From an uncultured Alphaproteobacteria bacterium (GTDB taxonomy: Bacteria > Pseudomonadota > Alphaproteobacteria > HIMB59 > GCA-002718135): a stretch of 64,000 bases of DNA. The DNA lies in NCBI GenBank assembly GCA_902597795.1, contig CACJZA010000001.1:1-64000 (forward strand), in the 5' to 3' direction. The notes below the pieces were generated by a model that had not been told where the DNA came from, did not search any database, and saw only the letters and a list, made by a program, of their open reading frames with translations. Position numbers and translations under genes: made by a program. Each line of letters starts with the position of its first letter. Within the stretch, counting starts at the first letter, position 1. Below are positions 1 to 64,000 of the stretch, piece after piece.

Positions 1-186
1 TATCCATTGCGCAAAGATTTTCCTTTAACAGGACACACAGAAGTTAGATATGATGACCTAGAAAAGAAAGTAGTTTATGAACCTGTTAAGTTAACTCAAG
101 AATTTAGAAATTTCGATAGTGAATCTCCTTGGGAGGGAATTGAAAACAAACTTTTTGGTGATGAGAAAACTACTGGTGAAAATTAA
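1..186 (+). CDS. nuoC: NADH-quinone oxidoreductase subunit C (3' end)
   Basis: This is the last 61 codons of a gene that begins before the window; frame 1 is open from base 1 to TAA at 184-186. The residues [11 protein letters not shown] followed by EVRYDD match the conserved C-terminal part of NuoC, the 30-kDa peripheral-arm subunit of complex I that packs against NuoD. The stop is directly followed by the nuoD start at 187, as in standard nuo operons. Only the tail is visible, so nothing can be said about the rest of the protein. Confidence 0.93.
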
Positions 187-1365
187 ATGAAAGAAGTAGA
201 GCTTAATACAACTACAATTAACTTTGGCCCCCAACATCCAGCTGCGCATGGTGTTTTACGTTTAGTAGTTGAACTGGAAGGTGAAGTAGTTCAACGAGCA
301 GAACCACACATCGGATTGTTACATAGGGGGACAGAAAAATTAATTGAATATAAAACTTATCTTCAGGCTGTTCCTTATTTTGATAGACTTGATTACGTTT
401 CACCAATGTGTCAAGAACATGCTTTTGCATTGGCAACTGAAAATCTCCTAGGCATCAATGTTCCTGAAAGAGCTAAATATATTCGTGTTATTTTTGCCGA
501 AATTACTAGAATACTAAATCATTTATTAAATATACCTGCCTATGCCGCTGACATTGGTGCAGTGACACCTTTTTTATGGTGTTTTGAAGAAAGGGAAAAA
601 CTTTTGGAGTTTCATGAAGCAGTATCTGGGGCAAGATTTCATGCAGCCTATTTTAGACCTGGCGGCGTTCATCAGGATATGCCAGAAGGAATGGAAGAAA
701 AATTATTTGAGCATTTTAAAACTCTTCCAAAATTTATTGATGATCTTGAAAGCTTGTTGACTAATAATAGAATATTAAGACAAAGATCAGTTGATATAGG
801 AATAATTTCAAAGTCAGAAGCAATTGAATGGGGGTGCTCAGGTCCTGTATTAAGAAGTGCAGGTGTAGCATGGGATTTAAGAAGATCCCAACCTTATGAT
901 GCCTATGATCAAGTTGATTTTGAAGTTCCTGTTGGAAAAAAAGGTGATTGTTTTGATCGATATTTAGTTCGCATAGAAGAAATGAGACAAAGTATTATTA
1001 TCATTAACCAATGTTTAAATAAAATCAAACCAGGCCCAATATCAATTGAGGATAATAAAATTACGCCTCCTAAAAGAAATCAAATGAAAAAATCAATGGA
1101 AGCTTTAATTCATCATTTTAAACTTTTCACTGAAGGTTACCGTGTTCCCGCCGGTCAAGTTTATAGTGCAGTAGAAGCTCCAAAAGGTGAATTTGGCGTT
1201 TACCTTGTTTCTGATGGATCTAGTAAACCATATAGATGTAAAATAAGAGCACCAGGTTTTGCACACCTTCAAACATTGGATAATTTATCTAAAGGCCATT
1301 TAATGGCTGACATAGCCGCTATACTAGGTAGCTTAGATATTGTTTTTGGAGAGATAGATAGATAA
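187..1365 (+). CDS. nuoD: NADH-quinone oxidoreductase subunit D
   Basis: This is the 49-kDa subunit of the complex I peripheral arm (392 residues, normal length), related to the large subunit of NiFe hydrogenases and forming the quinone-binding cavity with Nuo[10 protein letters not shown] (residues 14-22), [12 protein letters not shown] (41-52) and [13 protein letters not shown] (66-78) are family signatures, including the His and Tyr that contact quinone in other complex I enzymes. The protein ends in the expected GEIDR. The ATG abuts the nuoC stop, and the TAA overlaps the nuoE ATG by one base, suggesting translational coupling. No anomalies seen. Confidence 0.98.
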
Positions 1366-1964
1366 TGCATCATCCTGGTACAAATAATAAAGTATATAAA
1401 AAAATTAATGATAATTTTGAATGGTCATCAGAAAATTTTAAAAAAATTTCTGAAATAATAAAAAAATATCCATCAAACCGTATTCAAAGCGCAGTTATTC
1501 CTTTACTTGATTTAGCACAAAGACAAAATAATGGATGGTTAAGTAAAAACTCAATGGAAAAAGTAGCGGAAACTCTAAGTATGTCTTATATAAGAGTGTT
1601 GGAAGTTGCCACTTTTTATTCGATGTTTAATTTAGAGCCTATTGGTAAAAATTTTATCCAAATTTGTAGAACGACACCTTGTTGGTTAAGAGGGAGTGAT
1701 AAACTGTCTAAAGTTGCACAAGAAGTTTGCGAAACTAATATTGGTGAGACAAGTGATGATGAAATATTTACAGTTGTTGAAGTTGAATGCTTAGGTGCAT
1801 GTTGCAATGCTCCTATGGTTCAGATCAACGATGATTATTATGAAGATTTAGATGAAGAGAGTTTCAAAAAAATACTTCAAGATTTAAAAGACAATAAGTC
1901 AATAAAAGTAGGTTCACAAATTGGTAGAAAATCATCACAACCTGAAAGAAAATTTGATGCTTAA
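1365..1964 (+). CDS. nuoE: NADH-quinone oxidoreductase subunit E
   Basis: This is the 24-kDa thioredoxin-fold subunit of the NADH dehydrogenase module (199 residues). It carries one 2Fe-2S cluster ligated by Cys101 and Cys106 (CRTTPC) and Cys142 and Cys146 (CLGAC), all present. The spacing Cx4C...Cx3C is the family pattern. The last 30 residues are a charged tail without recognisable motifs. The ATG at 1365 overlaps the nuoD stop by one base, and the 3' end overlaps the chosen nuoF start by 8 bases (ATGCTTAA). Confidence 0.97.
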
Positions 1965-3231
1965 GGAAAAAGATAAAATTTTTAAAAATTTATATGGTTT
2001 TGAAGACTGGAAATTAGAAGGTGCCAAAAAAAGAGGTATTTGGTCAAATACTAAAGAACTTATTAAAATGGGTAGTGATAAAATTGTTGAGGAAATTAAA
2101 AATAGTCAATTAAGAGGAAGAGGAGGAGCCGGTTTCCCTGCGGGACTTAAGTGGTCATTTATGCCAAAAGACTCTGGAAAAGATCATTACCTAGTTGTTA
2201 ATGCAGATGAGTCAGAGCCAGGCACATGTAAAGATAGAGAGATTATGAGAAACGACCCACATCTTCTTTTAGAAGGTTGTTTGGTTGCTGCCTTTGCAAT
2301 GCATGCACATACTTGTTATATTTATATAAGGGGTGAATATTATTCTGAATCTTCTAATTTACAAAAAGCAATAGATGAAGCCTACGCAAATAATTTAATT
2401 GGTAAAAATGCATGTGGTACAGGGTGGGATTTTGATATTTATCTTCACAGAGGAGCAGGAGCATATATTTGCGGTGAAGAAACTGCTTTACTTGAAAGTT
2501 TAGAGGGTAAAAAAGGTCAGCCACGATTAAAGCCTCCATTTCCTGCTGGTGCAGGTTTATATGGATGTCCTACAACAGTTACAAATGTTGAAACAATTGC
2601 TGTCTCGCCAACTATTCTAAGACGTGGTTCTAAATGGTTTGCTAATTTAGGTAGCGCAAATAATACAGGTACAAAAATTTTTAGTATCTCTGGTCACGTA
2701 AATAATCCATGTAATGTAGAAGAAGAAATGGGCATACCACTGAAAGATCTAATTGAAAAACATGCAGGTGGGGTAATTGGTGGTTGGGAAAATCTATTAG
2801 CTGTAATTCCTGGAGGCGCAAGTGTACCTTTATTACCTAAGTCTATTTGTGATACTGTAAAAATGGATTTTGATAGTCTAAAAGAAGTGCAAAGTGGATT
2901 AGGCACTGCGGCTGTTATTGTAATGAATAAATCAACAGATATTGTTGAGGCAATAGCCAGATTATCACATTTTTATAAGCATGAAAGTTGTGGTCAATGT
3001 ACACCTTGCAGAGAAGGTACTGGATGGATGTACAGAATGATGGAAAAAATGATTCATGGAAATGTTAAACATAAAGATATTGATAAAATTTTAGATGTAA
3101 CAAAGCAAATTGAAGGTCATACTATTTGCGCCTTAGGTGATGCTGCTGCTTGGCCTATTCAAGGTTTGTTTAGACATTTTAGACCTGAAATTGAAAAAAG
3201 AATTGAAGAAAGAAACAGAAGAGTAGCCTAG
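1957..3231 (+). CDS. nuoF: NADH-quinone oxidoreductase subunit F
   Basis: This is the 51-kDa flavoprotein that oxidises NADH with FMN and passes electrons to a 4Fe-4S cluster. [11 protein letters not shown] (about residues 53-63) is the FMN/NADH glycine-rich segment; [14 protein letters not shown] and the C-terminal [11 protein letters not shown] plus HTICALGD supply the nucleotide site and the four cluster cysteines. I chose the ATG at 1957 (424 residues) because it gives the family's usual N-terminus and an 8-base overlap with nuoE. An in-frame TTG at 1921 would add 12 residues inside nuoE and is less likely. Confidence 0.97.
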
Positions 3232-5270
3232 TGCCAAAAATAAAAATTGACAATAAAGAATACGAATTTGAAAATGGCATGACCGTTATGCAAGCTTGTG
3301 AACAAGCAGGAACTGAAATTCCAAGATTTTGTTATCATGAAAAACTCTCAATAGCAGGAAACTGTAGAATGTGTTTAGTAGAAATGGAAAAAGCTCCTAA
3401 ACCTATTGCATCATGTGCCATGCCAGCTTCAGATGGAATGGTTATAAAAACTAATACCGAAACAGTTAAAAAAGCTCGTAAAGGCGTAATGGAGTTTCTT
3501 CTTATTAATCATCCATTGGATTGTCCTATTTGTGATCAAGGAGGAGAGTGTGATCTTCAAGATCAAGCTATGTATTATGGTTTTGACAAAACTAGATATG
3601 AAGAAAATAAAAGAGCAGTTCAAAATAAAAATATGGGACCACTTGTCAAAACAATTATGACAAGATGTATACATTGCACAAGATGCGTAAGGTTTTCTAC
3701 AGAAGTTGCTGGAGTTGATGATATAGGATTGCTTGGCAGAGGTGAAAATGCTGAGATCACTACATACTTAGAAAAAACTATTGAGTCAGAATTATCTGGA
3801 AATGTAATTGATTTGTGTCCTGTAGGTGCTTTAACAAGTAAGCCATACGCATTTAAATCTAGACCATGGGAACTAACTAAGACAGAAACATTCGATGTGT
3901 TTGATGGCATAGGTTCAAGTATAAGAATTGATACAAGAGGAAAAAAAGTTTTAAGAGCTCTTCCTAGAATAAATGAAGAAACCAATGAAGAATGGATAAG
4001 TGATAAATCTAGATTTGCAGTTGATGGACTCTCAAGTCAAAGATTGGATAATGTATATTCTAAATCAAATAAAAAACTCCAAAAATCTTCATGGGATAAT
4101 GCGTTTGAATTAATAAAAAAAGAAATTACAAAAAGAGGTAAAGAAAATACTGTATTCCTATCTGGTAAGTTTACTGATATTGAAACTTTATATTCCGCAC
4201 AAAAATTTAGCAATTCACTAAAATCAAAAAACTATGATTGTAGATTTGATAATACACAAATTATCGATAATTCATCTTCAAGTTATAAATTTAATTCAAC
4301 AATTCAAGAAATTGAAAAGGCTGATGCTATTCTTTTGATCGGATCTAACCCTAGATGGGAAGCGGCGGTACTAAACGCTAGAATTAGAAAGGCATATATT
4401 GAAAATAACTGCAAAATTGGTCTTATAGGTCCTAAATTAGATCTTACTTACGATTATCATCATTTATCTGATTCTTTAGATTACCTTAATAGTTTATCTA
4501 ATAATAAATCAGAATTCAATAAAGTTTTAAAATCTGCAAAAAACCCACTCATAATATTAGGTACTTCAGCAATAAATAATGATCATGGAAAAAAAATATT
4601 AGAAACTGCAGGATTAATTGCGAAAAAAATTCAAAAAAATAAAAATATAAATCCATTAAATATTCTTAACCAAGATATTTCTAGAGTAGGAGCCTTAGAT
4701 TTAAAATTTTATAATAAAAAATTTGATAATGATTACAATAAACAATTAAAAAAACATATTGATAAAACAAAGCCTGTAGTTTTCTTAATAGGGTTAGATG
4801 AGATAAATTTTTCAACATTTGAAAATGCTTTTGTAGTTTATCTTGGTCATCATGGAGACGTTTCAGCATCTATAGCTGATATAATTTTACCAACCCCTGC
4901 ATATACTGAGAAAAGTTCTACTTATATGAATATAGAAGGTAGAGTTATTCAAACAACTAAGTGTCATAATCCAATAGGTGAAGCTAAAGAGGAGTGGAAA
5001 ATTTTTAGAGTTTTAAGCGACTTATTTGAAAAAAATTTAAATTTTAATAATCTTGGGGAGCTTCGAAATGAGCTTACAAGTACCTATGGTCAATTTGCTC
5101 ACTTAAATGAAGTAAATTCTGTTGACGAAATAACTTTTGCTAAAAATAATAAAATCAAGAATATTAAAATTAAATATAATATTGAAAATTTTTATATGAC
5201 TGACTCTATTTCTAGATCTTCTGAAACAATGGCAAAATGTACTAAAGATATTTTAAATAAGGCAGCATAA
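3231..5270 (+). CDS. nuoG: NADH-quinone oxidoreductase subunit G
   Basis: This is the 75-kDa iron-sulfur subunit (679 residues, typical of alphaproteobacterial and mitochondrial-type enzymes). An N-terminal 2Fe-2S ferredoxin domain has Cys34, Cys45, Cys48 and Cys62. His94 with Cys98, Cys101 and Cys107 bind the N3-type cluster, and Cys146, Cys149, Cys152 and Cys196 the next 4Fe-4S cluster. The C-terminal part is a molybdopterin-oxidoreductase-like fold that has lost cofactor binding in this family; it is the least conserved and most AT-rich part here. The start is GTG, overlapping the nuoF TAG by one base. Confidence 0.97.
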
Positions 5271-5277
5271 TAATTAC

Positions 5278-6279
5278 ATGAATTATGATATATTGATTAC
5301 AGGGCTAATAATCGTTGCTCAAATACTTGCTGTTGTTGTGCCAGTTTTAATATCTGTAGCTTTTTTAGTTTATGCTGAAAGAAAAGTTTTAGCCTTAATT
5401 CAATTAAGAAGAGGCCCAAATATAGTAGGGCCTTTCGGTATATTACAAAGCTTTGCTGATGCATTAAAACTTATTACTAAAGAAAATATTATACCTAGTG
5501 GATCAAATAAAATTGTTTTTATTTTAGCACCCATAATAACAATGGTACTTAGCTTAGCAGGTTGGGCAGTAATACCTTTTGCTCCAGGATGGGTAGTCTC
5601 TGATATTAACGTAGGTATCATGTATCTGTTTGCAGTATCATCTCTTGGAGTATACGGAATAATTATGGCTGGTTGGGCTAGTAACTCTCAATATCCTTTT
5701 CTAGGAGCATTAAGATCAGCTGCTCAAATGGTTTCATATGAAGTATCAATTGGATTTGTAATAATTACAGTATTATTATGTGTAGGTTCTTTAAATTTAT
5801 CAAAGATAGTTTTAGCTCAACAGACTGTATGGTTTGCAATTCCATTATTACCTATGTTCATTATTTTTTTTATTTCTGCGTTAGCTGAAACAAATAGATT
5901 ACCTTTTGATCTTCCTGAAGATGAATCAACACTTGTTGCAGGATTTTTTACTGAATATTCATCTGCTTCATTTGTATTATTTTTTTTAGGTGAATACGCG
6001 AGTATGATTTTAATGTCTTCTATGACTGTCATTCTTTTTTTAGGCGGATGGCTTCCTCCATTTGATGTATACCCATTAAATGTTGTTCCTGGAGTAATCT
6101 GGTTTACTATGAAAGTAATATTTATATTATTTTTATTTATTTGGGTTAGAGGAACTTTCCCAAGATATAGATATGATCAGTTAATGAGACTTGGGTGGAA
6201 AGTTTTTCTACCATTTTCTTTGTTTTGGGTTGTGGCAACTTCTGGTTTTTTAGTATATTTTGACATGCTGCCAAATTAA
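5278..6279 (+). CDS. nuoH: NADH-quinone oxidoreductase subunit H
   Basis: This membrane subunit (333 residues, about eight hydrophobic helices) connects the peripheral arm to the proton-pumping arm and forms the quinone entry. [18 protein letters not shown] (from residue 44) and, near residues 204-228, [15 protein letters not shown] and GFFTEYSS are the two most conserved loops of the family and carry the acidic residues near the quinone site. It lies 7 bases after nuoG. Nothing is unusual. Confidence 0.98.
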
Positions 6280-6280
6280 T

Positions 6281-6760
6281 ATGTATAAACTTATTAAATC
6301 TTTTACTTTATTTGAATTATTTCAAGGACTATTTTTAACTTTCAAATACATATTTAAATCTAAAGTTACAATAAATTATCCTCATGAAAAAGGTCCATTA
6401 AGTCCACGTTTTAGAGGCGAGCATGCTTTGAGAAGATATCCAAGTGGGGAAGAGAGATGTATAGCGTGTAAGCTTTGTGAGGCAGTATGTCCTGCTCAGG
6501 CAATTACAATTGAAGCAGAGCCAAGAGAGGATGGAAGCAGAAGAACAACAAGATATGATATAGATATGACTAAATGTATTTACTGCGGTTTATGTCAAGA
6601 ATCTTGCCCAGTTGATGCAATAGTCGAAGGACCAAATTTTGAATTTGCCACTGAAACGAGAGAAGAATTAATTTATAACAAAGATAAACTTTTAGAAAAT
6701 GGAGATAGATGGGAGCAAGAAATTGCTCAAAATATCCATCTCGATAGAAAATATAGATAA
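6281..6760 (+). CDS. nuoI: NADH-quinone oxidoreductase subunit I
   Basis: This is the 23-kDa ferredoxin-like subunit with two 4Fe-4S clusters (N6a/N6b) that deliver electrons towards NuoB. The two CxxCxxCxxxCP motifs are intact: Cys60, Cys63, Cys66, Cys70 and Cys99, Cys102, Cys105, Cys109. I place the start at the ATG at 6281 (159 residues), giving [17 protein letters not shown], the normal amphipathic N-terminus. An upstream in-frame TTG at 6260 lies inside nuoH and is not needed. The start is one base after the nuoH stop. Confidence 0.98.
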
Positions 6761-6762
6761 GA

Positions 6763-7374
6763 ATGGTTCTTTATTCATTAACATTTTATCTGTTTTCATC
6801 TGTTGCAGTTCTTTCTGCTCTAATGGTTATAAGTGCAAAAAATCCTGTTCATTCAGTTTTGTTCTTAATTTTAAGCTTTGTTAATGCATCAGGACTCTTT
6901 GTTTTGTTAGGAGCAGAATTTTTGGCAATGATTCTTGTTGTTGTTTATGTTGGCGCTGTTGCAGTCCTTTTTCTTTTTGTTGTAATGATGCTTGATATAA
7001 ATTTTGTAAAATTAAGAGAAGGTTTTTTGCAATATTTACCTTTTGGAGCATTATTAGGAATAGTTTTAGTAATAGAACTTGGGATACTTTTTTTGACAGA
7101 TAGATCTTCTAATATTTATAATAATCAAACTCCATTACAACCTATAGTTAATGAAGTTGAGAACACAAAAATGATTGGGCAAATACTATACACTGAATAT
7201 TTTTATTTATTTCAAATATGTGGGATAATTTTATTAGTCGCAATGATTGGCTCTATTACACTTACATTAAGAGATAAAGGCGGTGTTAAAAGGCAAAATA
7301 TAGTTTCTCAAAATACAGTTGATGCATCAACAGCTATAGAAAAGAAAAAAGTAAAAATAGGCGAAGGAATCTAA
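6763..7374 (+). CDS. nuoJ: NADH-quinone oxidoreductase subunit J
   Basis: This is a small membrane subunit of complex I (203 residues) with five predicted hydrophobic helices, the ND6 homologue. The stretch LVVVYVGAVAVLFLFVVMML is the conserved third helix that contains the pi-bulge in solved complex I structures; it is preceded by GLFVLLGAEFLA. The tail after about residue 165 is hydrophilic and lysine-rich. The gene starts 2 bases after nuoI and ends 3 bases before nuoK. Confidence 0.96.
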   Translation: MVLYSLTFYLFSSVAVLSALMVISAKNPVHSVLFLILSFVNASGLFVLLGAEFLAMILVVVYVGAVAVLFLFVVMMLDINFVKLREGFLQYLPFGALLGIVLVIELGILFLTDRSSNIYNNQTPLQPIVNEVENTKMIGQILYTEYFYLFQICGIILLVAMIGSITLTLRDKGGVKRQNIVSQNTVDASTAIEKKKVKIGEGI

Positions 7375-7377
7375 TTT

Positions 7378-7683
7378 GTGATTACTCTCGAACACTATCT
7401 TTTTCTTGGCGCAATTATTTTTACTCTAGGTGTTTTAGGAATATTTTTAAATAAGAAAAATTTAATTATAATTTTAATGTCTATAGAGCTCATCTTGTTG
7501 TCAGTAAATATTAATTTTATTGCTTTCTCTGCATATATTAATGATATTTCAGGACAAATTTTTGCAATGCTTACACTTACTGTTGCAGCAGCTGAAGCAG
7601 CAATTGGACTCGCCATACTTGTAGTATTTTTTAGAAATTTAGGATCAATAGAAGTAAATAAAATTAATCAGCTTAAGGGATAG
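7378..7683 (+). CDS. nuoK: NADH-quinone oxidoreductase subunit K
   Basis: This is the ND4L homologue (101 residues, normal length) with three transmembrane helices. Glu37 and Glu73 correspond to the two buried glutamates of E. coli NuoK that are needed for proton translocation, and the N-terminus [14 protein letters not shown] is the family signature. The start codon is GTG. It sits between nuoJ and nuoL with 3-base gaps on each side. Confidence 0.97.
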
Positions 7684-7686
7684 TAG

Positions 7687-9594
7687 ATGGCAACGTCAAT
7701 TATATTTTTACCTCTTCTTGGTTTTCTTTTTTGTTTTTTACTAGGTAAACAGTTTAACTTTAGGGTTTATCAAATATCAACAACTTCAATCCTTTTTCTT
7801 TGTACTTTGTTTTCTTGGATAATATTCATACAGTTTATTAATAATAAGGAAACTGAAATTATTTTTATTCTTAATTGGATTACCTCTGGAAGCTTTATTG
7901 TTAATTGGTCAATAAGATTAGACACATTAACTGCTGTGATGTTCATTGTGGTTACAACTGTTTCTGCTTGTGTTCATTTATATTCAATAGGCTATATGGA
8001 AGATGATCCATCAAAAATAAGATTTATGGGTTATCTAAGCTTATTTACTTTTTTTATGCTTGTTCTTGTATCAAGTAATAACTTGCTGCAAATGTTTTTT
8101 GGTTGGGAAGGTGTTGGGCTAGCCTCATATTTATTAATTGGTTTTTGGCACCATAAAGATTCAGCAAATAAAGCTGCTATAAAAGCATTTGTTGTAAACA
8201 GAGTTGGAGATTTTGGATACGCAATTGGAATTGCTGGAATTTTTTATATTTTTGGCACAGTAAGTTTTGACAGTATATTTTCACAAGTGGATCAATTTAG
8301 TGAGCATCAAATTCAATTCCTTTCTTTTAGTTTTCCAACTTTAGATTTTTTATGTTTTCTTTTATTTATAGGAGCAATGGGTAAATCTGCCCAACTGGGT
8401 TTACATACTTGGTTACCAGATGCTATGGAAGGGCCTACTCCTGTATCTGCTCTAATACATGCTGCAACAATGGTAACAGCTGGTGTATTTTTAGTTGCAA
8501 GAATGAGTCCTCTTTATGAGTTTGCTACATTTACTAATTTATTCATTACTTTTATTGGTGCGGTCACAGCTATTTTTGCTGCCTCTATAGCCTTAACACA
8601 AAATGATATTAAGCGAGTCATTGCATATTCAACATGTAGTCAATTAGGATATATGTTTTTTGCAGCAGGTGTTGGAGCTTATAATGCATCAATATTTCAC
8701 TTAACAACTCATGCCTTTTTTAAAGCTCTTCTATTTCTTTCTGCAGGTTCTGTAATTCACGCAATGCATCATGAACAGGATATGAGAAAAATGGGAGGAC
8801 TTTTCAAAAAAATACCTTTTACTGCTACAATGATGTGGATTGGATCTCTGGCAATTATTGGTTTCCCGTATCTATCCGGTTACTATTCAAAAGAAAGTAT
8901 TTTAGAAAATGCTTTCTATGCATCAAATGGAATAGCATACTTTGCATACTTAGTAGGTATTTTAACTGCTCTACTTACGGCTTTTTATTCTTGGAGATTA
9001 TTATTTCTAACATTTCATGGTGAAAATAGATCAGAAAATAAAACATATGATCACGCTCATGAATCACCATTAGTTATGACAGCTCCATTATTTATTCTTG
9101 CAATTGGTTCTATTTTTTCTGGAATATTCTTTGCTGATTATTTTATTGGATATTACAAAAAAGAATTTTGGGATAATGCAATATTATTATCAGAAGGTTC
9201 TCATAAATATCTTCCTCTTACACAATCATTAATATCAAAATCGGCTGTTGCAATTGGAATTCTTGTCTGTGTATTGATATATTCAAATAATTTAAACAGA
9301 GCAAAAAATCTTTCCTATAACTTAGATCCTTTATATTCTCTTTCTAAAAATAAATGGTATGTGGATGAGTTATATCATAAAGTATTTGTTTTAACTTTTT
9401 TCAAATTGGCAAACTTTTTTTGGAAAAAAGGAGATGAAAAAACTATTGATGGTTTAGGACCGAACGGGGTCTCCTGGATTATTTCAAAATCATCATCTTA
9501 TATAAGTTTGTTTCAATCAGGGTATTTGTTTCACTATGCTTTTGCTATGCTCGGTGGTTTAGTAATAATTTTAACATGGTTTTTATATTACTAA
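7687..9594 (+). CDS. nuoL: NADH-quinone oxidoreductase subunit L
   Basis: This is the distal antiporter-like proton-pumping subunit of complex I (635 residues). Conserved charged residues of the channel are present: Glu141 in FFGWEGVGLASYLL and Lys233 in GAMGKSAQLGLHTWLPDAM, followed by the GPTPVSALIHAATMVTAG helix. The C-terminus carries the long amphipathic lateral helix region and a final membrane anchor. It is followed without a gap by nuoM (stop ending at 9594, start at 9595). Confidence 0.98.
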   Translation: MATSIIFLPLLGFLFCFLLGKQFNFRVYQISTTSILFLCTLFSWIIFIQFINNKETEIIFILNWITSGSFIVNWSIRLDTLTAVMFIVVTTVSACVHLYSIGYMEDDPSKIRFMGYLSLFTFFMLVLVSSNNLLQMFFGWEGVGLASYLLIGFWHHKDSANKAAIKAFVVNRVGDFGYAIGIAGIFYIFGTVSFDSIFSQVDQFSEHQIQFLSFSFPTLDFLCFLLFIGAMGKSAQLGLHTWLPDAMEGPTPVSALIHAATMVTAGVFLVARMSPLYEFATFTNLFITFIGAVTAIFAASIALTQNDIKRVIAYSTCSQLGYMFFAAGVGAYNASIFHLTTHAFFKALLFLSAGSVIHAMHHEQDMRKMGGLFKKIPFTATMMWIGSLAIIGFPYLSGYYSKESILENAFYASNGIAYFAYLVGILTALLTAFYSWRLLFLTFHGENRSENKTYDHAHESPLVMTAPLFILAIGSIFSGIFFADYFIGYYKKEFWDNAILLSEGSHKYLPLTQSLISKSAVAIGILVCVLIYSNNLNRAKNLSYNLDPLYSLSKNKWYVDELYHKVFVLTFFKLANFFWKKGDEKTIDGLGPNGVSWIISKSSSYISLFQSGYLFHYAFAMLGGLVIILTWFLYY

Positions 9595-11079
9595 ATGATT
9601 GACTGGCCATTAGTATCAGTAATAATTTTTTTACCTTTAATTGGTGCTTTAATTATTCTTTTTATTAAAGAAGAAGAATTAACATCAATTAATATTAAAT
9701 GGGCTGCTTTACTAACAACATTAGGAACATTTATTTTAAGTTTAATACTCTGGATACAATTTGATTATTCCAATCCGTCTTATCAATATGAAGAAAAATT
9801 TAGATGGTTTGATGATTTTAATTTCTTCTACCATGTTGGAGTTGACGGTATTTCACTTTTTATGATTTTATTAAGTACATTTTTGACCCCACTTTGTATT
9901 TTAGCTAGTTGGAATAATATAAAAAAAAGAGTCAAGGAATACATGCTTTCTTTTTTATTTTTAGAGACAGTAATGATTGGTATGTTTGCTTCTATAGACA
10001 TACTTTTATTTTATATTTTCTTTGAAGCAGTATTAATACCAATGTATCTAATCATAGGTATATGGGGAGGCAATAGAAGAATCTATGCTTCTTTTAAATT
10101 CTTTCTCTACACTCTTTTGGGTTCAGTACTCATGTTGATTGCTATTATTGTGATGTATAGAAATACAAGTTCAATGAGTATTGAGTTCTTACAAGGTAAT
10201 TATTTTTCCTATAATACTCAGTTGTTTCTTTGGCTTGCCTTCTTTGCTTCCTTTGCAGTTAAAATTCCTATGTGGCCTTTTCATACATGGTTGCCCGATG
10301 CCCATGTTGAAGCTCCAACGGCTGGATCTGTTATTTTAGCCGGAGTACTTTTAAAAATGGGTGGATATGGTTTTATCCGTTTTTCTCTAGGTATGCTTCC
10401 AGAAGCAACAGAGTTTTTTATTCCTTTAATTATGACATTAAGTATAGTTGCTATAGTATACACTTCGTTAGTGGCACTAGCACAAACTGATATAAAAAAA
10501 CTTATTGCATATTCATCCGTTGCTCATATGGGAATTGTAACAATTGGAATTTTTTTAGTTAATCAACAAGGTTTAGAAGGAGCGATGATGCAAATGATTA
10601 GTCATGGACTAGTCTCAGCAGCTTTATTTTTATGTGTTGGTGTTATTTATGATCGAATGCATACTAGAGAAATTGAATTTTACGGAGGATTAGTTCAAAG
10701 AATGCCACTTTATGCAACAGTATTCATGATTTTTATGCTTGGATCAGTTGGATTACCTGGGACAAGTGGTTTTATTGGAGAATTTTTAGTTATTGTTGGC
10801 GCATTTAAATTTTCAAGTTACGTTGTTATTGGCGCAGCTTTTGGAATAATATTATCCGCTGTTTACATGCTATACCTTTATAAAAGAATTATTTTTGGCA
10901 CCATAACTAATAATAAACTTGCAGATATTTTAGATATAAACACAAGAGAGAAAATCATATTAATTCCTTTAGCAATTTCAGTAATATTACTAGGTATATT
11001 TCCAAATCTATTTTTAGATCCTATGAGATTATCACTTGAACTAATCATAACAAACTATGAAATAGTCAATGCTAAATAA
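9595..11079 (+). CDS. nuoM: NADH-quinone oxidoreductase subunit M
   Basis: This is the second antiporter-like subunit (494 residues, about 14 helices). Glu144 lies in FYIFFEAVLIPMYLIIGIWG and Lys223 in AVKIPMWPFHTWLPDAHVE, the expected key residues of the proton channel. LPGTSGFIGEFL is the conserved late-helix motif. The 3' end overlaps nuoN by 11 bases. No irregularities. Confidence 0.98.
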   Translation: MIDWPLVSVIIFLPLIGALIILFIKEEELTSINIKWAALLTTLGTFILSLILWIQFDYSNPSYQYEEKFRWFDDFNFFYHVGVDGISLFMILLSTFLTPLCILASWNNIKKRVKEYMLSFLFLETVMIGMFASIDILLFYIFFEAVLIPMYLIIGIWGGNRRIYASFKFFLYTLLGSVLMLIAIIVMYRNTSSMSIEFLQGNYFSYNTQLFLWLAFFASFAVKIPMWPFHTWLPDAHVEAPTAGSVILAGVLLKMGGYGFIRFSLGMLPEATEFFIPLIMTLSIVAIVYTSLVALAQTDIKKLIAYSSVAHMGIVTIGIFLVNQQGLEGAMMQMISHGLVSAALFLCVGVIYDRMHTREIEFYGGLVQRMPLYATVFMIFMLGSVGLPGTSGFIGEFLVIVGAFKFSSYVVIGAAFGIILSAVYMLYLYKRIIFGTITNNKLADILDINTREKIILIPLAISVILLGIFPNLFLDPMRLSLELIITNYEIVNAK

Positions 11080-12505
11080 TATTTACAATATTTTTTTTAT
11101 ACCTGAAATTTTTTTAGCATGCTCTTCTTTTGTTTGTTTACTTTTTGGCCTTTTTTTAAAAAAGAATGCATTTAGACAAACTTCCAATCTAGCAGTTTTC
11201 GTTTTATTATTAACCATTTTGCTAGTTTACTATGATAGTGAATCAAATTTTGCAAATTATAAAAGTCTATTTAGCCACTCTTCTTTTATAAATTTTTTTA
11301 AAATTTTAGCTCTATTAGGATCTATAGCTAGTATCATCATTTCTAAAGATTATTTCTTAGGTATTAAGCTAAAAAATTTTGAAATTCCTATTTTATTTTT
11401 ATTTTCAACACTTGGGATGATGTTAATGATTGCATCAAATAATCTTATGTCCATGTATTTAGCAATAGAACTACAAAGTTTATCTCTTTATGTTGCTGCA
11501 GCAATAAAAAGAGATTCAATCTCATCAGCTGAGTCAGGAGTAAAATACTTTATTTTAGGAGCATTATCGTCTGGTATACTTTTGTATGGTTTCTCCTTAA
11601 TTTATGGATTTACTGGTTCAATGAATTTTGATGATATAAGTTTCTATTTATCAAAATATGATAATTTAAATTTAGGTCTAATATTTGGGCTTGTATTTGT
11701 GATGGTAGGCTTGGCCTTTAAGGTTTCAGCCGTACCTTTTCATATGTGGACTCCTGATGTTTATGAAGGAGCTCCAAACTCAATTACAGGTTTTTTTGCT
11801 ATTGTCCCTAAGATTGCTGCAGTAGCTTTAATTTATCGTTTTTGTTTAGTTCCATTTGAAAATTTTTACTTAGAATGGAGTCAAATAATTTTATTTCTAT
11901 CAATAGCCTCAATGTTTCTTGGAGCTATAGCGGCTATAGCACAGTCAAATATTAAAAGATTATTAGCTTATAGTTCTATCGGACATATAGGCTATATATT
12001 AATAGCTTTAGTTGCCGCAAATGATGATGGAATTAAAGCAGCATCAATTTATATGTTTTCATACATGATAATGAATGTTGCTATTTTTGCTATTTTACTT
12101 TCATTAAAAGTTAAAAATGAGTATTTAATTAATATAACTGATTTAAAAGGTTTAAGTAAAAGTAATCCAATCGTTAGTCTTTCTATTTCAATAATAATGC
12201 TATCTATGGCTGGCATCCCCCCATTTATAGGATTTTTTGGAAAGTTTTATGTTTTCATTGCTGCAATTGAACAAGAATTATATGTGCTTTCAGTTTTTGG
12301 TGTCCTAGCTAGTGTAATTTCTGCTTTTTATTATTTAAGAATTATTAAGATAATGTATTTTGATGAAAGTAAAAGTGAAGGTATAATTAATTTTCAAATT
12401 TCTTTTCAGTCAAAAATTATTTTATCCTTAAGTTTATTTTTAATTATTTGTTTTATATTTTACCCATCTTTATTGATTAATATATCAGCAAGTTTGACCA
12501 TTTGA
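11069..12505 (+). CDS. nuoN: NADH-quinone oxidoreductase subunit N
   Basis: This is the third antiporter-like subunit (478 residues). Glu134 in MYLAIELQSLSLYV and Lys218 in GLAFKVSAVPFHMWTPDVY match the conserved proton-channel residues, and GIPPFIGFFGKFYVF is the usual C-terminal loop and helix. It is the last nuo gene; the next gene, birA, begins 3 bases later on the same strand with no visible terminator, so read-through into the following block is likely. Confidence 0.98.
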   Translation: MLNNIYNIFFIPEIFLACSSFVCLLFGLFLKKNAFRQTSNLAVFVLLLTILLVYYDSESNFANYKSLFSHSSFINFFKILALLGSIASIIISKDYFLGIKLKNFEIPILFLFSTLGMMLMIASNNLMSMYLAIELQSLSLYVAAAIKRDSISSAESGVKYFILGALSSGILLYGFSLIYGFTGSMNFDDISFYLSKYDNLNLGLIFGLVFVMVGLAFKVSAVPFHMWTPDVYEGAPNSITGFFAIVPKIAAVALIYRFCLVPFENFYLEWSQIILFLSIASMFLGAIAAIAQSNIKRLLAYSSIGHIGYILIALVAANDDGIKAASIYMFSYMIMNVAIFAILLSLKVKNEYLINITDLKGLSKSNPIVSLSISIIMLSMAGIPPFIGFFGKFYVFIAAIEQELYVLSVFGVLASVISAFYYLRIIKIMYFDESKSEGIINFQISFQSKIILSLSLFLIICFIFYPSLLINISASLTI

Positions 12506-12508
12506 TCA

Positions 12509-13243
12509 ATGTCATTAGATAAAATTAAAAATCTTTTAGATAAAAACAATTATGATTTTTATTTTATTGAAACTGTAGATTCTACAATGTCAGAGATTAA
12601 AAAACATATTAATAATAGAAATATATGTTTGATGGCAAATGAACAAAAAAAAGGATTTGGAAGACGTGGAACAACTTGGGAAAGTCCAAAAGATAATGTC
12701 TATATTTCTATTTTATCTAAAAATATATTACCAATAGAAAATCATTTTTTAAATAATGCTTTTATTACTAATATGATTTGTTCTGTGATTGAAAATATTT
12801 GTAGTGTTAAAACTCAAATTAAATGGCCAAATGACATTTTAATTAATAAAGAAAAAATTTCTGGAATAATTTCTGAAATATTTAGTATCAAAAGTGATAA
12901 ATATATAAATACTGGTTTTGGAGTTAATATAGTATCTTCTCCAAAAATTGAAAATTATCCAACAACTAATATTAATAAATACAATAAAGAAATTAACAAT
13001 TTTTATTTTGTATATGAAATTATGGAAGAGTATTTTAACAATTGTAAACAACTGCTAAATAATCACGAAAAAATTATGACTGAATATAAAAGTAGATTAT
13101 TATATTTAGGAGGCAATATTAATTTAAAAATTGATGAACAAAATGTAAAACAAGGAATATTTCATAATCTTAACCCTGATGGTTCAATCACTTTAAAAAA
13201 TAATATTAATTTTGAAAATATATATAATGCTAGAATAATTTAA
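12509..13243 (+). CDS. birA: Biotin--[acetyl-CoA-carboxylase] ligase, catalytic type
   Basis: The enzyme activates biotin with ATP and transfers it to the biotin carboxyl carrier protein. In the 244 residues, FGRRGTTWESP (about 50-60) is the biotinyl-AMP loop and KWPNDILINKEKISGIISE (from 105) the catalytic core with its conserved lysine. There is no N-terminal winged-helix domain, so this is the monofunctional form that cannot act as a biotin operon repressor. A small C-terminal domain follows residue 190. In alphaproteobacteria birA commonly follows nuoN, as here. The stop overlaps the coaX ATG by one base. Confidence 0.95.
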   Translation: MSLDKIKNLLDKNNYDFYFIETVDSTMSEIKKHINNRNICLMANEQKKGFGRRGTTWESPKDNVYISILSKNILPIENHFLNNAFITNMICSVIENICSVKTQIKWPNDILINKEKISGIISEIFSIKSDKYINTGFGVNIVSSPKIENYPTTNINKYNKEINNFYFVYEIMEEYFNNCKQLLNNHEKIMTEYKSRLLYLGGNINLKIDEQNVKQGIFHNLNPDGSITLKNNINFENIYNARII

Positions 13244-14004
13244 TGATTGTTATTGATGTAGGTAATACGAATATAGTTATAGGTTTTTATAAAAAAAATA
13301 AATTAATTAAAATTATTAGATTAAAAACAGAAAAAAAAATCAATATTACACAAAAAGAAATAAATAAATTTTTTAAATCTAACAAAAAGTTGATTAATAA
13401 TCTTAAAGATAGATTTTGTATCTTGTCCTCTGTTGTACCTTCTATAAATTCAATTTTTAAAAATATTTTTCAAAAAAATAAATTCAAATTTTATGTAATT
13501 AATCCAAAAAAAATATCATTTAGAAATAGTATCAATTATAATTTAAATCAAATTGGAAGTGATCGAATAGCAAACTATGCCTATGTATATAGTAAGAAAA
13601 TCAAAGACTGTATAATTGTCGACTTTGGTACAGCTACTACTTTTGATGTCATTAAAAATAATCAATATTTAGGTGGATTAATTTTTCCAGGTATAAATCT
13701 TTCAATGGAGACACTTTTAAATAATGCTGAGTTAATAAAAACTTCAAAAATCTCAAAATCAAATAAAATTGTTAATAATAATACATCTGCTTCTATTCAA
13801 TCAGGTTTCTATTTTGGTTATTTGCATGCAGTTAATGGTATATTAAAGCAAATTATTAAGGAGAATAACTTTAAGCCCAAAGTCTATATTACTGGTGGTC
13901 TAGGTAAAATATTATGGGACAATATTATTTATAAACCTATATATATGGAACATTTGACATTAGAAGGAATAAAAGAAATCGGTAACAAACATTTTTATGA
14001 GTAA
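13243..14004 (+). CDS. coaX: Type III pantothenate kinase
   Basis: This cytoplasmic enzyme makes the first committed step of coenzyme A synthesis, phosphorylating pantothenate. It belongs to the ASKHA fold: DVGNTN (5-10) is the phosphate-1 motif, GSDRIAN (105-111) the pantothenate-site motif and DFGTATTFD (127-135) the second phosphate motif; YITGGLG lies near the C-terminus. The length (253) is normal. The gene is very lysine- and asparagine-rich, reflecting base composition. It overlaps rnj by 8 bases (ATGAGTAA). Confidence 0.95.
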   Translation: MIVIDVGNTNIVIGFYKKNKLIKIIRLKTEKKINITQKEINKFFKSNKKLINNLKDRFCILSSVVPSINSIFKNIFQKNKFKFYVINPKKISFRNSINYNLNQIGSDRIANYAYVYSKKIKDCIIVDFGTATTFDVIKNNQYLGGLIFPGINLSMETLLNNAELIKTSKISKSNKIVNNNTSASIQSGFYFGYLHAVNGILKQIIKENNFKPKVYITGGLGKILWDNIIYKPIYMEHLTLEGIKEIGNKHFYE

Positions 14005-15670
14005 TAATTTACAACTAAATGATTTTAATGAAGGACTACACTTTTTATCTCTTGGGGGTATTGGGGAAATTGGCGCAAATTGTTATCTTTACGGATGTGA
14101 TGGAAAATGGATAATGATAGATTTAGGCCTTTCATTTGCAGATGAAAAGTTTCCTGGTGTTGATTTATTAGTACCAAAAATAGATCATATTGAAAGTTTA
14201 GAAGATAATCTCGAGGCTATTATTATCAGCCATGGTCATGAAGATCATGCAGGAGCTGTTGCGTTCTTAGCAAATAAAATTAAATGTCCTGTATATGCAA
14301 GTAAATTTGCAAAATTTCTTATCGAAAATAGGATAAAAGAATTCAATAAAGTAGAAGGATTTACTTTAAAAGAGATAAATCTAGACAAGAAATTAATACT
14401 CAATAATTTTGATATAAGTTTTATTCCAACTACGCACTCAATTCCTGAACCAACTGCAATAGTAATTAAAACATCATATGGATCATTACTTCATACTGCT
14501 GATTGGAAAATAGATCATTCACCTACTTTAGGAGATGCATTTTCAAGAGAAAAATTTGAAAAATTAGGAAACGATGGATTACTTGCCTTAATAGGTGACT
14601 CTACCAACGCAAATGTGCCTGGTAAATCAGAATCTGAAAATGATGTTAGAGATGAGCTAACAAGTATATTTTCAAGATTTTCTAATAGAATTGTTGTTAC
14701 CTGTTTTTCTTCAAATATTGCACGAATGAAAAATATTATTCAAGCAGCAAAAAAAAATAAAAGAAAAGTTGCTCTTGTTGGTAGAAGTATGAAAAAAAAT
14801 ATCGAAGTAGCAAGAAAATGTGGTTATGTTGCAGATGATGAAATTTTTATCAGTGAAGATGAAGCTTCTTATATACCAAGAGAAAATTTAGTCATAATTT
14901 GTACTGGAAGTCAGGGTGAAAAAAGATCTGCGCTTTTCAGAATAGCTTATAATTCTCATCAACATTTACATTTAGAGCCTGAAGATGTAGTAATTTTTAG
15001 CTCTAGAGATATTCCTGGTAATGAAAAATCAATAAATAATTTAAAGAACTTACTTATTAGACAAAGAGTTGAGATAGTAACTGCTGATGATGATTTAGTA
15101 CATGTTTCAGGTCATGGTTATGCAGATGAAATAAAACAAATGTATAATTGGACAAAACCTTACTTATCTATTCCTGTGCATGGTGAACCCATGCATCTAG
15201 AGGCGCATAAACAATTATCTTACTCATCTCAAGTACCATTTACTAAAATTTTAGAAAATGGAAAATGTCTCAAAATTGCACCAGGTGAACCTAAAATTGT
15301 AGAAAAATTTGAAACTGGAAAGTTAATTGTTGAGGGTAAAAATCTTTACGATTCTGAATCTACATTTATTAAAGAGAGAAGGAAATATTCATTTGAGGGG
15401 CTAGTTTTAATTTCTTTAATTATCAACGATGATGACTATTCAATTAATAAAAATATGTTACTTACCTTAAAAGGATTGCCGGGAATAGATGAAGAAAATA
15501 TTAAAAATGATTTTAAAATACTTTTTATAGAAAACTATACAAAACTTAACAAAGATCAAAAATCATCAGATCTTATAGTATCTGACTTAATTAAAAGTAG
15601 TTTTAGAAAGATTATAAAAAATTCAATTCAAAAAAAACCAGAAATTCAAGTTCATTTAATACGATCTTAA
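13997..15670 (+). CDS. rnj: Ribonuclease J (metallo-beta-lactamase RNase)
   Basis: This is a 557-residue RNase J/beta-CASP nuclease, a 5'-3' exo- and endoribonuclease used in rRNA maturation and mRNA turnover. The metal-binding HGHEDHAGA motif gives His79, His81, Asp83 and His84. HTADWKID, CTGSQGEKRSAL and the late VSGHGYADEI and VHGEPMHLEAH segments are beta-lactamase/beta-CASP motifs. The C-terminal 120 residues form the usual extra domain. RNase J between coaX and a DUF1467 gene is the common alphaproteobacterial order. The stop overlaps the next ATG by one base. Confidence 0.96.
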   Translation: MSNNLQLNDFNEGLHFLSLGGIGEIGANCYLYGCDGKWIMIDLGLSFADEKFPGVDLLVPKIDHIESLEDNLEAIIISHGHEDHAGAVAFLANKIKCPVYASKFAKFLIENRIKEFNKVEGFTLKEINLDKKLILNNFDISFIPTTHSIPEPTAIVIKTSYGSLLHTADWKIDHSPTLGDAFSREKFEKLGNDGLLALIGDSTNANVPGKSESENDVRDELTSIFSRFSNRIVVTCFSSNIARMKNIIQAAKKNKRKVALVGRSMKKNIEVARKCGYVADDEIFISEDEASYIPRENLVIICTGSQGEKRSALFRIAYNSHQHLHLEPEDVVIFSSRDIPGNEKSINNLKNLLIRQRVEIVTADDDLVHVSGHGYADEIKQMYNWTKPYLSIPVHGEPMHLEAHKQLSYSSQVPFTKILENGKCLKIAPGEPKIVEKFETGKLIVEGKNLYDSESTFIKERRKYSFEGLVLISLIINDDDYSINKNMLLTLKGLPGIDEENIKNDFKILFIENYTKLNKDQKSSDLIVSDLIKSSFRKIIKNSIQKKPEIQVHLIRS

Positions 15671-15903
15671 TGGCACTATTTACTCATGTTCTAATTTTTA
15701 TCCTTGTTTGGTGGATTTTGTTTTTCATACTCTTGCCGATTAAGATAAAAGTACCCCAAAAAGTAGAATCTGGACATGCAAAAAGCGCTCCAAGTAAGCC
15801 ATATCTTCTAATAAAATTTATAGCAACTTCATTAATATCAGCATTAATTTTATTTTTTTTGATTTTATTTGGATTTGATTTATCAAATATATTTAATAAA
15901 TGA
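15670..15903 (+). CDS. DUF1467 family small membrane protein
   Basis: This 77-residue protein has two hydrophobic helices (about residues 5-24 and 48-70) around a short polar loop containing KVESGHAKSAPSKPY. Its form and its position between rnj and proS match the DUF1467 family, found mainly in alphaproteobacteria at this locus. The function is unknown; inner-membrane location is inferred from the helices. It overlaps rnj by 1 base and proS by 4 bases (ATGA), so it is almost certainly translated as part of the operon. Confidence 0.85.
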   Translation: MALFTHVLIFILVWWILFFILLPIKIKVPQKVESGHAKSAPSKPYLLIKFIATSLISALILFFLILFGFDLSNIFNK

Positions 15904-17195
15904 AATATTCTAACTTTTTTCTTCCCACTATTAAAGATGCGCCATCAGATGCTGAAATAATTTCACATAAATTAATGATCAGAGCTGGTATGATTAAACA
16001 ATCTAGCGCCGGTATTTATTCGTGGTTACCTCTAGGTCTACTTGTATTAAAAAAAATTGAACAGATTGTTAGAGAGGAACAAAATAATGCAGGAGCAGTA
16101 GAACTGCTTATGCCTACGATTCAATCTTCTGATTTATGGATTAAATCAGGAAGATACGATGATTATGGAAAAGAAATGTTAAGGATTACGGATAGAAGTG
16201 GAAGAGAAATGCTATACGGCCCGACAAATGAAGAATTAATTACAGATATATTTCAATCACATATAAATTCTTACAAAGATCTTCCAAAAAATCTTTATCA
16301 TATTCAATGGAAATTCCGAGATGAAGTTAGGCCTAGATTTGGAGTAATGCGAGGAAGAGAATTCTTAATGAAGGATAATTATTCATTTGATCTTGATGAA
16401 AGCGAAGCAAAAAAATCTTATGACAATATGTTTAAAGCATACATAAAAACTTTTATTAGAATGGGTTTAACACCAATTTCTTTAAGAGCAGAAACAGGAC
16501 CAATTGGAGGTAACTTAAGTCATGAATTTCAAATACTAGCTAAGACTGGAGAAAGTACACTTTATTATGATAAAAAATTAGAAACACTAAACCCTGAAAC
16601 TATAGACCCAAATGAATTGCAGTCATTTTATGCTGCAGTTGATGATCAACATGATGAAAATAATTGTCCAATTTCAAATGAAGATCTAAAAATTTCTAAG
16701 GGCATTGAAGTGGGTCATATATTTTATTTTGGAACAAAATATTCTGAGAAATTAAATGCATTTGTTCAAGATAAAAGTGGGAAAAATGTTCCAGTGCATA
16801 TGGGATCATATGGCATTGGTGTTTCAAGACTTGTGGGTGCAATTATTGAAGCTTATCATGATGAAAAAGGAATTATGTGGCCTTTAGAGATTGCTCCATT
16901 TAAGGTTTCGATAGTTAATTTAATGCCAGAAGATCAAGATTGTGCTACAAAATCATCAGAATATTATGAATATTTTATGAAAAATAATATTGAAGCCATT
17001 TTAGATGATAGAATCTGCAGTATAGGAAAAAAATTATCTGATAATGAGTTAATTGGGACACCATATCAAATTATTATTGGCAAAAGAGATTTAAAAGATA
17101 ATTTAGTAGAAATAAAAAATCGCCAAAATAATGAAAGTGAAAAAATTTCATCCAGTAGTGTAATTGATTTTATTAATAATAAGTTAAAAAAATAG
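15900..17195 (+). CDS. proS: Proline--tRNA ligase, short alphaproteobacterial form
   Basis: This is a class II aminoacyl-tRNA synthetase charging tRNA-Pro. At 431 residues it lacks the editing insertion of the 570-residue E. coli type and matches the short form of alphaproteobacteria. The start (SNFFLPTIKDAPSDAEIISH), MIRAGMIKQSSAGIYSWLPLG, RDEVRPRFGVMRGREFLMKD (motif 2) and YGIGVSRLVGAIIEA (motif 3) are clear, followed by an anticodon-binding domain (IAPFKVSIVNL to the end). Misacylation editing, if any, would need a separate protein not seen here. Confidence 0.97.
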   Translation: MKYSNFFLPTIKDAPSDAEIISHKLMIRAGMIKQSSAGIYSWLPLGLLVLKKIEQIVREEQNNAGAVELLMPTIQSSDLWIKSGRYDDYGKEMLRITDRSGREMLYGPTNEELITDIFQSHINSYKDLPKNLYHIQWKFRDEVRPRFGVMRGREFLMKDNYSFDLDESEAKKSYDNMFKAYIKTFIRMGLTPISLRAETGPIGGNLSHEFQILAKTGESTLYYDKKLETLNPETIDPNELQSFYAAVDDQHDENNCPISNEDLKISKGIEVGHIFYFGTKYSEKLNAFVQDKSGKNVPVHMGSYGIGVSRLVGAIIEAYHDEKGIMWPLEIAPFKVSIVNLMPEDQDCATKSSEYYEYFMKNNIEAILDDRICSIGKKLSDNELIGTPYQIIIGKRDLKDNLVEIKNRQNNESEKISSSSVIDFINNKLKK

Positions 17196-18446
17196 ATGAT
17201 TTCTAAATCAGAACGATTACTGATTTTTAGGTTTTTATTCTCGAAGAAATCTGATGGCTATGTGTCTATTTTTGCTTGGTTTTCAATAATAGGTATTAGT
17301 TTAGGAGTAGCAGCAATTATTATAGTTATGTCTGTTATGAATGGTTTTAGAATTGATCTAACTAACAGAATAATTGGACTTAATTCACACCTTAATATTT
17401 ATAGTTTTGATAATGAGATAACAAATAAACAAGCTGATGAACTCATATTGAATATTGATAATTCTTTTTTTTACCAACACTACAAATCTATTGAAACAAA
17501 TGGATTAATTATAAAATCAAATAACTCTAAAGGTGTTATGATTAAAGGCTATGACGAATATGATAAAAATCATTATTTGTTTAATTCAATTAATATGGGT
17601 GCATTAATTCAAAATCCAAAAAGTGAAATATTAATTGGAGACTCCTTAGCGAACGAAATGAATTTAAGCGTGGGTGATAAGGTTAAAATTGCAATTCCAA
17701 AGACTGATAAAACAATATTAGGAAATATTCCAAGATTTAAAACATTGGAGGTAGTAGGTGTATTTGATCTAGGTTTATATGAATATGATTCAAATTTAAT
17801 TTTTTTATCTTCAGAACTTGTTAGAAAATTACTCTTATATGATGAAGACATATATAACAAAATTGAATTCTTTACATCATCTCCTAATGAAATTGAATTA
17901 TTTAAAAATAAAGTAGAATTAGTAATATCTAATCTTTTATTAAATTTTTATTCAATATCTTGGAAGGATCAAAACAAAACTTTAATTAATGCACTTAAAG
18001 TGGAAAAGAATGTTATGTTTATTATCCTTTCTTTAATCATCTTAGTTGCATCATTAAATATTATTTCAGGTTTAATTATTTTTGTAAAAGAAAAAAATAA
18101 GGATATTGGCATTTTAAAAACTATTGGAATGAGTAATAAAAGTATTATAAAAATATTTTTTACAATTGGAATCTCAATTGGCTTGATTGGCTCATTAATA
18201 GGATTAATAATTGGAATACTTTTCACAATAAATATTAAATCAATTCAAAGTTTTTTAGAATATTTACTTGGGACAAAGCTCTTTTCTGAAGAAGTCTATT
18301 ATTTATCATCTTTACCTTCAAAGATTAGTATAAATGAGGTTGTTTACGTACTTTGTGTGGCTATAATCATATCAATTATATCAACTATTTTTCCAGCTTT
18401 AAGTTCAGCCAGAATAGATCCTATTAAGAGTTTAAGAAGTGAATAA
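17196..18446 (+). CDS. lolC: Lipoprotein-releasing ABC transporter permease, LolC/LolE family
   Basis: This is an inner-membrane permease (416 residues) of the system that releases outer-membrane lipoproteins to LolA. The N-terminal SERLLIFRFLFSKKSDGYVS, a first transmembrane helix with GISLGVAAIIIVMSVMNGFR, a large periplasmic domain (about residues 50-260) and three C-terminal FtsX-type helices (from about residue 275) are all seen. It starts directly after proS and overlaps lolD by 8 bases. A single permease gene is present; in alphaproteobacteria one LolC/E-type subunit commonly serves both roles, so the C versus E name is not decided by sequence. Confidence 0.93.
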   Translation: MISKSERLLIFRFLFSKKSDGYVSIFAWFSIIGISLGVAAIIIVMSVMNGFRIDLTNRIIGLNSHLNIYSFDNEITNKQADELILNIDNSFFYQHYKSIETNGLIIKSNNSKGVMIKGYDEYDKNHYLFNSINMGALIQNPKSEILIGDSLANEMNLSVGDKVKIAIPKTDKTILGNIPRFKTLEVVGVFDLGLYEYDSNLIFLSSELVRKLLLYDEDIYNKIEFFTSSPNEIELFKNKVELVISNLLLNFYSISWKDQNKTLINALKVEKNVMFIILSLIILVASLNIISGLIIFVKEKNKDIGILKTIGMSNKSIIKIFFTIGISIGLIGSLIGLIIGILFTINIKSIQSFLEYLLGTKLFSEEVYYLSSLPSKISINEVVYVLCVAIIISIISTIFPALSSARIDPIKSLRSE

Positions 18447-19128
18447 CAAATATTTATTAGAGATATCTAGTTTAGGTAAACATTATTCTAATGAAAATAA
18501 TTTAAAAATTGAAATAATTAAAAATCTTAATTTTAAATTAATGCAAAACACTAAAGTTGCGATTGTTGGGCCTTCAGGTTCTGGCAAAACTACTTTTCTT
18601 AATATTATTGGTTTACTTGACTCAGAATATGATGGAAAAGTTTATTTTAAGAATAAAGATATTTCTTTATGCTCTAAAGATGAAACAAATAAAATTAGAG
18701 GATTATCAATTGGTTTTATTCATCAATTTTTTCATCTGATTCCAGAACTCACTGTTATCGAGAATGTTATGCTTCCATTATTAATAAATAAAAATGAAAA
18801 GAAAAGTTATGAAATATCAAAAAAACTACTTCTTGAATTTGGTTTAGATGAAAGGATTAATTATAAACCTTTAAAGTTATCTGGAGGAGAACAACAAAGA
18901 GTCGCTATTGCAAGATCATTAGTTAACAATCCAGATTTAATTTTAGCTGATGAGATGACTGGAAATCTTGATGAAGATACTGCTAACAACATTTTTAAAT
19001 TTTTTATAAATTATATCGAACAAAATAAAAAAACTTTAGTATATGTTACTCATAACAAAACTTATTCTTTACTAGCTGATGAAATTTATTATTTTAAAAA
19101 CAAGAATATACAATTAAATAATGAATAA
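18439..19128 (+). CDS. lolD: Lipoprotein-releasing ABC transporter ATP-binding protein
   Basis: This is the ATPase partner of the upstream permease (229 residues). Walker A GPSGSGKTT is at residues 44-52, the signature LSGGEQQR at 147-154, Walker B LILADE about 167-172 and the switch histidine in YVTHN near the end. The Q-loop reads IHQFFHLIPELT. The start is GTG at 18439 within the end of the permease gene (GTGAATAA overlap), and its own end overlaps dnaE by 8 bases. Confidence 0.96.
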   Translation: MNNKYLLEISSLGKHYSNENNLKIEIIKNLNFKLMQNTKVAIVGPSGSGKTTFLNIIGLLDSEYDGKVYFKNKDISLCSKDETNKIRGLSIGFIHQFFHLIPELTVIENVMLPLLINKNEKKSYEISKKLLLEFGLDERINYKPLKLSGGEQQRVAIARSLVNNPDLILADEMTGNLDEDTANNIFKFFINYIEQNKKTLVYVTHNKTYSLLADEIYYFKNKNIQLNNE

Positions 19129-22100
19129 TCCTTTTATTCATTTACGATCTTTATCTTCATATTCTTTATCTGAAAGTACTCTAAAAATTACTAATTTAGT
19201 AGATCTTGCTAAAAAAAATGACATGCCTGCAATTGCCATTACAGATAATAATAATATGTTTGGAGTCTTTGAGTTTTCAAAAGAATGCGTAAAAAATAAT
19301 ATTCAACCTATAATTGGAACTTCAATAAATTTATTAGATGTTGTTGTAAATAATCAAATTTCCCAAGTTACATTTTTAGTCAAAAATGAAATCGGGTATA
19401 GAAATTTGTTAGAATTAAGCTCACTTTCTCATCTTAATGAAGGTAATAATGTTGGTATATACTTTTCACAATTAGAGAAATTTTCTGAAGGTTTATTCTG
19501 TTATATAGGTGGTGAATTTAATCCTTTACTATTATTAAACAAAGAAAACAAAAAAAAAGATATCATTCAATTAATAAGTAATTTTAAAAAAGTTTTTAAA
19601 CAAAATTTTCTTTTTGAAATTCAAAGAATAAATGATCAAAATATCGATGTTTTTGAAAAAGAATTTATTAATTTATCTAAAGAATTTGACATACCCCTTA
19701 TTGGTTCTAATAATATAAAGTACGCTAATAAAGATGATTATTCAGCTCATGATGCATTACTTTGCATTGCTCAAAAATCTACAATTAATAATTCTCAAAG
19801 AAATATCTCAAATGAAAATATTTATTTTAAGTCTAATGCAGAAATGTACGCAAATTTTGAAGATATTCCTGAGATAATACAAAATAATTTGAATATTTCT
19901 CTATCTTGTAATTATTTTCCTGAATCAACAAAACCACAATTACCTGAATTTAAAAATGATTTAGATCTATCAGCAGAGGATTTTTTATTAAAAACCTCCG
20001 AATTAGGACTTGGAAAAAAAATAAAGGAAAAGAATATTAAGAAAATAGAAATTTACACAGATAGATTGAAATATGAAAATGAAATCATCATTAGAATGGG
20101 TTTTGCTGGATATTTTTTAATAGTAGCAGATTTTGTTAATTGGGCTAAAGAGCAATCCATCCCTGTTGGTCCTGGAAGAGGATCAGGTGCTGGCAGTTTA
20201 GTAGCTTGGTGTTTAGGGATAACAGATTTAGATCCATTAGAATATGAATTATTATTTGAAAGATTCTTAAATCCAGAAAGAGTGTCAATGCCAGATTTTG
20301 ACATAGATTTTTGTCAAACAAGAAGAGATGAAGTTATCGAATACGTTAATAATAAATATGGAAGTGAATGTGTTGCTCATATAATTACATTTGGAACACT
20401 AGCATCTAGAGCTGCTGTGAGAGATATTGGTAGGGTTTTAGAAGTTCCTTATGGAGAAGTAGATTCCTTTGCTAAACTAATACCTTTTAATCCATCAAAT
20501 CCACTGACTTTAAGTGAGTCTATTAAATCTGAAAAAAGTTTACAAGAAAGGATAAGCAGTGATGAAAGAATTTCAAATATTATTGATGTAAGTCTAAAAA
20601 TTGAAGGAACCCACAGACACGCTTCAACCCATGCTGCTGGAGTTGTAATTGGTCATGAAAAGTTATCTAAAGTAGTTCCTTTATACAAAGATCAAAATAC
20701 TAATACAAATGCTACACAATTTTCAATGAAATATGTTGAAGAGGCAGGTTTAATAAAATTTGATTTTCTTGGTTTAACTACATTATCCATTATCGATGAT
20801 TGCATAAAATTAATACTTAAAGAAAATAAAGATTTTTTAATAAATAAAATTCCTCTTAATGATACAAAAACCTATGATCAGTTAAGTAAGGGCGATACAG
20901 TAGGAATATTCCAATTAGAAAGTAATGGTATGGGTAGCGTCCTTCGCCAATTGCAACCTGATAGATTTGAAGAAATAATTGCTGTAGTTGCTTTGTTTAG
21001 ACCTGGACCAATGGATAATATTCCTTCTTTCTGTAATAGAAAACATGGACGTGAAGAAATCAAATATCTCCATTCCATGCTAGAAGATGTTTTAAAAGAA
21101 ACTTACGGAATTATTGTTTATCAAGAACAAGTAATGCAAATTGCACAGGTTTTATCAAATTATTCATTGGGTGAAGCAGACTTATTAAGAAGAGCAATGG
21201 GTAAAAAGATACAAAAAGAAATGGATATGCAAAAATCAAGATTTATAGAAGGCGCTGTTCAAAATAATATTCAGAAAAAAGAAGCTTCAAAAATTTTTGA
21301 TTTAGTTGATAAGTTTGCTGGGTATGGATTTAATAAAAGTCATGCAGCTGCATATGCTTTAATAGCTTATCAAACTGCTTATTTAAAAGCAAATTTTCCA
21401 CATGAATTTCTTACAGCAACTTTAAACTATTCTATAGATAGAACAGAAAAAATTATTTTACTTAAACAAGAAATAGAAAGATTAAATATCAATTTTTTAA
21501 AACCAGATATCAATTTTTCTGATCCATTGTTCTCAATTGAAACAAATGATACCTTAAAATCAATAAGATTTGGTTTATCAGCAATCAAAGGTGTTGGTTT
21601 AAAATCAATTTCTAGCATGGTTGATGAAAGAAATAAAAACGGTAAATTTAAAAGTATCATTGATTTTATGAATAGAGTTTCAAAGGAAGTAATTAACAAA
21701 CGACAGCTTGAAAAACTTATTCAGGCTGGTGCTTTTGATAGTATTGAACTTAACAGATCAAAATTATTTAATAATGTACCAAAATTTGTTGAATTATATG
21801 GAGTAGAAAAAAATATCAATCAAGAAATGCTTTTTGAAGAAAGTGAGATTTCTTTTGAAGATAAAAATCTGTTTAATCAAAATTACGAAAAATGGAAGCA
21901 TGCAGATATTTTATCCAATGAATTAGAGGTTATTGGATTTTATTTTTCTGATCATCCATTAAATCATTATCCAAAAAAGTTTTTCGAATTAGAGAATATC
22001 ATGTCTTTTAAAAACTATTCAGAAAATTATACTTCAAATGTCATCAAAGTTTGTGGTGCTATTTTAGATATCAAAGAAAGATCAAATAAAGATGGAAAAA

Positions 22101-22525
22101 AATATGCATTTATAACAGTATCAGAGACTAGTTTTCAATTTGAATTAACTATATTTAGTGAAAATTTATATAAATACAGACCATTATTAAAAGAAGGAAA
22201 TTTGTTAATATTCAATGTAGATGTTGTAAAAGGTAATACTGATACTCGTTTTATAATAAGGACGATACAGTCTTTAGAGAAAGCTTTTGCTACAAATAAT
22301 TATAAATTTAATATTTATACAAATATAAAAAATATAGATGAATTAAAAAACAATATTTTTGCTGAGAAGGAAATTAGTAATTTTGATAATTTTATTGATG
22401 TCTTTATTACAGTAGATCAAAAATTAGTAAATTTTGATTTTAATAAATATTCTATTAAATCATACAAAAAACTTGACGATTTGGATAAATCAAAAATTTT
22501 AGATTATTCTTTAGAAATATCTTGA
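19121..22525 (+). CDS. dnaE: DNA polymerase III alpha subunit
   Basis: This is the replicative polymerase (1134 residues). The N-terminal PHP domain begins FIHLRSLSSYSL; the catalytic palm carries PDFDIDF with Asp394 and Asp396 and, later, KFDFLGLTTL with the third aspartate. GPGRGSGAGSLVAW is the nucleotide-binding palm motif, and helix-hairpin-helix and OB-fold regions follow (VCGAILDIKERSNKDG near residue 970). The PHP metal-site histidines appear lost (see findings), so proofreading would rely on DnaQ. Position after lolD is the normal alphaproteobacterial order. It ends the long co-oriented run that starts at nuo. Confidence 0.97.
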   Translation: MNNPFIHLRSLSSYSLSESTLKITNLVDLAKKNDMPAIAITDNNNMFGVFEFSKECVKNNIQPIIGTSINLLDVVVNNQISQVTFLVKNEIGYRNLLELSSLSHLNEGNNVGIYFSQLEKFSEGLFCYIGGEFNPLLLLNKENKKKDIIQLISNFKKVFKQNFLFEIQRINDQNIDVFEKEFINLSKEFDIPLIGSNNIKYANKDDYSAHDALLCIAQKSTINNSQRNISNENIYFKSNAEMYANFEDIPEIIQNNLNISLSCNYFPESTKPQLPEFKNDLDLSAEDFLLKTSELGLGKKIKEKNIKKIEIYTDRLKYENEIIIRMGFAGYFLIVADFVNWAKEQSIPVGPGRGSGAGSLVAWCLGITDLDPLEYELLFERFLNPERVSMPDFDIDFCQTRRDEVIEYVNNKYGSECVAHIITFGTLASRAAVRDIGRVLEVPYGEVDSFAKLIPFNPSNPLTLSESIKSEKSLQERISSDERISNIIDVSLKIEGTHRHASTHAAGVVIGHEKLSKVVPLYKDQNTNTNATQFSMKYVEEAGLIKFDFLGLTTLSIIDDCIKLILKENKDFLINKIPLNDTKTYDQLSKGDTVGIFQLESNGMGSVLRQLQPDRFEEIIAVVALFRPGPMDNIPSFCNRKHGREEIKYLHSMLEDVLKETYGIIVYQEQVMQIAQVLSNYSLGEADLLRRAMGKKIQKEMDMQKSRFIEGAVQNNIQKKEASKIFDLVDKFAGYGFNKSHAAAYALIAYQTAYLKANFPHEFLTATLNYSIDRTEKIILLKQEIERLNINFLKPDINFSDPLFSIETNDTLKSIRFGLSAIKGVGLKSISSMVDERNKNGKFKSIIDFMNRVSKEVINKRQLEKLIQAGAFDSIELNRSKLFNNVPKFVELYGVEKNINQEMLFEESEISFEDKNLFNQNYEKWKHADILSNELEVIGFYFSDHPLNHYPKKFFELENIMSFKNYSENYTSNVIKVCGAILDIKERSNKDGKKYAFITVSETSFQFELTIFSENLYKYRPLLKEGNLLIFNVDVVKGNTDTRFIIRTIQSLEKAFATNNYKFNIYTNIKNIDELKNNIFAEKEISNFDNFIDVFITVDQKLVNFDFNKYSIKSYKKLDDLDKSKILDYSLEIS

Positions 22526-22538
22526 AAAAATAACACTA

Positions 22539-22544
22539 TATAAT
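22539..22544 (+). promoter_or_regulatory. Candidate -10 element of the rpsB promoter
   Basis: TATAAT stands 74-85 bases before the rpsB ATG in the only gap between dnaE and rpsB. A start of transcription near 22550 would give a leader of about 73 bases. No convincing -35 hexamer sits at 16-18 bases (TTGAAA at 22522-22527 is only 11 bases away), and AT-rich DNA makes TATAAT frequent, so this is moderate evidence only. Confidence 0.45.
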
Positions 22545-22550
22545 ATTAGA

Positions 22551-22623
22551 TTCCTCAGATTAAATCTAGCACACAGAAAAAACCGGTGTTTTTATTTCTG
22601 TGGAGGTCAAACCGGAGGAGAAA
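22551..22623 (+). promoter_or_regulatory. Structured rpsB mRNA leader, probable S2 autoregulation site
   Basis: The leader contains an 8-base-pair stem, CACAGAAA (22572-22579) with TTTCTGTG (22595-22602), extended by two A-T pairs beyond an A-A mismatch. Its loop begins CCGGT (22583-22587), a perfect complement of ACCGG (22611-22615), which shares two bases with the Shine-Dalgarno GGAGG (22614-22618). This would be an H-type pseudoknot masking the ribosome site. A second segment, TTCCTC (22551-22556), can also pair with GAGGAG (22615-22620). Ribosomal protein S2 is known to repress rpsB-tsf translation in E. coli through the leader; applying that here is inference. Confidence 0.6.
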
Positions 22624-23385
22624 ATGAATTTACCTGAAGTTAAAATAGAAGATCTATTAGAGGCTGGAGTCCATTTTGGTCATAATGTCAGAAGATGGAA
22701 TCCAAAAATGCAAGAGTACATCTTTGGTACTAGAAATAACATACATATTTTTGATTTAAGAATTACATTAGATTTATTAAATACAGCACTAACTAAAATT
22801 CACGAAACTGTATCAAAATCAGGAAAAATTCTTTTTGTGGGTACTAAAAAACAATGCAGTGATGTTGTTAAAGATTTAGCAATGATAAATAATAATTTTT
22901 TTGTTAATAAAAGGTGGTTGGGTGGTACTTTAACTAACTGGAAGACAATTTCAAACTCAATAAAAAGGTTAGAAGAAATTGAAATATTTTTAAAAGATAA
23001 TGAGTTATCAAAAAATTTATCTAAAAAAGAACTACTAGATATTTCAAGAGAGAAACAAAAACTTGATTTAAATATAGGTGGTATTAGAACTTTGAATGGA
23101 AAACCAGATCTTCTAATAGTATTTGATGTTATTAAAGATAAAATTGCTGTCAAAGAGGCTAATAAGCTAAATATACCAGTAGTTGCTATTGTAGACTCAA
23201 ATGCAGATCCAGATAATATAGATTACGTTATTCCAGGCAACGATGATGCGCTTAGATCTATAAATTTATACCAAAATTATTTTTCTAAAACAATTGAAGA
23301 TGCCTCAAGTTTTCAAGATCAAATTAATGAAAAAGCAGAAAAGATAGGTGAAGAGTCTTTAAAAAAGGAAGATAAAAATGACTAG
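22624..23385 (+). CDS. rpsB: 30S ribosomal protein S2
   Basis: This is a small-subunit ribosomal protein (253 residues from the ATG at 22624). The N-terminus [18 protein letters not shown], then [27 protein letters not shown] and [25 protein letters not shown] are family hallmarks. The ATG is preferred over a GTG at 22600 because it follows a strong Shine-Dalgarno GGAGG at 22614-22618 with 5-base spacing and gives the standard start. GGAGG also occurs at 22602-22606. The gene overlaps tsf by 8 bases (ATGACTAG), so both are probably controlled through the same leader. Confidence 0.98.
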
Positions 23386-24229
23386 TACAACAGAGCTTAT
23401 AAAAGAACTAAGAGAAAAAACTGGTGCTGGTTTTTTAGACTGTAAAAAATCGTTAGAAGAAAATGATAATGATATTAATAAATCAATTGAATCATTAAGA
23501 AAAAAAGGATTAGCCAAGGCATCAAAAAAAAGTGATCGTGTCGCAAATGAAGGAGCTGTAGGAATTTATTCAAATAAAGATTTTACGGTTTTAATTAAAG
23601 TAAATAGTGAAACTGATTTTGCTGCAAAAAGCGAAACTTTTTTAAACTTCCTTGATACATTAGGTGAAATTGTTTTACAAAAAAATCAAAATCTTGATAA
23701 AGAACAATTCCTAAACTTAAAATATGAAAATGGTAGTGTTCAAGATTATTTTAATGCTATGATTGCTAAAATTGGAGAAAATTTAATATTAAATGATTTA
23801 ATTATTAAGGAAAATAAAAATTCTAATTATTCTTATTACATACATAATAGCTATAAAAATAATATTGGAAAAATATTATCTTTAATAGAATACTCTTGTA
23901 AAAATATCCATAATGACGTTGAAATTTTATCTAAAAATTTATGTATGCATATTGCAGCTATGAAACCTGAATCTTTAAATATTGATGATTTAGATAAAAG
24001 TTTAATAGCAAATGAAGAAAAAATTCAAAGAGAATTAATTTTAAACTCTGGAAAACCTTTGAATATAGTTGATAAAATTTTAGAAGGTAAAATGAAAAAA
24101 TATTTCAGCGAGGTTACATTATTAAATCAACCTTATATTTTAGATCAAGATAAAACTGTAAATCAAATAATTAATGAATATTCTGAAGATGAATACAAGA
24201 TAATTTCTTTTGAACTTATTAGTTTATAA
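23378..24229 (+). CDS. tsf: Elongation factor Ts
   Basis: This is the guanine-nucleotide exchange factor for EF-Tu (283 residues). [20 protein letters not shown] at the N-terminus is the UBA-like domain that binds EF-Tu, followed by [20 protein letters not shown] and [15 protein letters not shown], the core motif whose Asp-Phe pair inserts into EF-Tu. The C-terminal half is more diverged and asparagine-rich, as elsewhere in this genome. It is translationally coupled to rpsB by the 8-base overlap and is followed one base later by pyrH. Confidence 0.97.
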
Positions 24230-24230
24230 T

Positions 24231-24932
24231 ATGTACAATAGAATTTTACTCAAGATTTCTGGAGAGTCATTAATGGGTTCATCAAACTATGGAATTGATG
24301 TTTCTACGATAAATAAAATTTCAAATGAAATTAAAAATGTATATAAAAAAAAATATCAAATCTGTTTGATAATTGGAGGAGGAAATATTTTCCGCGGAAT
24401 TAAAGGGGCTTCCGAAGGGATCGATAGATCAACATCAGATTATATGGGAATGTTGGCAACTGTAATGAATGCTTTATCTCTACAAAGTAGTTTAGAAAAA
24501 ATTAATGTTCCAACAAGAGTACAATCTGCCATTACTATGTCACAAATTGCAGAACCGTATATTAGAAGACGTGCAATAAGACATTTGGAAAGAAATAGAA
24601 TTGTTATCTTTGCTGCTGGTACTGGAAATCCATTTTTTTCAACAGATACCGCAGCAACCTTAAGAGCATCTGAATTAGATTGCAAATTAATAATTAAAGC
24701 AACAAAAGTAGATGGTATATATAATAAAGATCCAGTAAAGCACAAAAATGCGAAACTAATAAAAAACATTACATATAATGAAGTGATTAAAAAGAACTTA
24801 AATGTTATGGATCTCACAGCAATTAGTTTAGCAAAGGATACGAAAATACCAATTTTTATAACAAATATATTTAAAAAAAACTCTTTAATTAATGTTTTGA
24901 ATCGTAAAGGTTCATATAGTAAGATAAGTTAA
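24231..24932 (+). CDS. pyrH: UMP kinase
   Basis: This cytoplasmic kinase makes UDP from UMP for nucleic acid and envelope precursors (233 residues). RILLKISGESLMG (4-16), GGGNIFRG (49-56), the DYMGMLATVMNALSLQ helix and AAGTGNPFFSTDTAATLRA are bacterial UMP kinase motifs; KATKVDGIYNKDP is the ATP/UMP region. The ATG at 24231 is chosen; an in-frame TTG at 24210 would extend into tsf. The order rpsB-tsf-pyrH-frr is widely conserved. Confidence 0.98.
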   Translation: MYNRILLKISGESLMGSSNYGIDVSTINKISNEIKNVYKKKYQICLIIGGGNIFRGIKGASEGIDRSTSDYMGMLATVMNALSLQSSLEKINVPTRVQSAITMSQIAEPYIRRRAIRHLERNRIVIFAAGTGNPFFSTDTAATLRASELDCKLIIKATKVDGIYNKDPVKHKNAKLIKNITYNEVIKKNLNVMDLTAISLAKDTKIPIFITNIFKKNSLINVLNRKGSYSKIS

Positions 24933-24935
24933 ATT

Positions 24936-25478
24936 ATGAGCGAGCTAGAAAGTAAGATGACTGCCTCTATTTTACATTTTGAAAAAGAACTAAATTCCTT
25001 AAGAACTTCAAGAGCAAACCCATCTATGCTTGATAATATATTTGTTGAAGCTTATGGAGCAAAAACACCTCTTAATCAACTAGGGAATATTTCAGTGCAA
25101 GATTCAAATACAATTACAATACAAATATGGGATTCCTCTCTCACAAAATCTATAGAAAATGCCATTACCGAATCTAGCCTAGGTATTAACCCTCAGGTTG
25201 ATGGTCAGTTAATAAGATTACCAATACCAAAATTAAGTGAAGAAAGAAGAAAGGAAATAATAAAAATTGCTTCTGAGTTTGCTGAAAACTCCAAAGTTAC
25301 AGTAAGGAATATAAGAAGAGATTTTATTGAGAATGCAAAAAATGAAAAAAAGAGCTCTAATCTTTCTGAAGATGATCTTAAAAGAAAAATTAATGAAATT
25401 CAAAAAACTACAGACGAAAGTGTAGACAAAATTGACAAAATATTAGAACAAAAAAAAATTGATATTTTGAAAGTATAG
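24936..25478 (+). CDS. frr: Ribosome recycling factor
   Basis: RRF dissociates ribosomes after termination together with EF-G (180 residues, slightly short). LNSLRTSRANPSMLDNI and the YGAKTPLNQLGNISVQDSN region, LSEERRKEIIKIASEFAE and VRNIRRDF are all typical. The C-terminal helix of domain I (KTTDESVDKIDKILEQKKID) is complete. It lies 3 bases after pyrH and 2 bases before uppS. Confidence 0.97.
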   Translation: MSELESKMTASILHFEKELNSLRTSRANPSMLDNIFVEAYGAKTPLNQLGNISVQDSNTITIQIWDSSLTKSIENAITESSLGINPQVDGQLIRLPIPKLSEERRKEIIKIASEFAENSKVTVRNIRRDFIENAKNEKKSSNLSEDDLKRKINEIQKTTDESVDKIDKILEQKKIDILKV

Positions 25479-25480
25479 GT

Positions 25481-26164
25481 TTGAATAATAAATTAAACCA
25501 TGTAGCTCTCATACTTGATGGAAATAAAAGATGGGCGAAAAAAAATAATTATACAAATGTTTATGGATATACAAAAGGTTTTGAAAATATTAGTAGCTTA
25601 GTTAAATTTTCTTTATCTATAAAGATAAAAAATTTAACAATATTTGCTCTATCATCTGAAAATTATAACAGATCTTCTATAAATATAATTTATAAAATAA
25701 TTTATGATAATTTTTCAAAATTATTTAATGAATTAGTTAATGAAAAAGGAGTAAAAATAAAAATATTTGGAAGCAGAAAAAATTTACCAAATAAAATTAT
25801 AGATATTTTTGAGAAAATTGAAGATTTATCTTCAGAAAACACATCTCTTAATCTTAATATTGCTTTTAATTATGGATTTAAAGAAGAGATAAAAAACATT
25901 ATAACAAAAATAAATAATAAAGATTTAAAAATTAATTTTGAAGATAGTAATTGTTTTAATAAGTTATTTTATTTAGGCTCAATTCCTGATCCTGATATTT
26001 TAATAAGAACTGGTGGATACCAAAGGCTAAGTAATTTTATAATGTATAATCTTACTTATACAGAACTTTTTTTTACCGATACTTTATGGCCTGATTTTAA
26101 AGAAAAAGAATATGTATCTATTATTAATAAATTTTTAAAAATTAAAAGAAAATATGGATTATAA
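25481..26164 (+). CDS. uppS: Di-trans,poly-cis-undecaprenyl diphosphate synthase
   Basis: This cis-prenyltransferase makes the C55 lipid carrier for peptidoglycan and polysaccharides (227 residues, a little short). HVALILDGNKRWAKK (from residue 7) is the catalytic Asp13 motif, with Lys at the position usually Gly in DGNGRWA. FALSSENYNRS and the C-terminal IRTGGYQRLSNF plus YTELFFTDTLWPDF are conserved. Tyr180 replaces the glutamate found in the usual GGE(H/Q)R motif, which is odd. The start is TTG at 25481. It overlaps cdsA by 11 bases. Confidence 0.94.
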   Translation: MNNKLNHVALILDGNKRWAKKNNYTNVYGYTKGFENISSLVKFSLSIKIKNLTIFALSSENYNRSSINIIYKIIYDNFSKLFNELVNEKGVKIKIFGSRKNLPNKIIDIFEKIEDLSSENTSLNLNIAFNYGFKEEIKNIITKINNKDLKINFEDSNCFNKLFYLGSIPDPDILIRTGGYQRLSNFIMYNLTYTELFFTDTLWPDFKEKEYVSIINKFLKIKRKYGL

Positions 26165-26780
26165 AAACTTTTCTTTAAGATTAATATACTCAATTATAAT
26201 AATTTTTTTTTATTCAATTGTTTTAATAACGAATTTTAGTCATGTTTTTTATTTGATAGTATTAATTTATATTTTAGTATGCTTTGAAATATATTATTAT
26301 TTTAATAAATATAAACTTATACCATTTATTTATGTAATCATCTCTTTTATTTTTTTTTATAATATTAATTTTACTTATCAAATTGTATATTCTTTTAATT
26401 TATTCATTTTAATAGTAATTTCATTTGATATATTTTCTTACTTAGTTGGAAACTTTTTTGGTAAAAATACTTTAACAAAATTTAGTCCAAATAAAACTAT
26501 AGAAGGCTTTATTGGAGGTATTTTAGTATCATTTATAACAGCTATATTATTTTTGTATTATTTTAATACAAATATAATTATAAATATTTATTCTATTTTA
26601 TTTATTATTTTAATTATCTTGTCAGCTTTTATTGGAGATTTGATTGAATCCTATTTTAAAAGAAAGAATAATTTAAAAAATTCTAGTAAAATTTTACCTG
26701 GTCACGGAGGAGTTTTTGATAGATTTGATAGTTTTCTATTTTCAATTATATTTTATTCTATATCTTCTAACTTACTATGA
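26154..26780 (+). CDS. cdsA: Phosphatidate cytidylyltransferase
   Basis: This integral membrane enzyme makes CDP-diacylglycerol for phospholipid synthesis. The family signature is at the C-terminus: SYFKRKNNLKNSSKILPGHG followed by GVFDRFDSFLFS. There are about six to seven hydrophobic helices. At 208 residues it is clearly shorter than the 270-285 residues common in proteobacteria; the missing part is at the N-terminus, where only one or two helices precede the conserved FDIFSYLVGNFFGKN region. Gene order uppS-cdsA-dxr supports the call. It overlaps dxr by 4 bases. Confidence 0.92.
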   Translation: MDYKNFSLRLIYSIIIIFFYSIVLITNFSHVFYLIVLIYILVCFEIYYYFNKYKLIPFIYVIISFIFFYNINFTYQIVYSFNLFILIVISFDIFSYLVGNFFGKNTLTKFSPNKTIEGFIGGILVSFITAILFLYYFNTNIIINIYSILFIILIILSAFIGDLIESYFKRKNNLKNSSKILPGHGGVFDRFDSFLFSIIFYSISSNLL

Positions 26781-27925
26781 ATATAAATATATTTGGAAGT
26801 ACTGGAACTATAGGTACTAAAACTTTAGATGTTATTGATAATCATTTCCCAAATTTGAAGATTAATTTACTATGTGCAAAATCAAATTCCAAATTATTAA
26901 TTAAACAAATTATAAAATATAAACCAAAATACGCTTTTCTTAATGATATTGATAATTTATCTAAAAAAGAACGTCATTTTCAAAAAACTAAATTTTTAAA
27001 CCTTAATGAATTATTAAATTACTTAAATACTTCGAAATCAACTTTAAGTATTTTAGCAATATCTGGTTATAAGTCTTTGTATTTTCTAGACAGTATAATA
27101 AATAATACAGATAATTTAGGGATAGCTAGTAAAGAAGCAATTGTTTCTGCCGGTCATATTTTTAAAAAAAAAAAATATTTTCAAAAAACTAATATTTTTC
27201 CTCTTGACTCTGAACATTTTTCATTATTTGAATTTTTTAATAAGAGTAAAATTAACCAATCTATTAATAAAATTATTTTAACAGCTTCTGGAGGTCCTTT
27301 TTATAAATATAAATTCAAATCTTTAGAAAATATAAAATTTTCTGAAGCAATAAGACATCCTAAATGGAAAATGGGATATAAAAATAGTATTGACTCAGCG
27401 ACTTTAGTAAATAAATGTTTAGAATTAATAGAAGCTCATTATCTATTTGATATTCCCTTTAATAAATTAAGTATACTTATTCATCCAGAAGCCTTGGTAC
27501 ACTCAGTAGTTGAGTGTAAAAATTACGTAAATCACTTTAATTTTTTCAAAAATGATATGGCCATCCCAATTTTAAATTTTTTAATTAACTCTAAGCTTAA
27601 ATATAATAATAATACAAATTATTTTGTAAAAGATTATAAAACACTTAATTTTGAAGATATTAAAAATGATGTATTTCCTATCTATAATTATTTTCAATCT
27701 ATAGATAAAAAAAAGCCTGAAAATTTAATTAAATTTAATATTGGAAATGAATTTGCAGTGAATTTATTTAAAAATAAAAAAATAAAATATACAGATATTT
27801 ACAAAATAATTAAAAAAGTCACATCTTTAAATTTGTATTCTTCTGCAAAGACTATTAAAGATATAATTGAATATCATGAAGAAATTGAAAACAAATTGCA
27901 AGATTTTCCGATACATAATTTGTAG
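26777..27925 (+). CDS. dxr: 1-deoxy-D-xylulose 5-phosphate reductoisomerase
   Basis: This is the second enzyme of the MEP isoprenoid pathway, using NADPH and a divalent metal (382 residues). GSTGTIGTKTLDVI (7-20) is the NADPH-binding loop. GIASKEAIVSAG, PLDSEHFSLFEFF, LTASGGPF, HPKWKMGYKNSIDSATLVNK and HPEALVHSVVE are metal- and substrate-site motifs in somewhat diverged form. The last 50 bases also encode the beginning of bamA in another frame. IspD and IspF of the same pathway are at 55521-56660. No rseP gene follows. Confidence 0.96.
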   Translation: MNINIFGSTGTIGTKTLDVIDNHFPNLKINLLCAKSNSKLLIKQIIKYKPKYAFLNDIDNLSKKERHFQKTKFLNLNELLNYLNTSKSTLSILAISGYKSLYFLDSIINNTDNLGIASKEAIVSAGHIFKKKKYFQKTNIFPLDSEHFSLFEFFNKSKINQSINKIILTASGGPFYKYKFKSLENIKFSEAIRHPKWKMGYKNSIDSATLVNKCLELIEAHYLFDIPFNKLSILIHPEALVHSVVECKNYVNHFNFFKNDMAIPILNFLINSKLKYNNNTNYFVKDYKTLNFEDIKNDVFPIYNYFQSIDKKKPENLIKFNIGNEFAVNLFKNKKIKYTDIYKIIKKVTSLNLYSSAKTIKDIIEYHEEIENKLQDFPIHNL

Positions 27926-30149
27926 CATATTCTTAATTCTTTTTTCAACTAAAAGCGTTACCTCTAGTGAAGTATTATTTACAATTAAAGGAAATAAATT
28001 TACTGATTCTGAAGTTATACTTTCTTTATTGAAAGAAATTCCTAAAGATACAAATATTGATTATAGTAATGATATAATTAAAACATTAAATGAGTCTAAT
28101 TTATTTTCTAACATAGAAATACAGTTTGAAGAAAAAAAATATATTATAATAGTTCAAGAATTTCCAAATATTAACCAAATAAAATTCATAAATAATGATA
28201 GATTAAAAGACGAAGATTTAGAAACAATTGTAAATGAAACAAATTTTAATATTTATAATCTGCAAAAAACAAATTTATTTATAGATGAGATAAAAAAAAT
28301 ATACCAATCATTTGGATATAATAATGTTAAAATTTCATATGAAGAAAAAATTAATAATGAAAATAATTCAGTTAATCTAATATTTGATATCAAAGAAGGG
28401 ACAATAACAAAAATTAATAGTATCAATATTCAGGGAAATAACTCTATTTCAGCTCAAGAAATAATTAGTATAATAAATTCAAAAACTAAATCACTAAGAA
28501 ATATTTTTGCTAATAATAATTTTAAACCCACTATACTTGTTAGGGACAATTTTATTATTTCAGCCTATTATAAAGACAAAGGTTTTATTGATGTAGATGT
28601 TCAATCAAAAGTTGAATACTTAAAAAATAATAAAGTTAATATTTATTTTACTATAAATGAAGGAAATATTTATTCATTATCATCAATAAATATTTCTGAT
28701 AATCAAAATATACTGAGTAAAACTTCTAGAGATCTTATTAAAAGTAAAAGAGATAAATTTATTTCATCGCAAAATTATTTTTCAGCTAGTAATATAAAAG
28801 ATTTTAGAAATGAAATTTCTAATATTATAATTAATAGTGGTATTGATTTTTTTGAAATCAATACTTTAGATCAAGTTGATGAAAACAAAGTTAATATTTT
28901 GTTAGAAATTATTCCAATTAATCCAAAATATACAAAAAATATAAATATCGTAGGTAATAATAGAACATATGACTATGTAATTAGAAGAGAACTAGATATT
29001 GCAGAGGGTGACGCATTTAGTGTTTCTCAATTAAAAAATCTAAGAAATAAACTTGTTGATTTAAATTTATTTGAATCAGTGAATATAAAAGAAGAAGCCG
29101 TTGATGATAGTTTTAGTAATTTGATTATTGAAGTAAAAGAAAAACAAACAGGAAGTTTTAATGCTGGCGTTTCTGTTGGAACACTAGATGGTTTTGCTAT
29201 AGTCACAGGTTTGAAAGAAAGAAATTTTTATGGAACTGGAAGATCTCTTGATGTTCTTTTAAATACTTCAGATGATAATAATGAGTTAAAGATTGTAACT
29301 TCTGATAGATTATCTTATGAAAACGAAATCGATATCAGATATAAAATAAATTATAAGCAACGGGATTATTCAGAATCAAGCTCATATAAATTAGATACAT
29401 TTAGTTCAGGCGTTGGAATTGGCTATAAAATTAATCAAAATTTTTTCCATAATTTTGATTTAGAATATGTTTTAAAAGACTATAACATTACAAATTCTAG
29501 CACAGCCTCTCAATCAATCTTAGATTCTTCTGGTGGAAATATGAGCTATCTAATTAAAAATAATTTTAGATTTTCTACGTTAAATCCTGGCTTTGTATCG
29601 AGAAGTGGAAATTATATAAACTTCAATAATACTATTGAAACTCCTACAAGTTCTGGAAATGGATATATAAGGAATATTGTTACTTTAAAAAAATATTATA
29701 GCAGTTCGAGTAAAAATATATTTGGAATACAATCTAGAATCGGAAATATATTTTCATTAAATAATAATGATATTTTAACAGATGATAAATTTGCGTTAGG
29801 TGGTAGATGGTTAAGAGGATTTGATAATTATGGAGCTGGTCCAAGAAATTCCAGAACTTCGTATATAGGTGGTAACAATTTGTTTGTTACAAAACTTGAT
29901 TACTCATACGAAATATCAAATAATTCTAATTTTCCAATATTTTTAAATCTATTTAACGATTATGGTTTAGTATGGGAAAATAAGACAAAACCTACTAATA
30001 ATGATAATAGCTTAAGATCATCAGCAGGTTTTGGCATTAGGTATTATTCTCCAATCGGTCCTATTGGATTTAGTTGGGGGTTTCCGATAATGGATAAAGA
30101 ATATGACATAAAAAGAATGTTCATATTCTCAATAGGAAACATAGATTGA
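27876..30149 (+). CDS. bamA: Outer membrane protein assembly factor BamA
   Basis: This is the Omp85-family protein that inserts beta-barrel proteins into the outer membrane (757 residues). A signal peptide (about residues 1-30, hydrophobic IICSIFLILF) is followed by about five POTRA repeats (for example IKFINNDRLKDEDL, INSINIQGNNSIS, NINIVGNNRTYDYVIRREL) and a C-terminal barrel with the RGF motif at 647-649 in RWLRGFDNYGAGP. The end GFSWGFPIMDKEYDIKRMF with a final FSIGNID is barrel-like. I chose the ATG at 27876 over a TTG at 27867; either way the start lies well inside dxr. Confidence 0.96.
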   Translation: MKKLKTNCKIFRYIICSIFLILFSTKSVTSSEVLFTIKGNKFTDSEVILSLLKEIPKDTNIDYSNDIIKTLNESNLFSNIEIQFEEKKYIIIVQEFPNINQIKFINNDRLKDEDLETIVNETNFNIYNLQKTNLFIDEIKKIYQSFGYNNVKISYEEKINNENNSVNLIFDIKEGTITKINSINIQGNNSISAQEIISIINSKTKSLRNIFANNNFKPTILVRDNFIISAYYKDKGFIDVDVQSKVEYLKNNKVNIYFTINEGNIYSLSSINISDNQNILSKTSRDLIKSKRDKFISSQNYFSASNIKDFRNEISNIIINSGIDFFEINTLDQVDENKVNILLEIIPINPKYTKNINIVGNNRTYDYVIRRELDIAEGDAFSVSQLKNLRNKLVDLNLFESVNIKEEAVDDSFSNLIIEVKEKQTGSFNAGVSVGTLDGFAIVTGLKERNFYGTGRSLDVLLNTSDDNNELKIVTSDRLSYENEIDIRYKINYKQRDYSESSSYKLDTFSSGVGIGYKINQNFFHNFDLEYVLKDYNITNSSTASQSILDSSGGNMSYLIKNNFRFSTLNPGFVSRSGNYINFNNTIETPTSSGNGYIRNIVTLKKYYSSSSKNIFGIQSRIGNIFSLNNNDILTDDKFALGGRWLRGFDNYGAGPRNSRTSYIGGNNLFVTKLDYSYEISNNSNFPIFLNLFNDYGLVWENKTKPTNNDNSLRSSAGFGIRYYSPIGPIGFSWGFPIMDKEYDIKRMFIFSIGNID

Positions 30150-30679
30150 AATTATTTTATATAACTTTAATTTTTTTTATAAATATTATTTCTTCAAATT
30201 TAATTGCTCAAATAATTGTGGTGGTTAATGTACAAACCTTAATAGATCAAAATTCCAATTATATTGATGCAACTAAAGATATAGAGAGAAGTCAAAAAAA
30301 ATATTTAAAAATTTTTGAAGAAAAGGAAATTGAACTAAAAAAAATGTTAGAAGAAATTGAAAAATCTAAATTAATTCTTAATGAAAATGAGATTAATACT
30401 AAAATTGAAAATTATAATAATCAACTTAGTATTTTTTCTAATGATGTAGATGAATTTAATTTTCATTATCAAAATCAAATTATTGAAATGAGAGAAACTT
30501 TACTTAAAGAGATAATTATTTTATTAGAAAATTATGCTATGACAAATAATATTGATCTAATTTTAGATTCTACCAGCTACCTTATAGCTTCTAATTCAAT
30601 AGATATAACTGAGGATATTAAAAAACAATTAAATAATTTAAAAATTGTTTTGGAATATGAAAATTTTGAAAAAAATTAA
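30146..30679 (+). CDS. OmpH/Skp-family periplasmic chaperone
   Basis: This is a 177-residue protein with a hydrophobic N-terminal signal (LFYITLIFFINIISSNLIAQ), a short strand IIVVVNVQTLIDQ and long charged helices (about residues 45-120) that would form the coiled-coil tentacles of Skp. Sequence identity to characterised Skp is low by eye, but the IxVVNVQxL strand after the signal, the size and the place between bamA and lpxD all fit. It would escort unfolded outer-membrane proteins to BamA. The start is TTG, overlapping the bamA stop by 4 bases (TTGA). Confidence 0.85.
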   Translation: MKLFYITLIFFINIISSNLIAQIIVVVNVQTLIDQNSNYIDATKDIERSQKKYLKIFEEKEIELKKMLEEIEKSKLILNENEINTKIENYNNQLSIFSNDVDEFNFHYQNQIIEMRETLLKEIIILLENYAMTNNIDLILDSTSYLIASNSIDITEDIKKQLNNLKIVLEYENFEKN

Positions 30680-31652
30680 ATATATAGATATAAAGAATTT
30701 ATTAGAAAAGAATTCTTTGAAAGTTAATTCTTTAATATTAGATGATGAAATATTTGAATCAATTAAATCATTATATAATGCGAAAGAAAATGATTTATCT
30801 TTTTTTTCAAATCAAAAATATTTTAATAATTTAAAAAAAATTAGAGCTAAAGCATGTTTAATTGATAATCAATATATTGATTATTTACCAAAAAATTGCA
30901 AACCTATAATTGTAAGTGATACTTATTTAGCACTAGCTCTAATAACTAATCTTTTTAGTGATGATGAGCAAAAATCAAATGGTATTATTTCTGATTATTC
31001 AATAATTAGTTCTCAAAGTAAACTAAATAAAAATGTACAAATAAATTCTTTTTCAGTAATTAAAGATAATACTGAAATATGTGAAAATGTTTGTATTGGA
31101 TCTAACTCAACTATCGGGCCAAATGTATTAATAAATAAAAACGTAATTATAAATGATAATGTATCTATATCAAATTCGATAATTATGGAAAATTGTATTA
31201 TAAAATCAGGTGCAAAAATTGGTGGAACAGGTTTTGGTTTTGAAATGAAAACTAAACAAAAAATCTCTCATAATGGTAATGTGATAATTGGAAAAAATTC
31301 ATCAATAGGATCAAATACTACAATTGATAGAGCAGTTTTTGATAGTACTAGTATTGGGGAGTATTCAAATATAGATAATTTAGTTCAAGTTGCACACAAT
31401 GTAAATATTGGTAATTTTGCCGTTATTGCTGCTCAGGTAGGAATAGCCGGGAGTACAATTATAGGTAACCATGTAAAAATTGGAGGACAGGCCGGTATAT
31501 CGGGCCATCTAAAAATTGGTGATAATGTTACTATTGCTGCTAAAAGTGGTGTCACTAAAAATATTTCAGATAATATGATTGTTGCAGGTTTTCCTGCTAA
31601 GGATATTAGATTATGGAAAAAAGAAGTAATTAGAAATAGTTTAAAAAAATGA
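30657..31652 (+). CDS. lpxD: UDP-3-O-(3-hydroxyacyl)glucosamine N-acyltransferase
   Basis: This enzyme makes the third step of lipid A synthesis, adding an N-linked acyl chain from acyl-ACP. An N-terminal uridine-binding domain (to about residue 100) precedes a left-handed beta-helix of hexapeptide repeats. GGTGFGFEM, NTTIDRAVFDSTSIGEYS, LVQVAHNVNIGNFAVIAAQ (with the catalytic His) and IAGSTIIGNHVKIGGQAGIS are classic. The start is uncertain: ATG at 30657 (331 residues, overlapping the skp-like gene by 23 bases) or TTG at 30645. It overlaps fabZ by 4 bases. Confidence 0.95.
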   Translation: MKILKKIKYIDIKNLLEKNSLKVNSLILDDEIFESIKSLYNAKENDLSFFSNQKYFNNLKKIRAKACLIDNQYIDYLPKNCKPIIVSDTYLALALITNLFSDDEQKSNGIISDYSIISSQSKLNKNVQINSFSVIKDNTEICENVCIGSNSTIGPNVLINKNVIINDNVSISNSIIMENCIIKSGAKIGGTGFGFEMKTKQKISHNGNVIIGKNSSIGSNTTIDRAVFDSTSIGEYSNIDNLVQVAHNVNIGNFAVIAAQVGIAGSTIIGNHVKIGGQAGISGHLKIGDNVTIAAKSGVTKNISDNMIVAGFPAKDIRLWKKEVIRNSLKK

Positions 31653-32083
31653 AACTTAATCTAGAACAAATAAAAAAATTGATACCACATAGAGACCCCT
31701 TTTTATTTTTAGATAATTGTGAAATTATTGTGCCAGGTGAACACGGTAAAGCTGAAAAATTATTTACAAAAGACGAGAAATTTTTTGAAGGTCATTTCCC
31801 AAATAATCCAATAGTTCCAGGAGTAATAATTGTGGAAGCAATGGCCCAAACAGCTGGTGTTGTAGTTTCCTATAAACTTAAAGAATATAAAGAAAAATCA
31901 GTATTATTTATGAGTGTAAATAAAGCAAAATTTAGAAAACCTATTTTACCCAATGAAAGAGTATCATTTGAAGTAAAATTTTTAAATAGTGTAAGAGGTG
32001 TTTATAAATTTGAAGGTATCTGTTTCAAAGAAAATGTAAAAGTGAGTGAAGCTGAGTTTTCTGCAATGATCACATATAAGTAA
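31649..32083 (+). CDS. fabZ: 3-hydroxyacyl-ACP dehydratase FabZ
   Basis: This enzyme dehydrates 3-hydroxyacyl-ACP in fatty acid elongation, competing with LpxA and LpxD for the same substrate pool (144 residues). The hot-dog fold active site is seen in FFEGHFPNNPIVPGVIIVEA with His49 and Glu63. IPHRDPFLFLD near the N-terminus is the other family motif. Between lpxD and lpxA is the standard location. It is followed by a 59-base gap. Confidence 0.98.
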   Translation: MKLNLEQIKKLIPHRDPFLFLDNCEIIVPGEHGKAEKLFTKDEKFFEGHFPNNPIVPGVIIVEAMAQTAGVVVSYKLKEYKEKSVLFMSVNKAKFRKPILPNERVSFEVKFLNSVRGVYKFEGICFKENVKVSEAEFSAMITYK

Positions 32084-32119
32084 TAATTAGAAATATATTA
32101 TTTATTTAAACTTTGTTCA

Positions 32120-32125
32120 TATAAT
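32120..32125 (+). promoter_or_regulatory. Possible -10 element before lpxA
   Basis: A perfect TATAAT lies in the 59-base fabZ-lpxA gap, 18 bases before the lpxA ATG. No -35 hexamer is evident, and the gap is almost all A and T, so chance occurrence is quite possible. If real, it would make lpxA-lpxI-lpxB a sub-operon. The rest of the gap shows nothing else. Confidence 0.25.
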
Positions 32126-32142
32126 TTATTACATTTAAATAT

Positions 32143-32928
32143 ATGATACATTCAACAGCTGTAATTTCTCATAAAGCAGAAATACATAAAACCACAAATA
32201 TAGGCCCATTTTGCATTATAGGTGATGGTGTTAAAATTGGAAAAAATAACAAATTAACCTCAAATATTTCTATAACTGGCAATACTACAATAGAAGATAA
32301 TAATACTTTCTACCCATTTTGTTCAATTGGTTCTGATCCTCAAGATTTAAAATTTAATAATGAAAAATCTTATTTAAAAATTGGTAATTATAATAAATTT
32401 AGAGAAAATGTGACTGTTAATCCTGGTACATCAGGTGGAGGATTAAATACTATAATAGAAGATAATTGTCTATTTATGGTAGGTTCGCATATAGCTCATG
32501 ATTGTATAATCAAATCTAATGTTATTTTAGCAAATAATGCTACCTTAGCAGGCCATGTAGAAATAGACAATAATGCAATTATAGGTGGCAATTCAGCTAT
32601 TCATCAATTTGTTCGAATTGGTAAATATGCAATGATTGGAGGAATGAGTGGTGTAGAAAAAGACATCATTCCATATGGATTGTATACAGGAATAAGAGAA
32701 AATTTAAAAAGCTTAAACCTTATTGGTTTAAAAAGAAAAGGCTTAACATCTAATACAATCAATGAAATTAAAAATCTCATAAATATAATTTTTGATAAAA
32801 ATGATACAATTGAAAATAATGTTAAAAATAATTTAGTAGAAAGTTCTGAAATTTTAGAAATTAAGGAATTAATTGAATTTCTGAACTCAAATTCAAAAAG
32901 AGGTATTACCACTTTTGAAAATGACTAA
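32143..32928 (+). CDS. lpxA: UDP-N-acetylglucosamine acyltransferase
   Basis: This is the first step of lipid A synthesis (261 residues). It is a hexapeptide-repeat trimer: the catalytic His119 is in SHIAHDCIIKSNVILANNAT, and FRENVTVNPGTSGGG (about 87-100) and HQFVRIGKYAMIGGMSGVEK are substrate-site segments. A helical C-terminal domain follows residue 190. The ATG overlaps nothing, being preceded by the 59-base gap; the 3' end overlaps lpxI by 8 bases (ATGACTAA). Confidence 0.98.
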   Translation: MIHSTAVISHKAEIHKTTNIGPFCIIGDGVKIGKNNKLTSNISITGNTTIEDNNTFYPFCSIGSDPQDLKFNNEKSYLKIGNYNKFRENVTVNPGTSGGGLNTIIEDNCLFMVGSHIAHDCIIKSNVILANNATLAGHVEIDNNAIIGGNSAIHQFVRIGKYAMIGGMSGVEKDIIPYGLYTGIRENLKSLNLIGLKRKGLTSNTINEIKNLINIIFDKNDTIENNVKNNLVESSEILEIKELIEFLNSNSKRGITTFEND

Positions 32929-33733
32929 AATAGGAATAATTGCTGGGGATGGTAATTTACCTCTATATATTGGTAAATCACTATTGAGTAAAAATTACGA
33001 TGTTACATTTTTATCTTTAAATAATAAAAATAATAAATTTTATAATAAGCATCATGTTGTAGATTTAGATATCTTATCAGTAAAAAAAATCTTTAAAGTT
33101 TTAGATTCAAATAAAATAAAACATATAATATTTGCAGGAAGTATAAAAAGACCAGGGATTAAAGATTTAGGTTTTGATTTGCCAACATTGTTACTTGCAA
33201 AAAGTCTTTTATTAGAAAAAAAAGGAGATAACAATCTTTTAATTAGCTTGAAAAAATACTTTGAAACTAAAGGATATATTTTTTTTAATTGGACTAAATA
33301 TTGCAAGGAATTATTTTCAACTGAAATAAATTTAACTAAAATCAAGCCTTCTAAAAATGCAATCCTAAATTTAAAAAAAGCAAAATCAATATATCATATT
33401 TATAAAAAAATAGATGTTGGTCAGGCTATGATAATTCAAAATCAATTAGTTTTAGGATTAGAAGCTATAGAAGGTACAGATGAATTGTTAAAAAGATGCA
33501 AAGAATATAAAAGAAAAGATGATAATGGTGTGCTATTTAAATTTTCAAAACAAAATCAGAGTAATCTAATTGATATTCCTTTAATTGGCTTAGATACTAT
33601 GAAAAATTTAAAAAAATATAATTATGAAGGTGTATTTTTACAAAAAAATAAGTGTTTAATTTTAGATAAGAAAAAAATTATTGATTATGCTAGTCAAAAT
33701 AACTTATTTATCTCATCAGTCGATCTAAATTGA
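32921..33733 (+). CDS. lpxI: UDP-2,3-diacylglucosamine diphosphatase LpxI
   Basis: This enzyme cleaves UDP-2,3-diacylglucosamine to lipid X and UMP and replaces LpxH in many alphaproteobacteria. IGIIAGDGNLPLYIGKS at the N-terminus, FAGSIKRPGIKDLGFD, VGQAMIIQNQLVLGLEAIEG with TDELLKRC, and IPLIGLDTMKNL are the family (formerly DUF1009) motifs. The ATG at 32921 gives 270 residues and an 8-base overlap with lpxA; a TTG at 32915 would add two residues. Position between lpxA and lpxB strongly supports the role. Confidence 0.95.
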   Translation: MTKIGIIAGDGNLPLYIGKSLLSKNYDVTFLSLNNKNNKFYNKHHVVDLDILSVKKIFKVLDSNKIKHIIFAGSIKRPGIKDLGFDLPTLLLAKSLLLEKKGDNNLLISLKKYFETKGYIFFNWTKYCKELFSTEINLTKIKPSKNAILNLKKAKSIYHIYKKIDVGQAMIIQNQLVLGLEAIEGTDELLKRCKEYKRKDDNGVLFKFSKQNQSNLIDIPLIGLDTMKNLKKYNYEGVFLQKNKCLILDKKKIIDYASQNNLFISSVDLN

Positions 33734-34857
33734 AAAAAATAAAAATTTTTGTTTGTTGTACTGAACAATCTGGTGAAAATATTTGCTCAAATATTTTATC
33801 GAGAATGAATATAGATAAATACCAATTTGATGGAGTTTGTGGCAAACAATCTGAAAAATATATTTCTAATAAAATTTATGATTTATCAGAATTTAAATCA
33901 ATTGGGCTTTTTGAAATAATACTTTCAATTTCAAAATATTTGAAAATGATAAGAAGATTAAAAAACTATATTATTAAAAATGATTATGATTTAGTTTTAA
34001 CTATAGACTCACCAGATTTTAATTACAACCTTGTAAACCAATTAAGAAAATCAAATTATAAGAATAAAATAATTCATATAGTTGCCCCAACTGTATGGGC
34101 TTGGAGATCGTATAGGTCAAGGAAATTTGCAAATATTTTTGATGAAATTTTTCTATTATTCAATTTTGAAAAAAAATATTTCAATTTTGCTAATCTAAAT
34201 AAAACTTTTATTGGGCATCCAATTTTTCATATAAAAAGTAGGGAGAATAAAGGAAAATATAAGTACCTTTCTTTTTTACCAGGTAGTAGACAAAATGAAG
34301 TATTAAAACTTATAAAATATTTCAGTTATATTGAAAAATATATATCTAAGAATAATTTAAATTATAAAATATTTATTCCAACTTTGCCTCATCTTGCCTC
34401 TTTGATCAAAGAAAAAACTAAGCAATGGAAAACTGAGACTATAATTTCAACTGATATGAGTAAATTTGATGAATATTATCAAGATGTTTATATAAGTATA
34501 ACTTGCTCTGGTACTGCTTCTTTAGAAATTGCAAAAAGGAATATTCCTCAAATAGTAATCTATAAACTTAATTATTTCACAGAAATTTTAATCAAGCCTT
34601 TTGTAAGAGTGAAATATGCAAATCTTATAAATATTATAAGTAACCAAATGATTATTCCAGAAGTTATTAACTCAAATTTAAATGAAAAAAAGTTATTAAA
34701 TATTTTTCTAAATTTATTTAATGATAGAAAAAAACAAGAAATTCAAATTAACTCAATTAATATGTATCTTAAAGAAATTGTAAATGATTTTAGCCCTTAT
34801 GATGTGAGTGTTAATCGTATAAATAGGTTAATTAACCCTTCTTCCAAAGCCAATTAA
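33730..34857 (+). CDS. lpxB: Lipid-A-disaccharide synthase
   Basis: This peripheral inner-membrane glycosyltransferase joins lipid X and UDP-diacylglucosamine (375 residues, GT19 family). [15 protein letters not shown] is the N-terminal motif (usually AGExSGD). [38 protein letters not shown] (from about residue 183) and [10 protein letters not shown] are conserved. The start is TTG at 33730, overlapping lpxI by 4 bases. Its end overlaps the oppositely oriented gltA end by 26 bases. Confidence 0.96.
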
Positions 34858-36190
34858 AAATTGATTTTTTTTCTCTAGAAGATTCAACTTGATAAGCTCT
34901 AGCTTTATAACCAGTGTATAATTGACGAGGTCTGCCAATTTTATTAATAGGATCTTCTATCATTTCTTTCCATTGTGATATCCATCCTACAGTTCTTCCT
35001 ATTGCAAATAGAACTGTAAACATGCTTGTTGGGAAACCTAATGCTTTTAGAATTATACCTGAATAGAAATCTACATTTGGGAATAATTTTTTACTAATAA
35101 AATATTCATCTTTCAGAGCTATTTTTTCTAATTCTATTGCAATTTTAAGCAATGGATCGTCTTGCATATTTAAATCTTCTAAAACCTCATGCGCACTTTC
35201 TTTCATCACAGTGGCTCTTGGATCATAGTTTTTATATACTCTATGCCCAAAACCCATTAATCTAAAAGAGTCATTTTTATCTTTGGCTTTATCTATAAAT
35301 TTTTGTATGTTTGATACATCACCAATCTCTTCTAACATTTTAATTACTGCTTCATTAGCTCCACCATGAGCTGGTCCCCATAAAGAAGCAATACCAGCAG
35401 CAATACAAGCGAAAGGATTTGCGCCAGAGGAACCTGCCAATCTTACTGTTGAAGTAGATGCATTTTGTTCATGATCAGCATGTAATGTAAAAAATCTATC
35501 CATTGCTCTAACAATTTTTGGGCTCACCTTATAATCTTCTGATGGCACAGAAAATGTCATGTATAAAAAATTTTCAGCATAAGAAAGATCATTTCTTGGA
35601 TAAACAAATGGTTGACCAATGGAATATTTATAAGCCATTGCACCTATTGTTGGAATTTTTGCTATTAATCTATGACAGGCAATCATTCTTTGATTTATGT
35701 CTGAAAAATCAGTACTGTCATGATAAAAGGCCGAAAGGGCACCTACAACACCTACCATAATTGCCATAGGGTGTGCATCTCTTCGAAAACCTCTGTATAA
35801 ATTTACTAATTGCTCATGCAACATTGTATGATTGGTTATTACATCTTTAAATTTCTGCTTGTCTTCAGGGGACGGTAATTCACCGTGTAGTAAAAGATAA
35901 CAAACTTCAAGAAATTCACTTTTTGAGGCTAAATCATGAATATCATATCCCCTATGACGTAAAATTCCTTTTTCACCATCTATGTAAGTTATTCCTGATT
36001 CACATGATGCAGTTGAAGTAAAACCTGGATCAAAAGTAAATAAACCTGTTTCTTGATAAAGTTTACGAATATCCAAAACATTTGGACCATCTTTACTTTC
36101 TATAAGAGGTAATTGATAGGATTTACCACTCTCATTGTTAAAAAGAGTAAACTGCTTATTGTTAACTTTTTTATCTTCGTAATCAGCCAT
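34832..36190 (-). CDS. gltA: Citrate synthase
   Basis: This is the entry enzyme of the TCA cycle, condensing acetyl-CoA and oxaloacetate (452 residues, hexameric type II form). The catalytic triad is intact: His275 (PAHGGANEA), His316 ([13 protein letters not shown]) and Asp374 (PNVDFYSG). A leader of about 60 residues includes [20 protein letters not shown]. It lies 2 bases after gltX on the minus strand, probably co-transcribed with it. Codon and base use are richer in G and C than the neighbouring lpx genes, as expected for a highly expressed gene. Confidence 0.98.
34851..34872 (+). terminator. Weak candidate terminator after lpxB
   Basis: CAATT and AATTG form a 5-base-pair stem with an AAA loop, followed by A and eight T residues. 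It overlaps the last codons of lpxB and the convergent end of gltA. The stem is short and has a single G-C pair at its base, so efficiency is doubtful, but it is the only hairpin plus T-run at this convergent junction. Confidence 0.3.
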
Positions 36191-36192
36191 AT

Positions 36193-37593
36193 TTAATTGC
36201 CTCTATATTGATTTAATCTACCAATAGTATCTTTTTTACCTAATATTACAAAAATATCAGAAATTGAAGGCCCTTTATAGGAATTTATTAGTAAAAATCT
36301 TATCGGTTTACCCAAAACAGGGAATTTAATTTCATTATTCCTTAAAAAATCATTAATGACATTTTGAATATTATCTCTATTCCAATCATTTATTTCTCTA
36401 ATTAAATTTAAAAATTTTTTAAAAATACTATCAAATTCTGATGTCAGTTTTTTTGTCTTATTTATTTTATAATTTTCATCAAAATAAACTTTGATTGTAT
36501 CATTCAAATCACTTAGTTTTCTCATATCTTTTTTATAAACATCAAAAATATTTTTCATTTTTGTCTCATTTTTTTGCAGATATTTATTTAATTCAACATC
36601 ACTTTCACAAAAGTTTAAGAATTCTTCTATTCCGTTTTCTTTTCTTAAATAAAAATTATTAAAAAAATCTAATTTATCAAAACTGAATATACTAGATGAT
36701 TTAGATAAATTTGATATTTCAAAATTTTCAATTATTTCATCTAATTCAATAGTTTCTGATTTCTCTTTGTTGTTTGACCAACCCAAAAGTATAAGGTTAT
36801 TAATAATAGCATCTTTTAAATATCCATCATTTTTCAAATCTAATATATTAACTGCTCCATGTCTTTTTGATAATTTTGCACCATCTTCTCCATGAATAAG
36901 AGGGATATGAGCATATTGAGGTACATCCCAATTCATAAATTTATATATGTAGTATTGTCTAAAAGTATTAATAAAATGATCGTCACCTCTAATAATATAA
37001 TTGATTCCTAAATCATGATCATCAACTACTACAGATAACATATAAGTGGGTGATTGATCTTTTCTTAGTAAAATAAAATCATCTAACTCTAAGTTTGCTA
37101 CTGTTACGTCTCCTTGAATTGTATCTTTAATTTTTAAATTGCCTTCATCTGGTACATTTAATCTAATTACAAAACCTTCATTTCTACTTTGAATATCATT
37201 ATCATTTTTACATTCAGTACAAATTTTTTTAGAATAATTTTTATTTTCTTTAATTAACTTTCTTTGGTTTGCTATTTTTTCTTCAGAACATACACATTTA
37301 AAAGCTTGCTTTTTTTGAAGTAATTCTCTAGCAATTTCTTGATGCCTTGATAATCTTTTAGACTGAACTTGAATGTCCTCATCCCAATTAAGTCCAAGCC
37401 ATTTTAAAGAACTAGTTATGTTATCTGTGTATTCTTGTTTGGATCTTTCATGATCTGTATCTTCAATTCTCAAATAGAATTTAGATGATGCTGATTTCTT
37501 ACTTACAATATAATTAATCAGAGCCGTTCTAGCACCTCCAAGATGAAGATTGCCAGTAGGAGAGGGTGCAAATCGCGTTTTTAAAATAGTCAT
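36193..37593 (-). CDS. gltX: Glutamate--tRNA ligase
   Basis: This is a class I synthetase charging tRNA-Glu (466 residues). [19 protein letters not shown] holds the HIGH-type motif HLGG at 17-20, and KLSKR at 240-244 is the KMSKS-type loop. Cys100, Cys102, Cys125 and Cys128 (CVC and CTEC) form a probable zinc site in the stem-contact fold. The C-terminal anticodon domain is lysine- and asparagine-rich. In many alphaproteobacteria comEC lies between lexA and gltX; here only 19 bases separate them. Confidence 0.97.
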
Positions 37594-37612
37594 CTTAAAT
37601 TAAGATAAACTA

Positions 37613-38239
37613 TTAATTATATTTTCTTATAATACCAGATAAAGTCCCTTGGACTTGGATTTCACCCGCTTCATATTCCTTTGTCTGAAAACTTTGATTA
37701 GCAGGAATTAACAAGACTTTGTTTCGATCAAATTTAATAGTTTTTAGAGTAACCTCATTATCTTGTGTAATAACAGCTGCAATCTTTCCATTTTCAACAT
37801 TATTTGTCTTTTTAATAACAGCAATATCACCGTCAAATATTCCTTTATCTATCATAGATAGACCTTTTACTTTTAATCCAAAATATTTAGCATTTGGTGA
37901 TGTCATCGAAGTGGGTATAGAAACAAATTCATCAGAATTTTCAATAGCTTCTATTGCTTCACCTGCGGCTATTGCACCAATTAATGGGATATTAATGCTA
38001 TTTGACAAAGAGTTTTCATCAGCAATATTATCTTTATTAATAATTTCCATTGCTCTTGCTTTGTGCTTTAATCTTTTAATAAAACCTCTTTCTTCTAGAC
38101 TAGTAATTAATCTGTGAATACCTGACTTTGATTTCAGATTAACTGCACTTTTCATTTCCTCAAAAGAAGGGGAGATTTCATTACTTAAAATGTAATTTTT
38201 TAAATAATCGTATAGCTCTTTTTGTTTTTTTGTAAGCAT
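37613..38239 (-). CDS. lexA: LexA repressor
   Basis: This is the SOS regulator (208 residues). An N-terminal winged helix (FEEMKSAVNLKSKSGIHRLI) binds DNA. The self-cleavage site is Ala92-Gly93 in IPLIGAIAAGEAIE; catalytic Ser128 (KVKGLSMID) and Lys166 (NEVTLKTIK) are present, so RecA-stimulated autoproteolysis should work. A LexA box of the alphaproteobacterial type lies immediately upstream. No Shine-Dalgarno is seen before the ATG at 38239, and the message may be leaderless or nearly so. This regulation implies single-gene or lexA-gltX-gltA transcription. Confidence 0.97.
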   Translation of the reverse strand: MLTKKQKELYDYLKNYILSNEISPSFEEMKSAVNLKSKSGIHRLITSLEERGFIKRLKHKARAMEIINKDNIADENSLSNSINIPLIGAIAAGEAIEAIENSDEFVSIPTSMTSPNAKYFGLKVKGLSMIDKGIFDGDIAVIKKTNNVENGKIAAVITQDNEVTLKTIKFDRNKVLLIPANQSFQTKEYEAGEIQVQGTLSGIIRKYN

Positions 38240-38244
38240 TTGCT

Positions 38245-38259
38245 GTTCTATATATGTTC
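38245..38259 (-). promoter_or_regulatory. LexA (SOS) box upstream of lexA
   Basis: Reading towards lexA the sequence is GAAC-ATATATA-GAAC, equal to GTTC-N7-GTTC on the other strand, the exact direct-repeat operator known for alphaproteobacterial LexA. It ends 5 bases before the lexA ATG. The 7-base spacer also contains a possible -10 (TATATA, 38249-38254) with TTGTTT 15 bases upstream, so LexA binding would cover the promoter. This indicates autoregulation. Confidence 0.85.
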
Positions 38260-38308
38260 TTTAAGATCAAAACAAGAACAAATATAAATATCTATATTTT
38301 TCAGTAAT

Positions 38309-38764
38309 TTAAATATTAGATTTACCACCTGTTTTCGAAACAAGATGTATATTTTGAATTTTAATTTTCTTATTTAAATATTTACACATGTCATAAATTG
38401 TCAGACAACTAATTGTAACGGCAGTCAATGCCTCCATTTCCACGCCAGTATATGCGTTTGTTTTTACTGTACTTTTCACAATAAAAATAAATTTTTTATC
38501 ATTTTTTATAACCTCAATATTTATGTGATTGATTGGAATATTATGACAAAGTGGTATTAATCTAGAAGTTTCTTTTGCCCCCATAATACCACCAATTATA
38601 GCAGTTTTTTCTAGGTTCCCTTTTTTTGTCTCAAATGATTTTATTTTTTTATATGTTTCTTTATCAAATTTAATTTCACCAGAGGCAACTGCTACTCTTT
38701 CTGTGATATCTTTATTTGATACATCAATTATATAAGGATTTCCTTTTTTATTAATATGACTCAT
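38309..38764 (-). CDS. moaC: Cyclic pyranopterin monophosphate synthase MoaC
   Basis: This enzyme makes cyclic pyranopterin monophosphate in molybdenum cofactor synthesis (151 residues). SNKDITERVAVASGEI, GGIMGAKETSRLIPLCHNIP and YTGVEMEALTAVTISCLTIY carry the catalytic lysine and substrate-binding residues; the end VSKTGGKS is typical. It overlaps trpC by 14 bases as the last gene of the trp run. The usual neighbour moeA is absent here, and no other Mo-cofactor gene is in the window. The 69-base gap to lexA holds the SOS promoter. Confidence 0.96.
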   Translation of the reverse strand: MSHINKKGNPYIIDVSNKDITERVAVASGEIKFDKETYKKIKSFETKKGNLEKTAIIGGIMGAKETSRLIPLCHNIPINHINIEVIKNDKKFIFIVKSTVKTNAYTGVEMEALTAVTISCLTIYDMCKYLNKKIKIQNIHLVSKTGGKSNI

Positions 38765-39551
38765 TTAAAAGTAATTCTCCAATTTTCTTTTCTTTATCTT
38801 TAGATTTTAACAAACTTTCTCCAATTAAAAAATTATATATTCCTGTAGAATTAAATATTTTAATGTCATCAGAATTTTTAATTCCACTCTCCGCAATTAA
38901 AATATAATCATTAGTTAAATTTTTATTCAAATTTATTGAGTTATTTAAATTAATTTCAAGACTTTTAAGGTTTCTATTGTTAATTCCAATTACAGGATAG
39001 TCTAATTTAATTGCTCTTTTAAGTTCTTCTTCATCATGAACCTCTATAATACAATCTAATTTTAGTTCATTGGCATAATTTATAAATTCTATTGCTTGAG
39101 CGTCTGATAATATTGATAAAATTAACAATATACAGTCTGCTTGATAAATCTTACTTTCTAAAATTTGATATTTATCAATAATAAAATCTTTTCTTAAAAT
39201 AGGTAAATTTGTTTTCTTTTTTACCAAGGATAAATGATCAATATTTCCTAAAAAATATTTACTTTCTGTTAAAATCGATAACGCTCCAATGCCAGATCTT
39301 TCATATAAAATAGCAATCTCTTCTGGTTTATAATCTGAAATTATTTCACCTGCACTTGGGCTTTGTTTTTTTACTTCGCCTATTATAAAATTTTTTTTAT
39401 TTTTTTGAGCTGAAAGTAATTTTTCTTTAAATTCACGTTTCTCTAATTTTGAGGAAATTAATTTTTCTAACGTTTTAAAAGAACATCTTTTCTTTGTTTC
39501 TTCTAATTCTTTAGATTTATCTTCACAAATTTTTTGAAGTATATTACTCAT
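38751..39551 (-). CDS. trpC: Indole-3-glycerol phosphate synthase
   Basis: This is a TIM-barrel enzyme of tryptophan synthesis, closing the indole ring (266 residues). EVKKQSPSAGEI carries the catalytic lysine, ILRKDFIIDKYQI the second lysine, CIIEVHDEEEL and INNRNLKSLEI the active-site Glu and Asn, and LIAESGIKNSDDI the phosphate loop. It is a monofunctional TrpC, not fused to TrpF. It overlaps trpD by 8 bases and moaC by 14. Confidence 0.97.
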   Translation of the reverse strand: MSNILQKICEDKSKELEETKKRCSFKTLEKLISSKLEKREFKEKLLSAQKNKKNFIIGEVKKQSPSAGEIISDYKPEEIAILYERSGIGALSILTESKYFLGNIDHLSLVKKKTNLPILRKDFIIDKYQILESKIYQADCILLILSILSDAQAIEFINYANELKLDCIIEVHDEEELKRAIKLDYPVIGINNRNLKSLEINLNNSINLNKNLTNDYILIAESGIKNSDDIKIFNSTGIYNFLIGESLLKSKDKEKKIGELLLNESY

Positions 39552-40545
39552 TAATAAGTGAATTTACAAAATTTTTTGTAACTCCTTCCTCAATTGTTTT
39601 TTTTGCTAAATTAAAACTCTCTTTTAGATTATTTCTTAAATTGGATAAATATATTGCCGCTCCAGCATTTATTTCTACAATCATTTGAAATTCTCTATAA
39701 TCACCATTAATCATTTTATTAAAACAATTTGCATTATATTCTGGATTTCCACCTTTTATATCTTCTAATTTAATTAAATCATAACCATAGTCTCTTGGAT
39801 CAAAACTATATTCCAGAACTTTATTATCTTTCAATTCATTTATTAGAGTATTATCTGATAAACTTATTTCATCTAAACCATCCAATCCGTGAACAACCAT
39901 AGCTTTTTCAGAACCTAGTTCTTTTAAGCAATTACAATGCATAGAAACTAAATCTCTTGAATAGACACCTAGAAGCTGTTTACTTGCTTTAGCAGGATTT
40001 GTAAGAGGGCCTAATAAATTAAAAATTGTACGTGTAGCTAAATTCTTACGAACATTAATTACATTCTTCATGGCAGAATGATGATTTTGAGCAAATAAAA
40101 AACAAAAATTTTTATTTGATAATGAGTTTTCTAAATCTTCTACATTATTTGTAATCTTAAAGCCTATTTTTTCTAGCATATCTGCAGAACCTGATTTTGA
40201 ACTAACCGAACGGTTACCATGCTTTGCTATAGTAACGCCAGCGCTTGCAGCAACTATTGCTGCACTTGTTGATATGTTTAATGTATCTTTCATATCTCCA
40301 CCAGTGCCACAAGTATCAATTGTATTTTCAGGAGAGTTTATTTTTAAAGATTTCTCTCTCATTACTTTGGCTGCACCGATAATTTCTTCTTTTGTTTCAC
40401 CTTTTAACTTTAAACCAATTAGTATTGATGTAATTTTAATATCATCTAATTCTCCACTCATAATTTTATTGAATATATACATACTCTCTTCAATATTCAG
40501 ATTTTGTTGTTCGAGAATTTTATTTAATATTAAAGTTTGATCCAT
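39544..40545 (-). CDS. trpD: Anthranilate phosphoribosyltransferase
   Basis: This enzyme transfers phosphoribose from PRPP to anthranilate (333 residues). DTCGTGGDMKDTLNIST is the PRPP-binding loop, AKHGNRSVSSKSGSADMLE the anthranilate site, and ATRTIFNLLGPLTNPA the conserved domain contact. It is not fused to the glutaminase. The GTG/ATG start region overlaps the trpG stop by one base. Confidence 0.97.
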   Translation of the reverse strand: MDQTLILNKILEQQNLNIEESMYIFNKIMSGELDDIKITSILIGLKLKGETKEEIIGAAKVMREKSLKINSPENTIDTCGTGGDMKDTLNISTSAAIVAASAGVTIAKHGNRSVSSKSGSADMLEKIGFKITNNVEDLENSLSNKNFCFLFAQNHHSAMKNVINVRKNLATRTIFNLLGPLTNPAKASKQLLGVYSRDLVSMHCNCLKELGSEKAMVVHGLDGLDEISLSDNTLINELKDNKVLEYSFDPRDYGYDLIKLEDIKGGNPEYNANCFNKMINGDYREFQMIVEINAGAAIYLSNLRNNLKESFNLAKKTIEEGVTKNFVNSLINE

Positions 40546-41114
40546 TATTTTGCTAAGTTTAAAAAGTTTTTTAAAATAATTTTACCCATATCAGTACCTA
40601 TACTTTCTGGATGAAATTGCAGTCCAAATATTGGTAATTTTTTATGTGCAATACCCATTATAATCTTATTATTTGTTTCAGCAGTAATTAAAAAATCTTT
40701 AGGCATAGTTCTTTTATCAATTATAAGAGAGTGATATCTAGTTGCTTTAAATTTTCTTTCTACATTTTTAAATATAGAGTGTCCAAAGTGATTAATTGTA
40801 TCAACTTTTCCGTGCATGATTTCTCTGCATTTCATGATTTTACCTCCAAAAGCTTGACCAATAGTTTGATGTCCTAAACAAATGCCAAGTATAGGAAATT
40901 GTTTTGATAATTCTGCAACGATATTTAGACTTATTCCAGCTTCATTTGGTGTGCACGGACCTGGTGAAATAACTATTGATTTAGGTTTTAATTTACGAAT
41001 TTTATTTATAGAAATTTTGTCATTTCTAAAAACAACAACCTTCTGATTTAAATCCAATAAGTAGTGTTTTACATTGTAAGTAAAACTATCATAATTATCT
41101 ATCAGTAATATCAT
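40545..41114 (-). CDS. trpG: Anthranilate synthase glutaminase component
   Basis: This is a class I glutamine amidotransferase (189 residues) that feeds ammonia to TrpE. The triad is Cys79 (GICLGHQTIG), His167 and Glu169 (LQFHPESIGT). DNYDSFTYNV at the N-terminus and SPGPCTPNEAG are typical. In streamlined genomes the same subunit may also serve PabB in folate synthesis; the sequence cannot decide. It overlaps trpE by 4 bases. Confidence 0.96.
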   Translation of the reverse strand: MILLIDNYDSFTYNVKHYLLDLNQKVVVFRNDKISINKIRKLKPKSIVISPGPCTPNEAGISLNIVAELSKQFPILGICLGHQTIGQAFGGKIMKCREIMHGKVDTINHFGHSIFKNVERKFKATRYHSLIIDKRTMPKDFLITAETNNKIIMGIAHKKLPIFGLQFHPESIGTDMGKIILKNFLNLAK

Positions 41115-42589
41115 ATATCGAATTTGTATGAATCCTCTGCAGCTGCCATTAAAGCACCAGCTTTATTCAAAATTTCTTGATGTTCATTTTTTGGGACTGA
41201 GTCATAAACTATTCCAGCACCAGCCTGTATGTATAATTTATTATCTTTTACGAGCCCAGTCCTCAAACTAATACAAGTATCCATGTCTCCATTAGAATCA
41301 AAATAACCCATACAACCAGCATAAAAACTTCTATTTAAATTTTCAAGTTCCTCTATGATTTCCATCGCTCTTATTTTTGGTGCACCAGACACTGTACCTG
41401 CTGGAAATCCAGCCATTAAAGCATCTAGAGCATCTAAATTATTATCTATTTTTCCCTCAACGTTTGAAACAATATGCATTACATGAGAGTAGTATTCTAT
41501 AATCATCTTTTCAGTAACATTTACTGTTCCTTTTTTTGCAACGCGACCAACATCGTTCCTTCCTAAATCTAAAAGCATTAAGTGTTCTGCGAGTTCTTTC
41601 TGATCATTCAGTAAGTCATTAGATAAAAAAAGATCTTCAGAGGCATTCTTTCCTCTTTTTCTTGTTCCAGCAATTGGTCTTATAGTAACTTTTTTATTTC
41701 TTAATTGAACCATTAATTCTGGGCTAGATGCAACAAGGCCAATTTTATCGAAGTTAAGATTTACAAGATAAGGAGATGGATTTAGTCGTCTTAAAGATCT
41801 ATAAAGATTGACTGCCTTTAAATTATATTTTGTTTCAAATCTCTGTGAAGGCACAACTTGGAAGATATCTCCATTTTTAATATATTCTTTTGCTTTATTT
41901 ACTATTTTATAAAATTGTTCTTTTTTGAAATTTGATTTAAATTTTAATTTAGATTTTTTATTTTTCTTTTGCGTAGGTTTTAAAATACTTTTTTCTAACT
42001 TTTTAATTGTTTTATCAATAAGTAATTTATTTTTTCTATAGGCTATTTCTGCTGAGATTTTTTTACTTGGATACGTAACTGTCATAAGGGAAATAATATC
42101 TTTAATATTATCAAAAACTGCAACAATTTTTGGTCTGATTAAAATTGCATCAGGTATTTTTATATTGTCCTTATTACTTAGTTTAATTTTTTCAATATAT
42201 TGAATCATTGGATATCCTAGATATCCAACTAGTGTTGGGAAAGGAACGTCAATTTCATTATTTTTAAATTTTGAAATTTTTACAAGTTCTTTAAGACTAT
42301 GAATTGGCTTTTGATCTAGTTTATAATCAAAATTATGATCCAAATATTTTATTTTTGCCTTACCTTTCTTAACTGTCCAAATTAAATCTGGATCACAACC
42401 AAGTAATGAATAACGTCCTCTTTTACTTCCACCTTCTACTGACTCTAATAGAAAGGAATATTTTTCCGATTTACTAATTTTTAATAATGATGAAAATGGT
42501 GTTTCAATATCAGCAATAAGATTTTTTTTTAATATCTGAGGAAAGCCTTTATTATATTGGCTTATAAAATTCTTTTTTTCTAAACTCAT
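41111..42589 (-). CDS. trpE: Anthranilate synthase component I
   Basis: This enzyme converts chorismate to anthranilate using ammonia from TrpG (492 residues). FLLESVEGGSKRGRYSLLG includes the LES tryptophan-feedback element. GDIFQVVPSQRF, RPIAGTRKRG, LDLGRNDVGRVAKKG and FPAGTVSGAPKIRAMEIIEE are chorismate-enzyme motifs. Feedback inhibition by tryptophan is expected from the intact site. It overlaps the PpiD-like gene by 4 bases; no attenuator or leader peptide is seen, since there is no gap in which to place one. Confidence 0.97.
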   Translation of the reverse strand: MSLEKKNFISQYNKGFPQILKKNLIADIETPFSSLLKISKSEKYSFLLESVEGGSKRGRYSLLGCDPDLIWTVKKGKAKIKYLDHNFDYKLDQKPIHSLKELVKISKFKNNEIDVPFPTLVGYLGYPMIQYIEKIKLSNKDNIKIPDAILIRPKIVAVFDNIKDIISLMTVTYPSKKISAEIAYRKNKLLIDKTIKKLEKSILKPTQKKNKKSKLKFKSNFKKEQFYKIVNKAKEYIKNGDIFQVVPSQRFETKYNLKAVNLYRSLRRLNPSPYLVNLNFDKIGLVASSPELMVQLRNKKVTIRPIAGTRKRGKNASEDLFLSNDLLNDQKELAEHLMLLDLGRNDVGRVAKKGTVNVTEKMIIEYYSHVMHIVSNVEGKIDNNLDALDALMAGFPAGTVSGAPKIRAMEIIEELENLNRSFYAGCMGYFDSNGDMDTCISLRTGLVKDNKLYIQAGAGIVYDSVPKNEHQEILNKAGALMAAAEDSYKFDI

Positions 42590-44406
42590 TTATACTGAGA
42601 TAAAAGACCATTTATTAATTCATCATTGAATGATATTTTTTTTGACTTAATAATCTCACTACCAAATGCTGTTTTTAAATCACCAATTAAATTTATATTT
42701 GAAGTATTCTCACCTTCATCAGGAATTTTTATCATTTTAATATTAGCAAAATAAATAGCATCTTCGTCTGATCCAAAAGCTACTTTATCAATATCAGTTT
42801 TAAAAATCTTTTGTTTAAAAGATATGGGCAATTCATCATTATCATTTAAAGATACAGTTAAATTTTCTGGATTAATTGCATAAAATTTACTTATATTTGT
42901 GAAGATCTCTTTATTATTTTCAAAAATATTTTCTGCTTGTTCAGTTTTTTTTGTAAATATAAAATCATTTAAAACACTTTCAAAAATATTATCAATACTA
43001 TCTATTTTTGAAGGATATATGTCATCGATATTTACTATAAATGAAGTTTCATTATCGATGTCTACTAAATCACTAACAAATTCTTTATTTTGAGTAAAAG
43101 AAAATGAAATTACATTGCTTAAATTAGGGTCATCTTGATTGTTATTGTTTATTATTTTTTTCTTATTAATTAATTTAAGATTATTTTGATCTGCTATTTC
43201 AGCAATTGAAAATCCATCAAGTATTTGTTGGTCGAGACTTGATTTTAATTCATTAAAGTAATTATCTAATTCAAAATTGGTTAATGTATTATTTATTTTA
43301 TCCTTAACTTCATCAAATTCTAATTCTTTTTCTGTGAAAATTTCATCTAATATAATTATATGATATGCCAAAGTGGTTTGTATTACATCCGACATACTTC
43401 CTTTGTTTAACTCAAATATTGCATTTGCAAGTTGTTCTAAAACTTTGTTTCTATCAACATTTTTAAAATCATTAAAAATAATATTATTTTCTTCTGCATA
43501 CTTAATAATTTCTTCATTAGTTTTTCCAGAAACACTTAATTTAAAATCATAGGCTTCTTCCTTTGATTTAAAATTGAACTGTTTAAAGCTTCTCTCTTCT
43601 GGATTAATAAATAATTTTTTATTATTACTATAATATTCTTTAATACGATTTTCTGAAGGTGAAAAATTATCTCTAAAATCATTTTTATTGATTAATATAT
43701 ATGAAATATCTCTTTCTTCTTTTGTCATATATTTAGCTGAATTATTATTAAAATAATCTAATAGTTCTGTATTATCTTTTGTAATTTGGTCTTTGTTGTA
43801 GTTTTCTAATTTAATTCCGTCGTAAGGTATTTTAAGTAACTCAATTTCTCTTCTCTGATTATCGATTTTATTAAAATTTATTTGTAATTGTGATGGGTAA
43901 TTTTTTTCGAAGAAAAGCTGATCAAATAGAATCGATCTAGTTTCAAAATCTATTAGATCAACAAGATCTTCAATTTTTAAACCCTGTCTTCTTAAAAAAG
44001 TATTCAACATATCATCATCTAATTTATTACTAACGTATAGTTCTGGAAAATTTCTTTTTGTTTCTTTTGCAATTGTAGTATCATCTAAAATGAAATTTAT
44101 GTTATCAAATTCATTTTCAAAAATTGCATTATTTACTAAATTTTGAAGTGCAATTTGATGAACTTGAAAGCTTCTAATTTGATCACCAGTTAATTGACTT
44201 CCAATCATTTGAGAAAATTGGTTAATATGCATGTCCATTGAACGCATAAATTTTGTAGTTGAAATAGGTGTTCCCGAAATATCAGCTACAAAATTATCAG
44301 AATTGAATAAATTGGAATATCTTGCTGATCCTCTAAAAAAGAATAGACTTGCAGCAAATAGAATTGCTAAGCCTATACCAATCCATGAATTTCTTATAGC
44401 TCTCAT
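42586..44406 (-). CDS. PpiD-like membrane-anchored peptidylprolyl isomerase
   Basis: This 606-residue protein has one N-terminal transmembrane helix (WIGIGLAILFAASLFFF, about residues 8-24), a SurA/PpiD-type N-terminal domain (SGTPISTTKFMRSMDMHINQ onward) and a parvulin-like central region (EERSFKQFNFKSKEEAYDF to LNKGSMSDVIQTTLAYHIII). The architecture fits PpiD, an inner-membrane chaperone near the Sec translocon. The parvulin domain is diverged, and isomerase activity is uncertain. It is the first gene of the trp run, the common alphaproteobacterial arrangement, divergent from tpiA. Confidence 0.85.
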   Translation of the reverse strand: MRAIRNSWIGIGLAILFAASLFFFRGSARYSNLFNSDNFVADISGTPISTTKFMRSMDMHINQFSQMIGSQLTGDQIRSFQVHQIALQNLVNNAIFENEFDNINFILDDTTIAKETKRNFPELYVSNKLDDDMLNTFLRRQGLKIEDLVDLIDFETRSILFDQLFFEKNYPSQLQINFNKIDNQRREIELLKIPYDGIKLENYNKDQITKDNTELLDYFNNNSAKYMTKEERDISYILINKNDFRDNFSPSENRIKEYYSNNKKLFINPEERSFKQFNFKSKEEAYDFKLSVSGKTNEEIIKYAEENNIIFNDFKNVDRNKVLEQLANAIFELNKGSMSDVIQTTLAYHIIILDEIFTEKELEFDEVKDKINNTLTNFELDNYFNELKSSLDQQILDGFSIAEIADQNNLKLINKKKIINNNNQDDPNLSNVISFSFTQNKEFVSDLVDIDNETSFIVNIDDIYPSKIDSIDNIFESVLNDFIFTKKTEQAENIFENNKEIFTNISKFYAINPENLTVSLNDNDELPISFKQKIFKTDIDKVAFGSDEDAIYFANIKMIKIPDEGENTSNINLIGDLKTAFGSEIIKSKKISFNDELINGLLSQYK

Positions 44407-44455
44407 AAAATTTCTATTGCTTCTATAATATTAGTTTCTATAAATAAAAGTAATT
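44407..44455. promoter_or_regulatory. Divergent promoter region, ppiD-trp / tpiA
   Basis: This 49-base gap must hold the starts of two opposite transcription units. On the plus strand TATAAT lies at 44424-44429, 26 bases before the tpiA ATG. On the minus strand several TATA-like hexamers occur. No clear -35 boxes or palindromic operator are seen, so the exact elements are unresolved. Confidence 0.45.
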
Positions 44456-45175
44456 ATGGTAAATCTTGATAAATATTCATCAATTTTTGTAGCAAATTGG
44501 AAATTAAATGGAAATTCTTCATTTTTAAAAGATTATTATGAAAAATTAAAACTTAATTCTAATAATTGTACGATAATTTGCCCTCCTTCAATTTACTTAA
44601 AATCACTCAAAACAAATAATGAAAACTTGTTTTGTGGTGCTCAAGATATTTCCTCTTTTAAAGAAGGTGCTTATACCGGAGAATTATCTGCTTCAATGCT
44701 CAAGGATAATAATGTAGATTTTTGTTTAGTTGGCCATTCTGAGAGAAGGCAACACTTTTCTGAAACGAATAGTAGCGTAAATAGTAAAATTGCAAACCTT
44801 ATTGAACAGAATATTATCCCTGTAATTTGTGTGGGTGAAACTTTAGAGCAAAAAGATAATAACTTAACGGAAGAAATCTTATCTACACAAATTAAGAATG
44901 GTATTCCAAATTCAGCAAATTATAAAAATGCAATAATTGCTTATGAACCAGTTTGGGCAATAGGTACTGGATTAACTCCAAGCTTAGATGAAATAAATAA
45001 AGTTCACGATTTAATTAAAAACTTTGATCAAAAATTTATTAATTTTAAAGTGCTTTATGGAGGCTCCGTTAAGTCTGAAAATTCAAAAGAAATAACTGAA
45101 TTAAGTCGTGTAGATGGCTGCTTAATTGGTGGAGCATCATTAAAAGTTGAAGAATTCAATAAAATTATTTCTTGA
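44456..45175 (+). CDS. tpiA: Triosephosphate isomerase
   Basis: This TIM-barrel enzyme interconverts dihydroxyacetone phosphate and glyceraldehyde 3-phosphate (239 residues, slightly short). The active site is complete: Asn14 and Lys16 (FVANWKLNG), His94 (LVGHSERRQ), Glu164 (AYEPVWAIGTG), with the phosphate loop GGSVK and GCLIGGASL near the end. It is the first gene after the divergent promoter region and is followed 32 bases later by secG. Confidence 0.98.
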   Translation: MVNLDKYSSIFVANWKLNGNSSFLKDYYEKLKLNSNNCTIICPPSIYLKSLKTNNENLFCGAQDISSFKEGAYTGELSASMLKDNNVDFCLVGHSERRQHFSETNSSVNSKIANLIEQNIIPVICVGETLEQKDNNLTEEILSTQIKNGIPNSANYKNAIIAYEPVWAIGTGLTPSLDEINKVHDLIKNFDQKFINFKVLYGGSVKSENSKEITELSRVDGCLIGGASLKVEEFNKIIS

Positions 45176-45207
45176 TAAATAAAATCAATTTAATATAAGT
45201 CTCACAA

Positions 45208-45513
45208 ATGACAACTTTGGTAATTATTCAGCTGATACTAGCACTTGCTCTGGTTATATTAGTTTTATTACAAGGATCTGATAACGATAGCTTGGGTCTT
45301 GGCGGCGGTACTTCAACTGGATTGATGTCAGCACGAGGTACTGCGAACCTGCTTTCTAGACTAACTGCAATAACCGCTGGTTTATTCATGATCATGAGTA
45401 TAGTCCTTACAATTGCTGCCTCCATAAGCTCAGATCGTAATGTTTTAGAATCTCTTCCTTCAATTAATACGGAAGAAACTTCAGAAGAACCTACTATACC
45501 AGAAAATAATTAA
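45208..45513 (+). CDS. secG: Preprotein translocase subunit SecG
   Basis: This is a small integral membrane component of the SecYEG channel (101 residues). Two hydrophobic helices (about 3-21 and 54-74) flank the conserved LLQGSDNDSLGLGGGTST loop and the ARGTANLLSRLTAI segment. A short acidic C-terminal tail follows. The order tpiA-secG-pyrG is standard in proteobacteria; the tRNA-Leu often found after secG in gammaproteobacteria is not present. Confidence 0.95.
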   Translation: MTTLVIIQLILALALVILVLLQGSDNDSLGLGGGTSTGLMSARGTANLLSRLTAITAGLFMIMSIVLTIAASISSDRNVLESLPSINTEETSEEPTIPENN

Positions 45514-45517
45514 TAAT

Positions 45518-45559
45518 ATCTTGCTATAACAAGATCTATTATGTATCACGGTATTCCGT
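45518..45559 (+). promoter_or_regulatory. Two short inverted repeats before pyrG
   Basis: ATCTTG and CAAGAT (45518-45523 and 45530-45535) form a 6-base-pair stem with a 6-base loop. ACGG and CCGT (45548-45551 and 45556-45559) form a 4-base-pair stem that ends one base before the pyrG ATG, where a Shine-Dalgarno would be expected and is not seen. No T-run follows either stem, so they are not typical terminators. A role in pyrG expression is only a guess. Confidence 0.35.
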
Positions 45560-45560
45560 A

Positions 45561-47174
45561 ATGCATTTTGTTTTTATTACGGGTGGAGTAGCATCATCTC
45601 TTGGAAAAGGCATAGCCTCTGCGTCCTTAGCAACACTATTAAAGAGTAGAAAATTCAAAGTAAGAATAAGAAAGTTAGATCCTTATCTAAATGTGGATCC
45701 AGGAACAATGAGTCCATATCAACATGGAGAAGTTTACGTTACAGATGATGGTGCAGAAACAGATTTAGATCTTGGTCATTATGAAAGATTTACAAATCAG
45801 TCTGCAAAACAATCAGATAGCGTTTCGTCAGGTAAGATTTATTCCAATGTTCTTCTAAAAGAAAGGAAGGGAGACTATCTTGGGTCAACAATTCAGGTCA
45901 TTCCTCATGTTACCAATGAAATAAAATCCTTTATTAATAGTGATTTAAAAAATGAAGATATTGCTATTTATGAAATTGGAGGAACAGTTGGCGATATTGA
46001 ATCTCTTCCTTTTTTAGAAGCAATACGACAAATAAGAAATGATAAAAATATTTCATCAGCATTAATTCATATGACTTATATTCCATATTTAAGCTCGGCA
46101 GGTGAGTTAAAAACAAAACCTACTCAACACTCAGTTAAAGAACTTCTCAATGCTGGTATTCAACCAGACATCATCATGTGTAGATCAGAGCAACCAATAG
46201 ATAAGGAATCAATTTCTAAAATATCTTTATTTTGTAACGTTAAAAAAGATTCGGTAATTCCTGCATTGAACGCTGAATCAATTTATGAAGTTCCTTCATT
46301 ATATTCCAAGTACGGTTTGGATGAAGCTCTACTTAAACAATTAGGTTATAACCCAAAAAATCATAAATTAAATTTAAAGCCTTGGATCGATCTTCAAAAA
46401 AAAATTAAAAAAAGAAAACATAAAGTAAATATTGCAGTAGTAGGAAAATATACAAATCTTAAAGACAGTTATAAATCACTAAATGAAGCATTGGTACACG
46501 GGGGAATAGAAAATTCTGCTGATGTAGATATTCAATGGATTAATTCTGAAAAAGAAAACAACACTAGTTTAATGAAAAAATTAAAAGGTTGTCATGGAAT
46601 TCTAATTCCAGGTGGTTTTGGTATTCGTGGTACTAATGGAAAAATTAATGCCATCAAATATGCCCGAGAAAACAATATTCCTTTTTTTGGGATATGTCTT
46701 GGAATGCAGTTAGCTGTTATTGAAATAGCGCAAAACGTATTAAAAATTAAAAACGCTCATTCTTCAGAATTTAAGAAGACAACTAAATCAGTTGTAGGAT
46801 TAATGACAGAATGGGTAAATAAAAATAAGATCGAAAAAAGAGATAAAAATAGCAACAAGGGTGGCACGATGCGTCTTGGAGCATACAAAGCTATTTTGAA
46901 AAAAAATTCACAAATCTTTAAGATATATAAAAATAAAGTAATTAGTGAGAGACATAGACATAGATACGAAGTAAATCAGAAATTTCTATCAAAATTTGAA
47001 AACAAAGGTTATTATTTCAGTGGTATGTCACCAGATGGATTATTACCTGAAGTGCTTGAGAGTAAAAAACATAAATGGTTTATAGGAGTTCAATTTCACC
47101 CCGAGTTAAAATCAAGACCATTGGATCCTCATCCTCTTTTTGTATCATTTATAGAGGCTGCAATTAATGATTAA
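45561..47174 (+). CDS. pyrG: CTP synthase
   Basis: This enzyme aminates UTP to CTP using glutamine (537 residues). The synthase domain starts FVFITGGVASSLGKGIASAS, the P-loop region, with RIRKLDPYLNVDPGTMSP next. The glutaminase domain has Cys379 (FGICLGMQLA) and the His-Glu pair in GVQFHPELKSRP. The order secG-pyrG-kdsA-eno is conserved. It overlaps kdsA by 8 bases (ATGATTAA). Confidence 0.98.
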   Translation: MHFVFITGGVASSLGKGIASASLATLLKSRKFKVRIRKLDPYLNVDPGTMSPYQHGEVYVTDDGAETDLDLGHYERFTNQSAKQSDSVSSGKIYSNVLLKERKGDYLGSTIQVIPHVTNEIKSFINSDLKNEDIAIYEIGGTVGDIESLPFLEAIRQIRNDKNISSALIHMTYIPYLSSAGELKTKPTQHSVKELLNAGIQPDIIMCRSEQPIDKESISKISLFCNVKKDSVIPALNAESIYEVPSLYSKYGLDEALLKQLGYNPKNHKLNLKPWIDLQKKIKKRKHKVNIAVVGKYTNLKDSYKSLNEALVHGGIENSADVDIQWINSEKENNTSLMKKLKGCHGILIPGGFGIRGTNGKINAIKYARENNIPFFGICLGMQLAVIEIAQNVLKIKNAHSSEFKKTTKSVVGLMTEWVNKNKIEKRDKNSNKGGTMRLGAYKAILKKNSQIFKIYKNKVISERHRHRYEVNQKFLSKFENKGYYFSGMSPDGLLPEVLESKKHKWFIGVQFHPELKSRPLDPHPLFVSFIEAAIND

Positions 47175-47997
47175 TATCAATCTAAAAAATTTTTCTATCT
47201 CAAATAATTCTCCATTTGTTTTAATTGCCGGTCCATGTGTTATAGAAAATGAAAGCCATTCATTGATGATTGCTGAGGAGCTACATAAAATATGTGATGA
47301 TGTTGGTATTAGTTTAATTTTTAAATCTAGTTTTGATAAAGCCAATAGATCTAGTATAAATAGTGATAGGGGTATTAAGCTCGATGACGCATTAAAAATA
47401 TTTGAAAAAATTAAAACTAATTTTAATTTACCCATATTAACCGATGTCCATAATGAGGATCAATGTAAGCAATTAAATCAAGATAGTATTATCGATATTC
47501 TTCAAATACCCGCTTTTCTATGTCGTCAAACAGATTTAGTGTTAGCTGCAGCAAATACAAATAAAATTATTAATGTTAAAAAAGGTCAATTTTTATCACC
47601 AACTGACGTTAAAAATATTTTTACCAAGATAGAAACTACTAATAATAAAAACATCATGATAACTGAAAGGGGAACATCATTTGGTTACAACACACTAGTA
47701 AATGATTTTAAAGGTTTAGATATTATGAAAAGATATGAATACCCAGTAGTTTTTGATGCAACTCATTCCGTCCAACAACCAGGAGGATTGGGGGATAAAA
47801 GTGGTGGGCAAAGAGAGCATATTCCTTCATTATGTAAAGCTGCCATATCTATTGGTTTAGCTGGTTTATTTTTAGAAACGCATAATGATCCAGATAATGC
47901 TCCTAGTGATGGACCGAACATGATCAATATTAAAGAGTTAAAAAATTTATTAATTAAACTTAAACAATTTGATGATATAGCAAAAAATGATGCCTAA
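47167..47997 (+). CDS. kdsA: 3-deoxy-8-phosphooctulonate synthase
   Basis: This enzyme condenses phosphoenolpyruvate and arabinose 5-phosphate to Kdo 8-phosphate for the lipopolysaccharide core (276 residues). [52 protein letters not shown] and [18 protein letters not shown] are family motifs. Asn is present in KANRSS, and a Cys occurs after IENES-type residues only in PCV, so the metal-dependence class is not judged here. It overlaps eno by 11 bases. Confidence 0.97.
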
Positions 47998-49270
47998 AAT
48001 AACGAACATAATAGCAAGACAAATAATAGATAGCAGAGGAAATCCTACTGTTGAATGCGATATAAAATTTGAAAATTCTACCTTTGGAAGAGCTGCGGTT
48101 CCAAGTGGAGCATCTACTGGTGTGCATGAAGCTTTAGAATTACGAGATAATGATAATTCTAAATATAAAGGTAAAGGAGTTTTGAAAGCAGTAGAAAATA
48201 TCAATGATACAATTTTTAATGAAATAGTTGGAAAATCATTTGAAGATATTTCTTCTTTTGATGAATTTTTATTACAACTCGATGGTACGGAAAATAAATC
48301 TAACCTAGGAGCAAATGCAACACTTGCCGCAAGTTTAGCTTTTGCAAAATGTTTAGCTTCTTCTGAAGGTCATGAACTGTATTCTTTTCTTGGTAAAGAA
48401 CATACAATGAGTCTTCCAGTTCCAATGATGAATATTATTAATGGTGGATCTCATGCAGATAATGATGTTGATATTCAAGAATTTATGGTTGCTCCAATTG
48501 GTGCAAATAATTTTTCAGAAGCACTTCAATATGGATGTGAAATATTTCATTCATTAAAGTCACTTTTAAAATCAAAAGGCTTAAATACAAATGTTGGTGA
48601 TGAAGGTGGATTTGCGCCTAACATAAATAGTTCTAGCGAAGTCATAGAAACTGTTTTGAAATCAGTTGAAGATGCAGGTTTTAAACCTGGAAAAGATATT
48701 TATCTATCACTTGATGTAGCATCAACTGAATTTTATAAAAATAATAAATATGATTTACAAGGAGAAAAAATTGTTTTGTCTTCTGATGAAATGATAAAAT
48801 ATTTAGAGAAATTGGTAAATGCTTATCCCATTTACTCTATTGAAGATGGAATGTCAGAGGATGATTGGGATGGCTGGTCTAATTTAACATCAACAATAGG
48901 AAAAAAAGTTCAGTTAGTTGGTGATGATTTATTTGTTACAAATAAAAATAGATTGCAAAAAGGTATTTTAGAGAATGCCGGGAATTCTATTTTAGTTAAA
49001 GTAAATCAAATCGGAACTCTAAAAGAAACTTTAGAGTCGATAAAATTAGCTAAAGAAAATAATTTTACTACTATAATTTCACATCGTTCTGGAGAGACTG
49101 AAGATACGACGATTGCTGATTTATCAGTTGGTGTTTCAGCAGGTCAAATTAAAACAGGATCATTATCTAGAACAGATAGAACGGCAAAATATAATCAATT
49201 ATTACGTATTGAAGAAGCATTACAAGGTGAAGCAAAGTATGCTGGGTCTTCTATCTTAAATAATAATTGA
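47987..49270 (+). CDS. eno: Enolase
   Basis: This glycolytic enzyme interconverts 2-phosphoglycerate and phosphoenolpyruvate, and in many bacteria is part of the RNA degradosome (427 residues). [22 protein letters not shown]-like [15 protein letters not shown], the acid-base Glu in [11 protein letters not shown], metal ligands in [25 protein letters not shown] and VGDDLFVTN, and the lysine and serine loop [15 protein letters not shown] are all seen. It is well conserved compared with its neighbours. Confidence 0.98.
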
Positions 49271-49305
49271 CAGTCTCCATCTTAAATATGCTATTTATAT
49301 AGAAG

Positions 49306-49617
49306 ATGAATAAATCATTAGTTTTAAAAAATAAATTTTATTTTTATTTTTCCTTTTTATTTACTTTTTTTCTATTTGTTTATCTTCTTTATTTTCTTGT
49401 AAATGGTGAAAGAGGATTGTTGAAATATTTCACTCTTAAAAATCTTAATGCTCAATACAATCAACAATATATGTCCTTAAAAAGTGAAAATGAATTTTAT
49501 CTAGATAGAATTAAAAGATTACAACCAAATACTATAGATTTGGACTATTTAGATGAGACATTTAGGAAAGTTACTGGATTTACTTCAGAAAACGAAACGG
49601 TTATAATTATAGAATAG
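49306..49617 (+). CDS. ftsB: FtsB/DivIC-family cell division protein
   Basis: This 103-residue protein has one N-terminal transmembrane helix (about residues 13-30, very rich in Phe) and a periplasmic coiled-coil segment (YFTLKNLNAQYNQQYMSLKS). The NGERGLLKY motif just after the helix is typical of FtsB/septum-formation initiator proteins. Location between eno and pdhA is the usual place of ftsB in alphaproteobacteria. It would join FtsQ and FtsL in the divisome. Confidence 0.88.
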   Translation: MNKSLVLKNKFYFYFSFLFTFFLFVYLLYFLVNGERGLLKYFTLKNLNAQYNQQYMSLKSENEFYLDRIKRLQPNTIDLDYLDETFRKVTGFTSENETVIIIE

Positions 49618-49627
49618 ATTGATTTAT

Positions 49628-49654
49628 TTGACAAAAAATCACCCTAATTATAAT
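49628..49654 (+). promoter_or_regulatory. Candidate sigma-70-type promoter of the pdh operon
   Basis: TTGACA (49628-49633) and TATAAT (49649-49654), both perfect consensus hexamers, lie in the 50-base gap before pdhA. The spacer is 15 bases, two shorter than ideal. Transcription would start about 49661, leaving a leader of only about 7 bases before the ATG at 49668, and no Shine-Dalgarno is visible. This is the best promoter sequence in the window. Confidence 0.65.
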
Positions 49655-49667
49655 TAAAGATTATCAT

Positions 49668-50630
49668 ATGAAGAAACTTCAAAAAGCAGATTACATTAAA
49701 ATGTATTCATTTATGCTCAAAATTAGAAGATTTGAGGAAAGAGCAGCTCAACTTTATGGAATGGGTAAAATAGGTGGTTTTTGTCATTTGTATATTGGCC
49801 AAGAAGCTGTTGTTGTTGGTATATTAATGACAATTGATAAGAATGACTCAGTTGTAACAACTTACAGAGATCATGGCCATATGATTGCTAGAGGACTAGA
49901 TCCTAAGCGTATTATGGCAGAGTTGACTGGTAGAGAAGATGGCTATTCTGCTGGTAAGGGTGGTTCAATGCATATGTTTTCAAAAGAAAATAACTTTTAT
50001 GGTGGGCATGGTATTGTAGGAGCTCAAGTACCAATTGGAACGGGTATAGCATTCACACATAAATATAATGGAGAAAAAAATATATGTAGAACATATATTG
50101 GTGATGGAGCAATGAACAATGGACAAGTTTTTGAAGCTTTTAATCTAGCTGCTTTATGGAAGCTGCCCGTTTTATACATTATTGAAAATAATAAATATGG
50201 AATGGGCACATCTGTAGATAGAGCGGCGGCCGGATTAGATTTGTATAAAAGAGGTGAAGCATTTGGTATTCCTGGAGAGAAAGTAGATGGAATGAATATA
50301 TTTTCAGTTATAGAAGCAGCAGATAAAGCAGGTAAATATGTTAGGGAAGGGAATGGACCATATATTATAGAAGTACAAACATATCGATATAGAGGACATT
50401 CAATGTCAGATCCTGCAAAATATAGAACGAAAGAAGAATTAGATAATTATAAGCAAACTGACCCTATTGAAATAGTTAAAGCTGAAATATTAAAGAAAAA
50501 AATTGCAACTAATGATGAAATTGAAAAAATTAATAAAGATACGTTAGAAGAAATTAAAAATGCTGCTGAATTTGCAACCAATAGTCCTTTTCCAAAGGAC
50601 AGCGAACTTTATACGGATGTTTATTTATAA
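49668..50630 (+). CDS. pdhA: Pyruvate dehydrogenase E1 component subunit alpha
   Basis: This is the thiamine-diphosphate-binding subunit of the E1 heterotetramer (320 residues). GDGAMNNGQVFEAFNLAALW (from residue 145) is the ThDP/Mg motif, GGHGIVGAQVPIGTGIAF the upstream part and YRYRGHSMSDPAKYR the loop that in mitochondrial enzymes carries phosphorylation sites. The E1 alpha-beta type and operon with pdhB and pdhC are characteristic of alphaproteobacteria and mitochondria rather than the single-chain E1 of E. coli. Confidence 0.97.
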   Translation: MKKLQKADYIKMYSFMLKIRRFEERAAQLYGMGKIGGFCHLYIGQEAVVVGILMTIDKNDSVVTTYRDHGHMIARGLDPKRIMAELTGREDGYSAGKGGSMHMFSKENNFYGGHGIVGAQVPIGTGIAFTHKYNGEKNICRTYIGDGAMNNGQVFEAFNLAALWKLPVLYIIENNKYGMGTSVDRAAAGLDLYKRGEAFGIPGEKVDGMNIFSVIEAADKAGKYVREGNGPYIIEVQTYRYRGHSMSDPAKYRTKEELDNYKQTDPIEIVKAEILKKKIATNDEIEKINKDTLEEIKNAAEFATNSPFPKDSELYTDVYL

Positions 50631-50633
50631 ATT

Positions 50634-50795
50634 ATGAGTACAGAAATTTTAATGCCCGCATTATCTCCAACAATGACAGAAGGTAATCTGTCTAAGTGGT
50701 TAATTAAAATAGGAGATACTGTTAAAGCTGGTGATTTGATTGCTGAAATTGAAACTGATAAAGCTACAATGGAAGTAGAAGCGGTCGATGAAGGT
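50634..50795 (+). repeat. Lipoyl domain copy 1 (in pdhB)
   Basis: Bases coding for residues 1-54 of PdhB resemble those at the start of pdhC. By hand alignment 40 of 53 residues (2-54) are identical, with an unbroken identical run over 37-54. This is a domain duplication inside two functional genes, not a mobile repeat. Confidence 0.85.
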
Positions 50796-52013
50796 GTTGT
50801 TCTTGATCTTTTATTTAAAGAAGGTGAAGCCAATATTCCAGTAAATAAAGCTATAGCGATTATTGGCGAACCAAATGAAAAAGTTGAAGTACAAAAAGAG
50901 GCTCCCATTGAAAATGTGATTGAAGAAAAGAAAATTGAAAAAAATATTGAGACAAAAATCGAGAATAAGAAAGCTGATATAATCCATACACCATCACCTA
51001 AAATAGAAGAAGATAGAAATTTAAGTTCAGAAGAAATTACTATGCGCCAAGCACTAAGAGATACAATGGCCGAAGAAATGAGAAAAGATAATAAAGTTTT
51101 CATACTAGGAGAGGAAGTTGCCGAGTATCAAGGTGCGTATAAAGTCACACAAGGTCTTCTTCAAGAATTTGGAAAAGAAAGAGTATTAGATACGCCTATT
51201 TCCGAACATGGATTTACCGGATTAGCAGTTGGAGCAGCATTTAAGGGATTGAGACCAATCTTAGAATTCATGACATTTAATTTTTCTATGCAAGCAATTG
51301 ATCAAATTATAAATTCAGCTGCAAAAACACTTTACATGTCTGGAGGACAAATTAATTGCCCTATTGTTTTTAGAGGACCTAATGGTGCTGCGGCCCAAGT
51401 TGCTGCACAACATAGTCAGGATTTTTCTTCCTGGTATTCTCAAGTGCCAGGTTTAAAAGTCATTGCACCTTCAACTCCATATAACGCAAAAGGTTTGTTA
51501 CGTTCTGCAATATCAGACCCAAATCCTGTAATTTTTCTAGAAAATGAAATTCTTTATGGGTTAAAAGGTCCTGTTAATAATGATGTTAATTTCTCAATAC
51601 CTATTGGAAAAGCAAATATTGAAAAAGAAGGAAAAGATTTAACAATTGTTACTTATTCTATAATGTTACAGAAATCGAAAGAAGCGGCATTAAGATTAAA
51701 AGAGGAATACAATTTAAATGCAGAAATTATTGATTTACAAACTTTACGACCTTTAGATACTGAAACAATATTAGATTCAGTTAAAAAAACTAACAGACTA
51801 ATTACTGTTGAAGAGTCTTGGCCATTTGGCAGTGTTGGTTCTGAAATTGCAAATATTGTTCAAAGAGATGCATTTGATTATTTAGACTCACCAGTGATAA
51901 AAGTTAATAGTGCTGATGTTCCAATGCCATACTCATTAAGCTTAGAAAAGTTATACCTTCCTCAAGTTGATGATATTATAAATGCTGCAAAAAAAGTAAG
52001 TTATATAAAATAA
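50634..52013 (+). CDS. pdhB: Pyruvate dehydrogenase E1 component subunit beta, with lipoyl domain
   Basis: This is the E1 beta subunit (459 residues) with an N-terminal lipoyl domain (residues 1-80, lipoyl Lys43 in [16 protein letters not shown]), a lysine- and glutamate-rich linker (about 83-125) and the transketolase-like domain (from about 130; [49 protein letters not shown]). A lipoyl domain on E1 beta is a known alphaproteobacterial feature. It starts 3 bases after pdhA, and pdhC follows without a gap. Confidence 0.97.
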
Positions 52014-52175
52014 ATGGCCATTAAAGTTTTAATGCCTGCATTATCTCCTACAATGTCAGAGGGTGTAATAAATAAGTGGTTAGTTAATATCGGTGACACT
52101 GTTTCAGCTGGAGATATATTAGCAGAAATTGAAACAGATAAAGCAACAATGGAAGTTGAAGCAGTTGATGAAGGA
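52014..52175 (+). repeat. Lipoyl domain copy 2 (in pdhC)
   Basis: This is the partner of the lipoyl-coding segment at the start of pdhB, about 1.4 kb upstream. Third-position differences are frequent while the protein is kept, which shows purifying selection rather than very recent gene conversion. Confidence 0.85.
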
Positions 52176-53243
52176 GAAATTACACATTTGATTGATACAA
52201 CACCAGATAAACAAATTGCTGTTAATTCTGTCATTGCTTTAATCAATGGACGCGAAGATGAAAGATTAGAAGATTATAATAATAAAGATCAAACTGTAAG
52301 TAGTGAAGAAAAAAATCAAATTTCAGAAACACCTAAAGTTAATAATGAAGTAGATAAAAATCAAATAATAGAAAGCAGTAAAGATTTAAACACTAAACAA
52401 AATACAAATTTTGCTTCACCGTTTGTAAAAAAATTTTCTAAAGATAACAATATTGATCTAACTCTTATTAAAGGGTCTGGACCTGATGGCAGGATAATAA
52501 AAAAAGATATTCAAAATTTTGAACTTCATACTAATAATGAAAATATATCTGTAATTGAGCCTTCGAGTATTAGAAAAATAATTGCTGAAAGAACAACACA
52601 AACTAAAAATGAGGTGCCACATTTTTATCTTACTATTGAAACAAGAATGGATAAGCTGATAAATTTAAGAAAAAAAATAAATTCAAATAGTGATATCAAA
52701 ATCTCGTTTAATGATCTCATTGTTAAAGCATGCGCAATGGCAATAGCGAAAAATCCACAAACAAATATTTCTTGGGTGAATGGTAAAATTCATCAATATA
52801 AAAATATCGATATTGCTATAGCGGTAGCGTTAAAAGAAGGATTGATTACACCTATTGTTAAAGAAGCTGATACAAAAGGATTAGCTGAAATCTCAACAGA
52901 AATTAAATCATTAGTAAAAAAAGCTAATCAAAATAAACTATTACCAGAAGAGTATAGCGGAGGATCTATAACTATCTCAAACTTAGGAATGTTTGGAATC
53001 ACAGAATTTCAGGCAATTATTAATCCGCCACAATCAAGTATTATTGCAATTGGATCTATAATTGAAAAACCCGTTATTAACGCTGGCAGTATTGAAATAG
53101 GGTATACAATGAAATCTACCATTTCAGCAGATCATAGATCATTAGATGGTGCCGTTGCGGCAAAATTACTCAAAGATTTTAGCGATATTTTAGAAGATCC
53201 TTTCCAAATATGGTTGAATAGCTTGGATATGGAAGTTATTTAA
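52014..53243 (+). CDS. pdhC: Pyruvate dehydrogenase E2 (dihydrolipoamide acetyltransferase)
   Basis: This forms the core of the pyruvate dehydrogenase complex (409 residues). One lipoyl domain (Lys43 in [16 protein letters not shown]), an E3/E1-binding domain (about 130-165, [20 protein letters not shown] with [10 protein letters not shown]) and a catalytic acetyltransferase domain ending in [19 protein letters not shown] with His374 and Asp378. IPIK-like residues are replaced by [14 protein letters not shown], still normal for the family. No E3 (lpd) gene follows; lipA comes 5 bases later. Confidence 0.97.
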
Positions 53244-53248
53244 CATTC

Positions 53249-54184
53249 ATGAGTGGACCACGTCATCCTGAGAAAGTAAAAAATAAATCTAATCCAATTC
53301 CTAAAAAACCCAGTTGGATTAGAGTAAAAGCACCAACTTCAAAATTTTTCAAAGAAACAAATAAACTCCTAAAAGATAAAAAAATTGTAACTGTATGTGA
53401 AGAAGCTGCATGTCCAAATATAGCTGAATGTTGGCAAAAAAAACATGCAACATTTATGATACTTGGAGATATATGTACTAGAGCCTGCGCATTTTGTAAT
53501 ATTAAAACTGGTAAACCTCATTTCATTGATCACGGTGAAGCTATAAGAATTGCTGAGTCAGTTAAGCAATTGAATTTAGAACATGTTGTAATAACTAGTG
53601 TTGACAGAGATGACCTAATAGATGGCGGGGCACTACATTTTATTAACGTAATAGATTCAATTAAATCTTTAAATCCAAGTTGCACAATTGAAATTTTAAC
53701 TCCTGACTTTAAAAATAAACCTGAAGCTATAGATATTTTATCGAAAAATTTACCTGACGTCTTCAATCATAACTTAGAAACAGTGCCAAGATTATATCCA
53801 TCAATTCGTCCGGGTTCACGTTACTTTGTAAGTTTGAATTTACTTAGTCAAATTAAAGAAAAAAACCCAAGTATATTTACAAAATCAGGTCTAATGGTTG
53901 GTTTAGGTGAAACTAAAGAAGAAGTTTATCAAGTAATGGATGATTTGAGAGCAGCTAATGTTGATTTTATTACTATAGGACAATACTTACCACCAACACC
54001 AAAGCACGCTAAGCTAGAAAAATTTATTACTCCTGAAGAATTTGAGGAATACAAAAAAATGGCATACGCAAAAGGATTTCTAATGGTGGCATCCTCACCA
54101 CTTACTCGCTCTAGTTATCATGCATCTGATGATTTTAAAATCATGCAAGAAAATAGGAAAAATAAACTTTATTCAATTCAATGA
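53249..54184 (+). CDS. lipA: Lipoyl synthase
   Basis: This is a radical SAM enzyme that inserts two sulfur atoms into octanoyl-protein to make lipoyl groups, such as those on PdhB and PdhC just upstream (311 residues). The auxiliary cluster ligands are Cys50, Cys55 and Cys61 ([12 protein letters not shown]), and the radical SAM cluster ligands Cys76, Cys80 and Cys83 (CTRACAFC). The conserved C-terminal [11 protein letters not shown] holds the serine ligand. The partner lipB is not in the window. It overlaps the next gene by 4 bases. Confidence 0.98.
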
Positions 54185-54618
54185 AATCTTCAAATAGAGA
54201 GGAAATAGTCGATCACGACGCAAAAGGACTTTTTGATATTGTTTTAGATATTGAAAGTTATCCATATTTTATTCCTTGGTGTTCAGCAATGAGAATTCAT
54301 TCAAAAAATAAAAATGAAATATATGCTGATATGGTCGTATGGTATAAATATTTTATGCCCCAAACTTTTGGTTCTCACGTCACTTTTGATAAAAAAAAAC
54401 TTTCAATAAGTACAACTTATATTGAAGGACCTTTAAAAGACCTTAAAACTAATTGGGTTTTTGAATCATTGAAAAAAAATCAAACAAGAATTCATTTTAA
54501 TGTTGAGTTTGAATTTAAACGATTTTTTCACCAAAAAATTGCTGAAGCTTTTTTTCCTTTAATTGAAAATAAAATGATAGAATCATTTAAAGTTCGTGCT
54601 GATGAAATTTTAGATTAA
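54181..54618 (+). CDS. Coq10/RatA-type SRPBCC protein
   Basis: This is a 145-residue START-like (SRPBCC) protein. [20 protein letters not shown] near the N-terminus and [20 protein letters not shown] with [11 protein letters not shown] are typical of the Coq10/RatA (polyketide cyclase) family. Homologues bind ubiquinone or, in E. coli RatA, affect ribosome subunits; position after lipA is common in alphaproteobacteria, where a quinone role is favoured. Which role applies here is not decided. The 3' end overlaps the convergent pncC by 9 bases. Confidence 0.88.
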
Positions 54619-55074
54619 TTGATTAATTTTGCTAAATATAAAATCTCTAGTTTTTCTCTGTATTTCCAATCGTTTTCCTTTGTATATTTTTTTGAAAACA
54701 TAATTACTTTTATTAATTTTAATTCCAATATACACTAATCCTACTGGCTTAAACTTTGTCCCACCATTAGGACCTGCTATTCCAGTTGTAGAAATACAGA
54801 TTTTTGTTTTTTCATTTTTGTACAGACCATTTATCATGTCCTCAGCTACTTCTTTACTTACAGCTCCAAATTTAGAGAGATTACTTTTTGAAACAGATAA
54901 ATATTTAGATTTAGCTTTATTTGAATAACTAATAATCCCGTAAGAAAAAATTTTTGAAACCCCACTATATTTTGTGATTGTGTTTGCTATTAGCCCACCT
55001 GTGCATGACTCAGCCACTGAAATTGAGATATTTTTTTTAATTAATTTATCTATAACTTTTTCAATAATAGGCAT
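54610..55074 (-). CDS. pncC: Nicotinamide-nucleotide amidase (CinA C-terminal domain family)
   Basis: This is a stand-alone CinA C-terminal domain (154 residues) that hydrolyses nicotinamide mononucleotide to nicotinate mononucleotide in NAD recycling. SVAESCTGGLIANTITKYSG (from residue 19) holds the catalytic serine, and YGIISYSNKAKSKYL, KFGAVSKEVAEDMINGL and STTGIAGPNGGTKFKPVGLV complete the family pattern. No N-terminal CinA domain is fused or nearby. It overlaps pgpA by 14 bases on the minus strand. Confidence 0.93.
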   Translation of the reverse strand: MPIIEKVIDKLIKKNISISVAESCTGGLIANTITKYSGVSKIFSYGIISYSNKAKSKYLSVSKSNLSKFGAVSKEVAEDMINGLYKNEKTKICISTTGIAGPNGGTKFKPVGLVYIGIKINKSNYVFKKIYKGKRLEIQRKTRDFIFSKINQLI

Positions 55075-55537
55075 TTACAATATAAAGAATTATTATTGTA
55101 TATATTCCTGCTATTAAATCATCAAGAATTACACCAAAAGCCGATTTAAGTTTCCTGTCTACTATATTGGCTGGAAAAATTTTGAATATATCAAAAAAAC
55201 GAAATAAAATAAAAATTAATACTATTGTTACATAAGGATTTATTATTTTAATTTGATCATAAAATATTAAAATTAAGTACACACCTAAGAATTCATCAAT
55301 AACTATTATTTTTGAGTCATGTGATTGGGTGTGCGAAGAGAATTTATTAATAAATAATAAAGATAGTAAAAAAATTACAAAAAAAATAAATATAAATATT
55401 TCTAAAGAAATAATTTTGTATTCAACAATAGGAAATAATATAACTATTGATAAAAAAGATGCAAAGGTTCCTGATGGTATTAATTTAATATATCCAGCAT
55501 AAGATAAAGATACAAAAAAATTAGCTAATTTTATCAT
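55061..55537 (-). CDS. pgpA: Phosphatidylglycerophosphatase A
   Basis: This membrane enzyme dephosphorylates phosphatidylglycerol phosphate (158 residues, four hydrophobic helices). ISYAGYIKLIPSGTFASF-like sequence at the N-terminus, SHDSKIIVIDEFLGVYLIL (the metal-binding D/E motif) and RFFDIFKIFPANIVDRKL with GVILDDLIAGIYT are the PgpA motifs. It overlaps pncC by 14 bases and ispDF by 17, so the three genes form one minus-strand unit. Confidence 0.93.
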   Translation of the reverse strand: MIKLANFFVSLSYAGYIKLIPSGTFASFLSIVILFPIVEYKIISLEIFIFIFFVIFLLSLLFINKFSSHTQSHDSKIIVIDEFLGVYLILIFYDQIKIINPYVTIVLIFILFRFFDIFKIFPANIVDRKLKSAFGVILDDLIAGIYTIIILYIVNAYY

Positions 55538-56660
55538 CTGTTATATGAACTATTGATTCGGCTGCAATTCCTTCGCCATTACCAATAAAACCAATTTTTT
55601 CATTAGTAGTTGCTTTAATAGACACAGAGCTATTTTTAATTTTAAGTAATGTTGAAATATTTGTAATCATTTTTGAAACATATTTATTAATTTTAGGTTT
55701 TTCAGCTATTATATTTATATCTAGATTGATTACGGAATAACCTTTTTCTTTAAGTTTATTTCTACAATAAATGATAAATTTAGATGAATCTGCATTTTTC
55801 CATTTTTTTTCTGTGTTAGGAAAGTGATAACCTATATCTCTCATAGAGAGTGCACCAAAAATACTATCACAAATTGCATGCAGTACAACATCCGCATCAG
55901 AATGACCAATTAATTTAGAGAAAGGAATATCAATGCCTCCTAATTTTAATCCTTTTTTAGTTTTTTTATCAATTTGATGAATATCGTAACCAATACCGAA
56001 TTTTGTTATGGGTTTTTTGTGTAAATTAAATAACTGAATATCTTCTGGATAAGTAATTTTAATATTATTTTTTTCACCTTTGATCAAATTTATTTTTATT
56101 TTTGATTTTTGTAATAGTCCTGCATCATCATTAAATTCAAAATTTTTATATTTGATATGTTCTTTTAATATTAATTTATAATTAAAACCCTGAGGTGTTT
56201 GTATATTGATTGCTTTTGTTTCCAATTTACTATTCTTTATTAACTGTCTGTCGTTATATTCAACATATGGAATTGCATTAGTATTTTTGCTTAATTTGGA
56301 TAAAATTTTTTTAATTAATTTATTACTGCATAAAGGACGTGCAGAGTCATGAATTAATACATTTTTAATTTTAAATTTTTTTAAATTTTTTAAAGCATTA
56401 AATGATGAAATTTGTCTTGTAAGCCCAGGTTTTGAATAGGTAATTTTTATTTTCTCAGAAACAGCCTTATGATTAAAGTAAGTCTTTTGATATTTTTTAT
56501 CTATTGAAATATTAATAATATCAAAGTTTGATAAATCTAAATTTGAAATAAAATAATTTAAAAAATTTGTATTCCCAATTTTTAAGAATTGTTTTGGAAT
56601 TTTTTGACCAAATCTCTTTCCTTTTCCACCAGCTAGAATTACAAGTGCATTTTTCATCAT
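55521..56660 (-). CDS. ispDF: Bifunctional IspD/IspF enzyme of the MEP pathway
   Basis: This fusion protein (379 residues) catalyses two non-consecutive steps of isoprenoid synthesis. IspD part: LAGGKGKRFGQKIPKQF (9-25), IHDSARPLCSN and the region to about residue 215. IspF part, from about 220: FGIGYDIHQID, GHSDADVVLHAICDSIFGA, RDIGYHFPNTEKKWKNADS and KATTNEKIGFIGNGEGIAAE, with the zinc ligands Asp-His and His. The fusion is common in alphaproteobacteria and epsilonproteobacteria. Two ATG codons are adjacent at the start (MMKN); the first is taken. Confidence 0.97.
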   Translation of the reverse strand: MMKNALVILAGGKGKRFGQKIPKQFLKIGNTNFLNYFISNLDLSNFDIINISIDKKYQKTYFNHKAVSEKIKITYSKPGLTRQISSFNALKNLKKFKIKNVLIHDSARPLCSNKLIKKILSKLSKNTNAIPYVEYNDRQLIKNSKLETKAINIQTPQGFNYKLILKEHIKYKNFEFNDDAGLLQKSKIKINLIKGEKNNIKITYPEDIQLFNLHKKPITKFGIGYDIHQIDKKTKKGLKLGGIDIPFSKLIGHSDADVVLHAICDSIFGALSMRDIGYHFPNTEKKWKNADSSKFIIYCRNKLKEKGYSVINLDINIIAEKPKINKYVSKMITNISTLLKIKNSSVSIKATTNEKIGFIGNGEGIAAESIVHITDDKIS

Positions 56661-56719
56661 TTTAATTTATATACTATACTATTTTACTATCATTATTTAA
56701 AAACTAACTAAAGTATACT
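56661..56719. promoter_or_regulatory. Divergent promoter region, ispDF / ntrY
   Basis: This 59-base, nearly pure A/T gap lies between two opposite genes. On the minus strand TATAGT and TATAAA-like hexamers stand shortly before ispDF. On the plus strand TATACT (56714-56719) directly abuts the proposed ntrY GTG, too close to drive it. No operator-like repeat was found. Confidence 0.35.
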
Positions 56720-58864
56720 GTGTTTAACCTATCAAAATTACTTAAATCTATTCATCTTTCAAGATTATCTTTTTATTTTTTAATCTTTTTAATCATATTG
56801 AGTTTTTCGATCACATTCTACTTAATGCTTCCAAATAACGATCTAGTAAAAGATCCAAGAAGACTACAATTTTTTTTATTGGCGGATGTAATTTTTGTCA
56901 TTTTATTGATTTCCATAATTATTAGACAAATTGTTCTGATTTTAGTGAGAAGAAGAAAAAGTTATGATGAATCTCGATTATATATAAAATTTGTAAATTT
57001 ATTTGCTGCAATGGCTTTAGGACCAGCGATTGGTTTGGTTATTATAACATCATTATTCTTTAATTTAGAATTAAGAACTTGGTATGGAGATGCTGTAAGG
57101 GATGCGGTTGTAAATTCTAATATCGTAGCAAGAAATTATGAAAATGAAATACAGGCAGAAATTGTGTCTGATACTCAGTTAATTATGAGAGAGATATTAA
57201 AAGTTTCTCAAAATAATGAGGTAAATATTCAATCAATTAGAACAGCTTTAAGTGAATTTATTAATTTAAGAACTATTTCAAGTATTTATATTTTTAATAC
57301 GGAAGGAAATATATATTTAAGTTTAAAAGATCCTGATAATAAAAATTTTTCAGTGCCATCAAATGAAATATTTAAGATTGTTAATCAAAATCGTGTTTAT
57401 ATTTTTCAATTAAATAAAAATTCAATCACTGCTTATAAAAAAATAAATTTTTTAAATGATGTTTACATGCAGGTTAATAGAAATCTAAATACTAATATTT
57501 GGGATCATATTAGCGCTACAAAAGAGGCATTTGAAATTTATACCATCAAAGAAGAGGAAAGTTCAGGAATTCAAATAACTTATTCAATGATATTTGTTCT
57601 TTTCTCCATTTGTTTTATATTAGTGGCTATTTTGATTGGATTTAATTTAGCTAGTAATCTTAGTAAACCAATTACAAACTTAATCAAATCAGCGAATAAA
57701 ATATCAGAAGGGAATTTTGATGCTAAAGTTAGTGAGGCAGATCAATTTCAAGAGATAAAAATATTACTATCGTCTTATAATAAAATGATTTCTGAAATTG
57801 AGAATAAACAAAATGAGTTAATATCAAAAAGTCAAGAAGATGAAGAAAAAAGAATTTTTATAGAGGCGATCTTAAGTCTTTTAACAATAGGTGTAATTTC
57901 TTTAGATAAAAATTTTAATATTTTGTTATACAATAAAACTTTAACAAAACTGTTTAGAAGTACTAAAACTTTTAAAATAAATGAAAATTTTCTATCCTAT
58001 TTCCCTGAATGGAAAAAAATATTTGAGAATTTTGAAACCTCAAATAAAGTATTATTAAATTTTCAATACGATTTTACATTATATGATGATCAGAGGAATT
58101 TTAATATCAGAGTCATTAAAGAGATTAATGATAATAAAATCGAGGGATATGTTGTTGCTCTAGATGATGCTACATCTTTAATTTTAGCAGAAAAACATGC
58201 TGCTTGGTCTGATATAGCAAGAAAGATAGCACATGAAGTTAAAAATCCTCTCACCCCTATTAAACTTTCTGCTGAAAGAATAGAAAAGAAATTTTTAGAT
58301 GCAAAAACAGATAAAGAAGATATTTCACTTTTAACTAGAACAATATCAAGGCAAGTTGATGATATTGGAAAGTTAGTTGATGAATTTTCATCTTTTGCGA
58401 GAATGCCTGAAGCAGAAATTAAGCTTGATAATCTATCAAAATGTTTAGAAGAAGCATATCTTTTATATTTCAACACAAGGAAGGATATAAAACTTAATTT
58501 AATTAAACCTAAAAATGATATTTATTTTCATTTTGACACTCTTCAAATATCAAGATGTTTCAGTAACTTAATTAAAAATGCTATTGAAGCTGTGGAAAAA
58601 ATACCTAACCCTGCAGTCGAAATATTAATGGCTACTGATGCTAAAAATATAAAAATTGAGATAAAGGATAATGGTGTGGGAATTGATGAAAAAATGTTGA
58701 GTAAAATATTTGAGCCTTATTTTACAACTAAAACAAAAGGAACTGGTCTTGGATTATCTATTGTAAAAAGAATTATTGAAGATCATGGCGGTAAAATTAA
58801 AATTGAGAAAAATAAAAATATGGCAGGAACAACATCACTAATTAATTTTGAATATAATGTATAA
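56720..58864 (+). CDS. ntrY: Nitrogen-regulation-type sensor histidine kinase NtrY
   Basis: This membrane histidine kinase (714 residues) has about four transmembrane helices (roughly 15-35, 50-75, 90-115 and 290-312), a periplasmic domain, a HAMP segment (SKPITNLIKSANKISEGNF), a PAS region, a phosphoacceptor motif with His505 (KIAHEVKNPLTPIKLSAERI) and an ATPase domain (NLIKNAIEAVEK, DNGVGIDEKM, GTGLGLSIV). The ligand is unknown here; homologues respond to nitrogen or redox state. The start GTG at 56720 is uncertain. The usual upstream ntrB and ntrC are absent. It overlaps ntrX by 8 bases. Confidence 0.95.
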   Translation: MFNLSKLLKSIHLSRLSFYFLIFLIILSFSITFYLMLPNNDLVKDPRRLQFFLLADVIFVILLISIIIRQIVLILVRRRKSYDESRLYIKFVNLFAAMALGPAIGLVIITSLFFNLELRTWYGDAVRDAVVNSNIVARNYENEIQAEIVSDTQLIMREILKVSQNNEVNIQSIRTALSEFINLRTISSIYIFNTEGNIYLSLKDPDNKNFSVPSNEIFKIVNQNRVYIFQLNKNSITAYKKINFLNDVYMQVNRNLNTNIWDHISATKEAFEIYTIKEEESSGIQITYSMIFVLFSICFILVAILIGFNLASNLSKPITNLIKSANKISEGNFDAKVSEADQFQEIKILLSSYNKMISEIENKQNELISKSQEDEEKRIFIEAILSLLTIGVISLDKNFNILLYNKTLTKLFRSTKTFKINENFLSYFPEWKKIFENFETSNKVLLNFQYDFTLYDDQRNFNIRVIKEINDNKIEGYVVALDDATSLILAEKHAAWSDIARKIAHEVKNPLTPIKLSAERIEKKFLDAKTDKEDISLLTRTISRQVDDIGKLVDEFSSFARMPEAEIKLDNLSKCLEEAYLLYFNTRKDIKLNLIKPKNDIYFHFDTLQISRCFSNLIKNAIEAVEKIPNPAVEILMATDAKNIKIEIKDNGVGIDEKMLSKIFEPYFTTKTKGTGLGLSIVKRIIEDHGGKIKIEKNKNMAGTTSLINFEYNV

Positions 58865-60188
58865 AGTATTAATTATAGATGATGAAAAAGATATTTGTTT
58901 TCTTATTTCAGAAATTTTAAAAGATGAAAAATATAATACCTCAATTGCACTCAATTCAGATGAAGCAATTAGTAAATTCAATGAAATTAAACCCGATTTA
59001 GTTATTTTAGACGTATGGCTATCTAACAGTAAATTAGACGGTATTGAAATTTTAAAAGAATTCAAATCGATTAATAAAAATATTCCAATTATTATTATAA
59101 GTGGTCATGGTACTGTTGATCTTGCAGTAAAGTCTATAAAAAATGGAGCATACGATTTTTTAGAAAAGCCATTCAATAGTGATAAATTAATTATTCTTAC
59201 TAAGAGAGCTATAGAAAGCTCGTCATTATTAAATGAAAATAAAAATTTAAAAGATACCTTAATAAAAACAATACCATTAATAGGAAATTCAGAGTTTATT
59301 AAAAAAATTAACAAACATTTGAATGAGCAAAGCTCAAGTAATTCTAGATTATTAATTGAAGGACCATTTGGAACAGGAAAAAAACATTTCACAAATTTAA
59401 TACATCAAAATTCACAATATAAAGATAAGCTTCCTATATCAATTGATTTTAAAAAACTAACAAATGAAGCATTGGATAATATGTTTGTAGAAAATAAATA
59501 TGCAATAAATGAAAATATTTTTTATCGATCAAACAATAATACATTAATACTTCTCAACATAGAAACACTGCCAAATATTTATCAAAAAAAACTTTTAAAT
59601 TTTCTTGAAAACAATAAATTTTTTGAAGATCTTGATATTAAATTTAATCATAAAATTATTACAATTACTGAAAAAAATTTAGAATTAGAAATTGAAAAAG
59701 GTAATTTTATTAAAAGGCTATATGATAGAATTTCAACAGACTTTATAAATTTTAAATCTCTTTCTGAAAGGAGAGATGATGTTCTTCCAATTCTTGATTT
59801 TTATTTAAATGAAAAAAGTGGAGGAAATCTAAATTTTAAATTTTCTTCAGGTGCTTTAACCAAATTACAAATGTATGATTGGCCTGGAAATATATCTCAA
59901 TTAATCAACTACGTAGAGAAAAGTCTAATACTTAATCAAGATCAGAATATAAAAGAGTTAGAGGTTGATGATTTAGCTCTTCAAATGGGAGATGATACTG
60001 CCTCAAATTCTTCAAACAATTCTTTGGATTTGTCTTTAAAAGAGGCAAGATCAGAGTTTGAAAAAAATTATTTAATATCGCAAATTAAGCGATTTAATGG
60101 TAATATAACAAAAGTTTCTGAATTTACAGGAATGGAAAGAACTGCTCTTTATAGAAAATTTAAATCACTAGATATAAAAGTAGAATAA
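58857..60188 (+). CDS. ntrX: NtrX-type response regulator with degenerate AAA+ domain
   Basis: This is the partner of NtrY (443 residues from the ATG at 58857). The receiver domain has Asp8, Asp9, the phosphoacceptor Asp52 and Lys104, all intact. The AAA+ domain keeps a Walker A (GPFGTGKK, about 169-176), but the Walker B acidic pair is replaced (TLILLNIETL, about 229-238) and no GAFTGA sigma-54 loop is seen. The C-terminal Fis-type helix-turn-helix (NGNITKVSEFTGMERTALYR) is well conserved. It probably binds DNA without sigma-54 ATPase activity. A TTG at 58848 is a less likely start. Confidence 0.95.
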   Translation: MYKVLIIDDEKDICFLISEILKDEKYNTSIALNSDEAISKFNEIKPDLVILDVWLSNSKLDGIEILKEFKSINKNIPIIIISGHGTVDLAVKSIKNGAYDFLEKPFNSDKLIILTKRAIESSSLLNENKNLKDTLIKTIPLIGNSEFIKKINKHLNEQSSSNSRLLIEGPFGTGKKHFTNLIHQNSQYKDKLPISIDFKKLTNEALDNMFVENKYAINENIFYRSNNNTLILLNIETLPNIYQKKLLNFLENNKFFEDLDIKFNHKIITITEKNLELEIEKGNFIKRLYDRISTDFINFKSLSERRDDVLPILDFYLNEKSGGNLNFKFSSGALTKLQMYDWPGNISQLINYVEKSLILNQDQNIKELEVDDLALQMGDDTASNSSNNSLDLSLKEARSEFEKNYLISQIKRFNGNITKVSEFTGMERTALYRKFKSLDIKVE

Positions 60189-60195
60189 CTAATTA

Positions 60196-61560
60196 ATGAG
60201 AACAATTATTTGTGGAGCTGGAGACGTTGGATATAGCATAGCTGATAAACTATCACGTGAAAATTTTGAAGTAACAGTTATTGATGAAGATGAAAATAGA
60301 TTAAATAAAGTATCTGAAACTTTAGATGTCAAAACAGTTAATGGTATTCCAAGTATGCCATCAGTTTTAGAGAGTGCCGGTGCAAATGACTGCGAAATAC
60401 TAATTGCAGTTACCAAGAGCGATGAAACTAATATGGTTACCTGTCAAATTGGCCATTCTTTATTTAAAATAAAAAAGAAAATTGCAAGAATAAGACAACA
60501 AGATTATTTAAAAAATGATTGGAAAAATTTATATAATGATGAAAATTTCCCAATAGATGCAATTATTTCTCCCGAACAAGAAGTTGCTAAGGGTATTTTT
60601 AGAAGATTAATTTCTCCTGGCACAATAGACATGGTTGAATTATCAGATAAAAAATTGAAATTAATTGGATTAAAATGTGAAGATAATTTTTTACATTCAG
60701 GTCTATCTGTAAGAGAATTATCAGAAAAATTTCCTGATTATTTAGCTAACATAATGTTTATTTTTAGAGGTGATCAAAAATTTACTGTAAATTCTTCAAC
60801 TAAAATTGAAAAAAAAGATACAATCTTTCTAGTTGTGGAAACTGATAATTTGACAGATGTGTTATCTGAATTTGGCCATCAAGAATTGCAGGCAAAAAAA
60901 GCTGTAATCATCGGTGGTGGAAATATAGGATTTTCCCTTGCTCAATTAATTGAAAATTCTGAAACATTTATAAAAACTGAACTCATTGAAGCTAATAAAG
61001 AACGCGCAGAATTTCTTGCCTCAAATTTAGAAAATATCACAGTAACATGTGGAGATGGACTGGACAATCAGATACTTGAAGAGGTAAACATATCAGATTC
61101 AGGCTACTGTATATCAATTACAGAAGATGATGAAGTTAATATACTATCATCTTTACTAGCTAAAAGAGCAGGAGCTGATACATCTATAACTTTGATTAAT
61201 AATAGTAATTATTCATCTTTGTTGTCTAATATTGGTGTTGATATGACCATAGATCCAAAAATAATAACAATTTCTAAAATTTTAGAAAAGGTTAGAGGTG
61301 TAAAAATAAGAAACGATTATTCTATAGGCGAAGGTTTTGGAGAAGTAATAGAGGCAGATATTCAGTCAGAATCATTTCTTTGTAATAAAAATCTTAAAGA
61401 GTTAGAATTGCCAAAAGGTATACGTATTGGGTCAATTGTTAGAGATAAAAAAATAATAATACCTAATAGTCAAACTGTTTTTAAAGAGAATGATGATGTT
61501 GTTTTTTTTGCAGAAACAAACTGCATAAAAAAACTAGAAAAACTTCTATCAAAAGTTTAA
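60196..61560 (+). CDS. trkA: Trk potassium uptake regulatory protein TrkA
   Basis: This cytoplasmic NAD(H)-binding protein gates a Trk potassium channel (454 residues). It is a tandem of two RCK units: GAGDVGYSIADKLS (7-20) and GGGNIGFSLAQLIE (from about 240) are the two Rossmann loops, each followed by a TrkA-C domain (for example VRELSEKFPDYLANI-type segments). The channel TrkH is not in the window. ntrX-trkA adjacency is common in alphaproteobacteria and the unit continues into dat. Confidence 0.96.
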   Translation: MRTIICGAGDVGYSIADKLSRENFEVTVIDEDENRLNKVSETLDVKTVNGIPSMPSVLESAGANDCEILIAVTKSDETNMVTCQIGHSLFKIKKKIARIRQQDYLKNDWKNLYNDENFPIDAIISPEQEVAKGIFRRLISPGTIDMVELSDKKLKLIGLKCEDNFLHSGLSVRELSEKFPDYLANIMFIFRGDQKFTVNSSTKIEKKDTIFLVVETDNLTDVLSEFGHQELQAKKAVIIGGGNIGFSLAQLIENSETFIKTELIEANKERAEFLASNLENITVTCGDGLDNQILEEVNISDSGYCISITEDDEVNILSSLLAKRAGADTSITLINNSNYSSLLSNIGVDMTIDPKIITISKILEKVRGVKIRNDYSIGEGFGEVIEADIQSESFLCNKNLKELELPKGIRIGSIVRDKKIIIPNSQTVFKENDDVVFFAETNCIKKLEKLLSKV

Positions 61561-61564
61561 TCTA

Positions 61565-62410
61565 ATGCCAAATTTTGCTTTTATAAATAACAAATTTGTC
61601 AATTTTAAATCTGCAAAAATTCATATAGAGGATAGGGGATTGCAATTTGCTGATAGTGTTTATGAAGTTATCGCAGTTTTGGAGAATAATTTAATTGATT
61701 TAGATTTTCATCTTAAGAGATTAAAATATTCCCTTCGTGAATTAGATATTAAATTTACAATCAATAAAAAAAATCTAAATAATATTTTTCTCAATCTAAT
61801 AAATAAAAATAAAACAAGAAATGGTATAATATATTTACAAATTACAAGAGGTATTCAATTTAGAGAACATAAATATCAAAAAAATTTAATCCCAACTTTG
61901 ATTGTATACACAAGAAATAAAAGTTTCAATTTACCTGGAAAAAAATTTGTAGGAGTAAATACAATTACTTTCCAAGATCTTCGATGGAAAAGACGTGATA
62001 TTAAAACAGTAAATTTACTTCCAAATATTATAGCAGCAAATATTGCCAAAAAGAAAAACGCTTATGAAGCAATTTTAATACAAAATGGAAAAGTAACTGA
62101 GGGCACATCATCTAATATTTGGATTATAAAAAGAAATAATTTAATAACTCATCCAGCTAACTCAGATATTTTAAAAGGAGTAACTAGAACATCTCTCTTA
62201 AAAATTATAAAAAAAACTAAACTTAAATTAGTAGAAAAACAATTTACCCATAAACAATTATTTAATGCAGATGAAGTATTTTTAACGAGTTCTGGAAGTT
62301 TTATTACTCCTATTTTAAAAATTGATAATAAAAAAATTAATAACGGTAAAATTGGTAACATCACATTGAAACTTGCAGAAATGTATACTGAAGCATGTAT
62401 CAATGGATAA
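61565..62410 (+). CDS. dat: D-amino-acid aminotransferase (PLP fold class IV)
   Basis: This pyridoxal-phosphate enzyme (281 residues) belongs to the branched-chain/D-amino-acid aminotransferase fold. IEDRGLQFADSVYEVI is the N-terminal motif, Lys147 in RDIKTVNLLPNIIAANIAKK is the probable PLP Schiff-base lysine, and VTEGTSSNIWII and GVTRTSLLKI are cofactor-phosphate motifs. The RDIK(T/S)xNLLPN type is usual for D-alanine transaminases, but 4-amino-4-deoxychorismate lyase is a related alternative. It overlaps the next gene by 8 bases (ATGGATAA). Confidence 0.88.
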   Translation: MPNFAFINNKFVNFKSAKIHIEDRGLQFADSVYEVIAVLENNLIDLDFHLKRLKYSLRELDIKFTINKKNLNNIFLNLINKNKTRNGIIYLQITRGIQFREHKYQKNLIPTLIVYTRNKSFNLPGKKFVGVNTITFQDLRWKRRDIKTVNLLPNIIAANIAKKKNAYEAILIQNGKVTEGTSSNIWIIKRNNLITHPANSDILKGVTRTSLLKIIKKTKLKLVEKQFTHKQLFNADEVFLTSSGSFITPILKIDNKKINNGKIGNITLKLAEMYTEACING

Positions 62411-63209
62411 TATAAAGCAAGAGGACATAGAGGAGATTTGTTTTAATGTAAGTCAAAATATTATCTTGCCAAAATTTAAAAATTTATCAGACAATGAAAT
62501 TAACTATAAAAATGGATCTGATTTAGTAACAGCAGCTGATATAGAAGCAGAAAAAGAATTAAAAAAAAATTTGTTAAAAATTTTACCTACTTCAAATTTT
62601 ATAGGTGAAGAGGAATATTCTAGAAATGAAAATATATTAAATTTTTATAATGAAGACGCATATTGTTGGACTGTTGACCCAATAGATGGAACAACAAATT
62701 TTGCTAATGGTAGACATAAATTTGCAATTATGATAGCCTTAACATTTAAAGAAAAAATTTTACGCTCTTGGATATATAAGCCACTTGAAAAAATTATGTG
62801 CTCCGCTATTGTTAATGAGGGTGCTTACATTAATGATAATAAAATTATAACAAAAGGGACTAATATAATTGAAGAAACTATAGGATCTATAAGCACCAAG
62901 TATTGGGAGCCAGGATTTAAAGATAAATTAAAAATCTTTAAAAATATTTTTAAAGAAATTAATTCTTATAGATGTATTGGCTTTGAATATATAGACATAG
63001 GTATTGGGATTAGAAATTTTGCTATTTTATCGAAATTATCACCTTGGGATCATATTCCAGGCATTCTTTTTATCAGAGAAGCAGGTGGTGCAGACTTAGA
63101 TTTTGATAAAAATAAATATGACTTTACAAAAAAGAATAAGAATTTAATTGTAAGTAATTCAGAAGATTTGAATTTAAAAATTTTAGAAAAATTAGGAGAA
63201 TATTCATGA
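62403..63209 (+). CDS. Inositol-monophosphatase-family phosphatase
   Basis: This is a metal-dependent phosphatase (268 residues from the ATG at 62403). SDLVTAADIEAEKEL, GEEEYSRNE, VDPIDGTTNFANG (Asp92, Asp95) and SPWDHIPGILFIREAGG give the three metal-site motifs of the family. The substrate cannot be told: inositol phosphate, histidinol phosphate and 3'-phosphoadenosine phosphate enzymes share these motifs. WDHIPG replaces the usual WDxAAG, a mild deviation. It follows dat, where hfq is usual in rhizobia. It overlaps the next gene by 4 bases. Confidence 0.88.
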   Translation: MDNIKQEDIEEICFNVSQNIILPKFKNLSDNEINYKNGSDLVTAADIEAEKELKKNLLKILPTSNFIGEEEYSRNENILNFYNEDAYCWTVDPIDGTTNFANGRHKFAIMIALTFKEKILRSWIYKPLEKIMCSAIVNEGAYINDNKIITKGTNIIEETIGSISTKYWEPGFKDKLKIFKNIFKEINSYRCIGFEYIDIGIGIRNFAILSKLSPWDHIPGILFIREAGGADLDFDKNKYDFTKKNKNLIVSNSEDLNLKILEKLGEYS

Positions 63210-64000
63210 GTATTGAAAATGTTTCTTTTATAGGCTTAGGCGTAATGGGTTATCCAATGGCGGGCTATCTTCAAAATAATGGTTATAATGTAACTGTATA
63301 TAATCGAACAACTGCTAAGGCAGAAAAATGGGTAGAAGAATATAAAGGTAGAATGGCTAAAACTCCTGGTGAAGCTTCTCAAAATTCTGAGATTGTTTTT
63401 ATGTGTGTTGGACGCGATGAAGATATTATTGAAGTAATGGAAGGTGAGGATGGAATTCTTTCAAAAGTAGCTGAAGGATCAATTATTGTTGATCACACAA
63501 CAGCTTCCGCAGAGTTAGCAAGAAATTATTATCAAAAACTTAAAAATAAAAAATTAAGTTTTCTTGATGCTCCTGTATCCGGTGGTCAAGCAGGTGCACA
63601 AAATGGCGTTCTTTCAATTATGATAGGCGGCGATGAAAAAGTTTATAATACTGTTAAACCAGTTCTCACATCTTATGGCAAAGCAGTTGAACTAATAGGT
63701 CCATCTGGATCAGGCCAAATAGCTAAAATGATAAATCAAATTTGTATTGCAGGCTTAGTTCAAGGTTTATCAGAAGCAATGGCTTTTGGAAAAAAATCAA
63801 ATGTAGATATGGAAAAAGTCCTTAGTGTTATATCCAAGGGTGCAGCTCAATCATGGCAAATGGAAAATAGATATAGAACTATGCTTGATGGAAAGTTTGA
63901 TTATGGTTTTGCAGTTGATTGGATGCGCAAAGATTTATCTATTTGTTTTAATGAAGCTAATAAAAATGGTGCAATTCTTCCTGTTACAAAAATAGTTGAT
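63206..64000 (+). CDS. 3-hydroxyisobutyrate-dehydrogenase-family protein (5' part)
   Basis: The frame is open from ATG at 63206 to the window end (265 codons, so most of a roughly 290-residue protein). FIGLGVMGYPMAGYLQNNGY is the NAD(P)-binding loop, DAPVSGGQAGAQNGVLSIM the substrate motif and GSGQIAKMINQI holds the catalytic Lys174. The family includes 3-hydroxyisobutyrate, tartronate semialdehyde and related beta-hydroxyacid dehydrogenases; the substrate is not resolved. AGGAGA at 63195-63200 is a fair Shine-Dalgarno, and the ATGA overlap with the previous gene suggests coupling. Confidence 0.92.
   Translation, partial: MSIENVSFIGLGVMGYPMAGYLQNNGYNVTVYNRTTAKAEKWVEEYKGRMAKTPGEASQNSEIVFMCVGRDEDIIEVMEGEDGILSKVAEGSIIVDHTTASAELARNYYQKLKNKKLSFLDAPVSGGQAGAQNGVLSIMIGGDEKVYNTVKPVLTSYGKAVELIGPSGSGQIAKMINQICIAGLVQGLSEAMAFGKKSNVDMEKVLSVISKGAAQSWQMENRYRTMLDGKFDYGFAVDWMRKDLSICFNEANKNGAILPVTKIVD

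Follow-up and report, generated by a model that had tools for sequence, protein, structure and literature searches.

In E. coli, ribosomal protein S2 represses rpsB-tsf through the leader of these genes and needs bS1 as a helper to do so (PMC10931766). The available text of this 2024 review places the ribosome-binding site outside the S2 operator and calls the mechanism of repression unclear for that very reason. The same text describes pseudoknots that embrace the ribosome-binding site in 2 other E. coli systems, S15/rpsO and alpha-operon/S4 (PMC10931766). What the leader described here would share with these is a pseudoknot stabilized by a ribosomal protein over the ribosome-binding site, an analogy that implies no homology. 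Both the proteins and the folds of the S15/rpsO and S4 systems differ from those of the S2 leader.

The rpsB motif was reported by Meyer et al. 2009 from Pelagibacter, metagenomes, and most Alphaproteobacteria. In the available text of that paper the motif consists of a P1 helix, P2/P3 helices that are short or absent, and a pseudoknot between J2-3 and a 3' extension, and examples from Alphaproteobacteria and Gammaproteobacteria are placed in a single motif (PMC2704228).

The window, which is the whole stretch of 64,000 nucleotides analyzed here, contains an rpsB leader element that is this motif, and is not new, by the features given in the available text of PMC2704228. The earlier note had raised membership in the motif reported from SAR11 as a possibility; this is borne out, since all of the structural features named in that text are present. 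The element shares with the motif its position directly before rpsB, its occurrence in Alphaproteobacteria, a long P1 helix (8 bp in the window), a conserved J2-3 loop, and a pseudoknot of about 5 bp with the 3' extension that follows P1 (CCGGU/ACCGG). It differs in that P2/P3 amount to almost nothing in the window's family, where the window itself shows none or only a few weak pairs, which the definition permits, and in that the pseudoknot strand in the window's order is fused to the Shine-Dalgarno sequence (SD). The element is thus known, here in a compact, SD-fused form typical of this order.

The rpsB leader and its layout

The gap between dnaE and rpsB is 98 nt long up to the ATG at 22624 and holds the whole leader element. 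The features of the locus are as follows, in window coordinates:

ending at 22525: dnaE, upstream of rpsB, named from a reading of the sequence
22539-22544, plus strand: TATAAT, immediately beyond the dnaE stop codon, a possible -10 box for transcription of rpsB, from the sequence
22562-22571, plus strand: AAATCTAGCA, a conserved unpaired box adjoining the 5' side of P1, from the family alignment
22572-22579, plus strand: CACAGAAA, the 5' strand of P1, from sequence and covariation
22583-22587, plus strand: CCGGU, the J2-3 loop pentamer and 5' strand of the pseudoknot, from sequence and covariation
22595-22602, plus strand: UUUCUGUG, the 3' strand of P1, from sequence and covariation
22603-22606, plus strand: GAGG, a conserved SD-like box after P1, 17 nt upstream of the AUG
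22611-22615, plus strand: ACCGG, the 3' strand of the pseudoknot, from sequence and covariation
22614-22618, plus strand: GGAGG, the rpsB SD, 5 nt before the AUG at 22624-22626 and sharing GG with ACCGG
22624-23385, plus strand: rpsB, ribosomal protein S2 (PF00318, 288.5 bits, E 1.3e-86), with an ATG start at 22624
23378-24229, plus strand: tsf, elongation factor Ts, an open reading frame named by sequence and gene order

The start of tsf overlaps the 3' end of rpsB, and the transcript is presumed to be common to both. Past tsf the gene order continues with pyrH-like and frr-like genes, named by a reading of the sequence. Among relatives that carry a name, the closest are MarineAlpha5/Pelagibacteraceae bins and single-cell genomes of uncultured Alphaproteobacteria from the sea, which suggest a place in the AEGEAN-169/HIMB59 group.

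The stem that the earlier note described is present, at 22572-22579 with 22595-22602, and the positions that it gave for CCGGT (22583-22587) and for ACCGG (22611-22615) agree with the sequence, as does the GG that it saw shared between ACCGG and the SD (GGAGG, 22614-22618). In the window, CACAGAAA and UUUCUGUG form 8 perfect pairs, and loops of 3 nt (22580-22582), 7 nt (22588-22594), and 8 nt (22603-22610) allow an H-type pseudoknot. The pairing would take the first GG of the SD, and the 3' end of the pseudoknot lies 8 nt from the ATG at 22624.

Conservation was scored on 70 distinct leader segments taken from 112 of the 113 leaders of the window's family, L050 being left out as too short. The mean major-base frequency is 0.956 in the hairpin columns and only 0.569 in the flank from -45 to -11, while the AAATCTAGCA box, at 0.951, is on par with the hairpin and is a possible protein contact. 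A CA directly before P1 is common across the class and also found in E. coli, and so is the GAGG box, which is replaced in a sister family of the same order.

TATAAT is found in its exact form in 42 of the 70 segments and, with near forms, in 51, with 43 of these at -33/-32 from P1. It is only suggestive of a promoter, since a consensus scan for promoters and terminators over 22400-22700 found no spaced sigma-70 pair; the scan found no terminator. Lying about 33 nt 5' of P1, TATAAT may give a leader about 73 nt long. A second hairpin further upstream (TAGATT..AATCTA, 22547-22568) was rejected as a chance feature, being present in 1 of the 70 segments. Its CCUC could pair with the SD, and the minimum-energy fold uses that pairing; CCTC/CTCC occurs in 9 of the 70.

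The folding energy is unremarkable (z = -0.34 for the element and -0.33 for the whole leader), so that thermodynamics alone do not favor the element and the comparative evidence is the strong part. When the leader was shuffled by dinucleotides around a fixed SD, 4 of 5000 shuffles produced a hairpin of 8 bp whose loop contains a pentamer able to pair with one that overlaps the SD, and 137 of 5000 produced a hairpin lacking such a pentamer. In crude energies that include no pseudoknot energy model, the pseudoknot helix has -6.6 kcal/mol and an extended hairpin, which uses part of the loop and competes with the knot, has -7.7 versus -6.1 kcal/mol for P1 alone. SD/anti-SD pairing is put, just as crudely, at -10.2 kcal/mol in the window and -6.9 in a common family form. 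Values such as these would allow for competition between knot, hairpin, and SD/anti-SD pairing.

Conservation and covariation of the 2 helices

CCGGT and ACCGG are both kept in all 113 family leaders, a count that includes the window as well as genomes repeated from 2 sources and comprises 36 distinct elements. Because the element is almost invariant here, covariation within the family is nearly nil and says little (1 compensatory pair, reached in 34 of 500 shuffles). L094 carries a compensatory change in P1, CACAGGAA/TTCCTGTG, in which GAA/UUC has become GGA/UCC.

The sister family (13 leaders: L130, L135, L140, L268, and L272-L280) has a P1 of unrelated sequence, GUUAAUAGA/UCUAUUAAC and variants, with compensation in 8 of 9 pairs. 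An unguided consensus fold of these leaders also yields 8 compensatory P1 pairs, and in a permutation whose null includes the partner search, all 13 have at least 7 of 8 pairs, against a null maximum of 12. The loop reads CCGGUG in 12 of the 13 and UCGGUG in 1, with variation in the pseudoknot limited to one side of one pair. Although the GAGG box is replaced, this family retains AACCGGAGG, once in the form AACCGGGGG.

Since the window's family hardly varies, we turned to a sample of the class with about 1 genome per family, where an S2 match is present in 138 of the 142 genomes. The 136 of these outside the order gave 130 leaders, or 129 after L271, which has no start codon, was dropped; start codons and P1 partners were picked by script. 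The anchor of the exact-complement pentamer test is missing in 32 of the 129. A looser anchor is missing in 26; the P1 and SD counts omit these and cover the other 103 class leaders. Alignment A1 consists of 97 sequences, 91 class leaders and 6 of the 36 distinct family elements; leaders with a long or doubtful 5' boundary (L148, L169, L179, L188, L202, L214, L226, L230, L239, L243, L249, and L265) were excluded from it.

In A1, 97.5% of cells are paired versus 83.4% in shuffles and 28-45% (at most 44.5%) with the partner slid, and some of the unpaired cells are one-column alignment shifts. Changes on both sides occur in all 7 aligned P1 pairs and in 3 of the 5 pseudoknot pairs. For P1, 93 of the 103 class leaders have at least 7 of 8 pairs, while permutations that include the partner search give a mean of 52.5 and a maximum of 61. 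The pseudoknot taken alone is 97.5% paired, versus 4-56% (at most 56.1%) for slid versions, and has 10 double-change cells versus 0.4 in shuffles. This last count is not decisive alone, because slid versions reach up to 8 double-change cells and 4 pairs.

The pentamers themselves change jointly across the class, as CUGGU/ACCAG, CCAGU/ACUGG, UCGGU/ACCGA, and CCGAU/AUCGG. When anchored by position only, a changed 3' pentamer has its exact complement upstream in 7 of 15 class leaders, whereas 2000 pentamer swaps gave 2.3 on average and never more than 6. CCGGT is present together with ACCGG in 98 of the 129 class leaders, and in L200 and L242 ACCGG faces CUGGU with a U-G wobble (by eye). The script finds a matching changed partner in 19 of the 29 leaders that have no ACCGG near the start, and in 16 of these 19 a Watson-Crick pair is replaced on both sides by manual count. 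L160, L196, L210, L215, and L234 pair by eye but break the rules of the script or fall outside its stretch, and L183 keeps 4 of 5 pseudoknot pairs. Among the 29 we recognized no motif in L219, L260, and L266, and the partner in L259 looks like chance. Taken over the 129 leaders, there is no clear case of a change in CCGGT left uncompensated in ACCGG. As judged from these alignments the pseudoknot is real, with both helices covarying at the class level, and the earlier note's proposal of a loop that pairs with a site overlapping the SD has in this respect held up.

The window also permits another reading of the same letters. AACCGG occurs twice, in the loop and in the site, and since CCGG is palindromic the 2 strands form a direct repeat as well as a complementary pair, so that only variants from other families can separate pairing from repetition. 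In the absence of a pseudoknot, AACCGG could be a repeated protein-binding box that is complementary merely by its palindrome, as both window copies would allow. The variants CUGGU/ACCAG and CCAGU/ACUGG, and GGGGU/ACCCC in E. coli, are complementary yet are not repeats. These non-palindromic forms refute the direct-repeat reading at the class level, and we give it almost no credence.

A resemblance to 16S rRNA was also considered and rejected. CCGGUG..AAACCGGAGGA in the leader resembles CCGGUGAUAAGCCGGAGGAAGG in helix 40 of 16S. There, CCGGUGAYAAGCYGGAGGAAGG or a close form is found in most of 22 genomes, a set that includes the window's own (L290), and looks much like the two pseudoknot strands of the leader together with its SD. 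The search pattern was too strict and matched 22 of 142 genomes. The leader pseudoknot is changed in G124, G210, G211, G233, and G236, while the CCGGUG 5' strand of 16S is unchanged in these 5 informative genomes. Sequence mimicry of 16S is rejected because leader and 16S do not change together.

Relation to the E. coli S2 operator and to Rfam families

We built a model, R1, from 97 alphaproteobacterial leaders, using P1 only, with no pseudoknot and no gammaproteobacterial sequence. In the window's own genome (71% complete) its single match is at the element. It has 108 matches in the class, and 107 of them are followed by an S2 match on the same strand within 300 nt; 20 of the 107 genomes with matches contributed no training sequence. 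The only class match not upstream of rpsB is G190:C49:21700-21747 (26.9 bits). Outside of the training set R1 scores L099 at 45.1 bits and L098 at 24.4 bits. It misses the sister family (best 10.9 bits, E 1, with six loci given; G130 has no match), 5 of the genomes from which training sequences came, and L102, a gammaproteobacterial locus.

R1 also matches the E. coli leader (21.4 bits, E 0.0015, 88 kb searched). Since a model made from Alphaproteobacteria alone finds this leader, the alphaproteobacterial and gammaproteobacterial S2 operators most likely form one homologous family, as far as sequence comparison can tell. The E. coli operator (t44/tff RNA, RF00127) has the same order of CA, P1, GAGG, NNNA, and pseudoknot and the same CAC..GUG stem; with the register set by eye, CACGUAUC/GAUACGUG is its stem, GAGG comes next, and the pseudoknot pairs GGGGU with ACCCC. 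It differs in these pentamers, in longer P2/P3 helices, in the 24 nt between knot and AUG, and in an SD that lies 12 nt past the knot (ACCCC to GAGG). The placement of the ribosome-binding site outside the structure is not seen in the window, where GG belongs both to the SD and to the pseudoknot strand. The earlier note had called the element built differently from the gammaproteobacterial one, which does not hold for the fold, given the R1 match, but does hold for the relation to the SD, fused here and 12 nt apart in E. coli.

The earlier note had proposed a search against Rfam. When a 141-nt stretch was searched against 4227 families, the two best plus-strand matches by bits were RF01815 ('rpsB', 17.4 bits, gathering 40) and RF00127 (t44, 21.9 bits, cut-off 44, aligning CACAC..GUGGAGG..AAC), which are the two rpsB leader families; both are sub-threshold, and the window has no match to either at the gathering threshold. 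A 301-nt search again gave RF01815 and did not give t44. Two genomes of this order were searched at E <= 0.001, and a joint search of 11 of its loci (30,795 bases) was run at E <= 1; neither family matched in either case. Among the 142 class genomes RF01815 matches 87, with 36 above its cut-off, and RF00127 none; RF01815 was not detected in E. coli, so the two families do not cross-detect. It would seem from this that a marine order escapes the present Rfam models. Rfam tags both families as 'Gene; sRNA', although both are rpsB leaders.

That the leader answers to S2 at all is a separate matter. A conserved structured element for rpsB translation could instead be, for example, a 30S standby or S1 site, or could respond to EF-Ts, and the available text of PMC2704228 and PMC10931766 names no ligand outside Gammaproteobacteria. 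We consider this improbable given the similarity to the E. coli S2 operator and the linkage to rpsB in 107 of 108 model matches.

Overlap with the Shine-Dalgarno and a proposed switch

The 3' strand of the pseudoknot overlaps the SD in 107 of the 113 leaders of the window's family. The exceptions are 3 leaders scored without overlap by the script and 3 with no 4-nt SD match; one of the first 3 is the window, for which the script chose AGGAG over GGAGG, and the count was left as is. In the sister family 12 of 13 leaders overlap and 1 has no SD match. In the rest of the class (103 leaders) the SD is overlapped in 6 and lies downstream of the knot in 75, and the remaining 22 have no SD match of 4 nt. 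L242, outside of these 103, reads AACCGGAGG just before the start and is another fused case. The overlap covers 1 or 2 SD bases, being a single G in ACCGGGAG forms, and the distance from knot end to AUG is 7-10 nt in the window's order versus a class median of 18. From these sequences the SD fusion looks like a lineage-specific geometry, typical of the HIMB59-like order. We did not find it in print in the open-licence literature, and it may be visible in a figure or alignment of Meyer et al. 2009.

We favor, with a probability of about 0.7, a compact member of the rpsB motif in which a pseudoknot stabilized by S2 directly occludes the SD; S2 as the ligand, the knot in the cell, and the repressing step are what we infer. 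P1 would present the CCGGU loop, whose pairing with the downstream ACCGG would close the H-type pseudoknot. With ACCGG fused to the SD, as in the HIMB59-like order, the knot would make SD bases unavailable to the anti-SD. Free S2 in excess of what 30S takes up would bind and stabilize the knot, a 30S subunit could then not pair with the SD bases held inside it, and translation of rpsB would fall, with that of tsf falling too through coupling.

The motif in general does not depend on SD occlusion, because E. coli represses without an SD in the operator as the available text of PMC10931766 describes it. The overlap could then be a by-product of genome compaction in an S2 operator where S2 and S1 on the knot block 30S with no masking of the SD. 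This would fit the E. coli ribosome-binding site outside the operator (PMC10931766, available text), with its gap of 12 nt from ACCCC to GAGG, the 75 of 103 class leaders that carry the same motif with the SD downstream of the knot, and the short leaders of this order, with 7-10 nt from knot to AUG against the class median of 18. The fusion is, on the other hand, kept in 119 of 126 leaders from 2 families whose P1 has wholly diverged, and is for that reason at least stable. We regard the by-product explanation as unlikely, though far less so than a ligand other than S2, and retain direct occlusion of the SD as the preferred reading.

Given that the ribosome-binding site in E. coli lies outside the operator and that bS1 helps there (PMC10931766, available text), the fusion may have simplified the system, or may be a by-product of short leaders. 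Our tentative extension, somewhat short of an even chance, is that the operator of the HIMB59-like order has shrunk to about 54 nt and acts as a minimal switch directly on the SD, with which S2 alone, perhaps without S1, can shut off rpsB translation, and that the sister family keeps this switch although nothing is left of the original element there but the CCGGUG loop, its geometry, and the ACCGG fused to the SD. The SD-fused lineage is a natural minimal construct for SD occlusion, to be set against the spaced form of other Alphaproteobacteria, and the comparison shows that the CCGGUG loop and the knot geometry are what survives change of P1, P2/P3, and GAGG.
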